This document shows positions 1 to 64,000 of a stretch of 64,000 nucleotides of DNA, in pieces. The translations under genes and the position numbers were made by a program. The stretch's first letter is position 1. The number at the start of each line of letters is the position of its first letter. This DNA is from Natrinema sp. DC36 (lineage in GTDB: Archaea > Halobacteriota > Halobacteria > Halobacteriales > Natrialbaceae): NCBI RefSeq assembly GCF_020405225.1, contig NZ_CP084472.1:1116001-1180000 (forward strand), read 5' to 3'. Under the pieces are notes generated by a model that saw only the letters and a list, made by a program, of their open reading frames with translations, made no database searches and was not told the DNA's origin.

Positions 1-480
1 GCTGGCGATGACGAGGACGACGACCGTTGAGGCCAGTGCGATCACGAAGCTGTTGAACATGTAGACGTGGAAGGGGACGACCTCGAAGACCTCGATGAAC
101 GCGTCGGGATTGAAGCCGTTGGGAGTGAAGACGATGTCCTGGAGCTGTCCTTCGGGTGTGAGCGCGACCATGAGCAGCCAGTAGAATGGAAACAGGGTCG
201 TAAAGAGGAAGAAGATCGCCGCGACGTAGAACATCGCGCGGTACACTCGCTCGGGGTGGGAGATGGAGTCGGAGACCCACTGCTGGAGCGGGCCGCGATC
301 GAGTTCCGCCTCGCGGGCGTCCTCGAGGACGTTCGTGCCGCCGTCGGGGCGGCCCGCGGAACGGTCCGTCGGCTCGCCGCCGTCGGGCCGGCGGAGGGTT
401 GGATCTCGTGGTCGATCGTCCCCGCCGTCGCCGATACCTCCGCTATCGTTCGGCTCAGTGGAATCTGATGGATCAGTCAT
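1..480 (-). CDS. Sugar ABC transporter permease, MalG type (3' end outside window)
   Basis: Reading leftward from ATG at 480, 160 codons are present and the frame leaves the window still open. The first ~55 residues form a hydrophilic, Asp/Gly/Arg-rich tail. A membrane segment follows (FYVAAIFFLFTTLFPFYWLL), then a periplasmic loop and the start of a second membrane segment. This is the usual beginning of a MalG-type binding-protein-dependent permease, and the upstream MalF-type permease and binding protein support it. The stop codon of the upstream gene overlaps this start (TAATG), so the two are translationally coupled. The EAA loop lies in the missing part, so the family call rests on the N-terminal half and on context. 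Confidence 0.8.
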   Translation of the reverse strand, partial: MTDPSDSTEPNDSGGIGDGGDDRPRDPTLRRPDGGEPTDRSAGRPDGGTNVLEDAREAELDRGPLQQWVSDSISHPERVYRAMFYVAAIFFLFTTLFPFYWLLMVALTPEGQLQDIVFTPNGFNPDAFIEVFEVVPFHVYMFNSFVIALASTVVVLVIAS

Positions 481-1577
481 TAGTACATCCCTCCTTCGGT
501 GTCGCGGAAGAGCAGTACGTAGCCGCCGATAATCAGGCCGATCACCAGCGCCGTCGCGAACGCCACGGCGGCGGCCGTCGCGTAGATGCGCGTCCCGCCG
601 AACATCGCCTCGACGACGAGACAGCTTAGCGACGGCACGGTGGTACAGCCGGCCGTCGATTCGATCAGCCCGAAGACTCGCATCGCGTCCATCGTTCGGA
701 ACAGCATCGCGACCAACAGCGCCGGCATTATCAGCGGGAGCGTGATCAGTTTGAACCGCTGCCACGGCGAGGCTCCTGCCACGCGCGCGACATCGTACAG
801 ACTGCGATCGACGCTCTGGAGTCCCGCGAGGATCAGCAAGGCCATGAACGCCGACGACTTCCAGATGTCGGCCACGAGGATGATGATGAACGCGTCCCGG
901 CTGTTCGCCAGCGGCGTCGCGCTGAAGATGCCGAGACTCTGCATGAGGTCGGAACCGAACCCGACCGTCGGCTGGAACAGCAGGAAGAAGATCATCCCCT
1001 GAATGACGATCGGCACCGCCCACGGGAGGATGATCGCCACGCGGACCCAGCGTCGGCCCCTGAAGTCCTGATCGAGCACGTAGGCCTGGCCGAATCCGAC
1101 CACCGTCTCGATGACGACGCTGATGACCGCGAACGCGAGCGTGACGAACAGCGCCTGCTGGAAGAACGGGGTGCCGAGTTCGACGAAGGGGAACGACGAT
1201 GTCAGCCCGACGTCGAGGAACTGTCGAGCTAGCCGCGCGTTCCCGGTGAGAATGTCGACGTAGTTTTCGATGCCGACGAAGGCGCCCAGCGGTTCCAACC
1301 CCCGCGTCTGGTTGGCCCGGAGCGAAATGACGAACGTCCGGATCAGCGGGTAGAACGCGATCAGCGTCAGCAGCGCGAACGCGGGCAGCAACAGCAGGTA
1401 CGCATACGCCGCTTCGCTCAGGTTCTCCATCCAGTTCATGACGGCGTTGCCGGTCCGCTCCCGATCCTGGCTCCGTCCGGATTCGCCGCCGGTTAGCGTC
1501 CCGCCGTCGGTCAGCGGTTCGCTGGCGGGTGCCGTGCCGTCGTCGGGACGCTGCTCGTCGTTGGAATCAGTTCCCAT
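480..1577 (-). CDS. Sugar ABC transporter permease, MalF type
   Basis: A 365-residue inner-membrane subunit of a carbohydrate uptake ABC transporter. About 50 charged residues precede the first membrane helix (~57-80), and about six helices follow. The cytoplasmic EAA loop that docks to the ATPase is visible near residues 260-283 (YDVARVAGASPWQRFKLITL). It overlaps the 3' end of the binding-protein gene by 11 bases and the start of the next permease by one base, so the three form one operon. No ATPase gene is in view; it may lie beyond the left edge or be shared. The substrate cannot be read from the sequence; maltose, trehalose or glucose would fit the TrmB-type neighbour. Confidence 0.9.
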   Translation of the reverse strand: MGTDSNDEQRPDDGTAPASEPLTDGGTLTGGESGRSQDRERTGNAVMNWMENLSEAAYAYLLLLPAFALLTLIAFYPLIRTFVISLRANQTRGLEPLGAFVGIENYVDILTGNARLARQFLDVGLTSSFPFVELGTPFFQQALFVTLAFAVISVVIETVVGFGQAYVLDQDFRGRRWVRVAIILPWAVPIVIQGMIFFLLFQPTVGFGSDLMQSLGIFSATPLANSRDAFIIILVADIWKSSAFMALLILAGLQSVDRSLYDVARVAGASPWQRFKLITLPLIMPALLVAMLFRTMDAMRVFGLIESTAGCTTVPSLSCLVVEAMFGGTRIYATAAAVAFATALVIGLIIGGYVLLFRDTEGGMY

Positions 1578-3033
1578 TCGTTTGCACCTCCGCTTCGCTC
1601 TGCTCGAGTTCCTCCGCGAGATCGTTCATTGCGGCTTCGGGCGCCTGTGCGCCGCGATATGCCCCGTTGACTGCCTGATAAATTAGCGCCGACTGCTCCG
1701 GCCAGAGGTCCGTTGCAGGTCGCGGGATCGCGTTATCGCTGGCCGACTGGACTACGTCGGCGTACCGCGCGACGGGGCCGACATCGTTCGGATCGGCTTC
1801 CGCGACCAGATCGAGATTCGGCGGGAGGAACCCACCCAGCTCGAAGACGGTGAGCATTACCTCTCTGTTAGCGAACGCCTCGAGGACCTGTAGCGCCTCC
1901 TCCTCCCGGTTCGAAAACGGACTCACGGCGAGATTCCAGCCGCCCAGCGCCGCGGCGGTGCCGCCGACGTCCGCGTACTGGGCTTCCTCCCGGGAGACCG
2001 CGTACGGTCTCGTCATGACGCCGAGGTTCTCGCCGAAGGCCTCCTCGGTCCCGGTCTCCGCGATCGCGTACGACCAGTTGCGGTTCGAGACGGCCTCACC
2101 GCCCGAGAACGGGGCAAGCGACTGCTGTTCCGTCCACTGGACGATCGCCGCCGGACAGATCTGGGGATACCGTTCGAGGGTGTTTTCCTCCTCTCCCTCG
2201 ATGAACGATCGCATCATCCGGATCGCGTCGATGACCCGCTGATCGTCGACGGTGATCGGTCGGTCGCCCGCGGTAAACAGGTTCTCCACGCCGCCGTAGT
2301 ACGCGCCGCCCCATGTCGTCATCACCTCGTTGAACGTACAACACGACAGCCCCTCGTAGGCGGCCGCCTGCGTCGTGAGTCCGTAGTTGAGGTCGGCCTG
2401 GTCCCTCGCGTCGCGGACTGCGTTCGCGAACTCCTCCCAGCGGGGCGGATCGGTCCCCCAGCCGCTCGTGTCGTAGCCGGCGTCCTCGATGAGGTCCTCG
2501 CGATAGAGGGTAAACCCCAGATCAGGAAACAGCGGCAGGGCGTGTAGATCGCCGTTTTGCGGATGGCGCGCCGTCTCGAGGATCGCCTCGAGATAGGTGT
2601 CGTTAACGTAGCCGAGGACGTCTTCCGGGAAGCGTTCGGTCAGGTTGACCGTCTGCTCGCGAAGGATAAACGGGACCGTCCAGCCGCTGTCCATCATGTG
2701 GATGTCGGGGGGAGCCCGTCCCGCCTCGAGCGCCGACTGGGTCGTCTGCATTCGCGATGCGGAGTCGCTGACGACGGTCTGGATCTCGACGCGGATGTCC
2801 TCGTCGAGACCGGCGTCCCACAGCGCTTTCTGGATAGACGGGTCGTCCCCATCGCTGTGCATGATCCCCGCAACGTCCTGAGCGGCGGTCATCACCACCT
2901 GTCCCGGGCTGCGACCCCGACCAAGGCAGCCGGTGACGGCGACCGCTCCTGCTGTCGACGCCGATGCTGCCTTCAGGAACGACCGCCGCCTGAAGCGAGT
3001 GCGATCGCGTCGGTCGGTGGATTCGCGTCCCAT
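1567..3033 (-). CDS. Sugar ABC transporter substrate-binding lipoprotein (Tat-exported)
   Basis: A 488-residue extracellular solute-binding protein (family 1 type). The N-terminus carries a twin-arginine signal (RRRSFLK, residues 15-21) followed by a lipobox VTGC with the lipidated Cys at 36. This is the normal way haloarchaea export and anchor binding proteins. The mature part is acidic and of usual length. I chose ATG at 3033; a TTG three codons upstream is also in frame but less likely. A TATA-like element (TTTATAG on the minus strand, 3072-3078) lies about 40 bases upstream. It heads the operon with the two permeases, captures the sugar outside the cell and delivers it to them. Confidence 0.9.
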   Translation of the reverse strand: MGRESTDRRDRTRFRRRSFLKAASASTAGAVAVTGCLGRGRSPGQVVMTAAQDVAGIMHSDGDDPSIQKALWDAGLDEDIRVEIQTVVSDSASRMQTTQSALEAGRAPPDIHMMDSGWTVPFILREQTVNLTERFPEDVLGYVNDTYLEAILETARHPQNGDLHALPLFPDLGFTLYREDLIEDAGYDTSGWGTDPPRWEEFANAVRDARDQADLNYGLTTQAAAYEGLSCCTFNEVMTTWGGAYYGGVENLFTAGDRPITVDDQRVIDAIRMMRSFIEGEEENTLERYPQICPAAIVQWTEQQSLAPFSGGEAVSNRNWSYAIAETGTEEAFGENLGVMTRPYAVSREEAQYADVGGTAAALGGWNLAVSPFSNREEEALQVLEAFANREVMLTVFELGGFLPPNLDLVAEADPNDVGPVARYADVVQSASDNAIPRPATDLWPEQSALIYQAVNGAYRGAQAPEAAMNDLAEELEQSEAEVQTNGN

Positions 3034-3348
3034 GCGGAGCAACGGACCACGTTCACCACCTTAATTGTTAGCTATAAATATGGTAATAAAATGTGAGTGT
3101 TCGAATCGCGTTTCAGTTATGGTCACCCAATGGCGAACGCTGTGAGGATTGCCATCGACACGGTTGCAAAGCGGTTCGGAAGGGTGTCTCTAATCACCTG
3201 TTGCGCGCCAGTGGTCGGCAACTGCCGGCCGCCGGATTACGAGAGTTTCCCCTCTCCTCTGGTGAGCAGATTCCGCCGGACCGGCTCGAGGATCGAAGCC
3301 ACCTCGTTGGCTCGAAGTTTTAGGCTCGGTTCTCTGCACTGAGACCGA
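3034..3348. other. Intergenic region between binding-protein gene and trmB-like gene
   Basis: About 315 bases with no convincing gene. The left end holds the promoter of the transporter operon: TATA-like GCTATAAATA at 3071-3080 when read on the plus strand, within an AT-rich block at 3060-3094. I looked for a TACT-N7/8-GAGTA TrmB operator of the type known from Halobacterium and saw none. Short open frames here overlap one another and lack haloarchaeal codon character. Confidence 0.6.
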
Positions 3349-4416
3349 TCAGCGATCCTCGAGCGTCGGCGGTTCGTTTCGGCCGATGCGGATCTCGTGG
3401 GCTTCGATGTCCTCGAGAGCGGCGACGCGGCCACCGACGGAGAGTTCCTCGCCATCCTCGGTTTCGATCGTGATGCTGGCGACTTCCTCGCTGACCTCGA
3501 AGGAGATGTCGCGAACGCGGCCGCGGACGATCCGCCGGCCGCCGACCTCGACGTCGCGACCGTCGACGGTCGCGTAGAACTCGCCGCCCTCGTCGAGCAG
3601 GTCTTTCACGCATCGGCGGATCGAGGCGTACTTTCGCGGATACGATCTCGCGGTGTCGTCCTCGCCGAGCGTTCGGTCGGCGGTCGTCCAGAGAACGGTC
3701 CCGAAGAAACTGGAGACGAGAAAGCCCAGCGCCGACCGGTTGAAGATGACGCCGTAGCGATCCTGATCGTCCCGCAGGGCGTCCTGGGTCGCGTAGACCG
3801 AATAGTTGCCGTCGGCGACGGCGACGACCGGCGTCGTGATCCCTCGCCGGGCGCGGGCGGTCGACGCGACCTCGCCGTACGCGAACTCGTCCGGATCGGG
3901 TGCCTCGCTCGCCGGCGTCACGATCAGGTCGACGCTCACGCCGGCCTCGATCGCGTCGCGCAACTCCGCTTCGAACCGGGTCAGCAGGTCCGGCGTCAGC
4001 GAGAGCGCGAGTTCGAACTCCGCGCCGTCGATGACCTCCTCGAGGTAGCGCAGGATCGTCGATCGCGATTTCACGAGGGAGACCGCCTCCGTGTCGCGCG
4101 CCGGCGCGGTGTAGCGGGCCTCGAGTTCGTCGATCATCTGCTCGAAGGAGGTCTGGACGTCATCGAACGCCTCTCCGGGATCGATCGCGACGACCTTCAT
4201 GGGACGGGATTCGCGCAGTTCGACGAGACCGCGATCGCTAAGACTACGGACGGTATCGTACACTCGGGGCTGGGGGATGTTCGTTCGGTCCGCGATCTCG
4301 CTCGCCGTGAGCTGTCCCTGTTCCAACACGGTGAGATAGGCGTCGATTTCGTACTCGCCGAGGTTGAACCGATCCCCGACACGCTCGACAGTCGAGCGAA
4401 GTTCGTCTGGTGCCAT
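3349..4416 (-). CDS. TrmB family sugar-responsive transcriptional regulator
   Basis: A 355-residue regulator. Residues ~20-75 form a winged helix ([30 protein letters not shown] is the pattern, with recognition helix [10 protein letters not shown]). A short coiled linker (~85-105) follows, then the TrmB effector-binding domain with a phospholipase-D-like fold (~110-250). TrmB proteins bind sugars and repress uptake or activate gluconeogenesis genes. The position next to a sugar ABC operon on the same strand suggests it controls that operon, which is inference. ATG at 4416 lies ~26 bases after a CATTTAGC box, consistent with a leaderless mRNA. Confidence 0.88.
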
Positions 4417-4555
4417 ATCTGCTCCTACGCATCCAGTAGCTAAATGATTTATTATATTCTGAGTAGCACGCGTTTTCGAAATCGGGTTGTTTCACGATCG
4501 GTACCCGAAAGGGACGGTCAGAACGCTTAACCACTGCGGGCCAGAGTGTGTTGCC

Positions 4556-5566
4556 ATGCGCAGGGTCCTTCAGGGTAACGAGAGCTCCGCGGGAAATGCG
4601 AGCTCGGCGGTCAACGCGATTCAGCGCAACATTCCCGGTGATCCTCCCGAGATCCTCATCGAGATCGCCCTCGCGTTCGTCGTGCTCGCCGTCGGCTGGT
4701 ACCTCTCGAAGGTCGCGGTTCGGATCGCCGGTCGAACGGTCGCCCGTCGAATCGAACGACCGAGCGTCACGCGAACCGCTCTCCGCGGTGTCAGGGCCGC
4801 CGTTCTCATCTGGGCGGCCGTCGTCGCTGCGAGTATCCTCGGCGTCGGCGACACGCAAATCCTCCTCTCGGTGACCGTGATCTCGGCCGTCATCGCAGTC
4901 GTGCTCGCCCCGGTGGTCGGCAGCCTGATCAACGGTCTCTACGTCCTCGCCGACCGGCCCTACGAGATCGGTGACATGATCGAGGTCTCCGACGCCGGCC
5001 ACCGCGGGTTCGTCGAGGACATCACGATCCGGTACACCAAGATCTTCACCCTCCAGAACACCTTCATCGTCATTCCGAACTCCGAAATCCACGCGCGCGA
5101 TGTCATCAATTATTCCGCGGAAGACGAGCGCACGCGGGTCTCTCTCAGGCTCGACATCACCTACGAGAGCGATCTCGAGGCGGCGCGAAAGGCCACCGAG
5201 CGGGCCGCTCGAAGCGTCGACGATGTCATCTCCGGTGGTCCGGACATTCGGATCGGCAGCGCCCGGTACGCCGCAGCGCCCTCCTGTTACATCAACGAGT
5301 ACGGCGACCACGGGGTCGCTCTGGAGCTGTTCTTCTGGATGAAACATCCCTACAAGCAGACCGTCGTCCGGTCGGCGGTGCAAGACGCTATCGGCGAACG
5401 GTTGGCGGATCTCGACGTGGAGTTCGCCTACCCGCACCGCCACCACGTCTTCGACGAAACCAGCGGCGTCGCGCGACTGGCCGTCGACGATTCAGGCTTC
5501 GCGCGAACAGCCGCGGACTCACCCGTCGAACCGGGCGGGAGTCCCGCGGATCCGGCCGATCAGTAA
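4556..5566 (+). CDS. Small-conductance mechanosensitive channel (MscS family)
   Basis: A 336-residue membrane channel that releases solutes when membrane tension rises. Three hydrophobic segments fall at about 32-55, 75-95 and 103-130. They are followed by the typical MscS beta domain (PYEIGDMIEV, then a hydrophobic barrel with IPNSEIHARDVINYS) and an alpha/beta C-terminal domain. The pore helix is unusually Val/Ile-rich. An upstream in-frame ATG at 4487 exists, but ATG at 4556 fits better: a CTTAA element near 4525 places transcription start close to it. The final ~40 residues are acidic and low in complexity. Confidence 0.88.
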   Translation: MRRVLQGNESSAGNASSAVNAIQRNIPGDPPEILIEIALAFVVLAVGWYLSKVAVRIAGRTVARRIERPSVTRTALRGVRAAVLIWAAVVAASILGVGDTQILLSVTVISAVIAVVLAPVVGSLINGLYVLADRPYEIGDMIEVSDAGHRGFVEDITIRYTKIFTLQNTFIVIPNSEIHARDVINYSAEDERTRVSLRLDITYESDLEAARKATERAARSVDDVISGGPDIRIGSARYAAAPSCYINEYGDHGVALELFFWMKHPYKQTVVRSAVQDAIGERLADLDVEFAYPHRHHVFDETSGVARLAVDDSGFARTAADSPVEPGGSPADPADQ

Positions 5567-5664
5567 CGACCGCGCTCCCGCTCACGACTGCACGCTCGTT
5601 CTCTCGGTGTCCATCGTGGTGGTGATTTATACGCCCCCCAGTCCAATCCTTCCGTATCCAACAG

Positions 5665-6105
5665 ATGTACGACGACGTCCTCATTCCCACCGACGGAAGC
5701 GATACGATCTCCCAGACGCTGGCTCACGGACTGCCGATCGCGACGAACAACGACGCGACGGTCCACTCGCTGTACGTGGTCGATAGCCGCGTCACCGCCG
5801 CCGCCGGTGAAGACACCAGTACGGACCTCGAGCGGACGCTCGAGGACGAGGGCCGGAAGGCCGTCGCCACCGTCGAAGAACGGGCGACGGCCGAGGGCCT
5901 CGAGACCGTCAGCGAGGTGCGTCAGGGGACGCCCGCGAAGACGATCCTCGAGTACGCCGACGAGCAGGGGATCGATCTGATCGTTATCGGCACTCGCGGG
6001 AAGAGTCCGCGCGAGAAGGTGACCTCGCTCGGGAGCGTCTCGGAGCGGGTGGTCGACAACGCCTCGATTCCGGTGTTCGTCGTGCGAAACGCGGGCGACG
6101 AATAA
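5665..6105 (+). CDS. Universal stress protein, UspA family
   Basis: A 146-residue single-domain UspA protein. It opens with the hallmark strand (MYDDVLIPTDGSD). Near the C-terminus it carries the ATP-binding motif G-x2-G-x9-G-S/T-x (IGTRGKSPREKVTSLGSVSE), so it is probably of the nucleotide-binding class. A TATA-like TTTATAC at 5627-5633 precedes it by ~35 bases. A second UspA gene follows on the opposite strand. Its physiological partner is not indicated by the context. Confidence 0.9.
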   Translation: MYDDVLIPTDGSDTISQTLAHGLPIATNNDATVHSLYVVDSRVTAAAGEDTSTDLERTLEDEGRKAVATVEERATAEGLETVSEVRQGTPAKTILEYADEQGIDLIVIGTRGKSPREKVTSLGSVSERVVDNASIPVFVVRNAGDE

Positions 6106-6158
6106 CGGCGATCGGCGGGGGACAGGAGGCTGAAAATTGAACGCGGCAGTCGACGGGC

Positions 6159-6569
6159 TTACGCGCTCGCGCTTTCGACCGTAATGACTTCGCAGTCGAG
6201 GTGGCTCCGGAGATACCGGTCGATATCGGGATTGTCCGTAAAGCGCTGGAAGATGCGTCGGAGCCGACTCGCTTGCTTGCTCCCGATGACGACGGCGTCG
6301 GCTTGCTCCGCCGCGACTTCGTCGAGGATGCTCTCCTCGACGAGAAAACCGGTTCGAACGACGTAACGGGCGTTTTCCAGCCGTCCGAACGCTCTCTCGA
6401 CGGCGTTTTTCAGGTCCAGACGCGTCACTTTTTTCCCGTTCTGGTAGAGGTCGACGTGGAGGATCGTCAACGCGGCCTCCCGCTCGCGGGCGACCTCGAT
6501 CGCCCGCTCGAGCGTTCGTCTCGAGTGCTTTGACAACGGATACCGAACGGGAACCACGACCAGCGACAT
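6159..6569 (-). CDS. UspA-like stress protein, divergent
   Basis: A 136-residue UspA-fold protein (MSLVVVPVRYPLSKHSRRTL). The start at 6569 is preferred over an in-frame codon at 6638: on the minus strand GGTTTACCC lies ~26 bases upstream, the usual leaderless spacing. The expected C-terminal nucleotide motif is degenerate: it reads VVIGSKQASRLRRIFQRF instead of the GxxG...GS pattern, so ATP binding is doubtful. It converges with the uspA gene at 5665-6105, with their stops ~50 bases apart. Confidence 0.8.
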   Translation of the reverse strand: MSLVVVPVRYPLSKHSRRTLERAIEVAREREAALTILHVDLYQNGKKVTRLDLKNAVERAFGRLENARYVVRTGFLVEESILDEVAAEQADAVVIGSKQASRLRRIFQRFTDNPDIDRYLRSHLDCEVITVESASA

Positions 6570-6756
6570 TACCCGTCCGAACGATTTCCGTGCGGGTAAA
6601 CCTTTCAGTACGGACAGTCCACACTGGGAACTTGTCACACACTATCGACCGAACCGTCGGCCGATCCGGCGCGGTTCTCGGCCACGTGATGTGCTCGAGG
6701 AGGCGATATCGACCCGGACAGACAGTCATTTACCGCGAGCGACGGTATGGGCGGAC

Positions 6757-6996
6757 ATGCAAACCTGGTCGACCGACGATGACGGCACCGTCTATATTTC
6801 GGAGACGGACGGCGACAAGGGGTCGAAGGGGCCGTTTCTCGTCGCCTACGAATCCAGCACTGCCGACAGCCGCTACGGCTGGTTCTGTACGAACTGTGAG
6901 ACCCTCGACAACGCGATGGATTCGATGGGCCGAATCAAATGCAATCGATGTGGAAACTTTCGGAAGCCCACCGAGTGGGACGCCGCTCACGAGTGA
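6757..6996 (+). CDS. Small zinc-ribbon protein (DUF5816-like)
   Basis: A 79-residue protein with a C-terminal zinc ribbon: CTNC near residue 48 and CNRC near residue 67, followed by GNFRKPTEWDAAHE. The layout matches a small protein I associate with haloarchaeal family DUF5816; I am moderately sure of that name. ATG at 6757 is chosen because CATTTACCG lies ~26 bases upstream; the longer frame starting at 6691 has no support. The function is unknown. Confidence 0.7.
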   Translation: MQTWSTDDDGTVYISETDGDKGSKGPFLVAYESSTADSRYGWFCTNCETLDNAMDSMGRIKCNRCGNFRKPTEWDAAHE

Positions 6997-7202
6997 GCCG
7001 TCGCCGCACCGGATACTAAAGCCAGGTAGTCGTGCGATGGAACGTCCCTACTCGTCCCTAATAGACAATTACTGACGAAAACTCCTGATACCGGGGCACC
7101 GCCGAACCGAAATCACTGGGTAGTTCCGACTAGTGGGGAAGTAACTGGACATTCTTGTTACGTACTAACATTTATGGTGGATGCCGGCATAGGTGGTAGT
7201 GA

Positions 7203-7526
7203 ATGGGTCCTGTTAACATGCGACTCGTCGAGCAGGCCAGGTCGATCTTCGCTGAGCTAGGCTACACCGTCGAAGGCAACGGCCCCGAGTTTCGCGCCGA
7301 ACGCGCGTGGAAAGTCGTCCACGTAAACGCCGTCCTCGAGGCGGACGAGCTTCCGTCCGCTTCGTCGGGACAGTTCCACTGTTTCGTCGCCGAACCCGAG
7401 GACGCAGACGATCTCGAGGCGCGACTCGAACGGACGAATCCGAACTACGAGTGGGCCATCATCGTCGTCGACGGGGAGGACTATCAGGTCGAACGAGCGC
7501 CTCCAGGACCGCGAGTAACGGCATAG
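7203..7526 (+). CDS. Conserved haloarchaeal protein of unknown function
   Basis: A 107-residue soluble protein. The central strand pattern (AWKVVHVNAV, then FHCFVAEPEDADDLEARL and YEWAIIVVDGEDYQVERAPPGPR) resembles a small alpha/beta protein I recall as conserved across haloarchaea. An ACATTTATGG box at 7168-7177 places transcription start at or next to the ATG, so the mRNA is probably leaderless. A second ATG five codons in (MRLVEQ) is an alternative start. The function is unknown. Confidence 0.75.
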   Translation: MGPVNMRLVEQARSIFAELGYTVEGNGPEFRAERAWKVVHVNAVLEADELPSASSGQFHCFVAEPEDADDLEARLERTNPNYEWAIIVVDGEDYQVERAPPGPRVTA

Positions 7527-7562
7527 AAACCGACGGTCCGCGAGTGACCGTCACGACGTTCC

Positions 7563-8795
7563 TTATTCTTCGAGCGCGTTGCGCGTCGCAGTCACGCCTG
7601 CACCCGGATCGACGGCCGCACCCATCGACTCGAGGACGTCACCGAGCGCCGTCACGACGTAGATCACGTTCTCTGGTCGCGCGGAGTGGCCCATGCAGCC
7701 GATCCGGAAGATCTCGCCGGCGAGATCGCCCAGTCCGCCGGCGATCTCGAGGTCGTATCGCTCGATCAGCGCGTCGCAGACCTCGCCGTCGTCGATGCCC
7801 TCCGGGACGCGGACGGCGTTCAGGCTCGGCAGCCAGTACTCGTCGGGCGCGTTCATCTCGAGACCCATCGCCTCCATCCCGGCTTTCAGCGCACCGGCCA
7901 GTCGCTCGTGGCGCGCCCAGCGGTCTTCGATTCCCTCCTCGGCGACGAGGCGCAGGGCCTCCCGGAGCGCGTAGACGTTCGTGATCGGTGCAGTGTGGTG
8001 ATACGCGCGTTCCTCGCCCCAGTAGCCCTCGAGCAAGGAGAGATCGAGGTACCACGAGCGAGGGTCTTCCTCGCGCGAGAGGACCTTCTCCATCGCCTCG
8101 TCCGAGAGGGTGAGCGGACTCGCACCCGGCGGGCAGGAGAGACACTTCTGTGGCCCCGAGTACGCCACGTCGATGTCCCACTTGTCGACCCGCAGTTCCA
8201 CGCCGCCCAGCGACGTGACGCTGTCGGCGATCACGAGCGCGTCGTGGTCGTGAGCCGCGTCGGTGAGCTCCGGCACGTCGGGCTGGAGCACCCCGGTACT
8301 CGTCTCGGCGTGGACGAAGCCGAAGACGTCGGGATCGTGTTCGGCCAGCGCGTCCGCGACGTCGTCGGGCTCGAGCGGTTCGCCCCACGGAGCGTCGACC
8401 TCGACGACCTCGCCGCCGGCCCGCTGCGCCATCGAGGCCATCCGGCCGCCGAAGTAACCGTTCGTCGGGACGAGCATCGTGTCGCCGGGCTCGACGACGT
8501 TCCCGATGGCGGCTTCCATCGCGGCCGAGCCGGTCCCCGAGACCGGAATCGTCCACTGATTGTCCGTTCGGAAGGTATAGCGCAATAGCTCCTGGACCTC
8601 GTCCATGATCTCGATGAAGGCGGGGTCGAGGTGACCAACGAGCGGCGTGCTCATCGCCCGGAGCACGCGCGGGTTCACGTCGCTCGGTCCTGGCCCCATC
8701 AGGGTTCGATTCGGTGGAGTGAGTTCGCCAACGGACGGCGCGCGAGTCGCCTCGGTCGACGGTTGCTGAGCCATGGGCGTGTGCTCGCTTGCCAT
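7563..8795 (-). CDS. Pyridoxal-phosphate aminotransferase, alanine-glyoxylate/serine-pyruvate type
   Basis: A ~410-residue class V aminotransferase. It opens with the family signature TLMGPGPSDVNPRVLRAM. The PLP lysine is in YSGPQKCLSCPPG, and the Asp that pairs with the cofactor is in ALVIADSVTSLGGVEL. Members interconvert glyoxylate or pyruvate with alanine or serine; exact substrates cannot be read here. ATG at 8795 or at 8774 (MAQQPS) are both possible; the longer frame to 8936 is unlikely. The gene stands alone, and 37 bases separate its stop from the 7203-7526 gene on the other strand. Confidence 0.88.
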   Translation of the reverse strand: MASEHTPMAQQPSTEATRAPSVGELTPPNRTLMGPGPSDVNPRVLRAMSTPLVGHLDPAFIEIMDEVQELLRYTFRTDNQWTIPVSGTGSAAMEAAIGNVVEPGDTMLVPTNGYFGGRMASMAQRAGGEVVEVDAPWGEPLEPDDVADALAEHDPDVFGFVHAETSTGVLQPDVPELTDAAHDHDALVIADSVTSLGGVELRVDKWDIDVAYSGPQKCLSCPPGASPLTLSDEAMEKVLSREEDPRSWYLDLSLLEGYWGEERAYHHTAPITNVYALREALRLVAEEGIEDRWARHERLAGALKAGMEAMGLEMNAPDEYWLPSLNAVRVPEGIDDGEVCDALIERYDLEIAGGLGDLAGEIFRIGCMGHSARPENVIYVVTALGDVLESMGAAVDPGAGVTATRNALEE

Positions 8796-9030
8796 CCGCA
8801 AAGACCTACCGACAGCGGCGAACGACAGACCCGCGGTGGCCGTCTGCAGGTATCGACGCTCGACCCGCCGACGAGCCGAACGTCCGTTCGACGACGGCTC
8901 GCTGTCTGTTCGACGACGACCCGAGTTCGATCTCATTTCTCGAGTGCCAACCCCCCTCTCGAGTGGTAACTGCCACCGCTTGGCACTGGAGCGAGTCGCT
9001 TAAGCCCACGCATTCCGTATTCGACACGTT

Positions 9031-10020
9031 GTGTTCATCGGTCACGCCCTGTTCGCGTTCGCCGTCGCGGCGCTGGTCGCCGACTGGCGAGGCTGGGACC
9101 GCCGACCGGCCCTGTTCGTCGGAATCGTCGCGGGCGCGTTCGCCGCGATTCCGGACATCGACGTCGCGTACGCGTTCGTCGGCCTCCTCGAGTGGCAAGC
9201 GGCCGACGGAGCGCTCGGGGCGTCGACGGCCTTCTGGGATGCGAGTCGGGTCGTCCACCGCTCGGTCACCCACTCGCTGGTCGTCGGCGCGATCGCCGCG
9301 CCGGCGTTCGGTCTGCTCGCCGTCCGCGGTCGCACCGCTCGAGCGCGAGCCCTTCGGACCGTTGCGATCGGCGCCCTCGGTGCTCTCGTCGTCGTCGCAC
9401 TCGTCTGGGACGGCCCGCTCGCCGCGTTCGTGATGGGGCTGTTCGCGGCGAGCGGTATCCTCGTCGCTCGCTGGGCCGCGCGAGCGTCGCCGCTCTCGCC
9501 GTCGACGGTCGCCCTCGCCGCGCTGTGGGGCCTCTGGTCGCATCCGTGGGGCGACCTCGTTACCGGCTCACCCCCGGATTGGCTCTTCCCGTTTGGCTCC
9601 CCCGCGCTCGAGTCGCGCGTCGTCCTGCATTCGGACCCGACGCTCCACTTGCTGGGCGCGTTCGGGATCGAACTCGCCGCGATTGCGCTCGCACTCGCGA
9701 CGATCTGTCGGCTCACCGACCGGTCGCTCCTCGGGTTCGTCGACCGCCGGGCCGGGGTGGGCGCGGCGTACGGCGTCGCCGCGCTCGCGGTGACGCCGCC
9801 GACCCTCGAGGTGTCCTATCACTTCGTTTTCTCCATCCTCGGCGTCGGCCTCCTCTGTGGCGTCGTTCGGGACACCCCTTCGCTGACGTTCCCACGCGCG
9901 ACCTCTCGCCGATTCCCGTCGTCGGACGCGGTCCTCGAGCGTTCGCTTACGGCACTGGCAGCCGTGGCGCTCGCACTGGCCGCGTACGCGATCGTCTACC
10001 TGTTCGTCGTGCCGACGTGA
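9031..10020 (+). CDS. Membrane-bound metal-dependent hydrolase-like protein (YdjM/DUF457 family)
   Basis: A 329-residue polytopic membrane protein. The family's metal-binding pattern is visible: GHALFAFAVA at the N-terminus, IPDIDVAYAF, HRSVTHSL and HPWGDLVT. These His/Asp residues are thought to bind a metal at the membrane face. The real substrate is unknown. The start codon is GTG at 9031, supported by a CTTAAG box at 8999-9004, ~29 bases upstream. A second family member lies at 16717-17340. Confidence 0.82.
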   Translation: MFIGHALFAFAVAALVADWRGWDRRPALFVGIVAGAFAAIPDIDVAYAFVGLLEWQAADGALGASTAFWDASRVVHRSVTHSLVVGAIAAPAFGLLAVRGRTARARALRTVAIGALGALVVVALVWDGPLAAFVMGLFAASGILVARWAARASPLSPSTVALAALWGLWSHPWGDLVTGSPPDWLFPFGSPALESRVVLHSDPTLHLLGAFGIELAAIALALATICRLTDRSLLGFVDRRAGVGAAYGVAALAVTPPTLEVSYHFVFSILGVGLLCGVVRDTPSLTFPRATSRRFPSSDAVLERSLTALAAVALALAAYAIVYLFVVPT

Positions 10021-10115
10021 AAGAACGGATCGTTGAAGACCCGCTGCTCCCGTTCCCGCGTCATTTCAATCAGTGACAACATATGTTTTTGTGAGAACGC
10101 TCGATACGACACACT

Positions 10116-10733
10116 GTGTCTCAGACTTCACTCGATGGATTGATCGCGGACGGGCGAACCAACGCGGCGATCGCGTGGGCGTTGGTCGCGGCGATCGCGA
10201 TCGTCGGCGTCAGCGAACTGGTGACCGGCGGGTTCCTGTGGGCGACGTTCGCGGCGACGCTCGTGACCCTGGCACTGCTTCCGCCGGTTTCCTTCCGGTC
10301 GTCGCACGTCATGCTCCCCTGGGAGGTGTTGTTGCTCGCCGCAGTGCCGGTTCTCGGAATGGCCATCGATGCGGATCGATTGACCGGCCACTTCGCCGCG
10401 TACCTTTCCGTCGCAGCCATCGCGCTGGTCATCGCCGTTGAACTTCAGTCTTTTACGTCCGTTCGAATGACGCCCGGCTTCGCCGTCGTCTTCGTCGTCG
10501 TCACCACGATGGCCGCCGCGGGTCTCTGGGCGGTACTCAGGTGGGGAGCGTCGCAGACGCTGGGAATCCCGTTTACCGCCGACCACGATGCAGTGATGTG
10601 GGAGTTCGTCTACTCCGCCGTCTCTGGTCTCGGCGCGGGCGTCGTCTTCGAACTCTACTTCAGACGCCTCGCCCGACCGGAGCGGCGCTTCCCCGAGAAC
10701 GCTACCGGGGTCGCGGAGGTTGACGATGTCTAA
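10116..10733 (+). CDS. Conserved haloarchaeal membrane protein
   Basis: A 205-residue integral membrane protein with about six hydrophobic segments (near 19-35, 38-57, 66-82, 89-108, 118-140, 160-180). It starts with GTG at 10116. Its end overlaps the next gene by eight bases, and a GGAGGT ribosome site for that gene sits inside its last codons, so the two are co-translated. I recognise no catalytic motif. The pairing suggests a joint membrane function, but none can be named. Confidence 0.75.
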   Translation: MSQTSLDGLIADGRTNAAIAWALVAAIAIVGVSELVTGGFLWATFAATLVTLALLPPVSFRSSHVMLPWEVLLLAAVPVLGMAIDADRLTGHFAAYLSVAAIALVIAVELQSFTSVRMTPGFAVVFVVVTTMAAAGLWAVLRWGASQTLGIPFTADHDAVMWEFVYSAVSGLGAGVVFELYFRRLARPERRFPENATGVAEVDDV

Positions 10734-11385
10734 CCTCACGAACTGGTTGCCGTCCCAGCATCGCCAGCGTCAGCTCACCTATCTCATGGAGATCGGGCTG
10801 ATCGGCATGCTGTTCGTCGGAATCGAGCGAGGAAACGGCGGGATCGTGATCAATACGGGCGTGGCGCTGATCGTGACTCAGCTCCCGCCGCTGCTCGAGC
10901 GCGACTACGAGATCCCGATGGATCCGCGCCTCACCCTGTGGATCACCACCGCCGTCTTCCTCCACGCGTTCGGTACCGTCGGGCTTCCCGGTGCCACCAC
11001 GACGCTCTACAGTCAGGTCTGGTGGTGGGACCACATGACGCACGCCCTGTCGGCGTCGCTGGTCGCGGGCGTAGGTTACGCCACCGTCCGCGCGCTCCAC
11101 GAACACGCGGATGGCATTTACTTTCCGCAGCGATTCGTCGCCGTGTTCATCCTGCTGTTCGTACTCGCTTTCGGCGTCCTCTGGGAAATCCTCGAGTTCG
11201 CGATCGCGCTGTCGGCCGAGGCGCTGGGCATCAGGGCCGTGCTCACGCAGTACGGGCTCGAGGACACGATGCTCGATTTCGTCTTCAACTCGATCGGCGC
11301 GATCGTCGTTGCGCTGTGGGGCGGTGCTTATCTCTCCGACGTCTCCGGCGCGATCCACGAGCGCCTCGAGTCGCGGACCGAGTGA
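10726..11385 (+). CDS. Membrane protein, YjdF/DUF2238-like
   Basis: A 219-residue membrane protein with five or six helices. Conserved polar residues sit in helices: WWWDHMTHALSASLVAG, then FGVLWEILEFAI and YGLEDTMLDFVFNSIGA. This spacing of DH, WE and D resembles the YjdF/DUF2238 inner-membrane family, whose role is unknown. The start ATG at 10726 is fixed by a clear Shine-Dalgarno GGAGGT at 10715-10720. It forms a coupled pair with the upstream membrane gene. Confidence 0.75.
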   Translation: MSNLTNWLPSQHRQRQLTYLMEIGLIGMLFVGIERGNGGIVINTGVALIVTQLPPLLERDYEIPMDPRLTLWITTAVFLHAFGTVGLPGATTTLYSQVWWWDHMTHALSASLVAGVGYATVRALHEHADGIYFPQRFVAVFILLFVLAFGVLWEILEFAIALSAEALGIRAVLTQYGLEDTMLDFVFNSIGAIVVALWGGAYLSDVSGAIHERLESRTE

Positions 11386-11478
11386 CCCGTTCGCCGTCGC
11401 CGGTACCGACACCAGCGGGCTTCTCTCCGTGAAACCGACAGCAGTTTTACGTCGATATGGCTCGTAGGTGGTGAGGCG

Positions 11479-11679
11479 ATGGTATTCAAGAAAATTACGC
11501 TCATCGGCACCAGTCCCGAGAGCTTCGACGCCGCAGCAGACGACGCGATCGACCGCGCGGAAGCGACCCTCCAGAACGTTCAGTGGATCGAGGTCGACGA
11601 ACTGGGCGTCGAGGTCGCCAGCGCCGACGACCGGGAGTATCAGGCCGAAGTCACCGTCGCCTTCGAACTCGAGGAGTAA
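11479..11679 (+). CDS. Dodecin (flavin-binding)
   Basis: A 66-residue protein closely matching the well-studied Halobacterium dodecin: [27 protein letters not shown] at the N-terminus, and Trp36 in [13 protein letters not shown]. In the dodecamer that Trp stacks on riboflavin or lumichrome. Dodecins store and quench riboflavin, protecting the cell from light damage. A TTTTACG element at 11445-11451 lies ~30 bases upstream. It is monocistronic, and the length is the family norm. Confidence 0.95.
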
Positions 11680-11829
11680 GCTCCGTCTCGAGTCCGGCCG
11701 GTTACTCGAACCGCTCCCGTTTTTTGCCGCTCGAGTTCCATATGTTCCACTCCCACCGCTGTCGGCGTTCGGTCGACTGGGCAAAACGGCGGACGGGAAG
11801 ATGGCGGAAACCGCTGTCCGAGCGATCGA

Positions 11830-12204
11830 TTACGTTCGGAACGACTCGCCACAGCCGCACTCGCTGACGACGTTCGGATTGTCCACGTGGAACCCTTCTG
11901 CCTGCAGGCCGTCCTCGTAGTCGAGGACGCTGCCCTCGATGTACTTCAGGCTCGCCGGGTCGACGAACACGCGCAGCTCGTGGTGTTCGTAAATCGTATC
12001 GTCGTCGTCCGGTGCGTCGTCGAACCGCATCCCGTAGGAGAGACCGGCACAGCCGCCCTGCTGGACGAACAGCCGGAGGCCGGCTTCGGCCACGTCGAGA
12101 TCCTCTCCCTCGAGCAGGGAGAGGGCCTGTTCGGCCGCGTCCTCGGTCACTTCGATCGTGGGGCGCGTGTCCGCCTCCCCTCCGTCCATACTGTCCGTGC
12201 TCAT
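11830..12204 (-). CDS. HesB/IscA family iron-sulfur carrier
   Basis: A 124-residue A-type carrier that passes Fe-S clusters to target proteins. The three ligand cysteines are present: Cys52 in GGCAGLSYGMRF, and Cys116/Cys118 in ECGCGESF near the end. An acidic stretch at 62-70 (DDAPDDDD) is a haloarchaeal adaptation. ATG at 12204 lies ~30 bases after a GTTAAC box. No other suf or isc gene is nearby. Confidence 0.93.
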   Translation of the reverse strand: MSTDSMDGGEADTRPTIEVTEDAAEQALSLLEGEDLDVAEAGLRLFVQQGGCAGLSYGMRFDDAPDDDDTIYEHHELRVFVDPASLKYIEGSVLDYEDGLQAEGFHVDNPNVVSECGCGESFRT

Positions 12205-12307
12205 ACCTCTCCATTCCGGCGCAACGATGTTAACTGTGACGCCATTCTTTGGGACTGGCCGAATCGGGTTCCGTCGCCGCTCGAGCGGGCGCAGTTCTCG
12301 CGTTCGC

Positions 12308-12520
12308 TCACCAGTTCGAGTGTCGCCGGAACGAACGATAGTAGGTACCGAACTGTCGTTTGTCGTTGCGCGAGAGCTCGATATCGTGTTCCGCTAGGAG
12401 TTCGAGCATCCGTTCGAGCTCGCAGTCGTACCACATCGAGAGGAGCCGCACGTTCTTCTGTGCGTAATCGTAGTTGCGCTCGAGGACGCGCCTGTCCGTC
12501 GGATCGACACGCGGTTCCAT
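12308..12520 (-). CDS. Small helical protein, unknown function
   Basis: A 70-residue, charged, mostly helical protein (MEPRVDPTDRRVLERNYDYAQKN..., ending YYRSFRRHSNW) with no cysteine pairs and no membrane segment except one internal Cys in WYDCELERML. Codon use is haloarchaeal and the frame is free of overlap with other genes, which supports its being real. I do not recognise the family. Confidence 0.6.
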   Translation of the reverse strand: MEPRVDPTDRRVLERNYDYAQKNVRLLSMWYDCELERMLELLAEHDIELSRNDKRQFGTYYRSFRRHSNW

Positions 12521-12610
12521 CTCACTTCCCGTTCCGTTCTCCAGCTACGTAAAACCAGCTTGCAGTTCAGCGAATTGAAACATCGTCGATCGACAGTATT
12601 TCATCGATCC

Positions 12611-13903
12611 CTATCGATCCGTTTCCTCGTCGAGCCGAGTTCGAACGCTCTCGGCGTGGGCCTCGAGCCCCTCGGCGTCCGCGAGCGTCGTGATCGTTCC
12701 GCCCAGTTCGGCGAGTCCCTCCCTGGAGAGTCGCTGGACCGTCGTCGACCGGAGGAACGTCTCCACGGAGAGGCCGCCGGTGATTCGCGCGCCGCCGTTG
12801 GTCGGCAGGACGTGGTTCGTGCCGCTGGCGTAGTCGCCGGCCGCGACGGGCGTGTTCGGCCCGAGGAAGACACTCCCTGCGCTCTCGATCCGCTCGAGGA
12901 TCGACTCGTCGTCGTCGGCGATGATCGAGAGGTGCTCGGGTGCGTACGCCTCGGTAAAGAGGATCGCCTCGCTCATCGACCGGGCGTGGAGAATCCCGCT
13001 CGCGTCGTTCGCGAGTGCTTCTCGGATTACATCCTCGCGCTCGCGCGCGTCGGTCTGCTCGCCGACGGCGGTGGCCACGGCGTCGGCGGTGTCCTCGTCG
13101 TCGGTGACGGCCACGACCGAGGCGTTCGGATCGTGCTCGGCTTGCGCGACGAGTTCCGCGGCGACGAGTTCCGGGTCCCCGGTCTCGTCTGCCACGACGA
13201 CCACTTCGCTCGGTCCCGCGAGGAAGTCGATCTCCACGTCGCCCCGGACTTCGGCCTTCGCCGCCGTCACCCACTTGTTACCGGGGCCGACGATTTTCTG
13301 AACGCGAGTGATCGATTCCGTCCCGTACGCCAGTCCCGCAATCGCCTGCGCGCCGCCGACGCTGTAGACCGCGTCCGCCCCCGCGATGTGGATCGCCGCC
13401 AGCGTCACCGGGTTCAGTTCGTCGGCCGGCGGCGTCACCACCGACACGTGGTCCACGCCGGCAACGGTCGCCGGGACGATCCCCATGATCGCACTCGAGG
13501 GATAGGCCGCGGAGCCGCCGGGAACGTAGACGCCGACGCGCTCTATCGGCCGAAACCGTCGTCCCAGCGTCCGTCCCTCGCTGAACTCCCGTTGCCAGTC
13601 GTCGGGTAGTTGCGCTTCGTGAAACTCGCGAACGTTCGCCGCGGCCGTTTCGATCGCGTTTCGGACTCCGTCGTCGATCTCGTCGGCGGCCCGCTCGCAC
13701 TCGTCCGTGATCTCGAGGTTGCCGACTTCGATACCGTCGAACTCGCTCGTGAACTCGCGGACGGCGACGTCTCCCTCCGTGTGGACGCGCTCGACGATCT
13801 CGCTAACGTCTCCTCTGACCGCCTCGATGCCGGCGTCGCGCTCGAAGAAGGCCGCGCGGTCGTCCGGCCCGAGGTCCGCGATCGCCTGAACGTCGATTGT
13901 CAT
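12611..13903 (-). CDS. hisD: Histidinol dehydrogenase
   Basis: A 430-residue enzyme for the last two steps of histidine synthesis, L-histidinol to L-histidine with two NAD. Family signatures are visible: the NAD-binding PGGSAAYPSSAIMGIVPA, KIVGPGNKWVTAAKAEV, LAGPSEVVVVAD, the zinc/catalytic stretch AQAEHDPNASV, the Glu-His pair in YAPEHLSI, and GTNHVLPTNGGAR. The 477-codon open frame over-reads; ATG at 13903 (MTIDVQAIADLG) matches homologues and lies ~26 bases after a GTTTTTCG element. It is isolated from other his genes, as is common in haloarchaea. Confidence 0.95.
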   Translation of the reverse strand: MTIDVQAIADLGPDDRAAFFERDAGIEAVRGDVSEIVERVHTEGDVAVREFTSEFDGIEVGNLEITDECERAADEIDDGVRNAIETAAANVREFHEAQLPDDWQREFSEGRTLGRRFRPIERVGVYVPGGSAAYPSSAIMGIVPATVAGVDHVSVVTPPADELNPVTLAAIHIAGADAVYSVGGAQAIAGLAYGTESITRVQKIVGPGNKWVTAAKAEVRGDVEIDFLAGPSEVVVVADETGDPELVAAELVAQAEHDPNASVVAVTDDEDTADAVATAVGEQTDAREREDVIREALANDASGILHARSMSEAILFTEAYAPEHLSIIADDDESILERIESAGSVFLGPNTPVAAGDYASGTNHVLPTNGGARITGGLSVETFLRSTTVQRLSREGLAELGGTITTLADAEGLEAHAESVRTRLDEETDR

Positions 13904-13994
13904 GCCTTCACGTTCGAACGGCGGTCGAAAAACGGTTTCCTTCCGGTCGGACGGTCGGAGATCGGTACCGGATCGATTGGACATGGGCATTCCG

Positions 13995-14012
13995 GCGTTT
14001 CGATCGAAACGC
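13995..14012. promoter_or_regulatory. Perfect 18-bp palindrome upstream of hisD
   Basis: GCGTTTCGATCGAAACGC reads the same on both strands. It lies ~92 bases before the hisD start and ~60 bases upstream of its TATA-like element, a plausible place for a dimeric regulator. No experiment or known motif supports a function. Confidence 0.35.
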
Positions 14013-14112
14013 AGCGATGGCCGACCGTTTCGTACGGACTCCAATCAGTCAATTCCGGCGTATCCGAGATCCGCCATGCGGGTGCGCTGGGACACGGTGA
14101 CAGCGAACCGTC

Positions 14113-14334
14113 TCACGAATCAGGGTTCTCGATGTCCCAGATCCCGACGAAATCGAGGGTCGCCCTGACGAACAGATAGAGGAGGAGTCCGAAGCCGACG
14201 ATTGCGAGCGGTGCTTGCAGGAGACTCGCGGTTTCCACGTCGAGGACGATCCGACTGATCCCGCGCACGAAGAAGCTCGCGATGACGATCCCGAACCCGA
14301 TGACCGCGAGTTTGACGAACCCGGACTGATCCAT
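14113..14334 (-). CDS. Small two-helix membrane protein
   Basis: A 73-residue protein with two membrane helices (about 8-25 and 41-58; SLLQAPLAIVGFGLLLYLFV) and short polar ends. ATG at 14334 follows a CATTTAGCG element by ~27 bases, so it is probably a leaderless single gene. Function unknown. Confidence 0.65.
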   Translation of the reverse strand: MDQSGFVKLAVIGFGIVIASFFVRGISRIVLDVETASLLQAPLAIVGFGLLLYLFVRATLDFVGIWDIENPDS

Positions 14335-14402
14335 AGGAATCAGTACGACTACTGTCGCTAAATGATATCGGATATTCTCGTCTCGCCGACCGCCGAGGCC
14401 TC

Positions 14403-14483
14403 ATACGGACTGCTGTAAGTCGTTTCCGGTGCGACCACGAACCGTCCCGCGGTCGCACCGGAAACCGTTACAGCAGACCGTAT
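14403..14483. repeat. Imperfect palindrome, family 2, copy 1
   Basis: Two ~33-base arms (ATACGGACTGCTGTAA... and its near-exact reverse complement ending ...TTACAGCAGACCGTAT) flank a short centre containing CGAACCGTCCCGCG. The outer base of the permease stop codon is the last base of the element. A related copy, with the same centre, lies at 49612-49700. The stem could act as a 3' boundary, but the relation to 49612-49700 shows it is a dispersed repeat rather than a private terminator. Confidence 0.8.
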
Positions 14484-15325
14484 CAGCGAACGTCGGCGCT
14501 GGCGGCGCGGCCGATCGCGTAGACGGCGACCGATCCGAACGTGAGCGCGAGTCCCACGAGAACGGCGAGCGCCGGCACGAGCGTGTCCCACATCCCGCCG
14601 AACCGGGTAACTTCGATCACGGTCATCGTATCCTCGCCGAGCATCACCGCTCGAGCGGCGTCGACGCCGTAGGTAATCGGGTTGACCGTCGCGACCGTTC
14701 GAATCCAATCCGGAAGCGCCGGCAACGGGAGAAACGCACTCGAGACGAACAGCAAGGGCAACTGAAGCAGGTTCGCCCCGATAATCGTCGACTCCTCGTC
14801 GCGGGTCACCACGGCCAGCACGTTCGAGAACGCGGTGAACCAGACCGAGAACACGACGCAGATGGCCGCGATTGCGACCGCACCTGCGATCCCGGTCGCG
14901 ATTTCGGCACCGAGCAACACGCCCAATCCGAGCACGATTACGACCTGTACGACGATGCGGACGACCTCGGCGAGCGTCTTCCCCAGGAAGACGGCGGTCC
15001 GGTTCATCGGACTGACCAGTATCTTCTCGAACATCCCGGTCTCGATGTCGTTGACCAGCCCGATTCCCGATGTCGCGGCCGCTACCAGCGCCACCTGGAT
15101 CACGATCGCCGGCACGAGATACGTTTCGTAGCTGACGCCCTCGAGGGCGGCCGTCGCGACGCCGCCGAACACCTGCGTGAAGAGCACGAGAAAGATGATC
15201 GGCTGAACGAGCGAAACGACGAGCACGAACGGGTTCCGAACCGACTTGATCGTCCACCGGACGAACGTGACCCACACGTCGCTCGCGAAGCCCCCGCCGT
15301 GACGGTCGACATCGGGAGTACTCAT
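14483..15325 (-). CDS. ABC-2 type transporter permease (DrrB-like)
   Basis: A 280-residue membrane subunit with six hydrophobic segments. The family loop after helix 2-3 is recognisable (GLVNDIETGMFEKILVSPMNRTAVFLGKTLAEVVR). Such permeases pair with a DrrA-type ATPase to export drugs, lipids or polysaccharide. It overlaps the ATPase gene by four bases (ATGA), so the two are coupled. The substrate is unknown. Confidence 0.88.
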   Translation of the reverse strand: MSTPDVDRHGGGFASDVWVTFVRWTIKSVRNPFVLVVSLVQPIIFLVLFTQVFGGVATAALEGVSYETYLVPAIVIQVALVAAATSGIGLVNDIETGMFEKILVSPMNRTAVFLGKTLAEVVRIVVQVVIVLGLGVLLGAEIATGIAGAVAIAAICVVFSVWFTAFSNVLAVVTRDEESTIIGANLLQLPLLFVSSAFLPLPALPDWIRTVATVNPITYGVDAARAVMLGEDTMTVIEVTRFGGMWDTLVPALAVLVGLALTFGSVAVYAIGRAASADVR

Positions 15326-16422
15326 CCGTTCACCCCGTCTCGATCGATATCGTTCCCGTTTTCACTCTCGTCGCTCACCGTCGGCTCTCTCGAGTCACGG
15401 CCGCCGTTACTGATCGTTTCGGATCGTGTAGCGTCGGTCGTGTCCGACTCGCCTTCCGTTGACGGGTCGTCCTCGTTCCCCTCACCCGTCACCGCGAGGA
15501 ATACGTCGTCGAGCGTCGGTGCGCGGACATCGAACCCTATCACATCGATTCCGGCGTCCCGCAGTGCGACCAATAACTCCGTCCCACGCGTCCGCGCATC
15601 GCGGGCCGTCACCGCCAGCCCCGACTCCGTTGCCTCGATCGTCGCTCCGTCCGCGAACAGCGCCTCATCGCGGGCGACCGCTACCGCGCGCTCGCTCTCG
15701 TCGGGGTCGGACAATTCGACCGCGAGTATCTCGCCGCCGACGCGACGTTTCAGCTCTCCGGGCGTCCCCTCCGCGACGACCGATCCGTCCTGAATGACCG
15801 ACAGCCGCTCGCACAACTGGTCGGCTTCCTCGAGGTACTGGGTCGTCAGGAAGACGGTCGTCCCCTCGTCGTTGATCCGCCGGAAGTACTCCCAGAGTCG
15901 GTTTCGGGCCGCCGGATCGAGCCCAGTCGTCGGCTCGTCGAGGAATACCAGCGGCGGTCGGTGGACGAGCGCGGTCGCCGCATCGAGGCGCTTTTTCATC
16001 CCACCGGAGAAGTCGTCCGCGACTTTGTTCGCGACGTCGGTTAGTTCGACAAGCTCGAGCAGTTCGTCGATCCGGTCGCCACGCTGCGCTCGCGATACGC
16101 CGTAGGCGTCACACGCGAACCGAAGGTTTTCTCGAGCGGTCAACTCGGGATCGATACTCGTCTCCTGTGCCATATATCCGACCGTTGACCGCACCTGTTG
16201 GGGCTCCTCGATGGCGTCGAATCCGTTGACAACGATGGAGCCGTCGGTCGGTCGCAGGAGCGTTACCAGCGTCTTGATCGTCGTCGTCTTGCCCGCGCCG
16301 TTCGGCCCCAGAAAGCCGACGAACTCGCCGCGTTCGACGAGGAGATCGACGCCGCGGACCGCCTCGGTTCCGTCCGCGTACGTCACCGCTACGTCGCGCG
16401 CTTCGATAGCGTAGTCGGTCAC
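15322..16422 (-). CDS. ABC transporter ATPase (DrrA-like)
   Basis: A 366-residue ATPase. Walker A GPNGAGKTT falls near residues 39-47, the signature is FSGGMKKRLDAATALV, Walker B is PLVFLDEPTTGLDP, and the H-loop region reads VFLTTQYLEEAD, with Gln where many ABC ATPases have the switch His, as in other DrrA-type proteins. The DrrA-type C-terminal regulatory domain (~225-315) is followed by ~50 acidic, Ser/Thr-rich residues that look disordered. The start is GTG at 16422, ~26 bases after a TATA-like element (CTTATAACTATATCC on the minus strand). It drives the permease at 14483-15325. Confidence 0.9.
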   Translation of the reverse strand: MTDYAIEARDVAVTYADGTEAVRGVDLLVERGEFVGFLGPNGAGKTTTIKTLVTLLRPTDGSIVVNGFDAIEEPQQVRSTVGYMAQETSIDPELTARENLRFACDAYGVSRAQRGDRIDELLELVELTDVANKVADDFSGGMKKRLDAATALVHRPPLVFLDEPTTGLDPAARNRLWEYFRRINDEGTTVFLTTQYLEEADQLCERLSVIQDGSVVAEGTPGELKRRVGGEILAVELSDPDESERAVAVARDEALFADGATIEATESGLAVTARDARTRGTELLVALRDAGIDVIGFDVRAPTLDDVFLAVTGEGNEDDPSTEGESDTTDATRSETISNGGRDSREPTVSDESENGNDIDRDGVNG

Positions 16423-16716
16423 AGTCGTGCTATGGCAACCACGGGGATATAGTTATAAGACCAGCCACACGTCGCTATGATCCCTTGTATCGGCCAGTGC
16501 CGCTTTACGAGGGCTCGTCAAACGGGATTGACTTTCCGTTCCGACTGCCGGGATCTCGTCAACGCGTGGCAGCAACGCTGTCAATCACGTACGTTGCCTC
16601 GTAATACGGGCTTATCGAGTATTGCATCGGCCGTCACAGTTCTCCAGACCCGGCTCAGCCGCGAGCGCCACGACAAGCGAACCATAACTATTCGTCGAAC
16701 AGCGAACCATCCAGCC

Positions 16717-17340
16717 ATGTGGCCGTGGGAACATGCGATTGTCGGATATCTCGCTTACTCGCTGTGCTGTCACGCCGTGTTTCGCGAATCACCCACCGGA
16801 CTCGAGGCGTTCACGGTCGTCTTCGCGTCGGTCCTCCCGGACCTGATTGACAAGCCACTCGCCTGGGAGTACGGCGTGTTCGAGAACGGCTACGCGATCG
16901 GTCACTCGCTCTTCTTCGCAGTGCCGCTGGCGATTTTTGTTGGAATGATCGCGCACGCGGCGACACGGTCGCGGGCCGGTCTCGCGTTCGGACTGGGCTA
17001 CCTATTACATCCGTTTGGCGATGTCGTGGATTCCGTGTTTCGACAGGGTGTTCTCCAGTTCGAGCTCATGCTCTGGCCGATCGCATCGGTCGAGGGGCAC
17101 TCCCCTGGACCGAGTTTCCTCGAGGCATTTTTCGACCTGTTTGGTCGCTACTCGAGTGATATGCTCGCCGGCGATATCTCGACGTATCTGTGGGCACAAC
17201 TCGGACTCGCCGGGGCGGCGCTGGTGGTGTGGCTCGTCGACGGCGCACCGGTCCTCCGCGAGTGTCTGCTAGCCGGAGTGGGACTCGTCCGGTCGGCTCT
17301 CGGACGAGAACCCGACGCCTCGAGTTCGAATCGGCGGTAG
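16717..17340 (+). CDS. Membrane-bound metal-dependent hydrolase-like protein (second copy of family)
   Basis: A 207-residue membrane protein of the same type as the 9031-10020 product: HAIVGYLAYSLCCHAVF, LPDLIDKPLAW, GHSLFFAVPLAIF and HPFGDVVDSVF supply the His/Asp residues. The real start is ATG at 16717 (MWPWEHAIVG); the open frame back to 16477 has no such motifs. An ACCATAACTA stretch ~30 bases upstream is a possible TATA box. The enzymatic activity of this family is unproven. Confidence 0.78.
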   Translation: MWPWEHAIVGYLAYSLCCHAVFRESPTGLEAFTVVFASVLPDLIDKPLAWEYGVFENGYAIGHSLFFAVPLAIFVGMIAHAATRSRAGLAFGLGYLLHPFGDVVDSVFRQGVLQFELMLWPIASVEGHSPGPSFLEAFFDLFGRYSSDMLAGDISTYLWAQLGLAGAALVVWLVDGAPVLRECLLAGVGLVRSALGREPDASSSNRR

Positions 17341-17430
17341 CGTCGCCAGATTATTCGGCCGATGACACTCCGTCGCTCGAACTACCTCGTGACTGTCCAA
17401 CGTGGCGCAGTGGCTCCTCGAGACGACGGC

Positions 17431-17840
17431 CTTATATGTTCACTCGGACTTCGATTGTATTGCGAACGACGTGGCGCACGCCGCCGCGTTCCCTCCGGCC
17501 GCAACCCGGCACGGAGGCAGACGTTACATCCGTCCTCGGACACCTCGTCGGTTCGATCCGACGAGAGACTGCGTACTCGAGGGCTCCACGCAACGATGGT
17601 CGCGACCGGAACTGCCGGTCGCAACGATCCGGAGCCCTTATACGTGTCTGGGCGTTCAGTTGTGATCGTACACACCCCCGCCGGATGCGGTTTCCGGTGT
17701 GGAGGCGATCCGACGCCCTTATACGTTCGAGGGCATTCGGATGTGAACACGAAGATGTGGCGACGGGGCGTTTGGATACGCCGCGTCGACACGGACGATT
17801 CGGAGTCCGAAGGGGTTATGTACCCCTGACGGCTTATGAA
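17431..17840 (+). promoter_or_regulatory. Tandem rRNA operon promoters
   Basis: Three near-identical boxes CCTTATA occur at 17430-17436, 17636-17642 and 17717-17723. The second and third share flanks (CGATCCG upstream; TACGT and GGGCNTTC downstream). Weaker boxes GGTTATGTA (~17815) and GCTTATGAA (17832-17840) follow. Multiple spaced promoters before 16S are known from Halobacterium and Haloferax rRNA operons. The whole block 17341-18034 contains no protein gene. Confidence 0.75.
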
Positions 17841-17895
17841 TACGTCCGAAGGAAATGAGGATCCTACCCCTGCGGTCCGCCGTACAGATGGGATC

Positions 17896-17960
17896 TGATG
17901 TGAGCCTTGGTAGTTCGGTGACGCCCGCTTGGTCGTTCGACCAGCGTCATCGAACGTGGA
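17896..17960 (+). other. 16S rRNA processing stem, left arm
   Basis: This segment (TGATGTGAGCCTTGGTAGTTC ... CGAACGTGGA in outline) is almost the reverse complement of 19562-19624. Together they form the long helix around pre-16S rRNA that archaeal splicing endonuclease cuts at a bulge-helix-bulge. Confidence 0.85.
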
Positions 17961-18034
17961 CCATTTAGTGTGAGTGTGTTTGCAACATTCACCGCCAACA
18001 GACCCTCCCCTTCACGGGGGAGTATATACATAGC

Positions 18035-19507
<1,473 letters not shown>

Positions 19508-19561
19508 CAGACCGGGATCGGGGCGTCGCCCCGACCCACCTTAGCGGATTGCGATTGCGGT

Positions 19562-19624
19562 TCCACGTTCGATCGACCAGCGACCGGCCGATCGGGCACC
19601 TTAGAACTACCAAGGTTCACATCC
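19562..19624 (+). other. 16S rRNA processing stem, right arm
   Basis: Pairs with 17896-17960 (TCCACGTTCGAT..., ending ...ACTACCAAGGTTCACAT). It lies between the 16S 3' end and tRNA-Ala. Confidence 0.85.
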
Positions 19625-19658
19625 AACTCCGTGCCTGTCTCGATCATGAGACGGGCGT

Positions 19659-19730
19659 GGGCCCATAGCTCAGTGGTAGAGTGCCTCCTTTGCAAGGAGG
19701 ATGCCCAGGGTTCGAATCCCTGTGGGTCCA
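19659..19730 (+). tRNA. tRNA-Ala (anticodon TGC)
   Basis: A 72-base cloverleaf in the 16S-23S spacer: acceptor GGGCCCA/TGGGTCC, D arm AGCTCAGTGGTAGAGT, anticodon stem CCTCC/GGAGG with loop TTTGCAA (TGC), and T arm CAGGGTTCGAATCCCTG. The terminal CCA is not encoded beyond the partial CCA overlap. A spacer tRNA-Ala(TGC) is standard in haloarchaeal rRNA operons. Confidence 0.97.
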
Positions 19731-19870
19731 TGTCTCGGAGGACAACCGAATCGTGCCCCTTAAGTGGGGCAGACGATTTCGGTTTAATCCGAACAACAAC
19801 CGATGCACCAGCCCGTGTAAACGTGGCTGGGAAGGGTTAATGCATGCCGCGTCTACGGCGTGCAGATGAG

Positions 19871-19920
19871 ACCGTGTGTACGTGTAGTCCAGGCGTCCAC
19901 TGGACCCGTTCCCGGGTCAC
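19871..19920 (+). other. 23S rRNA processing stem, left arm
   Basis: ACCGTGTGTACGTGTAGTCC and the following 30 bases are nearly the reverse complement of 22903-22952, forming the helix that brackets pre-23S rRNA. Confidence 0.85.
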
Positions 19921-19961
19921 TCTTGAATTACAACTGCAGGTTGCAATTCAGATCCGATGAA

Positions 19962-22877
<2,916 letters not shown>

Positions 22878-22902
22878 TCATACATTACATCGCATTGGAT
22901 CC

Positions 22903-22952
22903 GTGACGCGAGAACGGGTCCGGACGTAAACTGGACTACACATACACACGGT
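22903..22952 (+). other. 23S rRNA processing stem, right arm
   Basis: Pairs with 19871-19920 across the 23S gene (GTGACGCGAGAACGGGTCCG ..., ending ACACACGGT). Confidence 0.85.
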
Positions 22953-23054
22953 TTTGGACACACCACCGATTACGGTTTCTTGGACGGAAGTCCAAGGCTC
23001 GGAAGACGTGACATAGTCTTCCGTTGGACAACGGTTCGATTCCGTTGGTCGGCG

Positions 23055-23176
23055 TTAGGGCGGCCACAGCGGCGAGGTCCCTCCCGTACCCATCCCGAAC
23101 ACGGAAGATAAGCTCGCCAGCGTTACGGTGAGTACTGGAGTGCGCGAGCCTCTGGGAAACTCGTTTCGCCGCCTCC
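23055..23176 (+). rRNA. rrf: 5S ribosomal RNA
   Basis: A 122-base RNA starting TTAGGGCGGCCACAGCGG and ending CGCCGCCTCC. The helix I ends are complementary, and the loop regions CCCATCCCGAACACGG and GGAGTGCGCGAGCCTCTGGG match haloarchaeal 5S. It is the last rRNA of the operon; no tRNA-Cys follows. Confidence 0.95.
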
Positions 23177-23193
23177 ACTCATATTCATACTTC

Positions 23194-23238
23194 AACCCCA
23201 CAGAGCCACCGCTCCGGCGTTGGCTGTGTGGGGTTTTT
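23194..23238 (+). terminator. rRNA operon terminator
   Basis: The stem AACCCCACAGAGCCA / TGGCTGTGTGGGGTT, with one internal mismatch, has a ~12-base loop and is followed by TTTTT. It lies 18 bases after 5S. A strong stem plus a T tract at the operon end is a good terminator candidate. Confidence 0.8.
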
Positions 23239-23351
23239 GCAGTTATGCACGCTATCGATTGGATACTGGGCGAAAGCCACCGAGTCGATATTCAAGCACA
23301 CCAAATATTGTTGGGACGAGACTTATTCAGTAGTATCCGAAAGGCCAAGAC

Positions 23352-23771
23352 ATGGATGCAGGGGTAGACGCTGTGGATTTCGATGGAATTTACGAACTTC
23401 TATCCGACTCATATCGTCGATATGTTCTGTATTACTTACTGGAAAGTGAGTGCGCAAACGTCGGCGAGGTATCACTCCAAATCGCTAGGTTGGAGCAGGG
23501 TATTCCGATCGAGACCGTTTCTAAAGAGACGGTGAACACGGTGACGCTGTCGTTAGTACATGATCATCTTCCGCGATTGGTCGATCATGGGTTGGTGAAC
23601 TACGACCGCCGAAGTGGTGATATCATCGTAGGTGATCGATTCGATGCGATACGGTCGACAGTGGAACGTGCACGGACAGTTGAAGAGTTCGATATAACCG
23701 TCAGTACCCCCACTGAGTCGTTTCTGTACAGCGAACTGTTCACTGAACGCGACGACCCGAGTCCAACGTAG
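23352..23771 (+). CDS. Winged-helix-like protein (DUF7344 type)
   Basis: A 139-residue protein. Residues ~10-95 match a haloarchaeal winged-helix family (FDGIYELLSDSYRRYVLYYLLE, then VHDHLPRLVDHGLVNYDRRSGDIIVGD, a typical wing). Such proteins are presumed DNA-binding regulators. The DNA is clearly poorer in GC than its neighbours, a possible sign of transfer. The start is ATG at 23352, ~28 bases after CTTATTCA. Confidence 0.75.
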   Translation: MDAGVDAVDFDGIYELLSDSYRRYVLYYLLESECANVGEVSLQIARLEQGIPIETVSKETVNTVTLSLVHDHLPRLVDHGLVNYDRRSGDIIVGDRFDAIRSTVERARTVEEFDITVSTPTESFLYSELFTERDDPSPT

Positions 23772-24327
23772 CTACTTGTGCGTTGGATCAGTCTCTCGTA
23801 TCAATTGCTATCGGAGAGGACCGGGTAACCGATGATGACTGGGAACTCGTAACATCGACGAACGAGAGCAATCTCTCTACGCAGTCGATGTGCGCCCGGA
23901 ACACTAACGTCCAGCCTCATCCCGTGGCGGCGTGCCGCGTCGGCTGGCTAACCCTCGTGCCGGGCGGGAGAACTCGTGGGAGCTCTCCGGAGTACTATTG
24001 TCGCGTGCCCGGGTTCGCCGTACTGTCATCGCACCCGAATGGGTCTGCTCGGACGGGGACTAAAGGCACGCATCTCCCCTAGGAACGCGGCCCGTTTAAC
24101 TCTTGTAGACTCGAGTCCTCGCAGCGCATCGTGTATATAGTACCAAATAAAACGATTCACACACTGATTATACAGCCCGCGATTCTCGACCACGGTGCTC
24201 GCTCCGAACCGCGCCTCCGTCGTGCGATCGACTATGTATTGATTTTCAATGGGTACTATAGTTCGGAGCCAGAGGGGAAGCTCCGAAACACAGACCGCCA
24301 TCGAATCTCGACTGGCATCGCGCGGTA
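23772..24327. other. Intergenic region without a convincing gene
   Basis: The stretch is 556 bases long. The part 23910-24110 is GC-rich and full of short hairpins. A GTTAAAC box on the minus strand (24093-24099) could start a transcript near 24073; its ATG gives only 15 codons, so a small RNA is as likely as a peptide. The part 24136-24260 is AT-richer and is a palindromic repeat listed separately. Longer open frames here have poor codon character. Confidence 0.5.
24136..24260. repeat. Imperfect palindrome, family 1, copy A (split by insert)
   Basis: The ends TATAGTACC and GGTACTATA are inverted. The left arm continues with ATTCACACACTGAT; the right arm, reverse-complemented, with CAATACATAGTCGATCGCAC. 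Both resemble the arms of copies B-E. At 125 bp it is longer than the others (78-86 bp) because ~40 extra bases sit between the arms. It lies just downstream of coxB. Confidence 0.65.
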
Positions 24328-25101
24328 TCATCCCGGTTCCGGTGCTGCAGTGACGTTACCCTCGTTCGTCTCGAGCCACCGATCGTACGTTTCCGGTTCG
24401 ACGACGACGACATCGGCGTCCATCCGCGAGTGGCCGGTACCGCAGAACTCGGCACAGACGGCGTCGTACCGCCCGGGTTCGGAAACGATCGTCCGGGCGC
24501 GAGTATAGCGACCGGGGAACGCGTCCTGCTTGATGCCGAGGTCGGATACGAACAGCGAGTGGATAACGTCGTCGCTCGTGAGCCAGAGCGTTACGTTCTC
24601 GTCGGCGGGTATCACGATTTCGTCTTCGGTCGTGACGTTTGCTCCGGGATAGGTCGCTTGCCACTCCCATTGATAACCGGTAACGTACACCTCCTCGTCG
24701 CCGGTCTCGGGGAGATCGGCAAACGATTCGAACCCTTCCTGACTGCGGTTGTCGCTGTCGAGTGCCTGTGATGGAGACACGTACGGGCTGACGAGGACGC
24801 TGTAGCCGGAGAGACCGACGAACAACAGGATGATCGCCGTTGCAGCGGTCCAGGTAATCTCGAGAGCGGGATCCTCCGTGGTGGGTTCGGGATCGTCGTT
24901 GTCGTAGAACTTGACGGCCGCGTAGACCAGAATCACGAGGACGAACAGCGTTAGCGGCAGGGCAACGTAGAGCAACTGGTACTCGAGGCCGTCGATGAGT
25001 TCGCGGTTTTTCGACTGTGCGGCGACCGTTCCCGTTAGTGCGACGAGACTCGAGAGCGTCGCGACGGCGAGTGCGACGATCGTGCGACGGCGGCTTCCCA
25101 T
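24328..25101 (-). CDS. coxB: Cytochrome c oxidase subunit II (CuA-containing)
   Basis: A 257-residue subunit that receives electrons at the CuA centre. After a signal-like segment (6-28) come two membrane helices (~42-63 and ~84-103), then the cupredoxin domain. All CuA ligands are visible: His181 (DVIHSLFV), Cys216, Cys220, His224 and Met227 (CAEFCGTGHSRM); the aromatic QWEW electron patch is at 144-147. ATG at 25101 gives a normal signal; the longer frame starts at 25137. It is divergent from coxA, sharing a 218-base promoter region. Confidence 0.95.
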   Translation of the reverse strand: MGSRRRTIVALAVATLSSLVALTGTVAAQSKNRELIDGLEYQLLYVALPLTLFVLVILVYAAVKFYDNDDPEPTTEDPALEITWTAATAIILLFVGLSGYSVLVSPYVSPSQALDSDNRSQEGFESFADLPETGDEEVYVTGYQWEWQATYPGANVTTEDEIVIPADENVTLWLTSDDVIHSLFVSDLGIKQDAFPGRYTRARTIVSEPGRYDAVCAEFCGTGHSRMDADVVVVEPETYDRWLETNEGNVTAAPEPG

Positions 25102-25269
25102 TGGCGGTGGTTCAATAACCGGAGTGAAATACGTCATTCACGAATTGGCAAACTTTCACGGCTTCGAACCAGTTCGGCAAGCGAAATACGATCGAATAAA
25201 TGTATGAACAGGAGAAAGTCACGGAATTGTTAATTGATCTTTATGGGGGTCGATAATGAGTCCACCGCT

Positions 25270-25323
25270 ATGCACGGCGATGAGCGGTGCAGTCGCGCCA
25301 TCAAGGGTGGTAGACGACGATGA
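25270..25323 (+). CDS. Leader mini-ORF coupled to coxA (candidate)
   Basis: Seventeen codons encode MHGDERCSRAIKGGRRR. The ATG is 27 bases after the TTTATG box (25240-25245), where leaderless translation should begin. The TGA stop overlaps the coxA start as ATGA. The weak ribosome site GGTGGT for coxA lies in its last codons. Coding is not proven. The same arrangement occurs at 34050-34100 and 37062-37114. Confidence 0.4.
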   Translation: MHGDERCSRAIKGGRRR

Positions 25324-27608
25324 ACCGTGCACTCGCCGAGGTCTCGTTGTTCGGGGCTGTCGTCGTTGGCTGTCTAGTGGTCGTCCTCGTCGCACAGCGG
25401 TTACGAGCCGAGCCGTCACCGGACGGCGGGTATGCGACGGGCCGTGAGCGCCGACTCGGACTCGGCGACGCGAAGGCGGCCGCCGTTCGGTGGACGACGA
25501 CGACGAACCACCGCGAGATCGGACTGCTCTACATCGCGTTCGGCACCGTCGCGGCGATCTGGGGCGGGATCGATGCGATGATGATCCGGACGCATCTGTT
25601 GACTCCGGAGGCAAACCTCTGGACCGAACAGACGTACAACGAGCTGTTCACGATGCACGGGCTGACGATGCTGATCTTCTTCGTTACGCCGGTGTTTTTC
25701 GGGATCGGGAACTACTTCCTGCCGCTGTTGATCGGGGCTGACGATATGGCGTTTCCGCGGCTCAACGCTATCGGGTTCTGGCTGTTGCCGCCCTCGCTGC
25801 TGCTCGCTCGGTTGGGGATCGTTGCCGAAGTAACGGGAGCGGTTCTGGCTGTCGTCGTCCCGACGGACTGGATCTCGGTCCTGTTAGCGTTTCAGGAGCC
25901 GGCGATCGGGTGGACGATGTATCCCCCCTTATCGCTGGCACCAAACCCGCAGACGAATTTCCTTTTGCTCGGCCTCCACTTGAGTGGCATCGCGACCACG
26001 ATCGGCGCGATCAACTTCATCACGACGATCATCTACGAGCGCGACGAGTCGATCGGGTGGGCGAACCTCGACATCTTCTCCTGGAACATGCTCATCACGA
26101 GCGCGATCATCATCTTCGCGTTCCCGCTGCTCGGCACCGCGTTGCTCATGCTCCTGTTCGACCGCAATTTCGGGACGACGTTCTTTGCGGTCGAGGGAGG
26201 TGGCCCCATCCTCTGGCAGCACTTGCTCTGGTTCTGGGGCCACCCGGAGGTCTACATTATCTTCCTGCCGGCGACCGGGCTGATGAGCCTCATACTGCCG
26301 AAGTTCGTCGGCCGAAAGCTGTTCGGATTCAAGTTCATCGTCTACTCGACGATCGCAATCGGCGTCCTCTCCTTTGGCGTCTGGGCCCACCACATGTTCG
26401 TGACGGGCGTCGACCCACGCGTCCGGGCGAGTTTCATGGCGACGTCGATCGCTATCGCCGTTCCCAGCGCGATCAAGGTGTTCAACTGGATCACCACAAT
26501 GTGGAACGGCGACGTCAGACTCGCTGCGCCGACGATCCTCTGTGTCGGCTCGATCGGCCTGTTCATCGTCGGTGGCGTCACCGGTATCTTCCTCGCGGTC
26601 ATCCCGGTCGACGTCATCTATCACGGCACCTACTACGTGGTCGGCCACTTCCATCTCATCCTCATGGGGATAATTCCCCTCATGATGTTCGCCGCGAGCT
26701 ACTACTGGTATCCGATGCTCACCGGCCGGATGTACGACCGCCGACTCGCGATCTTCCAGTCGTCGCTGCTGGTCGTCGGTTCCGCACTCACGTTTATGAC
26801 GCTGATGGCGCTCGGCTTCCTCGAGCTCCCCCGCCGGTACGCGACCTACCCGGCGGGATACTCGGGGCTGCAGGTGGTCGCGACCGTCGGCGCGTTCATC
26901 ATCGGGATCAGCGTCCTCATGTGGCTCTACAACATGATCTGGTCGTACTTCCAGGGGACGCCGATCGAGACCGCTGACCCCTGGGAACTGAAGGCGACGC
27001 AGCAGTTCACGCCCGAGTGGCAGTGGTTCGAGGACCGACTCGAGCGCGAGCGCGGGGTCCCGCCGAGCGAACCGGAGGAGGTGCGTCCGTCCTACGTGCC
27101 CGCACAGGACGACCGGCCGCTGTCGCTGTCCGGCCGTATCAAGCCGGTCGCCCGGACCGTTGCGAACGATGCCGGTACCGGTGCGGTCGGCGGCGTCGTC
27201 GGGACGCTACTCATGTCGGGCGTGCTCGCTGTCGCCGTCCTTCTCGGTGCGTTCGATCTCGAGTCGTTCGCGACCCTCACGACGTTCGTCGGGTTGCCGG
27301 CGAACCTCGCCCTCGGCTACGGCCTCTTCCTCGTCGGCGGAATGACGGTCTGGCCCCTGTTGTTCCTCTCGCTGGGCGAGTACCTGCCGGGCGAGCTCAC
27401 CCTCGTCACCGGACTGTGGTATGCGACGGTCATTTCACCCGGGTTCGCGCTCGCCTTCTACACCGGACAGACCGGCCTCGAACTAGTGACGTTCCTCATC
27501 TTCGTCCCGCTCGCGCACTGGATCTACGGGCTGGGACTCGCGGGAACGATCGCGTATCTCGGCGGTCGCCGACGCCGCCCGTCGACGGGGGAGGACGAGA
27601 ACGAATGA
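25320..27608 (+). CDS. coxA: Cytochrome c oxidase subunit I with C-terminal membrane extension
   Basis: A 762-residue haem-copper oxidase core, clearly longer than the usual ~550. Haem and CuB ligands are present: His113 (TMHGLTMLIF), His308 with Tyr312 (GHPEVYIIFLP), His357/His358 (WAHHMF), and His443 and His445 (VGHFHLILMG). An extra N-terminal helix covers 8-26. After ~565 a polar linker leads to an added membrane domain (~618-747, about four helices) that resembles DUF6789-type proteins. It reduces oxygen to water and pumps protons. The next gene overlaps by four bases. Confidence 0.95.
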   Translation: MNRALAEVSLFGAVVVGCLVVVLVAQRLRAEPSPDGGYATGRERRLGLGDAKAAAVRWTTTTNHREIGLLYIAFGTVAAIWGGIDAMMIRTHLLTPEANLWTEQTYNELFTMHGLTMLIFFVTPVFFGIGNYFLPLLIGADDMAFPRLNAIGFWLLPPSLLLARLGIVAEVTGAVLAVVVPTDWISVLLAFQEPAIGWTMYPPLSLAPNPQTNFLLLGLHLSGIATTIGAINFITTIIYERDESIGWANLDIFSWNMLITSAIIIFAFPLLGTALLMLLFDRNFGTTFFAVEGGGPILWQHLLWFWGHPEVYIIFLPATGLMSLILPKFVGRKLFGFKFIVYSTIAIGVLSFGVWAHHMFVTGVDPRVRASFMATSIAIAVPSAIKVFNWITTMWNGDVRLAAPTILCVGSIGLFIVGGVTGIFLAVIPVDVIYHGTYYVVGHFHLILMGIIPLMMFAASYYWYPMLTGRMYDRRLAIFQSSLLVVGSALTFMTLMALGFLELPRRYATYPAGYSGLQVVATVGAFIIGISVLMWLYNMIWSYFQGTPIETADPWELKATQQFTPEWQWFEDRLERERGVPPSEPEEVRPSYVPAQDDRPLSLSGRIKPVARTVANDAGTGAVGGVVGTLLMSGVLAVAVLLGAFDLESFATLTTFVGLPANLALGYGLFLVGGMTVWPLLFLSLGEYLPGELTLVTGLWYATVISPGFALAFYTGQTGLELVTFLIFVPLAHWIYGLGLAGTIAYLGGRRRRPSTGEDENE

Positions 27609-28243
27609 GCGACGGTGACGACACAGCTTCCGACACGAACGAACCACCCGTTACCGACGAATCACCAGCCACCGACGAACCGCCCGCGACTGACAAGCCA
27701 CCTGCTACCGACGAGACGGGGCCAGTAGAGCCGACCGCCTCCGCCGAGTCGCTACTGTTGACCTACGCTGCGCCCTTTCTCGGCGTCGTCCTGATCGCCA
27801 TCGGGCTCCCTCTCGCGATCGTCGGCGGCTACGTCGTCGTCCAGGACGGCGTCGGCCTCTGTGGCAATCCGACGATCACCGCGACGCCGGCCGACGAGTA
27901 CGAGGGTGCACTGGCGACTATCGAGACGCTGCCCGTCGAGGACCTCACGTCGGCCGAACGGGAGGCCCTCGAGGAGGCGATCGATAGCCCGCTTCAGGAA
28001 GCGAAGGTCGACGGCGAGATGGCGAATCGGGGCACCCTGCTCGAGGGGGCGATCGTCGAATATGAAGGTGATCGCTACTACGTCCAGATCGCGTCCCTGA
28101 ACTCCTGTCTCGAAGTCGCTCCGTTGCTCTTCCCGATCGGTGCCATCGCGATCATCGTGGGGATCCTCGGCGTCCTGACGCCGCCGATCTATCGGAAGAT
28201 GGCCGGGTTCGAGGAGCGCATGCGGAACGAGCGGACGAGGTGA
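27605..28243 (+). CDS. Membrane protein co-translated with coxA
   Basis: A 212-residue protein. The first ~45 residues are a Pro/Thr/Asp tail with a short repeat (PATDEPPATDKPPATDE). Two membrane helices (~55-80 and ~177-197) bracket an external domain with two cysteines (GLCGN and NSCLE) that may form a disulphide. It overlaps coxA by ATGA and so is made with it; an assembly or accessory role for the oxidase is plausible but unproven. I do not recognise the family. Confidence 0.8.
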   Translation: MSDGDDTASDTNEPPVTDESPATDEPPATDKPPATDETGPVEPTASAESLLLTYAAPFLGVVLIAIGLPLAIVGGYVVVQDGVGLCGNPTITATPADEYEGALATIETLPVEDLTSAEREALEEAIDSPLQEAKVDGEMANRGTLLEGAIVEYEGDRYYVQIASLNSCLEVAPLLFPIGAIAIIVGILGVLTPPIYRKMAGFEERMRNERTR

Positions 28244-28406
28244 GTCCGCCGGGCAGTCACGTGCGGAGAGACGTCCGTGGTGCGCTGTCCGCGTTCGGTG
28301 TTTGGACAGAGAGTAAGGGCTGTCGACCGTGGAAGGCGAACTCGAGCGAACTCAGACCGTCGGATGGCTGGTCGATCGATCGGTCGACCGGTACGTCGAG
28401 TCCGTT

Positions 28407-29249
28407 CTATTCGCTCGAGTCGGACGATTCGTTCGTCCTGTTCGGCGTGTCGTTTGTCATCGGACTAGGCTGGGGAGCGATGACTTCGCCGTCGCCCGGC
28501 TGTTCGGCGGCGAAGGAGAACTGTCCCTTGCCGTCCGGGGCGTCGCCCTGAGTCCACGGATACTCGGGGTCCGGTTGTTCTTCCCGCCTGGTCGACATGA
28601 ACGTGTAGTTGAACTCCTGATTCTCCTGTTCCTGCGGAAAGCTCGCGGGCACCGGCACCGGGTCATCGAGCGTCTCGAGGGCCTGTAGCCACTGGTTTTG
28701 GTGCATGGTGTCCCGGGCGATCAAATAGGAGAGCATGTCCTTCATGCCGGGATCGTCGGTGTACTCCCAGAGCCGCGTCGCGAGGGTCCGACCGGTCGAT
28801 TCGGCCATTACGTTCGCGTAGAGGTCGCCGGCGAGGTTTCCCGACGCGACGATGTAGTTGCCGGTGAACGGGGCACCGCTACTGTCGACGGGCATGGCCG
28901 ATTCGCCCGCCGAGAGGAACTGGCGCGGATTCTGACCCGTCATCGCCGCGGCCGTTGCCGCGGTCTCCTGGGCGTCCTCGCTCATCTGCGTGGACGAGCC
29001 CCGGAGATTCTTCGTGACGGCCGACGCGAGCATCTCGATGTGGCCGAGTTCCTCGGCCGCGGTCTCCATCAGCAGGTTTCGATACTCCTCGTACCCCTCT
29101 GGGAGGGCCCAGGCCTGGAACATGTACTGCATAGCGACGCGCATCTCACCTTCCTGGCCGCCGATCGCTTGCTGGAGGAGCTTCGCGAAGTGCGGGTCCG
29201 GTTCTTCGACGGTAACCTCGTACTGGAGCTCCGGTTCTTGGAAGAACAT
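28407..29249 (-). CDS. Manganese catalase
   Basis: A 280-residue di-manganese, haem-free catalase that destroys hydrogen peroxide. Metal-site motifs are visible in each half of the four-helix bundle: GGQEGEMRVAMQY and AAEELGHIEML, then NVMAESTGRTLATRLWE and ARDTMHQNQW. The last ~70 residues are acidic, Pro/Ser-rich and probably disordered. ATG at 29249 (MFFQEPELQYEV) matches family starts; the frame to 29342 is an over-read. Its place among oxidase genes suggests a role in handling peroxide from respiration. Confidence 0.93.
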   Translation of the reverse strand: MFFQEPELQYEVTVEEPDPHFAKLLQQAIGGQEGEMRVAMQYMFQAWALPEGYEEYRNLLMETAAEELGHIEMLASAVTKNLRGSSTQMSEDAQETAATAAAMTGQNPRQFLSAGESAMPVDSSGAPFTGNYIVASGNLAGDLYANVMAESTGRTLATRLWEYTDDPGMKDMLSYLIARDTMHQNQWLQALETLDDPVPVPASFPQEQENQEFNYTFMSTRREEQPDPEYPWTQGDAPDGKGQFSFAAEQPGDGEVIAPQPSPMTNDTPNRTNESSDSSE

Positions 29250-29627
29250 CGCACTCACCCCTGCCCACATCCAGTGGGATAAACCACTGTTCCGGCTCCG
29301 TCTGAACCTTTTACCGACTGGTAATTGATTGAGATAGATCACTCAGATCCCATTGAACGGACGCCGTCAGTTCCGCTGCCATCGGTCAGGGAACGTCTCT
29401 CTCGAGCCCGACCGGTCGTTCGAGTTCGGCCCCGTCCAGGGTTCGTCGGGAGTCACCACCACTCCTCTCGTTACCGTCGGTCTCGAGTGACCGACCGGAC
29501 TCGAACGGGACAGCGAACCGCGGGGCGGTGGGACAGCAGTGAATCCGCCGAGGCCGCCCCGTCACTCGCATTCGATCGGCCACCGGGGGTTTTTCTATGC
29601 TGGCTGTGGTACGAATCGGTCCCCGAG
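29250..29627. other. Intergenic region upstream of the catalase gene
   Basis: The stretch is 378 bases with no supported gene. The left part holds the likely catalase promoter on the minus strand (GGTAAAAGG near 29310-29320). The remainder is GC-rich with an imperfect inverted repeat (GGTCTCGAGTGACCGACC near 29481). Frames in this interval are shadows. Confidence 0.5.
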
Positions 29628-29819
29628 GTGACCCTGGTGGGTAACAACCACGACAAACAGCGAGCGGCGGCGACGTGTGAACACTGCGGAGAGATCGGTA
29701 TCGTCCAGGTCTGGCCCGACGGCAATCTCCAACCCCTCGGACAGACGGATTTCTGCGATTGTGCGTCTCCTACGCTCGAGGTCCTCGAGACGGATCTCGA
29801 TCACGACGAAATACCGTGA
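29628..29819 (+). CDS. Small zinc-binding protein
   Basis: A 63-residue protein (from GTG at 29628; GTG at 29637 is equally possible). CEHC near residue 17 and CDC near residue 44 are spaced as a zinc ribbon, with IGIVQVWPDGNLQPLGQTDFCDC between. The long frame starting at 29325 has no similarity upstream of this point. Function unknown. Confidence 0.6.
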   Translation: MTLVGNNHDKQRAAATCEHCGEIGIVQVWPDGNLQPLGQTDFCDCASPTLEVLETDLDHDEIP

Positions 29820-29870
29820 ACCGTCCCAACGGATGCTCAGTCGTCTGTCCGACCTGGCCGTCCGGTCTCC

Positions 29871-30779
29871 TCACACCGACGCGCCGACGTAGAGGACGAC
29901 GACGAGGAAGAGCCAGACGACGTCGACGAAGTGCCAGTACAGCGAGACGGTCGCGACGGACGTATCGCGATCCGGTCCGTAGTGTCCTCGAAGCGCCCGC
30001 CAGCAGAGGACGGTGATCCCGCCGATGCCCAGCGCGACGTGGAACCCGTGGAGCCCGGTCAGCCCGAAGAACGCGGTTCCGAAGATACCGCTCGTGAGGG
30101 TAAACCCTTCCGCGGCGATGAACTCGTAATACTCGTAGACCTGCCCGGCGAGGAAGACGAGGCCGAGTCCGAGCGTCGTTCCGAGCAGTCCGATGAATCG
30201 TCGTCGGTTGTCGGCCTCGAGCGCCTCGTGCGCGTAGTGGAAGGTGACGCTGCTCGCGATCAGGATGGCTGTATTGACGACCACGAGGGAGCCGAGCAGC
30301 GGCGGGAGCGCTTCCGGTGGCCACGAGCCGATCCTGACGAAGAAGTAGTAGACGAATAGCGCGCCGAACGTCGAGACGTCGGTCGCGAGAAAGAGCAGCG
30401 TCGTCGAGACGTATGATTCGCGCGATTTGAAGGCCCCCTGTGCGTCTCGAGCCGGTGCCAGAAACGCCTGATTGACCCAGCCCGCGATGCCGGCCAGCAG
30501 GACGATCGCCCCGACAACCGCGAGGCCGATGCCGATGAGCGGCGGGAGGAGGCCGGTTTCGTTCCCGAGGATGGAGATCGCGACGCCGCCGTAGAGCCCG
30601 GCGGCTCCCGCGGCGGCGACGAGCGGCCAGCGACTCCGGTGGTCGTGCTCATCGTGGTCACCGTGGCCGCGATGGTCGCCGTACTCTTCGGGAGCCTGCC
30701 CCTCGGGAACGCGATGTCCGGAGCCGTCGGCTCGAGGGGGGGCTTTATCGGACGGATCAGTGCGTCCACCAGAGTCCAT
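29871..30779 (-). CDS. coxC: Cytochrome c oxidase subunit III
   Basis: A 302-residue membrane protein. A ~50-residue hydrophilic head has a His/Asp cluster (GDHRGHGDHDEHDH, 34-47). Seven membrane helices follow, with the family features FLATDVSTFGALFVYYFF, TVLLFL-type helix 4, FGLTGLHGFHV (the conserved GLHGxHV) and YWHFVDVVWLFLVVVLY at the end. Subunit III stabilises the oxidase and its proton uptake. ATG at 30779 is chosen over an upstream TTG. The His-rich head may bind copper or other metal (inference). Confidence 0.93.
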   Translation of the reverse strand: MDSGGRTDPSDKAPPRADGSGHRVPEGQAPEEYGDHRGHGDHDEHDHRSRWPLVAAAGAAGLYGGVAISILGNETGLLPPLIGIGLAVVGAIVLLAGIAGWVNQAFLAPARDAQGAFKSRESYVSTTLLFLATDVSTFGALFVYYFFVRIGSWPPEALPPLLGSLVVVNTAILIASSVTFHYAHEALEADNRRRFIGLLGTTLGLGLVFLAGQVYEYYEFIAAEGFTLTSGIFGTAFFGLTGLHGFHVALGIGGITVLCWRALRGHYGPDRDTSVATVSLYWHFVDVVWLFLVVVLYVGASV

Positions 30780-30933
30780 ACCCCCGCTTCCATGTCGACC
30801 CCGAAAAAGGCTCACTGCGTACAAGCAATTAGGGATGTGTTAGAGTCACGGCTGCAGTTTCGGACTCCCACATGATCGGTTCGTCGGCACTCGAGTCCGC
30901 TGGCTCGATCCCGAACCACTGGAACCGGCCGAC

Positions 30934-32325
30934 TCAGTAGAAGTAGTCGGCTTCCGAAAGCTGGACGTAGCGACCGTCGCGGTACTTGAACTTCTGGCGC
31001 TTGTACGCGGTGATGATCTTCGCGGCGTCGATTCCGGCGGTGTAGCGCTTGCTGATCAGGGCGTTGTCCGATCCGTTGCCCTGCATGTCGTTGACGGTGT
31101 CGAACGCCCAGTCCCAATCGTCGGGCCCGTAGTCCGCGACGATGTCCGCGAAGGCGACGTTCCGCAGGATCTCGTCGCCGATCGCCCGCTTCCAGATGTC
31201 GTTGTAGTTCGCGATCGAGTCCGTCGCGGCGAGTCGGCCGGCGATCTTGCCGGTGCGGACGGCGACGTGGTAGCCGCCCTCGTGAAACGCCGACGTCGTG
31301 CCCATCGCGCCGCCGGCGACGGCGATGTTCGCGCCGACGGGCGATTCGATCGGTCGCGTCGATGAGATCGGATAGGTTTCAGTGCCCTTCGACTTCCCGC
31401 GGTCTTCGACTCGCGGAATGTCCGTCTCGATATCGTACTCGTCGCCGTACTCCTGTTCGAGGAGGCGGCTGATGTACTCGGCACCCGAAGGAATCCGGTC
31501 GTCGTCGGGTCGCAGGAGCCTGTAGGAACCGGGGTTCTCGACGTCGGCGAGCTCCATCCCGATGGGCATCGTCAGGCCGACGCGGGCGACCGTGCCGTCG
31601 TTCGGGAAGATCCACGGGTAGGCGGTCTCGCCGGGCATGTACCCCCACCAGAACTTCAGCCGGTCCTCGAACTCCGCGAACAGTTCGGGCGGGAACTCCC
31701 GATACTCCTGATACGCGATGTGATTCGCTTTCGGCGGCGAGAGGTGATCGGAGACGCTCCGGCCGGGCGCCGTGAATTGGTCGAGCGCGTCGAGCGTGAT
31801 CCGCCGCTGTGGGCCGTCCGCGAGGACGACGTACTGGGCCTCGAGGTCGTCACCGTTCGAAAGCGTCAGCGTGTGGGTCGGCCCCTGCGGACCGGACGCT
31901 CGCAGATCGGTCTCGAGGTCTTTGACGCCCACCCCGACGCGAAGGTCGGCACCCGCGTCGGTCGCTCGCTCGTAGAGCCAGTCGTCCATGCGCGCGCGAT
32001 GGAAGGTGTACCCGAACTTGGGGTAGCTGGCTTCCATCCCCGTCGTCCGCAACTCGAGGTTGCTGTTCGGGCCGACGAACTCCGTGGCCTCGAGTTCCCG
32101 GTGGATGACTTCGTCGGGAATCTCCCGGTAGTCGAACTCCATGATGTCGATCCAGTAGTCGAGCATCCCGGCAGCGTCGGTCGAATCCGGCCCCGGTCCC
32201 TCGCGGTCCTCCCGGGGAACCCCCTGCTCGAAGAGCACCGTTTCGGCACCGTGGGCTGCAGCCTGCTCGGCCGCGGACGCACCAGCGGGGCCGCCGCCGA
32301 CGATCGCGACGTCTACGCGTTCCAT
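30934..32325 (-). CDS. Geranylgeranyl reductase family flavoprotein
   Basis: A 463-residue FAD enzyme. The dinucleotide fold is at the N-terminus (VAIVGGGPAGASAAEQAA), with the family stretch YTFHRARMDDWLYERATDAGADLRVGVGV and the second FAD motif NIAVAGGAMGTTSAFHEGGYHVAVRTGKIAG. Members reduce isoprenoid double bonds in archaeal lipids, menaquinone or related chains. Location next to oxidase genes could point to a quinone side chain, but that is inference. ATG at 32325 follows a TTTTTATAATGG box by ~27 bases. Confidence 0.88.
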   Translation of the reverse strand: MERVDVAIVGGGPAGASAAEQAAAHGAETVLFEQGVPREDREGPGPDSTDAAGMLDYWIDIMEFDYREIPDEVIHRELEATEFVGPNSNLELRTTGMEASYPKFGYTFHRARMDDWLYERATDAGADLRVGVGVKDLETDLRASGPQGPTHTLTLSNGDDLEAQYVVLADGPQRRITLDALDQFTAPGRSVSDHLSPPKANHIAYQEYREFPPELFAEFEDRLKFWWGYMPGETAYPWIFPNDGTVARVGLTMPIGMELADVENPGSYRLLRPDDDRIPSGAEYISRLLEQEYGDEYDIETDIPRVEDRGKSKGTETYPISSTRPIESPVGANIAVAGGAMGTTSAFHEGGYHVAVRTGKIAGRLAATDSIANYNDIWKRAIGDEILRNVAFADIVADYGPDDWDWAFDTVNDMQGNGSDNALISKRYTAGIDAAKIITAYKRQKFKYRDGRYVQLSEADYFY

Positions 32326-32395
32326 ACGCCGTGGGGACTCAGTGAGCCATTATAAAAACTGCGAGGAAGATCCCGTACAGTGAGACGATCTTCGA

Positions 32396-32473
32396 CTATA
32401 GTGGCCGCTGAAAGTCTTCGCACACCTGATCGCATGACAGCGATGCGGTCCGCGTGTCAATTCTTTCCTATAG
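32396..32473. repeat. Imperfect palindrome, family 1, copy B
   Basis: Left end CTATAGTGGCCGCTGAAAGT, inner CACACCTGATCGCATGACAG, right end ...TTTCCTATAG. The right arm lacks ~8 bases present in other copies. It sits between the reductase gene and the 42-codon membrane gene. Confidence 0.75.
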
Positions 32474-32551
32474 TGTCGTCCGGCGGCACCGTCGCTCGAG
32501 GGATCGGTATCGCGACGGTAGCGACGGTTACTATTGATCGGTTCGCCGTCG

Positions 32552-32680
32552 TTAAAAGAAATTTCTGAGGAGCACCAGTAAGAGTCCGGAGAGAACCACG
32601 AAAGTGAGGAATCCCATCGCGATAATCCCCGCTTGCCGTCCGGTGAGTGATTCGCCATCGAGGAACTTCTCTGAGGGCAT
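32552..32680 (-). CDS. Single-helix small membrane protein
   Basis: A 42-residue protein (MPSEKFLDGESLTGRQAGII...) with a polar N-terminus and one C-terminal membrane helix (~18-40) ending LLRNFF. A TTTAAGC box at 32710-32716 on the minus strand lies ~33 bases before the ATG, supporting a real leaderless gene; longer upstream frames lack such support. It is bracketed by two repeat copies (32396-32473 and 32771-32854). It could be a minor oxidase subunit by its place and shape, which is speculation. Confidence 0.6.
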   Translation of the reverse strand: MPSEKFLDGESLTGRQAGIIAMGFLTFVVLSGLLLVLLRNFF

Positions 32681-32770
32681 GGTATCCGACTTCGCAATTC
32701 TCTCGCTTAAACATGATGATCTCATCACCCGACGGCCCGGGATACCGATGGTGCGAGCGAATTTGCCTGC

Positions 32771-32854
32771 TGTCGTAGCCACTGAAACGGTTGACACGCA
32801 GACCGCAACGCGGTTCGTGCGATCAGGGTGGGATGACTTTCAGTGGCTACGATA
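32771..32854. repeat. Imperfect palindrome, family 1, copy C
   Basis: Both ends carry CGTAGCCACTGAAA, inverted and identical over 14 bases. The inner right arm has GTGCGATCAGGGTGGGATGA. The outer TATAG of other copies is TGTCG/CGATA here. It lies upstream of both the 42-codon gene and the dehydrogenase gene. Confidence 0.82.
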
Positions 32855-32962
32855 CCAAATCACGGTTCGTGTCCCGCCGATCCGATCCGTCGCGGTCGTA
32901 CAGGGAAGGGGCACAGTGCCGCGAGACGAACGTTTTTGATCGCACTGGACGAGTCCACGGAC

Positions 32963-33937
32963 ATGAGCGAGACTACCGCGCCGGACGTGCTCGTCCTCCG
33001 GAAGGGGACTCACGGCATTCCGATCGAACAGTACGCCGACGCCATTCGCGACCGACTGCCGGACCACACCGTCGGGCTCGCGCGCACGCCGGCCGAGGAG
33101 CGCGAGGCGATCCGGGACGCGACGTTCGTCACTGGCATGACCCTCGAGGAGGATCTGCTCGACGCAGCTGAGAACCTCTCGGTCTTCGCCTGCGCGTACG
33201 CGGGGACCGGCCACCTCCCCCTCGAGGAACTCGAGGAACGAGATGTCGCGGTGACGAACGCCTCGGGCGTCCACGGGCCGAACATCGGCGAGCACGTGCT
33301 GGGGGCAATTTTGCACTTCACCCGACGGTTCCACGTCGGCGCGCGCCGCCAGCGCCGCCGCGAGTGGCGACATTACAGGGCCCACGAACTGCAGGGATCG
33401 ACGGTTACCGTCGTCGGACTGGGCGCGATCGGACGGGCGGTCTGCGACCGACTCGAGCCGTTCGGCGTCGAGACGATCGGCGTGCGCTACACGCCCGAGA
33501 AGGGCGGCCCGACCGACGAAGTGATCGGATTCGATGACGCGGCGTTCGACGACGCGCTCGCGCGCACGGACTACCTCGTGCTCGCCTGTCCGCTGACGGA
33601 GACGACCCGCGGCCTGCTCGACCGCGAGGCGTTCGTGACGATCGATCCCGAGGCGGTACTGGTCAACGTCGCCCGCGGCCCGGTCGTCGAGACGGACGCG
33701 CTGGTCGAGGCCCTGCGGTCGAACTGGATCCGCGGCGCGTCGCTCGACGTGACCGATCCCGAACCGCTGCCCGAGGAGCACCCGCTCTGGACGTTCGAAA
33801 ACGTCCAGATCACGCCCCACAACGCGGGCCACACGCCGCAGTACTACGACCGGCTGGCCGATATCGTCGCCGAAAACGTCACTCGGATCGACGCCGACGG
33901 GGCCGACGCCGATCTCGAGAATCAGGTCCTCCCCTGA
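32963..33937 (+). CDS. D-2-hydroxyacid dehydrogenase
   Basis: A 324-residue NAD(P)-dependent enzyme of the glycerate/phosphoglycerate dehydrogenase family. The cofactor loop VVGLGAIGRAVCDRL is at ~155, the substrate Arg is in NVARGPVVETDALVEAL, and the catalytic Glu-His pair is in DPEPLPEEHPLW and TPHNAGHTPQYYDR. It reduces 2-keto acids or oxidises D-2-hydroxyacids; the substrate is not evident. ATG at 32963 is chosen; the frame back to 32843 runs into repeat copy C. Confidence 0.9.
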   Translation: MSETTAPDVLVLRKGTHGIPIEQYADAIRDRLPDHTVGLARTPAEEREAIRDATFVTGMTLEEDLLDAAENLSVFACAYAGTGHLPLEELEERDVAVTNASGVHGPNIGEHVLGAILHFTRRFHVGARRQRRREWRHYRAHELQGSTVTVVGLGAIGRAVCDRLEPFGVETIGVRYTPEKGGPTDEVIGFDDAAFDDALARTDYLVLACPLTETTRGLLDREAFVTIDPEAVLVNVARGPVVETDALVEALRSNWIRGASLDVTDPEPLPEEHPLWTFENVQITPHNAGHTPQYYDRLADIVAENVTRIDADGADADLENQVLP

Positions 33938-34049
33938 TCGGTGCCGGCCGAACGGTGCCGTCACCTGTCCGATCGACCGGTGCCGTCATCCACCCGTCCA
34001 CCCCCGCGATCTGACTCACTTTTTTAGCCTTCTGCTGCGAATCACGCGT

Positions 34050-34100
34050 ATGGAACTGATACTACCGACCGGTCCTGCGCGAGTGGAGGAACGACGATGA
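34050..34100 (+). CDS. Leader mini-ORF coupled to uspA (candidate)
   Basis: Sixteen codons encode MELILPTGPARVEERR. The ATG is ~26 bases after a TTTTTTA box (34020-34026), the leaderless spacing. The TGA overlaps the uspA start as ATGA. Its last codons contain the uspA ribosome site GGAGG (34085-34090 region). Confidence 0.45.
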   Translation: MELILPTGPARVEERR

Positions 34101-34528
34101 CACTGACGTTCGACGGCACAGTTCTGGTTCCCGTCGCCGATCCGGACGACGGGGAGCGAACGGCTGCGGCGCTCGCGCCGCACCTCGCGCCCTCGAGTAC
34201 GGTGCTCGTCGTCAACGTAATCGAGAAGGCCGGCGGTGCGCCCGACAAGGCCTCCGTCGAACAGCGCGAGGAGTACGCTCGAGAGATTTTCGAGCGTGCT
34301 CAGGGGCCGCTCGAGGGGGTGGCCGGAACGGTCGAGACAGCGATCCTCTTTGGGACCGACGTCGTCGAGACGATCATGGACGCGGCGTCGGAGCGAGCGG
34401 TCGACGCCGTGGTCTTCGAACCTCGGGAGGGAAACCGGTTCGTGGAACTGATCACCGGCGACGTGGCCCGTCGGCTAGTGAGACGGGCGTCGGTTCCCGT
34501 CGTCGCGCTGCCGCGAACCGACGAATAG
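34097..34528 (+). CDS. Universal stress protein, UspA family
   Basis: A 143-residue UspA domain (LTFDGTVLVPVADPDDGERT at the start, VDAVVFEPREGNRFVELITGDVARRLVRRA near the end). The Gly-rich ATP motif is not intact: where GxxGxxxxxxxxxGS is expected it has EPREGNRFVELITGDVA, so it may not bind ATP. A Shine-Dalgarno GGAGG precedes ATG at 34097 by seven bases, unusual for a first gene here and explained by the coupled mini-ORF. Confidence 0.85.
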   Translation: MTLTFDGTVLVPVADPDDGERTAAALAPHLAPSSTVLVVNVIEKAGGAPDKASVEQREEYAREIFERAQGPLEGVAGTVETAILFGTDVVETIMDAASERAVDAVVFEPREGNRFVELITGDVARRLVRRASVPVVALPRTDE

Positions 34529-34608
34529 GAGTCGCTAAAACGACCCGTCTCCCACCTTCACACCACCCCGCTTCGTTCCTTCTCGGAGGGGTCTTCGTCT
34601 CGAGTCGA

Positions 34609-34917
34609 TTACTGCCGATCGGAAAGGACGACCCAGCCGGTCTGGTCGACCGTAACCCGATAGCCGGCGTACTCGAACGTGACGCAGCCGACGGGCCGGT
34701 CGGCCGTTCCCGTCGATCGGAACAACGAATCGAGCGCGGACGGGTCGATCACGTCGTACAGCGGTCCGAACTCGTCGGCGATCTCGAGTGCGTCCAGTTC
34801 GGAGTTCGCGGCGATCGCCTCGACGACCGCCCCGGAGAGCGACTGATCCTGGCCTGCCTGATACGTCCCGCGTTCGCCTTTCGGTTGCGACTCGTCGGTC
34901 GGGGTTTCGGTTTCCAT
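34609..34917 (-). CDS. HalOD1 output-domain protein
   Basis: A 102-residue protein. After an acidic, disordered-looking head (1-27), residues ~28-98 match the haloarchaeal output domain HalOD1 (SLSGAVVEAIAANSELDALEIADEFGPLYDVIDPSALDSLF ... VTFEYAGYRVTVDQTGWV). HalOD1 usually ends signal-transduction proteins; a stand-alone copy is common. It lies downstream of, and on the same strand as, the Bat-like HTH gene (53-base gap) and may be co-transcribed. Confidence 0.88.
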   Translation of the reverse strand: METETPTDESQPKGERGTYQAGQDQSLSGAVVEAIAANSELDALEIADEFGPLYDVIDPSALDSLFRSTGTADRPVGCVTFEYAGYRVTVDQTGWVVLSDRQ

Positions 34918-34970
34918 ACCTATTCTACCGGAGCAACGGGGGAAACGATCCCCCTTGGAGGGTCAACGAT

Positions 34971-35615
34971 TTAAGAGGGGGTGCGCTCGCGGAGCGTGTT
35001 TCGGAGCAGATTGGCCTGCCCCCGCCGGAGGCGAGCGGAGAGGGCCTGATCCGAGATGTCCAGTTTCGCGGCGACCGCCGAGAGCGTCGTCTCCCGCGGC
35101 ACGTCGAAGTAGCCCTCTTCGAGCGCGATGAGAAGCGCTTCTCGCTGTCTGTCCGTGATCTCGTACCGATCGCCGGACTGCGTCGATTCGCTGAAGATCC
35201 GTTCGATTCGGAACGGAATGTCCCGTTCGCGACAGGCGTCGCGGTAGGCGAACAGCGCCTCGCGCGTCGGGACGCGAGCGCGGATTCTCGTGTCCCTCGT
35301 GACGGTGATATCCAGATACGCGATATCGTACTCGGCAGCCGTCGGATAGGTCAGGTGTTTCTCGCCCAGTTCCGACAGCGTACCGCTGTAGAGACGGCGG
35401 TCGCCCGTCGCCTCGAGGAGGGTGAACTCGGAGACGGTCTCGTCGTCGTCCAGCGCATCGTCGACGCCCTCGAGGTCCTCGCCGTCGGTCCAGAAGATGA
35501 ATTTCGTCTCGCCAGCCGACGAGTAAAAAATTTCCTCGACGTCGATTCTCGAGACGGCTTCGGACGCTCGTCGGAGGATCGGCGTCTCGATCTCGAACTC
35601 GACGATGAGGACCAT
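34971..35615 (-). CDS. Bat-type (bacterio-opsin activator) HTH regulator
   Basis: A 214-residue regulator. Residues 1-150 form the N-terminal domain found with this HTH class (MVLIVEFEIETPILRRASEAVSRIDVEEIF). Residues ~155-208 are the HTH (YEITDRQREALLIALEEGYFDVPRETTLSAVAAKLDISDQALSARLRRG). Such proteins control light, oxygen or other stress responses. Its likely TATA element (CTATAACA on the minus strand, 35650-35657) is formed by the edge of palindrome copy D. Confidence 0.88.
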   Translation of the reverse strand: MVLIVEFEIETPILRRASEAVSRIDVEEIFYSSAGETKFIFWTDGEDLEGVDDALDDDETVSEFTLLEATGDRRLYSGTLSELGEKHLTYPTAAEYDIAYLDITVTRDTRIRARVPTREALFAYRDACRERDIPFRIERIFSESTQSGDRYEITDRQREALLIALEEGYFDVPRETTLSAVAAKLDISDQALSARLRRGQANLLRNTLRERTPS

Positions 35616-35652
35616 ACGATGATCGACGATGTACTACGAGACGCACGGTTGT

Positions 35653-35733
35653 TATAGTAGCCGCTAGAAGTCAACCCACACCCGATCGTGCGATTGCGTT
35701 GCAATCAGTGTGACTCGTTTCAGTGGCCACTAT
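35653..35733. repeat. Imperfect palindrome, family 1, copy D
   Basis: Left arm TATAGTAGCCGCTAGAAGTC, then CACACCCGATCGTGCG; right arm CAATCAGTGTGACTCG then TTTCAGTGGCCACTAT. It lies between the Bat-type gene and asd, 38 bases before the former's start codon. Confidence 0.82.
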
Positions 35734-35824
35734 CTGCTGTCGAAGTAATCAGTTCGGTCCGCACAGCGCATACGTATCACGGCCCGTCTCAATCCACTAC
35801 GCGGCCGAGAAATCGGTCGACCGA

Positions 35825-36859
35825 CTAGATGTAGCCGTTCTCGAGCAACAGTTCGCCGTTGAGGACGCTCGCGCCGGCGGCACCGCGGATCGTATTGTGT
35901 GCGAGACAGTTGTACTGGAGTCCGAACGGCGACTCCTGCAGGCCGCCCGCGGCGATGGCCATCCCGCCGCCGAGCGTGCGGTCCATCCGCGGCTGCGGTC
36001 GATCCGGCTCCTCGAAGACGTGGATGAGCGGGTCGGGCGAGGAGCGCAGGTCGAGCGAGGGGTACTCCCGCATGGCCTCGGCGGCCGCCTCGGGGGTGAG
36101 TTCGTCTTCGGTTTCGACCCAGACGTTCTCGAGGTGGCCGTCGATCGTCGGGATGCGATTACACGACGCCGAGACAGCCATGTCGTTGTGGCTGAGCGAC
36201 GCGCCGTCGAAGTCGCCGAGCAGCTTTCGGGATTCGGTCTCGAGTTTGTCCTCCTCGCTGCCGATGTAGGGGATGGCGTTGTCGATGATCTCCATCGAGG
36301 AGACGCCGTCGTAGCCCGCGCCGGAAACGGCCTGCAGCGTCGAGACGTGGACCTTCTCGAGACCGAAGTCGGTCAGGGCCGCGAGCGTGGGGACGAAGGT
36401 GATCGTCGAGCAGTTCGGGTTCTTGACCATCGCACCGTCCCAGCCGCGCTCGTCGCGCTGGACCTCGAGCAGGTCGATGTGTTCGGGGTTGACCTCCGGG
36501 ATTACGAGGGGGATGTCGTCGTCCATCCGGCCGTTCGAGGAGTTCGAGGAGACGACGTAGCCCGCGTCACAGAATCCGGGCTCGACCGCTGCGCCGACGC
36601 TCGAGGGGAGCGACGAGAACAGGAGGTCGATATCGTCGGGAACCTCGTCGGGGTCGGTCGCCGTGACGGTCGAATCGGCGACGTCCGCCGGGATGGGGCT
36701 GTCGACGCGCCACTTCGCGGCCTGTCGATACGTCTTGCCGGCGCTCGCGTCGCTCGCGGTCAGCGCTGCGATCTCGAACTCCGGGTGGGGATCGAGAAGC
36801 TGAATGAGTCGCTGTCCGACGGCGCCGGTCGCACCGAGTACGCCTACTCGTACTGCCAT
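35825..36859 (-). CDS. asd: Aspartate-semialdehyde dehydrogenase
   Basis: A 344-residue enzyme making aspartate semialdehyde from aspartyl phosphate, the branch point to lysine, threonine and methionine. The NADP loop is VGVLGATGAVGQRLIQLL, the catalytic Cys is in MVKNPNCSTITFVPTLAAL, and the active-site stretch CNRIPTIDGHLENVWVETEDEL is present. ATG at 36859 is selected; the open frame continues to 36994 without similarity. It is a single gene with no other biosynthetic neighbours. Confidence 0.94.
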   Translation of the reverse strand: MAVRVGVLGATGAVGQRLIQLLDPHPEFEIAALTASDASAGKTYRQAAKWRVDSPIPADVADSTVTATDPDEVPDDIDLLFSSLPSSVGAAVEPGFCDAGYVVSSNSSNGRMDDDIPLVIPEVNPEHIDLLEVQRDERGWDGAMVKNPNCSTITFVPTLAALTDFGLEKVHVSTLQAVSGAGYDGVSSMEIIDNAIPYIGSEEDKLETESRKLLGDFDGASLSHNDMAVSASCNRIPTIDGHLENVWVETEDELTPEAAAEAMREYPSLDLRSSPDPLIHVFEEPDRPQPRMDRTLGGGMAIAAGGLQESPFGLQYNCLAHNTIRGAAGASVLNGELLLENGYI

Positions 36860-37061
36860 TTTCCGCCACTCCGAGTCGTGTCCGCAAAACCGTTTGGGTT
36901 TTCGGTAGCGCGTGTCAATCGACGGAGGCACCGGCCGAGGGGGTCTCCGAACAGTGCTCTGGGGAAAAGCACCCCCGTCCGATGGCTCTGACATCGCGAG
37001 ACAGCGGGTCGCGACGGTCGGATAGAAGATATTAAGAAACGGGAGCGGTTCCTAGCGACCG

Positions 37062-37114
37062 ATGCACTACCGACAGGATCGACTCGAGGCCGCCGGCCAG
37101 AGGTGGTCCCGATG
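37062..37114 (+). CDS. Leader mini-ORF coupled to small membrane gene (candidate)
   Basis: Seventeen codons encode MHYRQDRLEAAGQRWSR. The ATG is ~29 bases after TATTAAG (37030-37036). The TGA overlaps the next start as ATGA. AGAGGTGG near its end can serve as a ribosome site. Confidence 0.4.
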
Positions 37115-37369
37115 ACGAGTTCGACCACGAGTACGAGCGATCGGGGACTGCTCGACACGCGGTTCAGCATGGGTGCGGCGGCCCTCGCGGCCGTCGCGGC
37201 ACTGTTGGCCCTCGCGTTCGGCTATCTCGGGTTTATCGACGGCGTGTTGCCGGGGATCGGCTATCAGCTCTCCATTTTGACGGGTGCGGTCGGGCTCGTG
37301 TTCGGGCTCGGCGTCGCCCTCGTGGCGCTCGTCGCCGCGGTCTACATGGAGCCCGGTCTCGACAAATAA
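37112..37369 (+). CDS. Small two-helix membrane protein
   Basis: An 85-residue protein with two membrane helices (~21-41 and ~50-77; ALAAVAALLALAFGYLGFI and a Gly/Val-rich second helix) and a Thr/Ser-rich head. ATG at 37112 overlaps the TGA of the preceding mini-ORF. I recognise no family. Confidence 0.65.
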   Translation: MTSSTTSTSDRGLLDTRFSMGAAALAAVAALLALAFGYLGFIDGVLPGIGYQLSILTGAVGLVFGLGVALVALVAAVYMEPGLDK

Positions 37370-37603
37370 CTCGACTTTTCGGTCGCGTTGCGACCAGTAC
37401 CAGTTTCCGATCGTCGACGCTTCGCCACGGCTTCGATTGGCGACGCGCGAGTTCCGACCGCTAGCGAAGCGACTGACCTCCGGCGCGGCAGGGACTTCCA
37501 GCAATGTCACGGAAACCGTTGACCGACGGCTCTCGAGCGAGTCCAGCAGCCCTGCAGCTCGGTATCGTGTTGTGTAACGACTGTTCGCGGCGAGAATACC
37601 GAC

Positions 37604-37795
37604 TTACGCGGGGACTTCTGCGCCTTTCTTTCGAGTCACGTAGCCCGCGATGCGGTTGCGGACGCCTTTCGACTCGACGTTGGTGAGCTTCGTGACGCTC
37701 TCTTTGTTCTGCTCGAAATCGGTCGTGAACGCCTCCGGATACCGCTCCAGGAGGAGGGTCCCGGTCTTCTTGACGTAGGCCGGTTTGATTGCCAT
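37604..37795 (-). CDS. rps17e: Ribosomal protein S17e
   Basis: A 63-residue small-subunit protein (MAIKPAYVKKTGTLLLERYP..., KLTNVESKGVRNRIAGYVTRKK), the normal archaeal length. GGATTAAGAG on the minus strand (~37816-37824) lies ~26 bases before the ATG, so it is probably transcribed on its own besides any read-through from the two genes upstream. Confidence 0.96.
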   Translation of the reverse strand: MAIKPAYVKKTGTLLLERYPEAFTTDFEQNKESVTKLTNVESKGVRNRIAGYVTRKKGAEVPA

Positions 37796-37860
37796 GTGGA
37801 GTGGTTCCGTCCAGAGGCTCTTAATCCCTTTCTCTTCGCCGCTCCGGAATATCGATCGAG

Positions 37861-38532
37861 TCACTCCTCGCTTCGAGGCTCCCAGCTCGAGTGCTCCCGC
37901 ACTCGCTCGAGCGCCTCGCGCTCGCGCGGTCCCCCAGCCCGATCGACGACGGAGGCGCAGTACGCGAGCCGATCGCGGAGTTCGGCTTCGTCGTAGTCGG
38001 GGACCGAGAGCCGCGAGGCGGCGACGGTCGCCTCGACGACGGCTCCGAAGCCGCGGTCGATCGTCGGGACCCGTTCGCTCACGGTTCGCGACTCGAGCGG
38101 GGTGAGCGTCCACGCCTCCCAGTCGGTGCCGCCGTCGGTTCCGGACTCGATGCGTTCGACGCTCACGCGTACACACGCACTCGCGGACTCGAGGATCGGC
38201 TCCTCGAGTTCGACGATCGAGAGGGCGGCGTCGGCGAAGTCGACGGGGTCGTCGACGAACTGCACGCGGGCCTCGCCCCGTCGGTGGAAGTTCCGGCGAG
38301 TGCGAGTATTTCCCCAGGTCCGTGCGGTGACGGGATCGCCGGCGCGAAGGCCGAGCGCGGCGGCGTTCCACAGACCGTTGGGTCCCAGCGTGGTCACGAC
38401 CGACTCGGTGACGCCCGAGAGGGCGACGGGCCACTCCGCCGGTGTGGATTCGTCGCGGTCGCTTTCGGCCGTCCCAGTGGTTCGATCGTCGTCTATCCCT
38501 CGGCTCCCACGCGTCGTCCGATCGTCGGTCAT
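37861..38532 (-). CDS. DUF447 family protein (FMN-binding split-barrel type)
   Basis: A 223-residue protein. After a 35-residue acidic, disordered head comes the DUF447 domain (VTESVVTTLGPNGLWNAAALGLRAGDPVTARTWGNTRTRRNF...VQFVDDPVDFADAAL). Known structures of this family have a flavin-reductase-like barrel. It overlaps the CitG-like gene by four bases (ATGA), so both are made together. In methylotrophs and methanogens the same pair accompanies tetrahydromethanopterin genes; its role in haloarchaea is not known. Confidence 0.85.
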   Translation of the reverse strand: MTDDRTTRGSRGIDDDRTTGTAESDRDESTPAEWPVALSGVTESVVTTLGPNGLWNAAALGLRAGDPVTARTWGNTRTRRNFHRRGEARVQFVDDPVDFADAALSIVELEEPILESASACVRVSVERIESGTDGGTDWEAWTLTPLESRTVSERVPTIDRGFGAVVEATVAASRLSVPDYDEAELRDRLAYCASVVDRAGGPREREALERVREHSSWEPRSEE

Positions 38533-39380
38533 AGCTCGATCGCCCCGTGCTCGAGCGCGACGAACAACCCGGCCGCGGTGACGTCCGCCGTCGTCCCCGG
38601 GTTGATCCCGCGCTCGACGAGGTCGTCGGCGAAGGCCTCGACGGTGTCGCGATCCGTCTGGAGGGCGTCGTCCGCGACCAGCTCCGCGGCGCGGTCGGTC
38701 ACCTCTCGGGCGGTCGCCTCGTCGTGGCGCGTCGCGACGAGAGTGTCGGGCCGCTCGGCGAGCAGCGAGAGGAAGACCGCCGCGGTCCGCTCCGAGACCG
38801 TGCCGTCCGCCTCGGCGAGTCGTTCGGCGGCCCCGAACGACCGGTCGAATCCCCGGACCCACTCGCGAGCGACGTCGTCCCCCGGGACGCTTCGCTCCAT
38901 GACGTCGAACAGCGTCAGTCCGCGTTCCTCGAGGGCCGGAACCGCGTCCGAACCCCGGCGCACGTCGAGGGCCGTCATGTTCTCGGGCGGCTCGCCGACG
39001 CCCACGTCGACGTGATCGAACGCGCGGTAGAACGACGCCGCGTCGCCGACGGTCGTCTCCCGAACGACGGCCTCGGCGACGGGCTGGGAGAGGTCGTCGC
39101 GGGCGGCCCGCACGAGCGGGACGAGTAACAGTAGCGCCCCGAACTGGGTGTTTCCGCCCTCCTGGGCGGCCATCTCCTCGACGGCCCGCTCGAACGCCGG
39201 CCCGACCGCCGCGCCGTCGGCCGCCAGCTCGAGTCCCTCGCGAGCCCCCACCGCTCCGGCGAGGAAGTGTTCGAACCGCAGCTCCGCGAGGTCGCGGTGG
39301 CGGTCGACGTTGCCCGGTTTAGGCGTCCCCGCCACCTCGAGGAGCAGTGCCAGTTCCGCGTTCTGTGCCGGCGATCGCAT
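38529..39380 (-). CDS. CitG/MdcB-like triphosphoribosyl-dephospho-CoA synthase family protein
   Basis: A 283-residue protein with family motifs VAGTPKPGNVDRHRD (residues ~16-30), EGGNTQFGALLLLVPLV and GINPGTTADVTAAGLF near the end. In bacteria the enzyme makes a cofactor precursor from ATP and dephospho-CoA for citrate or malonate lyase. No such lyase is nearby, and this archaeal branch sits with DUF447 instead, so the true substrate is probably different. It is the first gene of the coupled pair. Confidence 0.85.
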   Translation of the reverse strand: MRSPAQNAELALLLEVAGTPKPGNVDRHRDLAELRFEHFLAGAVGAREGLELAADGAAVGPAFERAVEEMAAQEGGNTQFGALLLLVPLVRAARDDLSQPVAEAVVRETTVGDAASFYRAFDHVDVGVGEPPENMTALDVRRGSDAVPALEERGLTLFDVMERSVPGDDVAREWVRGFDRSFGAAERLAEADGTVSERTAAVFLSLLAERPDTLVATRHDEATAREVTDRAAELVADDALQTDRDTVEAFADDLVERGINPGTTADVTAAGLFVALEHGAIEL

Positions 39381-39515
39381 ACGTCCCGTTGCGTCCCGGG
39401 ATGGCTTAGGGATGCGGGTTGTTCGCTGGGGCTCCGGACCGCGAGACGGTGACCGAAGGTGGTAGACGGGTTCGCCGTCCCACTGCTTTAAGAGTCGAAA
39501 CGTAAACGATGGGGT

Positions 39516-39860
39516 ATGGGCTACGATACCGCAGCCAAGACCGATCCGGACTCAGTTATCGACGAGGAGTGGGGCGGCATGTGGTTCCTCAAGGAAGACC
39601 TCGCGACCGACGAACTCGGACTCTCCGTACTCGAACTCGAGCCCGGTGGCAAGGGCATGGAACACGCCGAGGCCGAGTCCGGGCAGGAGGAGGTGTACTA
39701 CGTGGTCGAGGGAACAATCGATATCGAGCTTTCAGACGCAGACGAGACGGTGACGCTCGAGACGGACGAGGCGATTCGATTGGATCCCGAGGAGACCCGA
39801 CAGATCCACAACCGCGGCGACGAGCGCGCGAAGCTCGTGCTGGTTGGCGCGCCGCTGTGA
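39516..39860 (+). CDS. Cupin-domain protein
   Basis: A 114-residue single cupin. Motif 1 is GMEHAEAESGQEEVYYVVEG, with His replacing part of the usual G(X)5HXH; motif 2 is IRLDPEETRQIHNRG. One metal ligand of the canonical set is therefore changed (MEHAEAE instead of HxH), so metal binding is uncertain. ATG at 39516 follows CTTTAAG (39484-39490) by ~29 bases. An overlapping longer frame from 39509 is a shadow. Confidence 0.85.
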   Translation: MGYDTAAKTDPDSVIDEEWGGMWFLKEDLATDELGLSVLELEPGGKGMEHAEAESGQEEVYYVVEGTIDIELSDADETVTLETDEAIRLDPEETRQIHNRGDERAKLVLVGAPL

Positions 39861-39921
39861 GGTGCCGTCGCTGTCCGCTGTAATGTCACGATTGCTGTAC
39901 AAAAGACTGGTTCTAACGCGG

Positions 39922-40332
39922 TTACCGATCGGGACGAGGGGCGTTTTCCGCGGCGTCGACCTCGTCCGGTTTCTCTACGCGCGAGTAGAGTTCTTGCCAG
40001 TGTTCCTCGACGAAGACGTCGTTCCGGTCAAAGAGTTCACGAGCGCTCTCCGTAAGACCGTAGAACTTGCTTGGTTGGTCGTTCGTCCGCTGCCCGCGGG
40101 GGAACGCGACGACTTCGACGACCCCTGCGTCGATGAGGGTATTCAGATGGTCGCGAACCGTCGTTCGGTGTAGCCCGGTCGTGAACTCCAACTCCTTCAT
40201 CGAGGGGAGGGACTGCGGGTGGGCGACGATGTCCGCAACGATGTCTCGGCGTGATTCTTCTGCCAGCGCTTCAGCGACGCTAAAGAACCGTGTATCGTCG
40301 CGAGGGGCAGCCGAAGCACCAGTCCGTGGCAT
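39922..40332 (-). CDS. Winged-helix transcriptional regulator
   Basis: A 136-residue ArsR/MarR-like regulator: FFSVAEALAEESRRDIVADI, then the HTH SMKELEFTTGLHRTTVRDHLNTLIDAGVVEVVAFPRG and a wing ending FYGLTESARELF. ATG at 40332 (MPRTGASAAPRDD) is favoured over the frame start at 40425. It faces the gene at 40439 across a ~106-base shared promoter region, so it may regulate that gene and itself. Confidence 0.8.
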   Translation of the reverse strand: MPRTGASAAPRDDTRFFSVAEALAEESRRDIVADIVAHPQSLPSMKELEFTTGLHRTTVRDHLNTLIDAGVVEVVAFPRGQRTNDQPSKFYGLTESARELFDRNDVFVEEHWQELYSRVEKPDEVDAAENAPRPDR

Positions 40333-40438
40333 CTCACTCGGACGTACAGGTTCCGCATAGATAACGATGTGGGGCGCCACCCACATCAACGAGCTAAGGT
40401 TTAAAGATTGACTAGTGTCGGGCAATCAGCGCTTCGTA

Positions 40439-41032
40439 ATGGCCGAGGATCGATTGCAGCAGCTTATCGAGGACACGCTCACGTACTCCGAGAGAGGGGA
40501 GGCGGAATTGAAAATCGAGGACTATCGATCCCTTCGACGTGCACTTCACACGGACGTCCTCGATATAATCGCTGCTGACCGGTCGTTTTTCGTCCTCGGA
40601 AGTTACAACGACGAGGAAAAACGCCGTCTCGGGAAAACCGTCGAGCAGCTCTACAATGATGGACATGCATTTCTGTTAGATGATACACTCGAGGTGTGGG
40701 AAAACTGGACGACGCACTTCAAAATCTACGCGGATCGGGCAACGCACATCATCGGCGTGTTCGAACACGCTGACGGCGGCCACGAGTGGGAAGCTGGATA
40801 CCTGGACCATCGCGAATATCGGCGGAAGACGTACATCTTGAAGCGTCGGTACCCATCGACGGTGCCGACAGACGAACCATTCGACGGGATGATGGCCCAC
40901 TACATGCTCCTCGTGGACCGACGCGGACAGCTCGTCGAATGGGACGGCGACGAAAACGCGTCAGCGGCCGAATTAGAACGCAGTCTCGAAGCCGCAATCG
41001 ACGAGTTCCGCGATTCTGAGCTCTCCTCGTAG
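40439..41032 (+). CDS. Unknown protein with SLOG/TIR-like nucleotide-binding look
   Basis: A 197-residue soluble protein. An N-terminal helical part (1-45) leads to an alpha/beta domain: SFFVLGSYNDEEKRRLGKTVEQL (49-71), ATHIIGVFEHADGGHEWEAGYLDH (101-124) and KTYILKRRYPS (130-140). The strand, helix and charged E-x-G (HEWEAGYLD, 115-123) order resembles TIR-like and SLOG-like nucleotide-binding folds, in which an acidic residue before G/Y is catalytic. A TTTAAAG box (~40399) gives leaderless spacing to ATG at 40439. Function is not established; this is shape-based inference. Confidence 0.55.
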   Translation: MAEDRLQQLIEDTLTYSERGEAELKIEDYRSLRRALHTDVLDIIAADRSFFVLGSYNDEEKRRLGKTVEQLYNDGHAFLLDDTLEVWENWTTHFKIYADRATHIIGVFEHADGGHEWEAGYLDHREYRRKTYILKRRYPSTVPTDEPFDGMMAHYMLLVDRRGQLVEWDGDENASAAELERSLEAAIDEFRDSELSS

Positions 41033-41140
41033 ATACGCTCTCCCGTTTCTCATTGCAGTCGTTGTACTGACCGCCCTTCGTTCAGCCCTCGACCGGTATT
41101 CGACGACCGTCGTCGACAGAAGCCGGAGTGCCGACGATCG

Positions 41141-41785
41141 TCAGGACTCGAGGTCGCGCTGTCGGCCCTTCGGCACCATCGAGCGCAGTTCGCCGTGGAC
41201 GTAGAGGCCGACGCCGAGCGGTTCGCGCGCGTCGCGCTCGACGGCCTCTTCTCGCGGGCTTCGCCCGCTCGAACTGTTCGAGGCGCGCAGCGCCTCGCTT
41301 TCACCCTCTCGCGATGATCGGCCCTCCGGCCCGACCCCGACATCGTGGGCGGCGATGAGATAGCCCCAGTCGCCATCCCACTCGAGTTCCTGGTCCTCGC
41401 CGGCCGCGAATCGGCGGGCCTGCTCGCGCTCGAGTTCGATCACGCACTCGGTCGCGTGCGTGCCGAAACGCTGGACGAAGTCCGTCGTGGGCTTCCAGTG
41501 CTCCTGTCGGGTCCGCAGGCAGGTCATGCCGATCGCCTCGATTTCGATGGGCGTCGGCGCGTCGCCGGCGTAGATCCAGATCTTGCCCGCGCCCTTCTCC
41601 CAGAAGGTGAAGTCGTCGAACGTCTCGGACGGAATGCCGAACCGATCGGCGAAGAGAGTGACCACCTCCTCGCGCGTGGCCCGGCCCTCGACGGTTCGCT
41701 CCGCTTCGGTCGCGGGCAGTCGATCGAACCGCTGGCCGTCGTTCGTCTCCGGTAGGGTGCCGTCGCCATCTCGTTCGTCGCTCAT
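41141..41785 (-). CDS. PUA-like partner protein of the RNA methyltransferase
   Basis: A 214-residue protein. Residues ~35-150 and 189-210 match the C-terminal RNA-binding part seen fused to NOL1/NOP2-type methyltransferases (FWEKGAGKIWIYAGDAP, GYLIAAHDVGVG, and LGVGLYVHGELRSMVPKGRQRDL). Here it is separate but overlaps the methyltransferase gene by four bases (ATGA). Residues ~152-188 are a Ser/Arg/Glu low-complexity insertion encoded by hairpin DNA (41222-41332), interrupting what looks like one beta-domain. I believe the haloarchaeal name is DUF7122, with moderate certainty. Confidence 0.75.
   Translation of the reverse strand: MSDERDGDGTLPETNDGQRFDRLPATEAERTVEGRATREEVVTLFADRFGIPSETFDDFTFWEKGAGKIWIYAGDAPTPIEIEAIGMTCLRTRQEHWKPTTDFVQRFGTHATECVIELEREQARRFAAGEDQELEWDGDWGYLIAAHDVGVGPEGRSSREGESEALRASNSSSGRSPREEAVERDAREPLGVGLYVHGELRSMVPKGRQRDLES
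41222..41332. repeat. Hairpin-rich insertion inside the PUA-like gene
   Basis: Three hairpins in a row: GCGGGC/GCCCGC with loop TTC (41254-41268), GAGGCGC/GCGCCTC with loop GCA (41280-41296), and TCGGCC/GGCCCGA (41318-41333, imperfect). The length keeps the reading frame and adds ~37 residues of low complexity. It looks like a dispersed haloarchaeal palindromic sequence that landed in a gene. Confidence 0.65.
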
Positions 41786-42693
41786 TCGGCGGTCACCTCC
41801 AGTTTCGCGACGAAGAAGCCGCCCGTGTCGTTCTGGTGTGGATAGATCCGGGCCGCGTTTTCGAGACTCGAGTCGAACGCCTCGCCGTCCCACTCGGTCA
41901 ATCCCGGCGAGTGCTCGAGGCCGAGGTCGAAGTCGACGACGCGGCAGGATTCGGTCTCGAGCGCGTGCTGGACGACGGCTTCGTTCTCCTCGGGCGCGAA
42001 GGTACACGTCGAGTAGACGACGGTCCCGTCCTCACGGGTGGCCTGGATCGCACGCCGGAGGATCCCCTTCTGGATACCCGCGACGGAGGAGATGTGCCCC
42101 TCGGACCAGTTATCGAGCGCGTCGGGGTTCTTCCGGATCGTCCCCTCGCAGGAACAGGGCGCGTCGACGAGCGTACGGTCGAACTCGTCGAAGTCGAAGC
42201 GCTCGAGCGAGTAGTTGCGCGCGTCGGCGTTGGTCACCGCGAGGCTGGTCGCGCCGAGCCGTTCGGCGTTGAATCGCAGCGCGGAGATGCGCCCGAGGTT
42301 GTTGTCGTTCGCGACGACCGTTCCGCGGTCGTCCATCAGCGCCGCGATCTGGGTCGCCTTCCCGCCGGGAGCGGCACAGCAGTCCCAGACTCGCTCCCCT
42401 GGATCGGGATCGAGGACGACCGGCGGCACCGCCGAGACCTCCTCCTGCCCGTGGGTAAAGCCGTGAAAGGAGGTCCACGTCGAACCCGGCGAGTCGGTCT
42501 CGAGGTCCAGAACCCGCGGGTTCCAGTCGGCCTGCTCGAAGGCTACGCCCTCCTCCGCGAGGGCCGCGAGCGTCCGCTCGACGGAGGCTTTGATCGTATT
42601 GACGCGGACGGCGTTGCCGAGGGGCCGCTCGCAGGCCGCGAGAAAGGCGTCGAAGTCGTCGATGATCGGTCGATACCGCTCGAGTGGCTCCAT
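41782..42693 (-). CDS. NOL1/NOP2/Sun (RsmB) family RNA cytosine-C5 methyltransferase
   Basis: A 303-residue enzyme that adds a methyl group to cytosine C5 of tRNA or rRNA with S-adenosylmethionine. Motifs: SAM site VWDCCAAPGGKATQIAALM (103-120), DAPCSCEGT with Cys180, and YSTCTFAPEENE with Cys230. The two cysteines are the family's release and nucleophile residues. It is shorter than relatives with a fused PUA domain; that part seems supplied by the overlapping downstream gene. Confidence 0.92.
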   Translation of the reverse strand: MEPLERYRPIIDDFDAFLAACERPLGNAVRVNTIKASVERTLAALAEEGVAFEQADWNPRVLDLETDSPGSTWTSFHGFTHGQEEVSAVPPVVLDPDPGERVWDCCAAPGGKATQIAALMDDRGTVVANDNNLGRISALRFNAERLGATSLAVTNADARNYSLERFDFDEFDRTLVDAPCSCEGTIRKNPDALDNWSEGHISSVAGIQKGILRRAIQATREDGTVVYSTCTFAPEENEAVVQHALETESCRVVDFDLGLEHSPGLTEWDGEAFDSSLENAARIYPHQNDTGGFFVAKLEVTAE

Positions 42694-42850
42694 CGAGCGC
42701 GGATTCGAGTGCGCGGCGCTTGTGCGTTTCGAAGGCGAGGGAAGCGGACCGTCGCTGCGGTCGCGACTGTATACCGCTGCCTATCTCAGCGGATCTCTCA
42801 ATAGGCCTCCTAGAAACCGCTTTCAGCGAAGGTGAGAGACGTGCGTTCGT

Positions 42851-43066
42851 ATGTCAACGGGTTCACCGAGCGACGACGAATCGGCGCGAACGCAGGCGAC
42901 CCTGGAGTCGCGGGACCGTTCGACCGAGTGTCCCCTCTGTCAACTGACCGGCGAGAGTCCAGACCACGTCTATCGCCACCTCCAGGTCGGTCACCGGAAG
43001 AGCGATATCGCGGACGCGCTCGTCGATGTCATCTCGGCTCGAGAAGAAACACCGCTCTCCGAGTAA
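42851..43066 (+). CDS. Small C2H2-like zinc-finger protein
   Basis: A 71-residue protein with one finger: CPLCQLTGESPDHVYRHLQVGH (residues ~27-48 in outline; C-x2-C, then H-x4-H). Flanks are acidic. Haloarchaea have many such one-finger proteins and some act in gene regulation. It is divergent from the methyltransferase gene (157-base gap). Confidence 0.75.
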   Translation: MSTGSPSDDESARTQATLESRDRSTECPLCQLTGESPDHVYRHLQVGHRKSDIADALVDVISAREETPLSE

Positions 43067-43154
43067 AGGCGCGGGGCCGTTGGCGACGACACCCGGCCGC
43101 TTGCGCTGTCGTGCCGCCCTCGATTTTATGCCGCTGACGGCCGTCGGTCCGAGT

Positions 43155-43901
43155 ATGGCCGAAATCCGCGTGCAAGGGCCGGAACCGGAACTCGAGAATC
43201 CGACGCTGGTCGAGGGGTTCCCGGGCGTCGGTCTCGTCGGGAAAATCGCAACCGATCACCTCGTCGAGGAACTCGAGATGCGCTACTACGCGAGCGTCCA
43301 CTGCGAGGGACTGCCCCGGATCGGCGTCTATCGGAGCGGTGATCGAACGGTGCGGCCGCCAGTGCGGCTCTACGTCAGCGAGGACCACGACCTCATCGCC
43401 CTCCAGAGCGACACGCCGATCGCCTCGCAGGCCGTCGAGAGCGTCGCCGACTGCCTGACCGGCTGGATCGTCGAACGGGAGGCCACCCCGATCTACCTCA
43501 GCGGACTGCCCGCCGAACGCGACGGCGATAATCGACCTGCTCTCTACGGGATCGCGACCGGCAACGGCGGCGATCGACTCGAGGCGGCCGATATCCCGAT
43601 TCCGTCGGAGGACGGCGTTATCACCGGGCCGACGGGGGCGCTCATCAACCGCGCCGCACAGGAAGACTACGGTAGCCTCGGCCTCGTCGTCGAGTGCAGC
43701 CCGCAGTTCCCCGACCCCGAAGCCGCGAGCGTCCTGCTCGAGGACGGTATCGCGCCGGTCACCGACCTCGAGGTCGACGTTCAGGAACTCGTCGACCACG
43801 CCGAGGAGATCCGGGCGAAACGAGAGCAGTTGGCCCAGCAGATGCAGGCGATCGGCCAGGACGAGAGTTCGCAGGCCCAGCCGTTGCGGATGTACCAGTA
43901 G
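43155..43901 (+). CDS. Proteasome assembly chaperone (PAC2) family protein
   Basis: A 248-residue PAC2 protein: TLVEGFPGVGLVGKIATDHLVEEL, PRIGVYRSGDRTVRPPVRLYVS, VIVEREATPIYLSGLP-like strands and GPTGALINRA. Related eukaryotic proteins help build the 20S proteasome; archaeal members are thought to have a similar chaperone role. The C-terminal ~35 residues are a Gln/Glu helix. ATG at 43155 is supported by a GATTTTATG box ~27 bases upstream; the frame to 43026 is an over-read. Confidence 0.87.
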   Translation: MAEIRVQGPEPELENPTLVEGFPGVGLVGKIATDHLVEELEMRYYASVHCEGLPRIGVYRSGDRTVRPPVRLYVSEDHDLIALQSDTPIASQAVESVADCLTGWIVEREATPIYLSGLPAERDGDNRPALYGIATGNGGDRLEAADIPIPSEDGVITGPTGALINRAAQEDYGSLGLVVECSPQFPDPEAASVLLEDGIAPVTDLEVDVQELVDHAEEIRAKREQLAQQMQAIGQDESSQAQPLRMYQ

Positions 43902-44040
43902 AAGAAGTGGGTAATACGGGTTCTACATTCAGCGAACCCGCAACTACTCCTCCCCGTCTACAACCCTTTCTGTTTTCGCTACCAGCGTCTTGTCGGCATC
44001 ATCTTTAGATAACCCTGTCTGATGCTAGAAACCGTACGTT

Positions 44041-44364
44041 ATGGCTCGTGAGACAGCACCACCTTCTCGAGAGGAGATCGAAGAACGCATTCAACAGGTC
44101 GGTAGATACTCCCGCATGGTTCGTATCGGACTGCTGATCATACTAACTGCGTTTCTGTTAGCCGTTGGTATCGTTCTTCCCGCAAATCTTGAGAGCCCAT
44201 CACAGGCAATCGAGTCGATACTGATGCCGCTCACGTTCGTCGGACTGGGGACCATCTTGTACGGAATTGGAATGCATCTTCACTTGATGCATTTAAATCT
44301 CGTCCGCCAGTTACAGCCTGAACCGACGGACGACCAACGGTCAGCTCCCAACTCAGACGACTGA
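44041..44364 (+). CDS. Small two-helix membrane protein
   Basis: A 107-residue protein. A charged helix (1-25) is followed by two membrane helices (~28-48 and ~61-80) and an acidic tail. The DNA is less GC-rich than neighbours. A CTTTAGATAA element lies ~30 bases upstream. No family recognised. Confidence 0.65.
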   Translation: MARETAPPSREEIEERIQQVGRYSRMVRIGLLIILTAFLLAVGIVLPANLESPSQAIESILMPLTFVGLGTILYGIGMHLHLMHLNLVRQLQPEPTDDQRSAPNSDD

Positions 44365-44606
44365 TTTCGAGCGAAACGCAGAATCGAGTGCGTTCAGTTC
44401 ACATCTGTCGTTACCGAACCGCCCGATACAGTGTCACACCTGTCTAACGAAAGCGTCATACCATCTATCGGTAGCGGGTCCCCCTTCGCTCTCTCGGCGA
44501 GCGCCGAAGGATGTGACTACCAGTCAGCCGGCGAAACTACGATTCACGCCCCGACATCCCGAAAGTCAAGCTAACGTATATCACGACCACGGGTGGTCCT
44601 AGCGGT

Positions 44607-46031
44607 ATGTCACGCGAGACAGAACTCACGCGGCTCTCCGCAGTGAAGCTCGCCGCTCGAATCCGCGACGGTGACGTAACAGCGACCGAGGCCGTCGAGA
44701 CCCACCTCGAGCGGATCGACGAGCGAGACGACGAGATCAACGCCTTCGTCACGGTCTGTGCAGACGAGGCGCTCGAGGCTGCCGCAGAAGCCGACCGGGC
44801 GCTCGAAGAGGGCGAGAACGGTGGACCGCTCCACGGTGTCCCGCTCGCGCTGAAGGATCTCGGCGCGCAGAAAGCGGGCGTCCGCCACACGTACGGTTCG
44901 GCGCTCTTCGCGGACCACGTCGCGGATCGGACCGCGGCGATCGTCGAGCGCCTCGAGGACGCCGGTGCGATCGTGATCGGGAAGACGAACACGCCGGAGC
45001 TGGGTCACAAGGGGACGACCGACAACGAGGTGATCGGTCCGACCGCGTCGCCGATCGACACCGACCTCAATGCGGGCGGCTCCTCGGGGGGCTCGGCGGC
45101 GGCGGTTTCGGCCGGGATGACCCCGATCGCGACGGGGAGCGACGCGGGCGGCTCGCTGCGAATCCCGGCCGCGGCCTGCGGGGTCTACGGGTTCAAGCCG
45201 ACGTTCGGGCTCGTCCCCGACGACGGCAGACCGAGCGCGTTCGGCCGAGAGCTCCAGCACGTCACGAAGGGGCCGATGACCCGAACCGTCAAAGACGCCG
45301 CGCTCATGCTGTCAGTGATGGCCGGTCCGCACGCCGCCGATCCGAACGCCGTTCCCATCGAGATCGACTACCGCGGGGCCCTCGAGCGGTCGATCGACGA
45401 CTACCGGATCGCGTACAGTCCGGACCTCGACGTCTTCCCGGTCGCGGACGAGGTCCGGGCGGTCGTCGACGGCGCGGTCGACGCGCTGGCGGCTACCGGC
45501 GCGACCGTCGAGACAGTGTCCGTCGACCACGGCTACTCGATGGCCGAACTGGGTGAGGCCGCGATGCCCGCGTACACGACGTCCGTCCTCGAGAGCGCGA
45601 CGATCGTCGAGGAGGCTCACGGCGTGGATTTCCGAGAGCGGTCCGACGAGGTCTCCGACAGCCTGCTCGCGATGCTCCACGTCGCCGACGAGTACGGCCC
45701 CGCGGACGTCGCCCGGTCGGGAATCGTCAGAACGGGCGTCTACGACGCCATCGAGGGCGTGCTGGCGGAATACGACCTGCTGGTGGCACCGACGCTCTCG
45801 CGCGCCGACGTGGGACTCCACGCCGACCTCGGGGCCGAGGCCTGGGAATGGCCGATGACGTGGCCGTTCAACTGGACCGGCCACCCCGTCGCGTCCGCGC
45901 CCGCCGGCCTGACGAACCGCGGCCACCCCGTCGGCCTGCAACTCGTCGGTGGCCGGTTCGCCGACGACGACGTCCTCGCGGCGAGCGCGGCGCTCGAGCG
46001 CGAGCGGCCCTGGGACCATCTCTACGAATGA
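44607..46031 (+). CDS. Amidase (amidase signature family)
   Basis: A 474-residue hydrolase that releases ammonia or amines from amides. The Ser-cis-Ser-Lys triad is visible: Lys83 in LALKDLG, the cis-Ser in the run GGSSGGSAAAVSAG (157-170), and the nucleophile Ser183 in GSDAGGSLRIPAA. The length is typical. It lacks gatC or other GatCAB partners nearby, so a free-standing amidase rather than GatA is likely. A CGTATATCA box lies ~30 bases upstream. Confidence 0.9.
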   Translation: MSRETELTRLSAVKLAARIRDGDVTATEAVETHLERIDERDDEINAFVTVCADEALEAAAEADRALEEGENGGPLHGVPLALKDLGAQKAGVRHTYGSALFADHVADRTAAIVERLEDAGAIVIGKTNTPELGHKGTTDNEVIGPTASPIDTDLNAGGSSGGSAAAVSAGMTPIATGSDAGGSLRIPAAACGVYGFKPTFGLVPDDGRPSAFGRELQHVTKGPMTRTVKDAALMLSVMAGPHAADPNAVPIEIDYRGALERSIDDYRIAYSPDLDVFPVADEVRAVVDGAVDALAATGATVETVSVDHGYSMAELGEAAMPAYTTSVLESATIVEEAHGVDFRERSDEVSDSLLAMLHVADEYGPADVARSGIVRTGVYDAIEGVLAEYDLLVAPTLSRADVGLHADLGAEAWEWPMTWPFNWTGHPVASAPAGLTNRGHPVGLQLVGGRFADDDVLAASAALERERPWDHLYE

Positions 46032-46169
46032 CTCGAGAAACTGCCGAGACGACGACCCACGGGTGACGGTCTCGAGGCACATACTGCCACCCCGTTACAC
46101 CCGCTGTCGCACGGCGAACCGCTGTCCGCAACCCAAACCCATTTTCACGTTCTCCCCCATCGTTCGAAC

Positions 46170-47012
46170 ATGGGAACTGAAGACGCAGAAGCGATCGCTC
46201 CAGGCACGTGTCCGACCGCCAGCGGCATGCCGATGCTCGGCCTCGGCACCTGGCAGAACGACGATCCCGAGCAGTGCGTCGAGAGCGTTCGGACGGCCCT
46301 CGAGACGGGCTATCGACACATCGACACCGCCCAAGCCTACGGCAATGAAGACGCCGTCGGTGACGGTATCGCGGCCGCTGACGTCGACCGCGAAGAGATA
46401 TTCCTCGCGACCAAGCTCTGGACGTCGAACCTCGCATACGACGACGTCCTCGAGACGGCTCGAGACAGCCTCGACCGGCTGGGCGTCGACTCGCTCGACC
46501 TGCTGTACGTCCACTGGCCGTCGGGGGAGTACGACCCCGAGGAGACCCTGTCGGCCCTCTCCGAACTGTACGACGAGGGGCTGATCGAGAACGCCGGGGT
46601 CAGTAACTTCCTCCCCGAAGACCTGGAGGTGGCCGTCGACGCCTGCGACGCGCCGATCTTCGCAAATCAGGTCGAACTCCACCCGCTGCTTCCCCAGGAG
46701 GAGGTCCGAGAGGCCTGTGACAACTACGACGTGGAGGTCGTCGGCTACTCGCCGCTGGCACGCGGGCAAGTCTTTAACCAGGCCGAGATTCAGGAGGTCG
46801 CCGCGAAACACGATGCCAGCGAGGCGCAGGTCAGCCTCGCCTGGGCGCGCGAGAAGGGGGTCACCACGATTCCGAAAGCGACCGGCGCGGACCACATCGG
46901 CGACAACTGGGAGTCGCTGACCGTGGAACTCGATCGGGAGGATATCGACACGATCGACGCGATCGACGAGACGAGCCGCCAGGTCGACCCCGACTTCGCC
47001 CCCTGGAACTGA
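46170..47012 (+). CDS. Aldo/keto reductase
   Basis: A 280-residue TIM-barrel oxidoreductase that reduces aldehydes and ketones with NADPH. The tetrad is complete: Asp52 and Tyr57 (IDTAQAYGNE), Lys82 (ATKLWTS) and His115 (LLYVHWPSG). The cofactor end TTIPKATGADHIGDNW is normal. It is probably a single gene following the amidase (gap ~140 bases). The natural substrate is unknown. Confidence 0.93.
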   Translation: MGTEDAEAIAPGTCPTASGMPMLGLGTWQNDDPEQCVESVRTALETGYRHIDTAQAYGNEDAVGDGIAAADVDREEIFLATKLWTSNLAYDDVLETARDSLDRLGVDSLDLLYVHWPSGEYDPEETLSALSELYDEGLIENAGVSNFLPEDLEVAVDACDAPIFANQVELHPLLPQEEVREACDNYDVEVVGYSPLARGQVFNQAEIQEVAAKHDASEAQVSLAWAREKGVTTIPKATGADHIGDNWESLTVELDREDIDTIDAIDETSRQVDPDFAPWN

Positions 47013-47159
47013 TCGACGACGGGTTGCACAGCGCTCATTTGAATCGCTCCGTTCACCGTCGATAGCCGCTGTACGGTCTCACATCGGGGCTATCATCGAC
47101 ATATCACTCGGAAAGAAAAAGCAGGAAAGTTTACGGTACACCGGCTTTTTGGCTCGCGT

Positions 47160-47930
47160 ATGTCTACCCGCTCACAACGCGGTGGCGGCGGTGGGCTCGT
47201 CGGCGCGATCAAGGCCGACGCTCGGCGGTTACACGGGGCCTGGATGGAGATCGTCTTCCCCAGGCAACGCGGCCGCGGTCACTCCGTCATGGGCAAGTGG
47301 AAGCCCGAGTCCCTCCCGCAGAAGGTCGGCTATCACGGCTGGAGCGTACTCGGGGTCATCGGCTTGCTCTTCCTCTATCCGTTAACTGTACTCGGTCTCG
47401 GAACCCGCTTCTACGCGGCGAAACTCGACTCGACCAGGACCAGACTGGGCATCGTCGGCGTCACTGGCGTCGCACTGCTCGGCTGGGGGCTGCTGACGAT
47501 CGCCTGGGGTGCGATGTCGTACATGGATCAGGTCGAGATCCCACTCGAGGCGGTCCTCGCGGTCGCAGCGGCGAGTGGCGTCGCGACCGTTTCGACCGCG
47601 CTCGCCGCGACGTTCTCGAAGGTCGGCGGTCGCGCCACGACGGCCATCCTCGCGTACCCGTTCGCGATGACGGCGCTGTTCCTCCCGCCCGTCGTCGCCG
47701 CGCTCGTCACGCCGTCGCTGCATCCCTACATCCTCGACCCCAGCTACGACTTCGCCGTCTGGGCGCTCGACAACGTACTGTTCGTCGGCGGTCTGAGCGA
47801 CTATCTGCGCGATAATTACACGCTCGAGGGGCCGGCCTACGCTGCGATGTGGGTCGGAATCTCGTTCCCGCTGGGCTGGTTCCTCGGGACCGTCGTGGCA
47901 CTGGCGAATCTGGTTCGTCCGTCGCAATAG
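47160..47930 (+). CDS. Conserved haloarchaeal membrane protein
   Basis: A 256-residue protein. After ~60 basic/Gly-rich residues come four to five membrane helices (near 63-82, 93-117, 130-150, 155-182, 230-250). There is no recognised catalytic motif. A GTTTACGG box ~27 bases before ATG at 47160 supports the start. Function unknown. Confidence 0.7.
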   Translation: MSTRSQRGGGGGLVGAIKADARRLHGAWMEIVFPRQRGRGHSVMGKWKPESLPQKVGYHGWSVLGVIGLLFLYPLTVLGLGTRFYAAKLDSTRTRLGIVGVTGVALLGWGLLTIAWGAMSYMDQVEIPLEAVLAVAAASGVATVSTALAATFSKVGGRATTAILAYPFAMTALFLPPVVAALVTPSLHPYILDPSYDFAVWALDNVLFVGGLSDYLRDNYTLEGPAYAAMWVGISFPLGWFLGTVVALANLVRPSQ

Positions 47931-48021
47931 TTCGGTCGCCGTCTCTCGTTCACCGTTCAATCTTCGTGAACGGACTGCCGATTCCCGATACCATTAGTCG
48001 TCGGGTTCCCAATCACTGCAC

Positions 48022-48216
48022 ATGGAGTTCGACCTTCCTACGACTGCTGCCGCATTTATCGCCGTCATCGCGCTCGGCGTCGTCGGCCTGATCGCCGCGC
48101 CCATGATGGAGATGGACACCGTACTGACGATGGTCGCACCGTCGATGATCGTCTTCGGGCTCATCATGTTGGGACTCGGGATCAAACACGGCGAGTACCG
48201 TACGACAGGCCAATAG
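48022..48216 (+). CDS. Small two-helix membrane protein (DUF7333-like)
   Basis: A 64-residue protein with two helices (~8-26 and ~33-53) joined by a Met/Asp turn (APMMEMDTVLTMVAPSM), ending IKHGEYRTTGQ. It resembles a small haloarchaeal family I recall as DUF7333, with modest certainty. Function unknown. Confidence 0.65.
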   Translation: MEFDLPTTAAAFIAVIALGVVGLIAAPMMEMDTVLTMVAPSMIVFGLIMLGLGIKHGEYRTTGQ

Positions 48217-48354
48217 TAACGGACCGGAGAATCTCTCGAGACGAGCAATTCCGTCGTATCGGTGCGGAGACGGCTCGTATTGCCTCTCTATGGAGCGAAC
48301 GAAAATCGAGAAATCGATAGTTGCGTGTCAGTCACCGGCCGACGGCGAGGCAGC

Positions 48355-49326
48355 CTACATGTAGCCCAGATCGCGCAGTCGCTCCATCAGGTCTTCTTTG
48401 TCCTGGGCGCGGCCCGCGCGCTCGGTGGTGCCTTCGAGGTCCTGCAGCCAGGCGGGATCCTCGTCGGCCTTCTCCGTGCTGACTTCGCTGCCCAGCGAGC
48501 GGAAACCGGCGAAGTACTTCGGCGAAATCGGAACGTCGTCCTGTTCGACGCCCTCGGGGAGGTCGGTGTCGGTTTCGGGAACGTAGCCTTCCTCGGGGAA
48601 GTTCTCGACCGTGTCCGGGACCACGAAGTTCCAGAACGCCTGCCACACGGCGGCCTCGTCGAACTGCAGAATGGGCTGGATGCGGTCGTGGGGCGGGTAG
48701 ATATCCGGATCGTGGCGCGGCGAGAAGAACGTCTCGTCGGCGCGGGCCTCCTGTTCGTCCCAGCGGACGCCGGAGATGACGCCGTCGATGTCGTGCTCTT
48801 CGAGCGCGTCGTTGAGCGCGACCGTCTTCAGCAGGTGGTTGCCGACGTAGGTGTCGAGCAGGAAGGGGAACGTGTCCTCCTCGTACTCGAGGATATCCTC
48901 GACGTGGTGCTGGTTGTGTTCGGAGAGCTCGGAAATGTCGATGTCGTCGCCGGGCTCGAGACCGTGTTCGTCGACGTACTCGCCGACGTCCTCGTTGCGC
49001 GCGTAGATCACATCGAGGTCCCACTCGTCGGCCCAGTGGTCGACGAAGTCGTGGATCTCGTCGAAGTGCTGGTAGTGGTCGATGAAGACCGCTTGGGGCA
49101 CCTCGAGATCGAATCGGTCGGCGACCTCCTTGATGAAGTAAAGGGTGAGCGTCGAGTCCTTGCCGCCGGTCCACATGACCGCCGGGTTCTCGTACTCCTC
49201 GAGGCCCTCGCGCGTGACCTCGATCGCTTTCTCGATTTTGTCCTGAATGTGGGGATACTCTTCGGGATCCTCGTCTTCGCCATCGGAATAGTCGACGTTC
49301 ACGTAGTCGGGGAAGTTCTCAGCCAT
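48355..49326 (-). CDS. PP-loop ATP pyrophosphatase / PAPS reductase-like protein
   Basis: A 323-residue protein with the PP-loop WTGGKDSTLTLYF (52-64), FIDHYQHFDEIHDFVDHWADEW, and GVRWDEQEARADETFF, followed by PHDRIQPILQFDEAAVWQAFW, all typical of PAPS reductase/CysD relatives. These adenylate or reduce sulfate, or transfer sulfur. No CysN, APS kinase or sulfite reductase gene is nearby. Cysteines expected in a reductase C-terminus are absent, so it is more likely an adenylyltransferase-like or other PP-loop enzyme. Confidence 0.82.
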   Translation of the reverse strand: MAENFPDYVNVDYSDGEDEDPEEYPHIQDKIEKAIEVTREGLEEYENPAVMWTGGKDSTLTLYFIKEVADRFDLEVPQAVFIDHYQHFDEIHDFVDHWADEWDLDVIYARNEDVGEYVDEHGLEPGDDIDISELSEHNQHHVEDILEYEEDTFPFLLDTYVGNHLLKTVALNDALEEHDIDGVISGVRWDEQEARADETFFSPRHDPDIYPPHDRIQPILQFDEAAVWQAFWNFVVPDTVENFPEEGYVPETDTDLPEGVEQDDVPISPKYFAGFRSLGSEVSTEKADEDPAWLQDLEGTTERAGRAQDKEDLMERLRDLGYM

Positions 49327-49898
49327 CTCGTAATTAGATATAATTAGGAGGTGTAAATCCTTTGGGTCGGCGGAAAACTCTGTCGGCATCCCGGACCGCA
49401 TGGGTCGTCGCGGTTCAATCGACAGCGATGCGTCGCCGTGGGATATCGCACACCGTGTTTTTGTACTCCCATCGAGGACTCGAGTCGGGTGGCGAAACGG
49501 GGCACGGTGTCGGAGGTGGCGGCAACTTTCGCTCTCGCAACGGCATGGACCGTCTCGTCTCGGATTGTTGCGCTGACGAGTCACGGACCGGCCCAGGCTG
49601 ACTTCGAGCGACTGATACGGACCGCTGTAAACCAGTTCCGGAGCAACCGCAAACCGTCCTGCGTTTGCGCCGGGACATCGGTACAACGGCCCGTCTGAGC
49701 GGCGAACGGCCACTGACGCCCGATTCGTCGCCCAGTCTATTCGCATGGACCGATCGAACGTATACATATTAGCTGAACAAGAGGACGAACCGGGTCTACT
49801 CGGATCGAGGAGGGGCGAATATTTCCTTTCGCGAAAAACTCTTGTATGCTATTCACGGAAGGTAGCGTGTGGTGTGTGAATAGATAGCAAGACCCCGT
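49327..49898. other. Intergenic region containing family 2 repeat
   Basis: The stretch is 572 bases. It holds the AT-rich promoter of the PP-loop gene (49327-49365, TAATTAGATATAATTAGG), an anonymous GC-rich part, the palindrome at 49612-49700 and a second AT-rich part (49745-49860). No frame has credible protein features. Confidence 0.55.
49612..49700. repeat. Imperfect palindrome, family 2, copy 2
   Basis: Left arm CTGATACGGACCGCTGTAAA..., centre CAAACCGTCCTGCG, right arm ...GTACAACGGCCCGTCTGAG, in inverted order to the left. Both the ends (ATACGGACYGCTGTAA) and the centre (AACCGTCC) match the copy at 14403-14483. The arms have decayed more than in copy 1. Confidence 0.7.
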
Positions 49899-51071
49899 GT
49901 GGCAACTGAACTGGGCGCCCCATCGAACCCCCGAATCAAAATCGCAACCGAGACAGCTGTGGTAGCACACGAATCCGAACCGATACGACGGAGCATCGAA
50001 GTCGAGTACTGGGTGATCGACGACGAGGGACGACTGGTCGAACCCGGAGAACTCGTCGACGCGTCGGCGGGTGCCGAACGGGAGTTCGTCGAACCACTGC
50101 TCGAGATCAAAACGACACCGTGTGAGACGACGGCGGAATTGCGCGACGAGCTATTCGACCGGGTCGGGCGCGTCGTGCGACGTGCCGACGAACTCGACAG
50201 GGGACTCGTCCCGCTCGCGACGCCGATACACGCCGGCGAGATTCCGGACCGCGCGAGCGACAGGACGCGAATCCAGGACCGCGTCATCGGCGACGATTTC
50301 GAGTACGTTCGACACTGCGCGGGAACCCATATCCACGTCGAACAACAACCGGGACGCGAGATCGACCAATTGAACGCGCTCATCGCACTCGACCCCGCAC
50401 TGGCGCTGGCGAACTCCTCGCCGTATTTCCGGGGTCGAAACCTGGCCGTCGGGGCTCAGTCGAAACTCTACCGCTGGATGGCGTACGACGGCATTCCTCA
50501 CCAGGGTCGGCTGTGGCCCTACGTCGACGATACCGAGGAGTGGACTCGGCGTCTCGAGCGGCGATACGAGGAGTTCGTGACGGCGGCCATCGAGGCGGGA
50601 GCCGACCGCGCGACTATCGAGTCGAGCTTCGACCCCGAAAGTGCGGTGTGGACGCCCGTTCAGCTCCGCGACACGTTCGGGACCGTCGAGTGGCGCTCGC
50701 CCGACGCCGCTCTCCCGAGTCAGATCATCCGATTGGCCGATCGAGTGGCCGAAATCGTCGGTCACCTCGGCGACGCCGACGTGCGAATCGAGGGGAGGAC
50801 CGGCTCCGTGACCGAGGACACGATCGTCCTCCCGGAGTTCGACGCGGTAATCGAGTACGTCAACGCCGCGATTCGGGAGGGAGTCGCGTCGGACGCGGTG
50901 TGGTCCTACCTCGATCGGATGGGGTTCGACATCGCCGCTTACGAGCCCGTGTCACACGAAATCGACGGTCTTGGACCGGTTTCCCCCGCGGACGCGTGCC
51001 GCTTTCGACTCGACCACGCCGAGCGCCTCGAGCGGGACGTTCGACAGGCCAGTCCGATCACCGGCGACTGA
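49899..51071 (+). CDS. Glutamate-cysteine ligase-like (GCS2) family protein
   Basis: A 390-residue carboxylate-amine ligase-like protein: SIEVEYWVIDDEGRLVE, EPLLEIKTTPCETTAELRDEL (Mg/ATP glutamate region), GTHIHVE (metal His), ALANSSPYFRGRN, and VEWRSPDAALPSQ. In haloarchaea GshA makes gamma-glutamylcysteine, the main thiol. This copy is diverged in its first motif (IEVEYWV instead of the common GVEEEFFV), so it may be a paralogue with another substrate. The start is uncertain: GTG at 49899 or GTG at 49959. Confidence 0.78.
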   Translation: MATELGAPSNPRIKIATETAVVAHESEPIRRSIEVEYWVIDDEGRLVEPGELVDASAGAEREFVEPLLEIKTTPCETTAELRDELFDRVGRVVRRADELDRGLVPLATPIHAGEIPDRASDRTRIQDRVIGDDFEYVRHCAGTHIHVEQQPGREIDQLNALIALDPALALANSSPYFRGRNLAVGAQSKLYRWMAYDGIPHQGRLWPYVDDTEEWTRRLERRYEEFVTAAIEAGADRATIESSFDPESAVWTPVQLRDTFGTVEWRSPDAALPSQIIRLADRVAEIVGHLGDADVRIEGRTGSVTEDTIVLPEFDAVIEYVNAAIREGVASDAVWSYLDRMGFDIAAYEPVSHEIDGLGPVSPADACRFRLDHAERLERDVRQASPITGD

Positions 51072-51172
51072 CGATCCACGGCGGACGATCGGTCGCCGAC
51101 ATCTCGCTTCGATCGACTCGAGCGGGCGTTCACTGGGGAACGTATTACTCCGTGGATACCGACGATCACTCC

Positions 51173-51913
51173 ATGACGACTCTCACCGACGAGACGATCA
51201 TCGTGACCGGCGCGAGCAAGGGACTCGGACGTTCGATGGCGCTGCACCTCTCGGAACTCGGGGCGAACGTCGTCCTCGTGGCCCGCAGCGAGGACGACCT
51301 CGAGGCCGTGGCCGACGCGGCGGACGGCGAGACGCTGGTCGCACCGGCGGACGTTCGCGACGCCGATGCCGTCGACCGCGTCGTCGAGTCGACGCTCGAC
51401 CGCTTTGGCGGGATCGATACGCTGATCAACAACGCCGGGATCTCGGGACTTAGCTTCGGCGAGGATCGCCGGTCGCTGGTCGAGACGAGCGAAGACGAGT
51501 GGGACCAGATTATGGACGTCAACGTGAAAGGAGTCTACCTGTTCACGAAACGTGTCCTCGAGGCAATGCTCGAGAGCGGACAGAAGTCGGGACAGATCAT
51601 CAACGTCTCTTCCGGCCTCGGCCGCTACGCGATTCCGGACGCCGCAGCGTACATCACGTCGAAGTGGGGCCTCGAGGGGTTCACGCAGGGAGTCGCACTC
51701 GAGGTCGAGGATGACGGAATCAACGTCAACGCGATCGATCCCGGCGGTCGGGTGAACACGCGGATCTGGGAGCACCTCCCCGACGACGAGCGCGAGGAGA
51801 TCCTGCAACCCGACGTGATGGACGACGCCGCCGCGTTGCTGGCCGCACAGGGACCGGACGGCGTCACCGGCGAGTCGATGACCGCCGCGGAGTGGGAAGA
51901 CCGACTCGAGTGA
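51173..51913 (+). CDS. Short-chain dehydrogenase/reductase
   Basis: A 246-residue NAD(P)-dependent oxidoreductase: TGASKGLGR (12-20), NNAG (86-89), catalytic Ser146/147, Tyr160 and Lys164 (INVSSGLGRY, AAAYITSKWG). It resembles 3-ketoacyl-ACP or glucose dehydrogenase-type members; the substrate is unknown. ATG at 51173 (MTTLTDETIIVTGAS) is clear; the longer frame at 50513 is a shadow. It begins ~100 bases after the GCS2-type gene. Confidence 0.92.
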   Translation: MTTLTDETIIVTGASKGLGRSMALHLSELGANVVLVARSEDDLEAVADAADGETLVAPADVRDADAVDRVVESTLDRFGGIDTLINNAGISGLSFGEDRRSLVETSEDEWDQIMDVNVKGVYLFTKRVLEAMLESGQKSGQIINVSSGLGRYAIPDAAAYITSKWGLEGFTQGVALEVEDDGINVNAIDPGGRVNTRIWEHLPDDEREEILQPDVMDDAAALLAAQGPDGVTGESMTAAEWEDRLE

Positions 51914-51980
51914 CGAGCGAACGGAGCCACGTCGGACCGGCCGTCAGGACGACCTGAACCGGGCCGCGCCGAACCGATCG

Positions 51981-52307
51981 TCAGGACGACTCGAGTCGGT
52001 TCTGACAGCCGTGACAGTACGTCACGCCTACTCGGTTCGACGCTCCACATGCGGGACACCGAACCGTCGACGAGCCGTTGGCCTCGACGCCCATCTCGTT
52101 CGCTAACACGGCGAGTACGTCGTCGTGCTCCGTGAGGTCGTGAGCCCCGTCACGTCCTCGCGTCCGCGCCCACTCGTTGATCAGATCGTCGTCCCGCAGT
52201 CGTTCGAGTCCCCGGACCAGTCCCAGAAAGCACAGCGTCGGGGCGATCATCACGAAGGCCGCCACGGCGAGGCGACCGAGGAGTGCGTACGGGCCCGGAT
52301 CGTCCAT
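51981..52307 (-). CDS. Membrane-anchored zinc-ribbon protein
   Basis: A 108-residue protein. One N-terminal membrane helix (~10-30), a charged helical linker, and a C-terminal zinc ribbon CPACGASNRVGVTYCHGC (two CxxC pairs). The fold suggests a membrane-attached protein-interaction domain. It is convergent with the SDR gene. Function unknown. Confidence 0.72.
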   Translation of the reverse strand: MDDPGPYALLGRLAVAAFVMIAPTLCFLGLVRGLERLRDDDLINEWARTRGRDGAHDLTEHDDVLAVLANEMGVEANGSSTVRCPACGASNRVGVTYCHGCQNRLESS

Positions 52308-52445
52308 ACTCGTCGTTCGCCATCGGGACTACAAACGTCTATCGCCGGCTGGCCTCAGCAGGCGGACCCCTCCGCGCCTCCGCGCCCGTCGGGCTTCGCG
52401 CCACCGTCGTCCGACTGCGGTGTCCGTGGATCGTGCGAGGCGCAC

Positions 52446-53729
52446 TCACGTGGTGGGGACGACGCGGAAGACCCCGCCCCCGCCGGTACCCGTGCCGAGC
52501 GCGTACACCTCTCCCTCGTCGTCGCGACCGAAGGAGAGTAGTCGCTCGAGGGACGTTTCGCCGTCGATCTCGAGGACGGTGGTCGACCACAGTTCGTCGC
52601 CGTCATCGGGACGGGTGGCGGCGAACAGCCGCCCCTCGGGCAGGAAGTCACCGAATACGTACGCGCCCTCCAGCGCCGGAAGCGTCGAACTGCGGTAGAC
52701 GTAGCCGCCGATGACCGACACGCCGCTGACCGCCGATTCCGTCGGCGGGTGCGGATACTCGATGATCGGATCGCGGAACGGCTTACCGCCGCCGGCGGCG
52801 CGTTCGGCGGGGTGCTCCGGACAGGTCTCCTCCCGGTAGCAGTGGGTCCCCTCTCTGACGTTCCAGCCGTAGTTCCCGCCCTTCTCGAGGCGGTTGACCT
52901 CCTCGTAGTCGCTCTCGCCGACGTCCGCGACGAAGCAGTCGCCGTCGTCGAACGAGAGCCGCCAGGGGTTCCGAAAGCCCCACGCGTAGTACTCGTCGAG
53001 GCCCGTTCGTCCGACGAGCGGGTTGTCGTCGGGGACGGCGTACGCTCGATCGGCCGTCCGGTCGTCGACGTCGAGTCGCAGAACGCTTCCCAGGAAGTCC
53101 GTCGTGACGTCTTGTCCGCCGCCGCCACCGCCGCCGCCCGCGCCGATGCCGACGTAGAGGAATCCGTCCGGTCCGAACGCGAGATCGCCCCCGTTGTGGA
53201 AGTCCGCCGGTTGGGGGATCTCGAGAACGACGCGCCCGGTGTCTCGGCGAACCCTCCTGCCGTCGTCGGTCGCCCGGAACGACGCGAGGATCCCCGTGTG
53301 GTCGAAATCCGCCGGCGTTCCGGACTGGCGCGGCGCGCTGAAGTGGACGAACAGCCGGCGGTTCTCGGCGAACTCGGGATGGAGTGTCAGACCCAGTAGC
53401 CCGCGCTCACCGCCGGTGCGGACGGTGTCGCGGAGATCGAGAAACGGCTCGTCGCGGAGCCCGTCCGATTCGTGAACGAAAACCCGGCCACCGCGATCGG
53501 CGACGTATCGACGATTCGCTCTGGGGGCGAACTCGAGCCCAACCGGCATCTTCACTCCGTCGACTACCGTTTCGAGACCGACCGCGTTCGGGATTCGATC
53601 GATCGCGTCCAGTGCGTTCGGCGTCGTGGCATCGTCGGCTCGAGACCGTCTCCCGAAGCCGGCGAGCCCCACTGTCGCGCCGACGGCCGCACCCGTCAGG
53701 AACCGCCGTCGGCTGGTGAGGGGTTCCAT
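52446..53729 (-). CDS. PQQ-dependent aldose sugar dehydrogenase-like protein (Tat-exported)
   Basis: A 427-residue extracellular six-bladed propeller of the soluble glucose dehydrogenase/YliI type. A Tat signal is present (SRRRFLTGAAVGATVGLAGF). Family motifs include GLLGLTLHPEF, NGGDLAFGPDGFLYVGIG, YYAWGFRNPWRLSFD, DVGESDYEEVN and GGNYGWNVREGTHC. Such enzymes oxidise sugars outside the cell and feed electrons to the chain. A run of eight glycines follows GIGAG (DNA near 53115-53140), longer than usual. A TCTATATCC box precedes ATG at 53729 by ~35 bases. Confidence 0.9.
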   Translation of the reverse strand: MEPLTSRRRFLTGAAVGATVGLAGFGRRSRADDATTPNALDAIDRIPNAVGLETVVDGVKMPVGLEFAPRANRRYVADRGGRVFVHESDGLRDEPFLDLRDTVRTGGERGLLGLTLHPEFAENRRLFVHFSAPRQSGTPADFDHTGILASFRATDDGRRVRRDTGRVVLEIPQPADFHNGGDLAFGPDGFLYVGIGAGGGGGGGGQDVTTDFLGSVLRLDVDDRTADRAYAVPDDNPLVGRTGLDEYYAWGFRNPWRLSFDDGDCFVADVGESDYEEVNRLEKGGNYGWNVREGTHCYREETCPEHPAERAAGGGKPFRDPIIEYPHPPTESAVSGVSVIGGYVYRSSTLPALEGAYVFGDFLPEGRLFAATRPDDGDELWSTTVLEIDGETSLERLLSFGRDDEGEVYALGTGTGGGGVFRVVPTT

Positions 53730-53883
53730 GGTGGGGTTCGTACAGCCTCGAGGCGGATATAGACCTATTCGGTCGCGATGAACGCTGTTCGCACTCGAAG
53801 ATTCAGGATCCCGTTGCCGAGGCGTCGGTGACCTCGCCGCTATTCGTCGGTGGGTCGGGGCGCGCGATCGATTCCCGCTTCGC

Positions 53884-54468
53884 TCAGTCCGTGATGAACT
53901 TGTTGTCCCGCCAGTTGACGCCGCCCTCACCCGAGCCGTGATCGCGGGGCCCTTCGACGACTTCGATGTCGGCCGGGCGGGGTTCGCCGTCGACGATCCG
54001 GGTCGCATCGAGGTCGCCGTTGCGCTCCGAAATTGCGGTTAGGGTGCCCTTCTCGGCCGCTTCGGCGATCTCACAGAGAACGAGGAACATCTCGTACTGT
54101 AACAGCGAGTTCTGGAGGACGGTCTCCCGGTCGCCCTTGAAGGCGGCGAACTCGACGAGTTCGGATTCGATCTCTTCTTCTTCCTCCTCGTCCCAGCTGA
54201 AGGACTTCTGTCGCCGCTCGTCGGGATCCTCCTCGTAGACCCGATTTTCCGTGACGCTCGCCTTGAGCTGTGCCGTCGGGGTGTACTTGCTGACGGACTG
54301 GTCCTCGGCGACGGCCTTGAGAATCAGCGTGTTGTTCCGTCGCGTGATTTCGACGTCGGTGATCCCGTCAGGGTACTTCGCTTCGTCGATGTGCTCGCGA
54401 AGGTCTTCGAGGGGCAGTTCGAGTGTCGAATGCAGCCGATATACGTGTCTGGATTCCTCTGTTGACAT
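53884..54468 (-). CDS. Conserved haloarchaeal protein, unknown function
   Basis: A 194-residue acidic protein. The first half is a small alpha/beta region (HVYRLHSTLELPLEDLREHIDEAKYPDGITDVEITRRNNTLILKAV). A highly acidic linker (WDEEEEEEIESE) precedes a helical part (TVLQNSLLQYEMFLVLCEIAEAAEKG). I recall the family as DUF7110, with modest certainty. On the minus strand CATATAAG near 54524 is a likely TATA box. Confidence 0.75.
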   Translation of the reverse strand: MSTEESRHVYRLHSTLELPLEDLREHIDEAKYPDGITDVEITRRNNTLILKAVAEDQSVSKYTPTAQLKASVTENRVYEEDPDERRQKSFSWDEEEEEEIESELVEFAAFKGDRETVLQNSLLQYEMFLVLCEIAEAAEKGTLTAISERNGDLDATRIVDGEPRPADIEVVEGPRDHGSGEGGVNWRDNKFITD

Positions 54469-54588
54469 TGTGTGGGAAGGTGTGTACGGCGATAGTCGTG
54501 ATCATCTAGTACGAGGGCGTGACTTATATGACCTGCTATTAAATGTGTGAAATATCAGATCCGGTAAACGAACGAGACATTCGTCTCT

Positions 54589-54933
54589 TTACGCGGCGTT
54601 GAGCGTTTCATCGAGCTCATTTCGCTCCTCGAGTTCCTCGAGGACGTCGGAGCCGCCGACGAATTCGCCGTCGACGAACGTCTGCGGGATCGTCTCCCAG
54701 TCGCTGCGCTCGGACAGCGCCTGCCGGAACTCGTCGAGCGACTCGAGAACGTCGACGGTCTCGAACTCGTCGCGGTGCTGGTCGATCAGCCCGAGCGCCT
54801 TGCGGGAGTAGCCACACTGGGGCATCAATTCGGTCCCCTTCATGAAGAGTACAACCTCGTTTTCCTCGAGCGCCTCGGTAACCTGCTCGTCGACTTCCTC
54901 CTGATCGAGACCCTGGTTCGGTGGGAATTCCAT
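54589..54933 (-). CDS. Monothiol glutaredoxin (Grx4/CGFS type)
   Basis: A 114-residue thioredoxin-fold protein with VVLFMKGTELMPQCGYSRKALGLI. The active site is CGYS with Cys40 rather than the common CGFS. Further features are TIPQTFVDGEFVGGSDVLEELEE, the cis-Pro and the glutathione/thiol site. Monothiol glutaredoxins carry Fe-S clusters; in haloarchaea the thiol partner is probably gamma-glutamylcysteine. It may cooperate with the IscA-type protein at 11830-12204 (inference). Confidence 0.93.
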   Translation of the reverse strand: MEFPPNQGLDQEEVDEQVTEALEENEVVLFMKGTELMPQCGYSRKALGLIDQHRDEFETVDVLESLDEFRQALSERSDWETIPQTFVDGEFVGGSDVLEELEERNELDETLNAA

Positions 54934-55116
54934 ACTTCCCCGTACGGCAGTGTGGGGGATATGCCTTGCGCCATCGGCGCTCTCGATGGAGGAACTGCGA
55001 CCTGCCGCGCGGGCGGAACGGAGCAGGGCAGGAACGGAATAGGGCAGGAACCGAGTCGGGGAGAAACGGAGTTGGAACGGAACGAAGAGAGGCGGAGGTG
55101 TATCGCGGGTTCCGGC

Positions 55117-55914
55117 TCAGTCCGCCGTCGCGGGCGTCTCGAGAACGTCCACTTTCTCGGCGCTGTAGCCGAAGACGTTCCGGTAGCCGTTGGACGACAT
55201 GAGGACCGGGTAGAACGACTCGTCGGCGACTTGCTTCTCGCCGTCGGCGGCGGCGAACGGCGCGCCGGCCTCGACCTCGGTGAAGTTCTCGACGAACACT
55301 TCGTAGGTGTCGGCCTGATCTTTGCGGATGACGTCGGTGAGTCGGTAGACCGGCAGGTCGCGGCGGACGGTGTCGCCGGGCAACGCGCCCACTGCGGTGA
55401 GGAACGACCGCGTCAGTCGGTCGGCGTTCTCGGCGGCCGTTTCCGATCCCTGCAGCCCGCACTCGACTTCGATGGTGTCGATCGCGGAGAACAGACGTCC
55501 CTCCGCGAAGTTACTCGTTTCGACCATCGCCGCGACGGGCAGTTGCGGGACGATATCTTTGGCCGTCTCGTTGACCCCGTTAACGATCGCGAAGGGATCA
55601 GCGTGGCTCTGCGTGGAATGCATCGAGAAGGTTAGACAGCCGTCGAGTTCGTCGACGAGTTCGTGTGCAAGTCGTCCCTCGTGCGTCTTCGCGTCCGGAC
55701 TGCCGGGAAACGCGCGGTTGAGATCCTCGTCGACGAACCGCACCTGCCGCTCGAGCGCCGGTTCGTTGGCAACAATAAGTTTGACGGGCCGTTCGACGGT
55801 CGGGCGGTCGTCGAGGAGGCGTTCGATCGCCCGGACGCCACAGGGCTCGTCCCCGTGGACGCCCGCAACGACTGCGATCTCCGGCGTTCCCGACCCCAGC
55901 TGTGCGACTCTCAT
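55117..55914 (-). CDS. Succinylglutamate desuccinylase/aspartoacylase family protein
   Basis: A 265-residue zinc-carboxypeptidase-like hydrolase: AGVHGDEPCGVRAIERLL with zinc ligands His20 and Glu23, RFVDEDLNRAFPGS with the substrate-binding Arg, FSMHSTQSHADPF with the third zinc His, and a Glu in VECGLQGSET. Relatives remove an acyl group from an amino acid. No arginine-succinyl pathway genes are nearby, so the substrate is open. ATG at 55914 overlaps no other gene. Confidence 0.9.
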   Translation of the reverse strand: MRVAQLGSGTPEIAVVAGVHGDEPCGVRAIERLLDDRPTVERPVKLIVANEPALERQVRFVDEDLNRAFPGSPDAKTHEGRLAHELVDELDGCLTFSMHSTQSHADPFAIVNGVNETAKDIVPQLPVAAMVETSNFAEGRLFSAIDTIEVECGLQGSETAAENADRLTRSFLTAVGALPGDTVRRDLPVYRLTDVIRKDQADTYEVFVENFTEVEAGAPFAAADGEKQVADESFYPVLMSSNGYRNVFGYSAEKVDVLETPATAD

Positions 55915-56039
55915 TACTAGTTAGTTCGGCTGAAAGGGCAAAGGCAATTCGGTCTTTCACAGCATCGACCGATCGCGGATCGCGGCCGGTTCTTCGCTCG
56001 GAGAGTCCGTGGGCGACCCTCACTGCGATTCGATCCGCG

Positions 56040-56525
56040 TCACTCCTCGAGCGAGTCGGCGTACTCGTACTCGACGGCTCGAGCGGTCGGTCGCTCGTCG
56101 TCCAGTCGTATTCGCCAGTCGTCGATAGCGGCCGGTTCCTCGAGGGCGTTCGTGAGCGCGGTCCGGACCGCGAGCACGTCGACTCCGTAGTAGTCGTTCG
56201 GGACGCCGTGGAGGTACTGCAGCGCCGTCTCGAAGAGGCTCCGCATGCCGTCGTCGTTCTCGAAATCGACGCGTTTGTAGGCCCCCGCGGCCACCTGAAC
56301 CATTCCGTGGCAGAACCTGCTCTCCGCCGTGCCGGCCCCGTAGTTGTACCACTCATCCTCGAAACAGTCGTGGGACTCGTGGTACGCACCGTCGTTGAAC
56401 AGCCGAACGCCGTGGCCGGTCGCCCGGCGCAGCGTCGCGTGCTCCCAGCGACCCGCGGAGGGATCCCAGCCGGTCGGATTCCCGGCCGGTGGCTCGACGG
56501 TCGGGTCGCGGGTGTGGTCGTCCAT
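56040..56525 (-). CDS. DUF309 domain protein
   Basis: A 161-residue protein with the DUF309 helical core [47 protein letters not shown] and [17 protein letters not shown]. The His and Glu residues of the first helix pair could bind metal. It was crystallised in other species without a known role. The first 30 residues are Pro-rich and disordered-looking. Confidence 0.88.
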
Positions 56526-56630
56526 AGTTGATGTCGAGGGCCGAGAGACGGGTAATTCCGTCGGTTAGGTACCCCGTAGCGTGTGTAAGCACCGTATTTA
56601 TCACGGTAGGCTTCCCCATACTCCAACGAG

Positions 56631-56759
56631 ATGGTCCAGCCCTACGGCCGCTGTCAGCACTGCGGGGAGCGCCTCTACGCGCACATCGAGGGCGGGTACC
56701 AGTGTCTGAACTGCGATCGGCGGTTCACCGAGGAGGTCCTCGAGACGCAGCCCTCCTGA
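56631..56759 (+). CDS. 42-residue zinc-ribbon protein
   Basis: A short gene (MVQPYGRCQHCGERLYAHIE..., ending VLETQPS). Two pairs CQHC and CLNC, 17 residues apart, make a complete zinc ribbon that fills most of the protein. TATTTATC at 56594-56601 is ~30 bases before the ATG, so a leaderless start is expected. The function is unknown; such mini zinc proteins often regulate or bind RNA in haloarchaea. Confidence 0.72.
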   Translation: MVQPYGRCQHCGERLYAHIEGGYQCLNCDRRFTEEVLETQPS

Positions 56760-56962
56760 GCGACGGGGCCCGTTTCGGTTCGGGGAGGTTCATCGGTCCT
56801 CGAGCGAGTCGACGCGTAGCCTCGCTTGTGATACCGTTTCGCAGGTCCGTTTCGACGTTTGAGGCATGGCCCGACGCGTTTCGGTATCGGTGAAGAACCG
56901 ATGCGAAACCCGACGGGAATCGGACGATTTAACCCCTGCGAAGCTCTGAGACAGAGATGCGT

Positions 56963-57045
56963 GCGAGGGTAGCCAAGCGGTCAACGGCGGCGGACTCAAG
57001 ATCCGCTCTCGTAGGAGTTCGTGGGTTCGATCCCCTCCCCTCGCA
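56963..57045 (+). tRNA. tRNA-Leu (anticodon CAA)
   Basis: An 83-base class II tRNA: acceptor GCGAGGG/CCCTCGC, anticodon stem GCGGA/TCCGC around CTCAAGA (anticodon CAA), a variable arm TCTCGTAGGAGTTCG-like and T arm GTGGGTTCGATCCCCTC. GATTTAACC ~36 bases upstream may be its TATA box. No intron is seen. Confidence 0.95.
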
Positions 57046-57060
57046 CTCACCACAGTGCGC

Positions 57061-57081
57061 GGCAAGACGGAGCGTCTTGCC
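57061..57081 (+). terminator. Hairpin after tRNA-Leu
   Basis: GGCAAGAC and GTCTTGCC form a perfect 8-bp stem with loop GGAGC, 15 bases after the tRNA. There is no T tract, so a processing or terminator role is uncertain. Confidence 0.4.
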
Positions 57082-57254
57082 CTCGCAAACTTCTGATGTC
57101 GACCGTACCCTGACCGAGCTACTGTTACCGCTACCGCTCCAGCTACTGGTTCATCAAACGTGTCCGACGAGAGTGTCCGCTCGAGGGGCCCGACGACGGT
57201 GGCTCGAGGCGCGTAGTACGACCACTTTTCACTCACGCCCGTCGAGGATGGGCC

Positions 57255-58058
57255 ATGTACGAACCCGAATCGGACCCCGATCGCGCGGCCGTCGCGGCTC
57301 GAGCGGCGAGCGATGGGGCCGCCGTCGCGGCCGACTCGTTTCGAACCGATCTCGCCGTCGAGGAGAAAAACGGCAAGACGGACGTCGTGACGCAGGTCGA
57401 TCGCGACGCACAGGAGACCGTCATCGAGACCATCCGCGAGGCGTTCCCGGACGATCCGATCGTCGGCGAGGAGGAAGACGCGCTGAAGGAGGTCCCCGAG
57501 ACCGGACCGGCCTGGATCGTCGACCCCATCGACGGGACGAATAACTACGTCGACGGTACTCGAGCGTTCGGGACCGCCGTCGCGGCCGTCGTGGACGGCG
57601 AACCGGTCGGCGCCGCGTTCGACTGTCCCGCCCTCTCCGATACCTACCACGTCGGTCCCGAGGGCGCGTTCCGAAACGGCGAGGTGCTGTCGGTTAGCGA
57701 CTGCGCCGATCCGGAGGCGGCTACCGTCTGCCCGACGTTCTGGTGGGACTTCGACCAGCGCGATCAGTACGCTGCGGCCACACGCGCCGTCGTCCAGCGG
57801 TTCGGCGACATGCGCCGCTTTGGCTGCGCCCAGCTCGAGCTGGCGATGGTCGCCTCGGGCGCGCTCGAGGGGACGATGACCAATTTGCGAGCGAACTCGT
57901 GGGACACCGTGGCCGGCGTTCAGTTGATCCGCGAGGCCGGCGGTGTCGTGACCGATCTCGAGGGCGACCGCTGGCGACACGATAGGACGGGGATCGTCGC
58001 CTCGAACGGCGGGATTCACGACGAACTGCTCGCGGCGGCCCGCGAGATCGAAGGCTGA
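57255..58058 (+). CDS. Inositol monophosphatase/fructose-1,6-bisphosphatase family protein
   Basis: A 267-residue Mg-dependent phosphatase: IVGEEED (Glu72/73), DPIDGTNNYVDG (Asp90, Asp93), and near the end RANSWDTVAGVQLIREAGGVVTDLEG with the third Asp. Archaeal members hydrolyse inositol phosphate, fructose bisphosphate or NADP. A CACTTTTCAC box lies ~30 bases upstream. The frame is clear from ATG at 57255. Confidence 0.93.
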   Translation: MYEPESDPDRAAVAARAASDGAAVAADSFRTDLAVEEKNGKTDVVTQVDRDAQETVIETIREAFPDDPIVGEEEDALKEVPETGPAWIVDPIDGTNNYVDGTRAFGTAVAAVVDGEPVGAAFDCPALSDTYHVGPEGAFRNGEVLSVSDCADPEAATVCPTFWWDFDQRDQYAAATRAVVQRFGDMRRFGCAQLELAMVASGALEGTMTNLRANSWDTVAGVQLIREAGGVVTDLEGDRWRHDRTGIVASNGGIHDELLAAAREIEG

Positions 58059-58527
58059 GTGGCTGGTCGGATATAGTCGGAATTGACGGTTCTCGAGGCG
58101 GGGTTCGGATGTGGACGTTCTCTATAGTAGCCACTGCAAGTCAATGCACACCTGATCGCACGACAGCTGTGCGATCAGTATGTAAATAGTTGCAGTTGTT
58201 ACTATAGCATCGTGAATGGAGCAGTCGGTTCTGATAGGGCTGAATGGGAAGAGGTGTCCTGCTATCGTGGCAACAGGGAATCGCCACACCCTCCCCAACC
58301 GATTCGCTCACTCGCATGCTCGTTCGCTCATCCCTCGCACGATATCGTCGACCGCCCTCACTGACGCTCGGTCGGCCGCCAGCGCGCGCCACCGCACGCC
58401 GGTTGACCAGTCTCGAGTGATGTATTTCTCTCTTCTACTGGGAATTCTTCGACGAACCCGATCGCGGGGAACAGTCACTCGCGTTGAAAATCGGAAACGG
58501 TAAGCGGCCCCCACTACGGGATTCGGT
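58059..58527. other. Intergenic region with palindrome E and degraded-looking DNA
   Basis: The stretch is 469 bases. Copy E of the family 1 repeat lies at 58122-58207. The part 58260-58410 (CCTCCCCAACCGATTCGCTC, ACTCGCATGCTCGTTCGCTC and so on) is repetitive in wording and looks like dispersed haloarchaeal DNA, perhaps an old mobile-element scar. No credible gene is seen. Confidence 0.5.
58122..58207. repeat. Imperfect palindrome, family 1, copy E (best inner stem)
   Basis: Ends CTATAGTAGCCACTGCAAGT and ...TTGTTACTATAG. The centre is a perfect TGATCGCAC/GTGCGATCA hairpin with loop GACAGCT. It is 86 bp long and downstream of the phosphatase gene. It is the clearest representative of the family. 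Confidence 0.88.
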
Positions 58528-59655
58528 ATGGACGATGTCATCGACCGGTTCGGGGCCGAGCGCGTCTGGGTCGCGACCGTTGCCAGTCTCGCCGCCGCGG
58601 TGGTCCTCGGCGCACTCCTGTTCCCACAGCGGATCTACGTCGAGATCATCTGGCAGTACTTCTGGGGCCCGGTCGTCGCCGACGCCCACAGCTGGAACTG
58701 CGCCACGTTAGTCGACGGCCAGGCGGTATCCTGTGCCGAAGCCCCCGCCAACGCCAGCCCGACCGCCGAACCCGGCTATACGTTCGTCTCCTACGCCGGC
58801 TACATCCCGACACTGGTCCTGATGCTGACCGGGGTCATCTTCCTCGTTCGCCGCCTCGAGATCGAGCGCTACCGCGCGGGCTTTTTCGCGCTGTTCCCGT
58901 TCATGCTCTTCGGCGGCGCGCTGCGGGTCGTCGAGGACGCCAACGCCGCGGCCTTCGTGTACACCGGAGAGATGGCCATCGACCTGCCGTGGTCCGGTTT
59001 CATCATCAGCCCGCTGATCTACTTCACCGTCTTCTTCGTCGCGCTGTTTGCGGTCGTGAGTTCGGTCTGGCTCGAGCGAAACGACTACGTTTCGGGCTAC
59101 GAGTACCCGCTGGCCGGGATCGGAACGACCCTGCTGACGGTGACGGTCCTCTTCTTGGCCTACACGGCCGCGACGAAGGAGTACGCGGAGTTCTACCCGC
59201 TCGTTCCGCTCGTCATCCTCGTCGGCGCGACGCTGACGACGGCGATCACGTGGGTCGCACTCGAGCGGTTCGCGCCGGAACTGAACCGCGGGACGCGATA
59301 CATGGGGATCGTCGTCATCTGGGCGCACGCGGTCGACGGCGTCGCGAACGTCATCGGCCTCGATTGGGCGACCTCGCTCGGACTCCCGGCGAACCTCGTT
59401 CCGAAGCACCCGATCAACCGGGCGATCGCGAACACGACGGCCGACGTGCTTCCGGCCGATATCGTCTCGATCACCGGCTCGGCCTGGCCGTTCCTGCTCG
59501 TGAAGATCGCCGCCGCCGTCTTCGTCATCTGGATCTTCGACGAGACGGTCTTCGAGGACAGCCCGCGCTACGCGATCTTGCTCATGATCACCGTCGTCGC
59601 CGTCGGCCTCGGTCCCGGCACCCGCGACATGCTGCGGGCGACGTTCGGCGTCTGA
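58528..59655 (+). CDS. DUF63 family membrane protein
   Basis: A 375-residue polytopic protein (about eight helices) found in most archaea. Recognisable are [71 protein letters not shown] and [18 protein letters not shown], with conserved His/Asp/Glu residues in membrane loops. The molecular role is not known; a membrane enzyme is possible. Confidence 0.88.
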
Positions 59656-59793
59656 GCAGCTCGCTTCAATTTTCCGACGGCTCGAGTCCTATAATCACAC
59701 GCCGGATTCGAGCGTCTCGAGGCTGACAAACCGCCGAAACGAGTTTCCGTTCGAAAATATCACAGCGTCGGTCGGTTCAATGACGGCCGACCG

Positions 59794-61995
<2,202 letters not shown>

Positions 61996-62292
61996 AAGAT
62001 TCTGTTTCGGTGCCCAAGCTATTCCCGTGCGGGAACTGCTGCCATCTCGGACTATCGAGAGAAGTACAGCACTGGACTTGGTACTTATAAACGGCCACGA
62101 CTGAAATAGGTGTGGTCCGCACAGTTCCGCTCGCCAATAAGTCCCGACTACGAACGGGAACGCGATCGCATCGAGCAGTCGATCGCTCGCCGAAGCGGTC
62201 TCGAGAGGACGAGACGGTACTGATCGGCCCGCGGAAACGCCCGCTCGTCGTTTCGGGAACGCATTTACAACCGCGGGCTCTACCCTGCCGTA

Positions 62293-63201
62293 ATGACTGA
62301 CGAGACCGATACCGCGACCGCGGGCTGGTTTTCGGATCTGCAGCCGGGGGATCTCGAGGCTGCCGGCGACGCCATTACCGAAGGCGAGGCCGATGCGCCG
62401 CGGGAGTGGCCCGCCGTCGCCGTCGAAGCCGGCTACACCCACTCGAGAGAGGACTACTACGACCGGCTTCACGAGGCGACGATGGCCGCGACTCGAGCGG
62501 AGGTGCGCGAGCGCGAGCGAGCCGACGATCAGCAGTTGGTCCACGCGATCAGAGCGATGGACGACTGCAGTCGGACGGCGAACGAACTCGCCGAGCGCCT
62601 GGCGGAGTGGGCGGGCACCGTCGACCCCGACGCCGGAACCGGCACCGAGTACGCACGTACGTTGGCTCGCGGCGAGAGCGAGGACGGACTCGAGGACCCT
62701 GCAATCCGCTCGCTCGCCGAACGGGTGGCCGGCCTCGCGGACGAGGCCGACGAGCTACGCGAGTTCGTCGAGCGCCAGACGCCGGCCGTTGCGCCGAACC
62801 TCTCGGCGCTCGCCGAGCCCGTGCTGGCGGCTCGCCTGATCTCCCTCGCGGGCGGGCTCGAGGCGCTCGCGAAGAAACCGAGCGGAACGGTGCAGGTACT
62901 CGGCGCGGAGGACGCGCTGTTCGCCCACCTGCGGGGGCACGCACCCTCACCCAAGCACGGGATCATTTACACGCACGACGCGGTTCGGGGCACCCACCCC
63001 GAAAACAGGGGCTCCGCGGCGCGTGCGGTCGCGGGCAAACTCGCCATCGCGGCCCGCGTCGATCACTACTCGGGCGAGTCGAAACCCGAACTCGAGGCCG
63101 AACTCGCCGAACGGATCGAGACGATTCAGTCGCGGACGGTGGACGACGATACGGACTCCGACGATGGCAGTGCCGATACCGGAGGTGCCGACGATGAGTG
63201 A
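62293..63201 (+). CDS. nop5: Nop5 (Nop56/58 homologue) of box C/D RNP
   Basis: A 302-residue scaffold of the C/D guide RNP. The Nop domain is clear: [61 protein letters not shown] in outline, then [24 protein letters not shown]. The N-terminal part is short and the coiled coil acidic. The tail is Asp/Ser-rich. It overlaps fibrillarin by eight bases; the two work together with L7Ae to 2'-O-methylate rRNA and tRNA. Confidence 0.93.
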
Positions 63202-63826
63202 GCTTCCGGCGGGCGTCGAGCGACGCGCGTTCGACGGGGTCGAACGGCTGGCGACTCGAGGGGAGCCCGTCTACGGCGAACCCACCGATGGTGAGTGGCG
63301 CGCGTGGAACCCGAATCGGTCGAAACTGGGTGCGATGCTCGAGCTGGGAATGGAGACCGACCTCGCAGGCGGTGAGACCGTACTCTATCTGGGTGCCGCG
63401 AGCGGGACGACCGTGAGCCACGTAGCCGATTTCGCCGGGCCGACCTACGCCGTCGAGTTCGCCGCGCGGCCGGTTCGAGACCTGCTCGAGGCCGCCGAGA
63501 GCCGCGATCGGCTGTTTCCGCTGCTGAAAGACGCCCGGAAACCCGAGACCTACGCCCACGTCGTCGAGTCGGACGCGGACGTGATCGTCCAGGACGTCGC
63601 GACGCGCGGGCAGGCGCGGGTGGCGCTCGAGAACCGGCGCTTCTTGGCCGACGACGGCCGGCTACTGTTGGCTGTCAAGGCTCGGAGTGAAGACGTGACT
63701 CGAGAGCCGTCGGCCGTATTCGAGGACGTTCGCGAGGAACTTTCAGCGGGGTACGAGATTGTGGAGACGCGGGGGCTCGAGGAGTATCACGCGGATCATC
63801 TCGGGATCGTCGCGCGGCCGCGATAA
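63194..63826 (+). CDS. flpA: Fibrillarin-like 2'-O-methyltransferase
   Basis: A 210-residue catalytic subunit of the box C/D RNP. Motifs: RAWNPNRSKLGAML, the SAM site VLYLGAASGTTVSHVADF, VYAVEFAARPVRDLL-type second strand, VIVQDVATRGQARVA with Asp, and the catalytic Lys in LLLAVKARSEDVTREP. ATG at 63194 overlaps the end of nop5; the frame from 63023 is a shadow. Confidence 0.95.
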   Translation: MSELPAGVERRAFDGVERLATRGEPVYGEPTDGEWRAWNPNRSKLGAMLELGMETDLAGGETVLYLGAASGTTVSHVADFAGPTYAVEFAARPVRDLLEAAESRDRLFPLLKDARKPETYAHVVESDADVIVQDVATRGQARVALENRRFLADDGRLLLAVKARSEDVTREPSAVFEDVREELSAGYEIVETRGLEEYHADHLGIVARPR

Positions 63827-63829
63827 ATT

Positions 63830-64000
63830 CTAACTCGAGCGATTTTCCAATTCTCTCGCATCGAGATTGCCCTTCAGGTACCTCTCTCCGGCTTCAGTAA
63901 TCGTGTAAACGCCGTTCCCGATATTTTGAGTCAGACCGTAGCCCTCGAGTTTCATGCAACGGTTGTTAATATGTTGTCGCGAGAAAGGAATGGGGCCTTC
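63830..64000 (-). CDS. Winged-helix (PhiH1-repressor-like) protein, 5' end outside window
   Basis: Fifty-six codons to the stop at 63830; the frame is open at the right edge. The visible part is a wing region: PIPFSRQHINNRCMKLEGYG, then LTQNIGNGVYTITEAGERYLKGNLDAREL. It resembles the haloarchaeal PhiH1 repressor-like family, which binds DNA as a winged helix. The N-terminus cannot be seen. Confidence 0.65.
   Translation of the reverse strand, partial: EGPIPFSRQHINNRCMKLEGYGLTQNIGNGVYTITEAGERYLKGNLDARELENRSS

Follow-up and report, generated by a model that had tools for sequence, protein, structure and literature searches.

The locus lies in Natrinema sp. DC36 (genome 5.1 Mb), within a window of 64,000 nucleotides (G000:C1:1116001-1180000; the whole stretch of DNA that was analysed), and consists of two genes that point away from each other. 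The plus-strand gene starts with an ATG at 40439, ends at 41032, and encodes an alpha/beta protein of 197 residues, of which about residues 45-197 form a predicted NDT/DNPH1/TIR-like fold. The minus-strand gene encodes an ArsR/PadR-like winged-helix regulator of the same family as PDB 3U1D. Its reading frame ends at 39922 and extends without a stop as far back as a TTG at 40425. In the alignment, the homologues begin at an ATG equivalent to that at 40332, and the gene is therefore taken as 39922-40332 (136 aa). The divergent intergenic region has 106 bases (40333-40438).

Both genes were found as the first-pass annotation had described them, and the product of the gene at 40439 contains GVFEHADGGHEWEAGYLD as stated there. 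The acidic residue singled out in that annotation is E118 (codon 40790-40792), and the glutamate of the preceding FEH is E109 (codon 40763-40765). The two ORFs are a genuine gene pair: a chance pair is ruled out because homologues occur in 249 of the 391 genomes of the class and because the AlphaFold2 model has a mean pLDDT of 90 and a pTM of 0.87. The relatives that carry the pair, referred to below as named loci, are haloarchaea. Elsewhere in the window, a complete rRNA operon (16S, tRNA, 23S, 5S) at 18035-23177 accounts for a dip in G+C to 0.55.

Fold and invariant residues of the plus-strand protein

The AlphaFold2 model of the plus-strand protein, built from a 37-sequence alignment, has an N-terminal helical hairpin (about residues 1-45) and an alpha/beta domain with five strands (49-54, 76-79, 103-108, 131-137, and 165-169). 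The alpha/beta (Rossmann-like) layout proposed at first pass is thus borne out at a mean pLDDT of 90. Structural kin were ranked with VIA-align, which is a re-examination of Foldseek's own hits rather than an independent search. The best match is DNPH1 (8rpt_B; Z 13.3, rmsd 2.5, 130 residues), followed by TIR-STING (9lmq_B; Z 12.1), a 2'-deoxyribosyltransferase (7o62_D; Z 11.8), the SPARTA TIR (8spo_I; Z 11.8), the TIR domain of IL-1RAcPb (7fcc; Z 11.5), and the CMP N-glycosidase MilB (4jel; Z 11.1). All of these matches cover residues ~45-197. The Foldseek E-values are weak, the best being 5.2e-4 and the range about 5e-4 to 1e-3. The BFVD matches are headed by unnamed proteins and by viral deoxyribosyltransferase annotations. 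From these structural matches the modelled fold is assigned to the nucleoside-deoxyribosyltransferase/TIR superfamily, an affiliation that is out of reach of sequence alone. The doubly wound alpha/beta fold of NDT/DNPH1 (PF05014) is present in the model; the TIR fold is present also, but non-specifically, as it is the same general fold as that of NDT.

Sequence profiles are silent on this affiliation. At E<=1, no family of Pfam, NCBIfam, or PADLOC matches the 40439-41032 product. When 37 family members were scanned against Pfam, PHROGs, and PADLOC, only stray matches were obtained (best E in PADLOC, 0.014). PF05014 is absent from the 10 Pfam families matched by any of the 37, and the TIR Pfam profile is matched neither by the protein itself (E<=1) nor by these members. 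A search of PDB sequences gave no significant match, and in hhalign the family reached E 0.2 (not significant) against four haloarchaeal DNPH1/NDT-like proteins and E 0.12 against eight haloarchaeal TIR_2 proteins. Since tests of profile membership were negative, the protein is filed under neither PF05014 nor TIR. The genome of the window has matches above cut-off to TIR_2 (PF13676) at G000:C1:1378919-1379179 and G000:C4:144566-144868, the former of a type that occurs in most searched genomes of the genus.

The first-pass annotation had called the product TIR/SLOG-like. Structure prediction and fold search do place TIR domains among its structural kin (Z 12.1 and 11.8, with DNPH1 best at 13.3), so that the description "TIR-like" is correct at the level of fold. 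The SLOG half of the description finds no support. The SLOG motif is Gly-Gly-x-Gly-Thr-x-x-Glu (GGxGTxxE), and membership in this family (SMF/DprA-LOG) was rejected because the motif is missing: the corresponding loop reads DGGHEWEAG, with a family consensus of GGHxWExG. LOG and DprA chains do not appear among the best 50 VIA-align matches of the model.

Conservation was examined in 71 non-redundant relatives of the plus-strand protein (pairwise difference >10%). Eight residues, G54, Y56, R63, E109, E118, G120, R136, and Y138, do not vary among the 71, and F94, W168, and L71 are each kept in 70. E118, whose conservation the first-pass annotation had made decisive for its reading, is therefore invariant. 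The codons fall into three groups, namely G54-x-Y56 ... R63 (40598..40627), at the end of strand 1 and in the following helix; E109 ... E118-x-G120 (40763..40798), after strand 3 and at the start of the next helix; and R136-x-Y138 (40844..40852), at the end of strand 4. In the model, strands 1, 3, and 4 have most of the invariant residues at their C-terminal ends or immediately beyond; R63 is in the helix that follows strand 1, and F94 is also helical. The C-terminal strand ends, where these residues gather, are the active-site location of the NDT/TIR-type fold.

The comparison with DNPH1 gives this site a possible chemistry. E118 pairs in hhalign with the glutamate of the GVGYELG motif in haloarchaeal DNPH1-like proteins, an alignment that is not significant, and R136 with the Met that follows it is likewise in register in this weak alignment. 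We take the glutamate of GVGYELG to be the counterpart of Glu104 of human DNPH1. Asp80 of DNPH1 is 24 residues before Glu104, and the same spacing in the plus-strand family leads to F94 (70/71), a correspondence judged by spacing only and not by side-chain superposition. Glu104 is the nucleophile of the human enzyme and Asp80 the acid, with Tyr24 completing the triad (PMC10603095). The triad is not retained as such in the plus-strand family, because the position of Asp80 is that of F94 by spacing. By analogy, an active site like that of a nucleotide or NAD N-glycosidase may be built on E118 and E109.

Pairing, distribution, and loss of the two genes

Pairing was scored in 132 intact copies of the plus-strand gene, drawn from loci L001-L145 and L192 (here and below, duplicates are counted among the loci except where a set is called non-redundant). 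The regulator is within 1500 nt in 123 of them and divergent in 121, which confirms the divergent arrangement noted at first pass. In the genome of the window, all four plus-strand copies have a winged-helix gene divergent alongside, and the regulator profile finds these four intact genes, one gene with three stops, and three weak matches. The gene with stops, a fifth regulator copy (G000:C1:2000576-2000908, L197), has no partner gene within the stretch examined. At L005 the two genes are co-directional. The copy at L192 has two regulators, and was scored non-divergent because the automatic scoring took the closer one; the more distant regulator is divergent to it. Nine copies are without a near regulator. 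L008 and L192 are one locus seen twice, with a regulator 2.7 kb away that is 74% identical to that of L009; at L123 the contig ends 363 bases off; L055 and L091-L093 are frameshifted copies from a single plasmid lineage; L072 retains a remnant of the regulator; and L090 is the last.

The distance matrices of the two proteins are strongly correlated (r 0.97, 71 pairs; a value as high was reached in 0 of 2000 permutations), although the nearest neighbour agrees in only 30 of the 71 pairs, and the correlation probably rests largely on shared subfamilies. The alignment behind the contig profile scan was that of the L003 subfamily, and the 80 named loci are for this reason biased to the L003 branch. 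When 83 loci were collapsed to 60 neighbourhoods, the regulator cluster was present in 57, making it the conserved partner among the genome neighbours, a point that the first-pass annotation had left to be looked up in relatives. The next recurrent cluster, antisense ORFs aside, is a replication-initiator-like ORF (18/60), which we read as Orc1/Cdc6; it is annotated so beside the pNG600 copy. The other recurrent ORFs near the pair were read as antisense to the two genes. A third partner or a larger operon was rejected because only the regulator and, far behind, the replication-initiator-like cluster recur. The two-gene unit is a real and widespread haloarchaeal module, conserved in pairing and in divergent order.

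Homologues of the plus-strand protein occur in 73 of the 86 genera of the class, a query of the L003 type matches 123 of 194 genomes, and a sample of the phylum gave matches in 30 of 294 genomes, of which only G586 lies outside the order. The family is represented in 83 plasmid records and has several copies per genome, four in the genome of the window. The listed annotated copies are all "hypothetical protein", next to an unnamed, helix-turn-helix, or ArsR-type gene. A full-text literature search found no paper on the family; subscription journals were mostly outside its coverage, which leaves absence unproven. In Haladaptatus halobius, the gene after the pair (L211:11002-11685) is annotated as RNA 2'-phosphotransferase, a type of enzyme that uses NAD. 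The non-haloarchaeal G586, of the same phylum, encodes a 368-aa protein (L191:2744-3850) with a related domain in its C-terminal half that reads VIVLGKYSD ... GHIAEYEY (hhalign E 1.3e-5; no Pfam match). A search of 58 genomes of its class gave no relative in any other genome, and this solitary protein, the only candidate bridge outside the haloarchaea, was rejected as one. A viral origin was also considered and rejected, as neither 50,697 phage records searched by tblastn nor a scan of viral contigs gave a relative of the plus-strand family.

In eight annotated plasmid neighbourhoods, the flanks vary and include replication, metal resistance, and glycosyltransferase genes, so that nothing points to defence islands as the customary setting of the pair. 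Restriction/helicase genes adjoin it in only one of the eight. The absence of recurrent defence neighbours from these regions agrees with the first-pass remark that nothing else of a defence island is present.

Gene damage was inspected at 31 loci, L059 and L105 being left out of the count as they end at contig edges. The plus-strand gene is broken beside an intact regulator at six loci (L031, L058, L062, L088, L094, and L107), of which L062 and L107 look like a single case. Contig-edge and displaced cases excluded, only L072 and L090 have an intact plus-strand gene but no intact regulator close to it. At L087 the plus-strand gene has a stop and the regulator is absent. One plasmid lineage without the regulator (L055, L056, L060, L061, L091-L093, and L095-L100) has broken plus-strand copies only, with at least two different frameshifts (break points at residues 139/140 and 157/158). 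The gene was therefore broken more than once in this lineage, and the different break points rule out a programmed frameshift. The stretches of this lineage are 92-98.6% identical across several genera (~3.3 kb common to all, up to 8 kb in some) and carry a replication-initiator-like gene. The numbers are small, and the pattern of loss fits a gene that is useful only with its regulator or costly without it.

The regulator and its putative operator

The regulator of the window scores just above the cut-off of HTH_20 (PF12840, ArsR-like; 27.4 bits against 27); the regulator of L003 scores 34.5 bits and that of L002, at 25, falls below. The top Foldseek match of its structural model (pLDDT 81) is 3U1D from Halomicrobium mukohataei (E 9.2e-8, TM 0.76/0.73), which the family profile of the regulator also matches with E 2e-31. 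When the 3U1D sequence was searched against 145 genomes, an identical gene was found in one, and a member of the plus-strand family (L201:2068-2682) adjoins it in divergent orientation. Ten loci came from this search; eight have the partner, broken at L210, and none is present at L203 and L204 in the stretch examined. PDB 3U1D is thus a regulator of this family, encoded beside a plus-strand family member.

The intergenic region contains a palindrome, GATGTGGG-GCGCCA-CCCACATC (40366..40387), which is a putative operator common to both genes. In the closest orthologues, aligned over the region, the half-site AACNATGT is retained in 4 of 4 intergenic regions, and the other half-site is largely retained. 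At L005, where the gene order is altered, the palindrome yet remains upstream of the regulator. The palindrome of the window is weak when considered alone (an equal perfect arm in 26 of 2000 shuffles; a looser score equalled in 36 of 300). That of L006 is near-perfect, with 1 of 300 shuffles as good, and those of the other three of the four regions are individually not significant (32-36 of 300). In a separate subfamily (eight regions), a different block is conserved, around TTTCG-N8-CGAAT. In another subfamily, the upstream regions of L015 and L012 show, by eye, repeated GGTT...AACTG-like elements, perhaps a tandem operator.

In the 5.1-Mb genome the exact palindrome pattern is present only once; a regulon search found no second exact site. 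With up to three mismatches, 56 matches were obtained vs 12 for a reversed control, an excess that we attribute to base composition and to the counting of palindromic sites on both strands. To judge from these sequences, each regulator may autoregulate locally via its putative operator.

Possible function and comparison with known systems

The reading we favour, with confidence about evenly divided between its being right and wrong, is that the plus-strand protein would be an enzyme akin to N-glycosidases of nucleotides or NAD, kept in check by a repressor of its own that also regulates itself, the pair often being plasmid-borne. What we infer of catalysis, substrate, repression, signal, and the biological role of the pair runs as follows. 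By analogy with its superfamily, the protein would act on NAD or a nucleotide by cleaving its N-glycosidic bond; E118 would be the catalytic glutamate, with E109 nearby. The substrate may be held by Y56 together with the loop of Gly54, and phosphate may be bound by R63 and R136. The winged-helix regulator would bind the palindrome between the genes and control both its own promoter and that of the enzyme, most simply as a repressor that is relieved by a signal.

The protein might instead be a TIR-type NADase effector, toxin-antitoxin-like or antiviral, whose action is to deplete NAD or to produce a cyclic ADP-ribose signal, and which the regulator silences. Consistent with this are a fold that includes TIR NADases, the invariant glutamate, the spread over 83 plasmid records with several copies per genome, and the six loci with a broken enzyme and an intact regulator, vs L072 and L090 alone for an intact enzyme without a regulator. 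However, PADLOC gave only stray matches, the eight annotated plasmid regions have no recurrent defence neighbour, relatives were found neither in the 50,697 phage records (tblastn) nor in viral contigs, and the asymmetry of loss is small and also fits a gene that simply depends on its regulator. We consider such an effector unlikely, and hold the same doubt of the wider picture in which haloarchaea-wide NAD- or nucleotide-cleaving effectors, each with a 3U1D-family repressor, would move between replicons, the pair being a plasmid-borne antiviral or addiction module.

That DNPH1 is the top structural match, with MilB and deoxyribosyltransferase following among the TIR domains, could also mean that the enzyme is a DNPH1- or MilB-like hydrolase of nucleotide pools or salvage, its gene induced by the substrate via the regulator, and serves in housekeeping or damage cleaning. 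The weak in-register alignment of E118, R136, and the next Met with haloarchaeal DNPH1-like proteins points the same way. This is nevertheless quite improbable, since the acid Asp80 is not kept (F94 by spacing), the patchy presence (249/391 genomes) and frequent plasmid location are unlike housekeeping, and true DNPH1-like genes are separate in relatives (L147-L150). Highly doubtful is a non-catalytic sensor of nucleotide or of NAD/ADP-ribose that would act with the winged-helix protein as one signalling device: the very tight pairing and co-inheritance, and the lack of a third conserved gene except plasmid replication genes, would suit it, but the fold has two invariant glutamates at its catalytic edge, which suggests chemistry and not just binding.

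With the link to the NDT/TIR fold, the eight invariant residues, and 3U1D as regulator, the function is directly testable. The family may prove to be an archaeal branch of the nucleotide- and NAD-cleaving enzymes of salvage and immunity. Approximately two thirds of the sampled haloarchaeal genomes carry the plus-strand protein, the listed annotated copies of which are named only as hypothetical.

Among known systems, DNPH1/RCL (2'-deoxynucleoside 5'-phosphate N-hydrolase, PF05014 superfamily) shares the fold (Z 13.3) and, in the weak alignment, a glutamate that starts the helix after strand 3. It differs in that the plus-strand family has no profile match and has Phe94, by spacing, at the Asp80 position, and in that the protein adds the N-terminal helical hairpin (1-45) and is tied to a winged-helix gene. 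The TIR NADases (TIR-STING, SPARTA TIR-APAZ) share the fold and probably a conserved glutamate in the corresponding helix region, whereas the plus-strand protein is stand-alone, without a sensor domain and without a TIR Pfam match. 3U1D is of the same regulator family, and its gene is likewise divergent from a plus-strand family member; it stands further off within that family, and its PDB entry is that of an uncharacterized winged-helix protein. The DUF4062 TIR-like NADases "Swarozyc" are described as antiphage defence proteins (PMC13174449). They resemble the plus-strand family in having a TIR/NDT-like domain, recognized by a combined sequence and structure search, and one conserved glutamate; they are a separate family, and the plus-strand protein, unlike them, is part of a two-gene unit with a transcription regulator.
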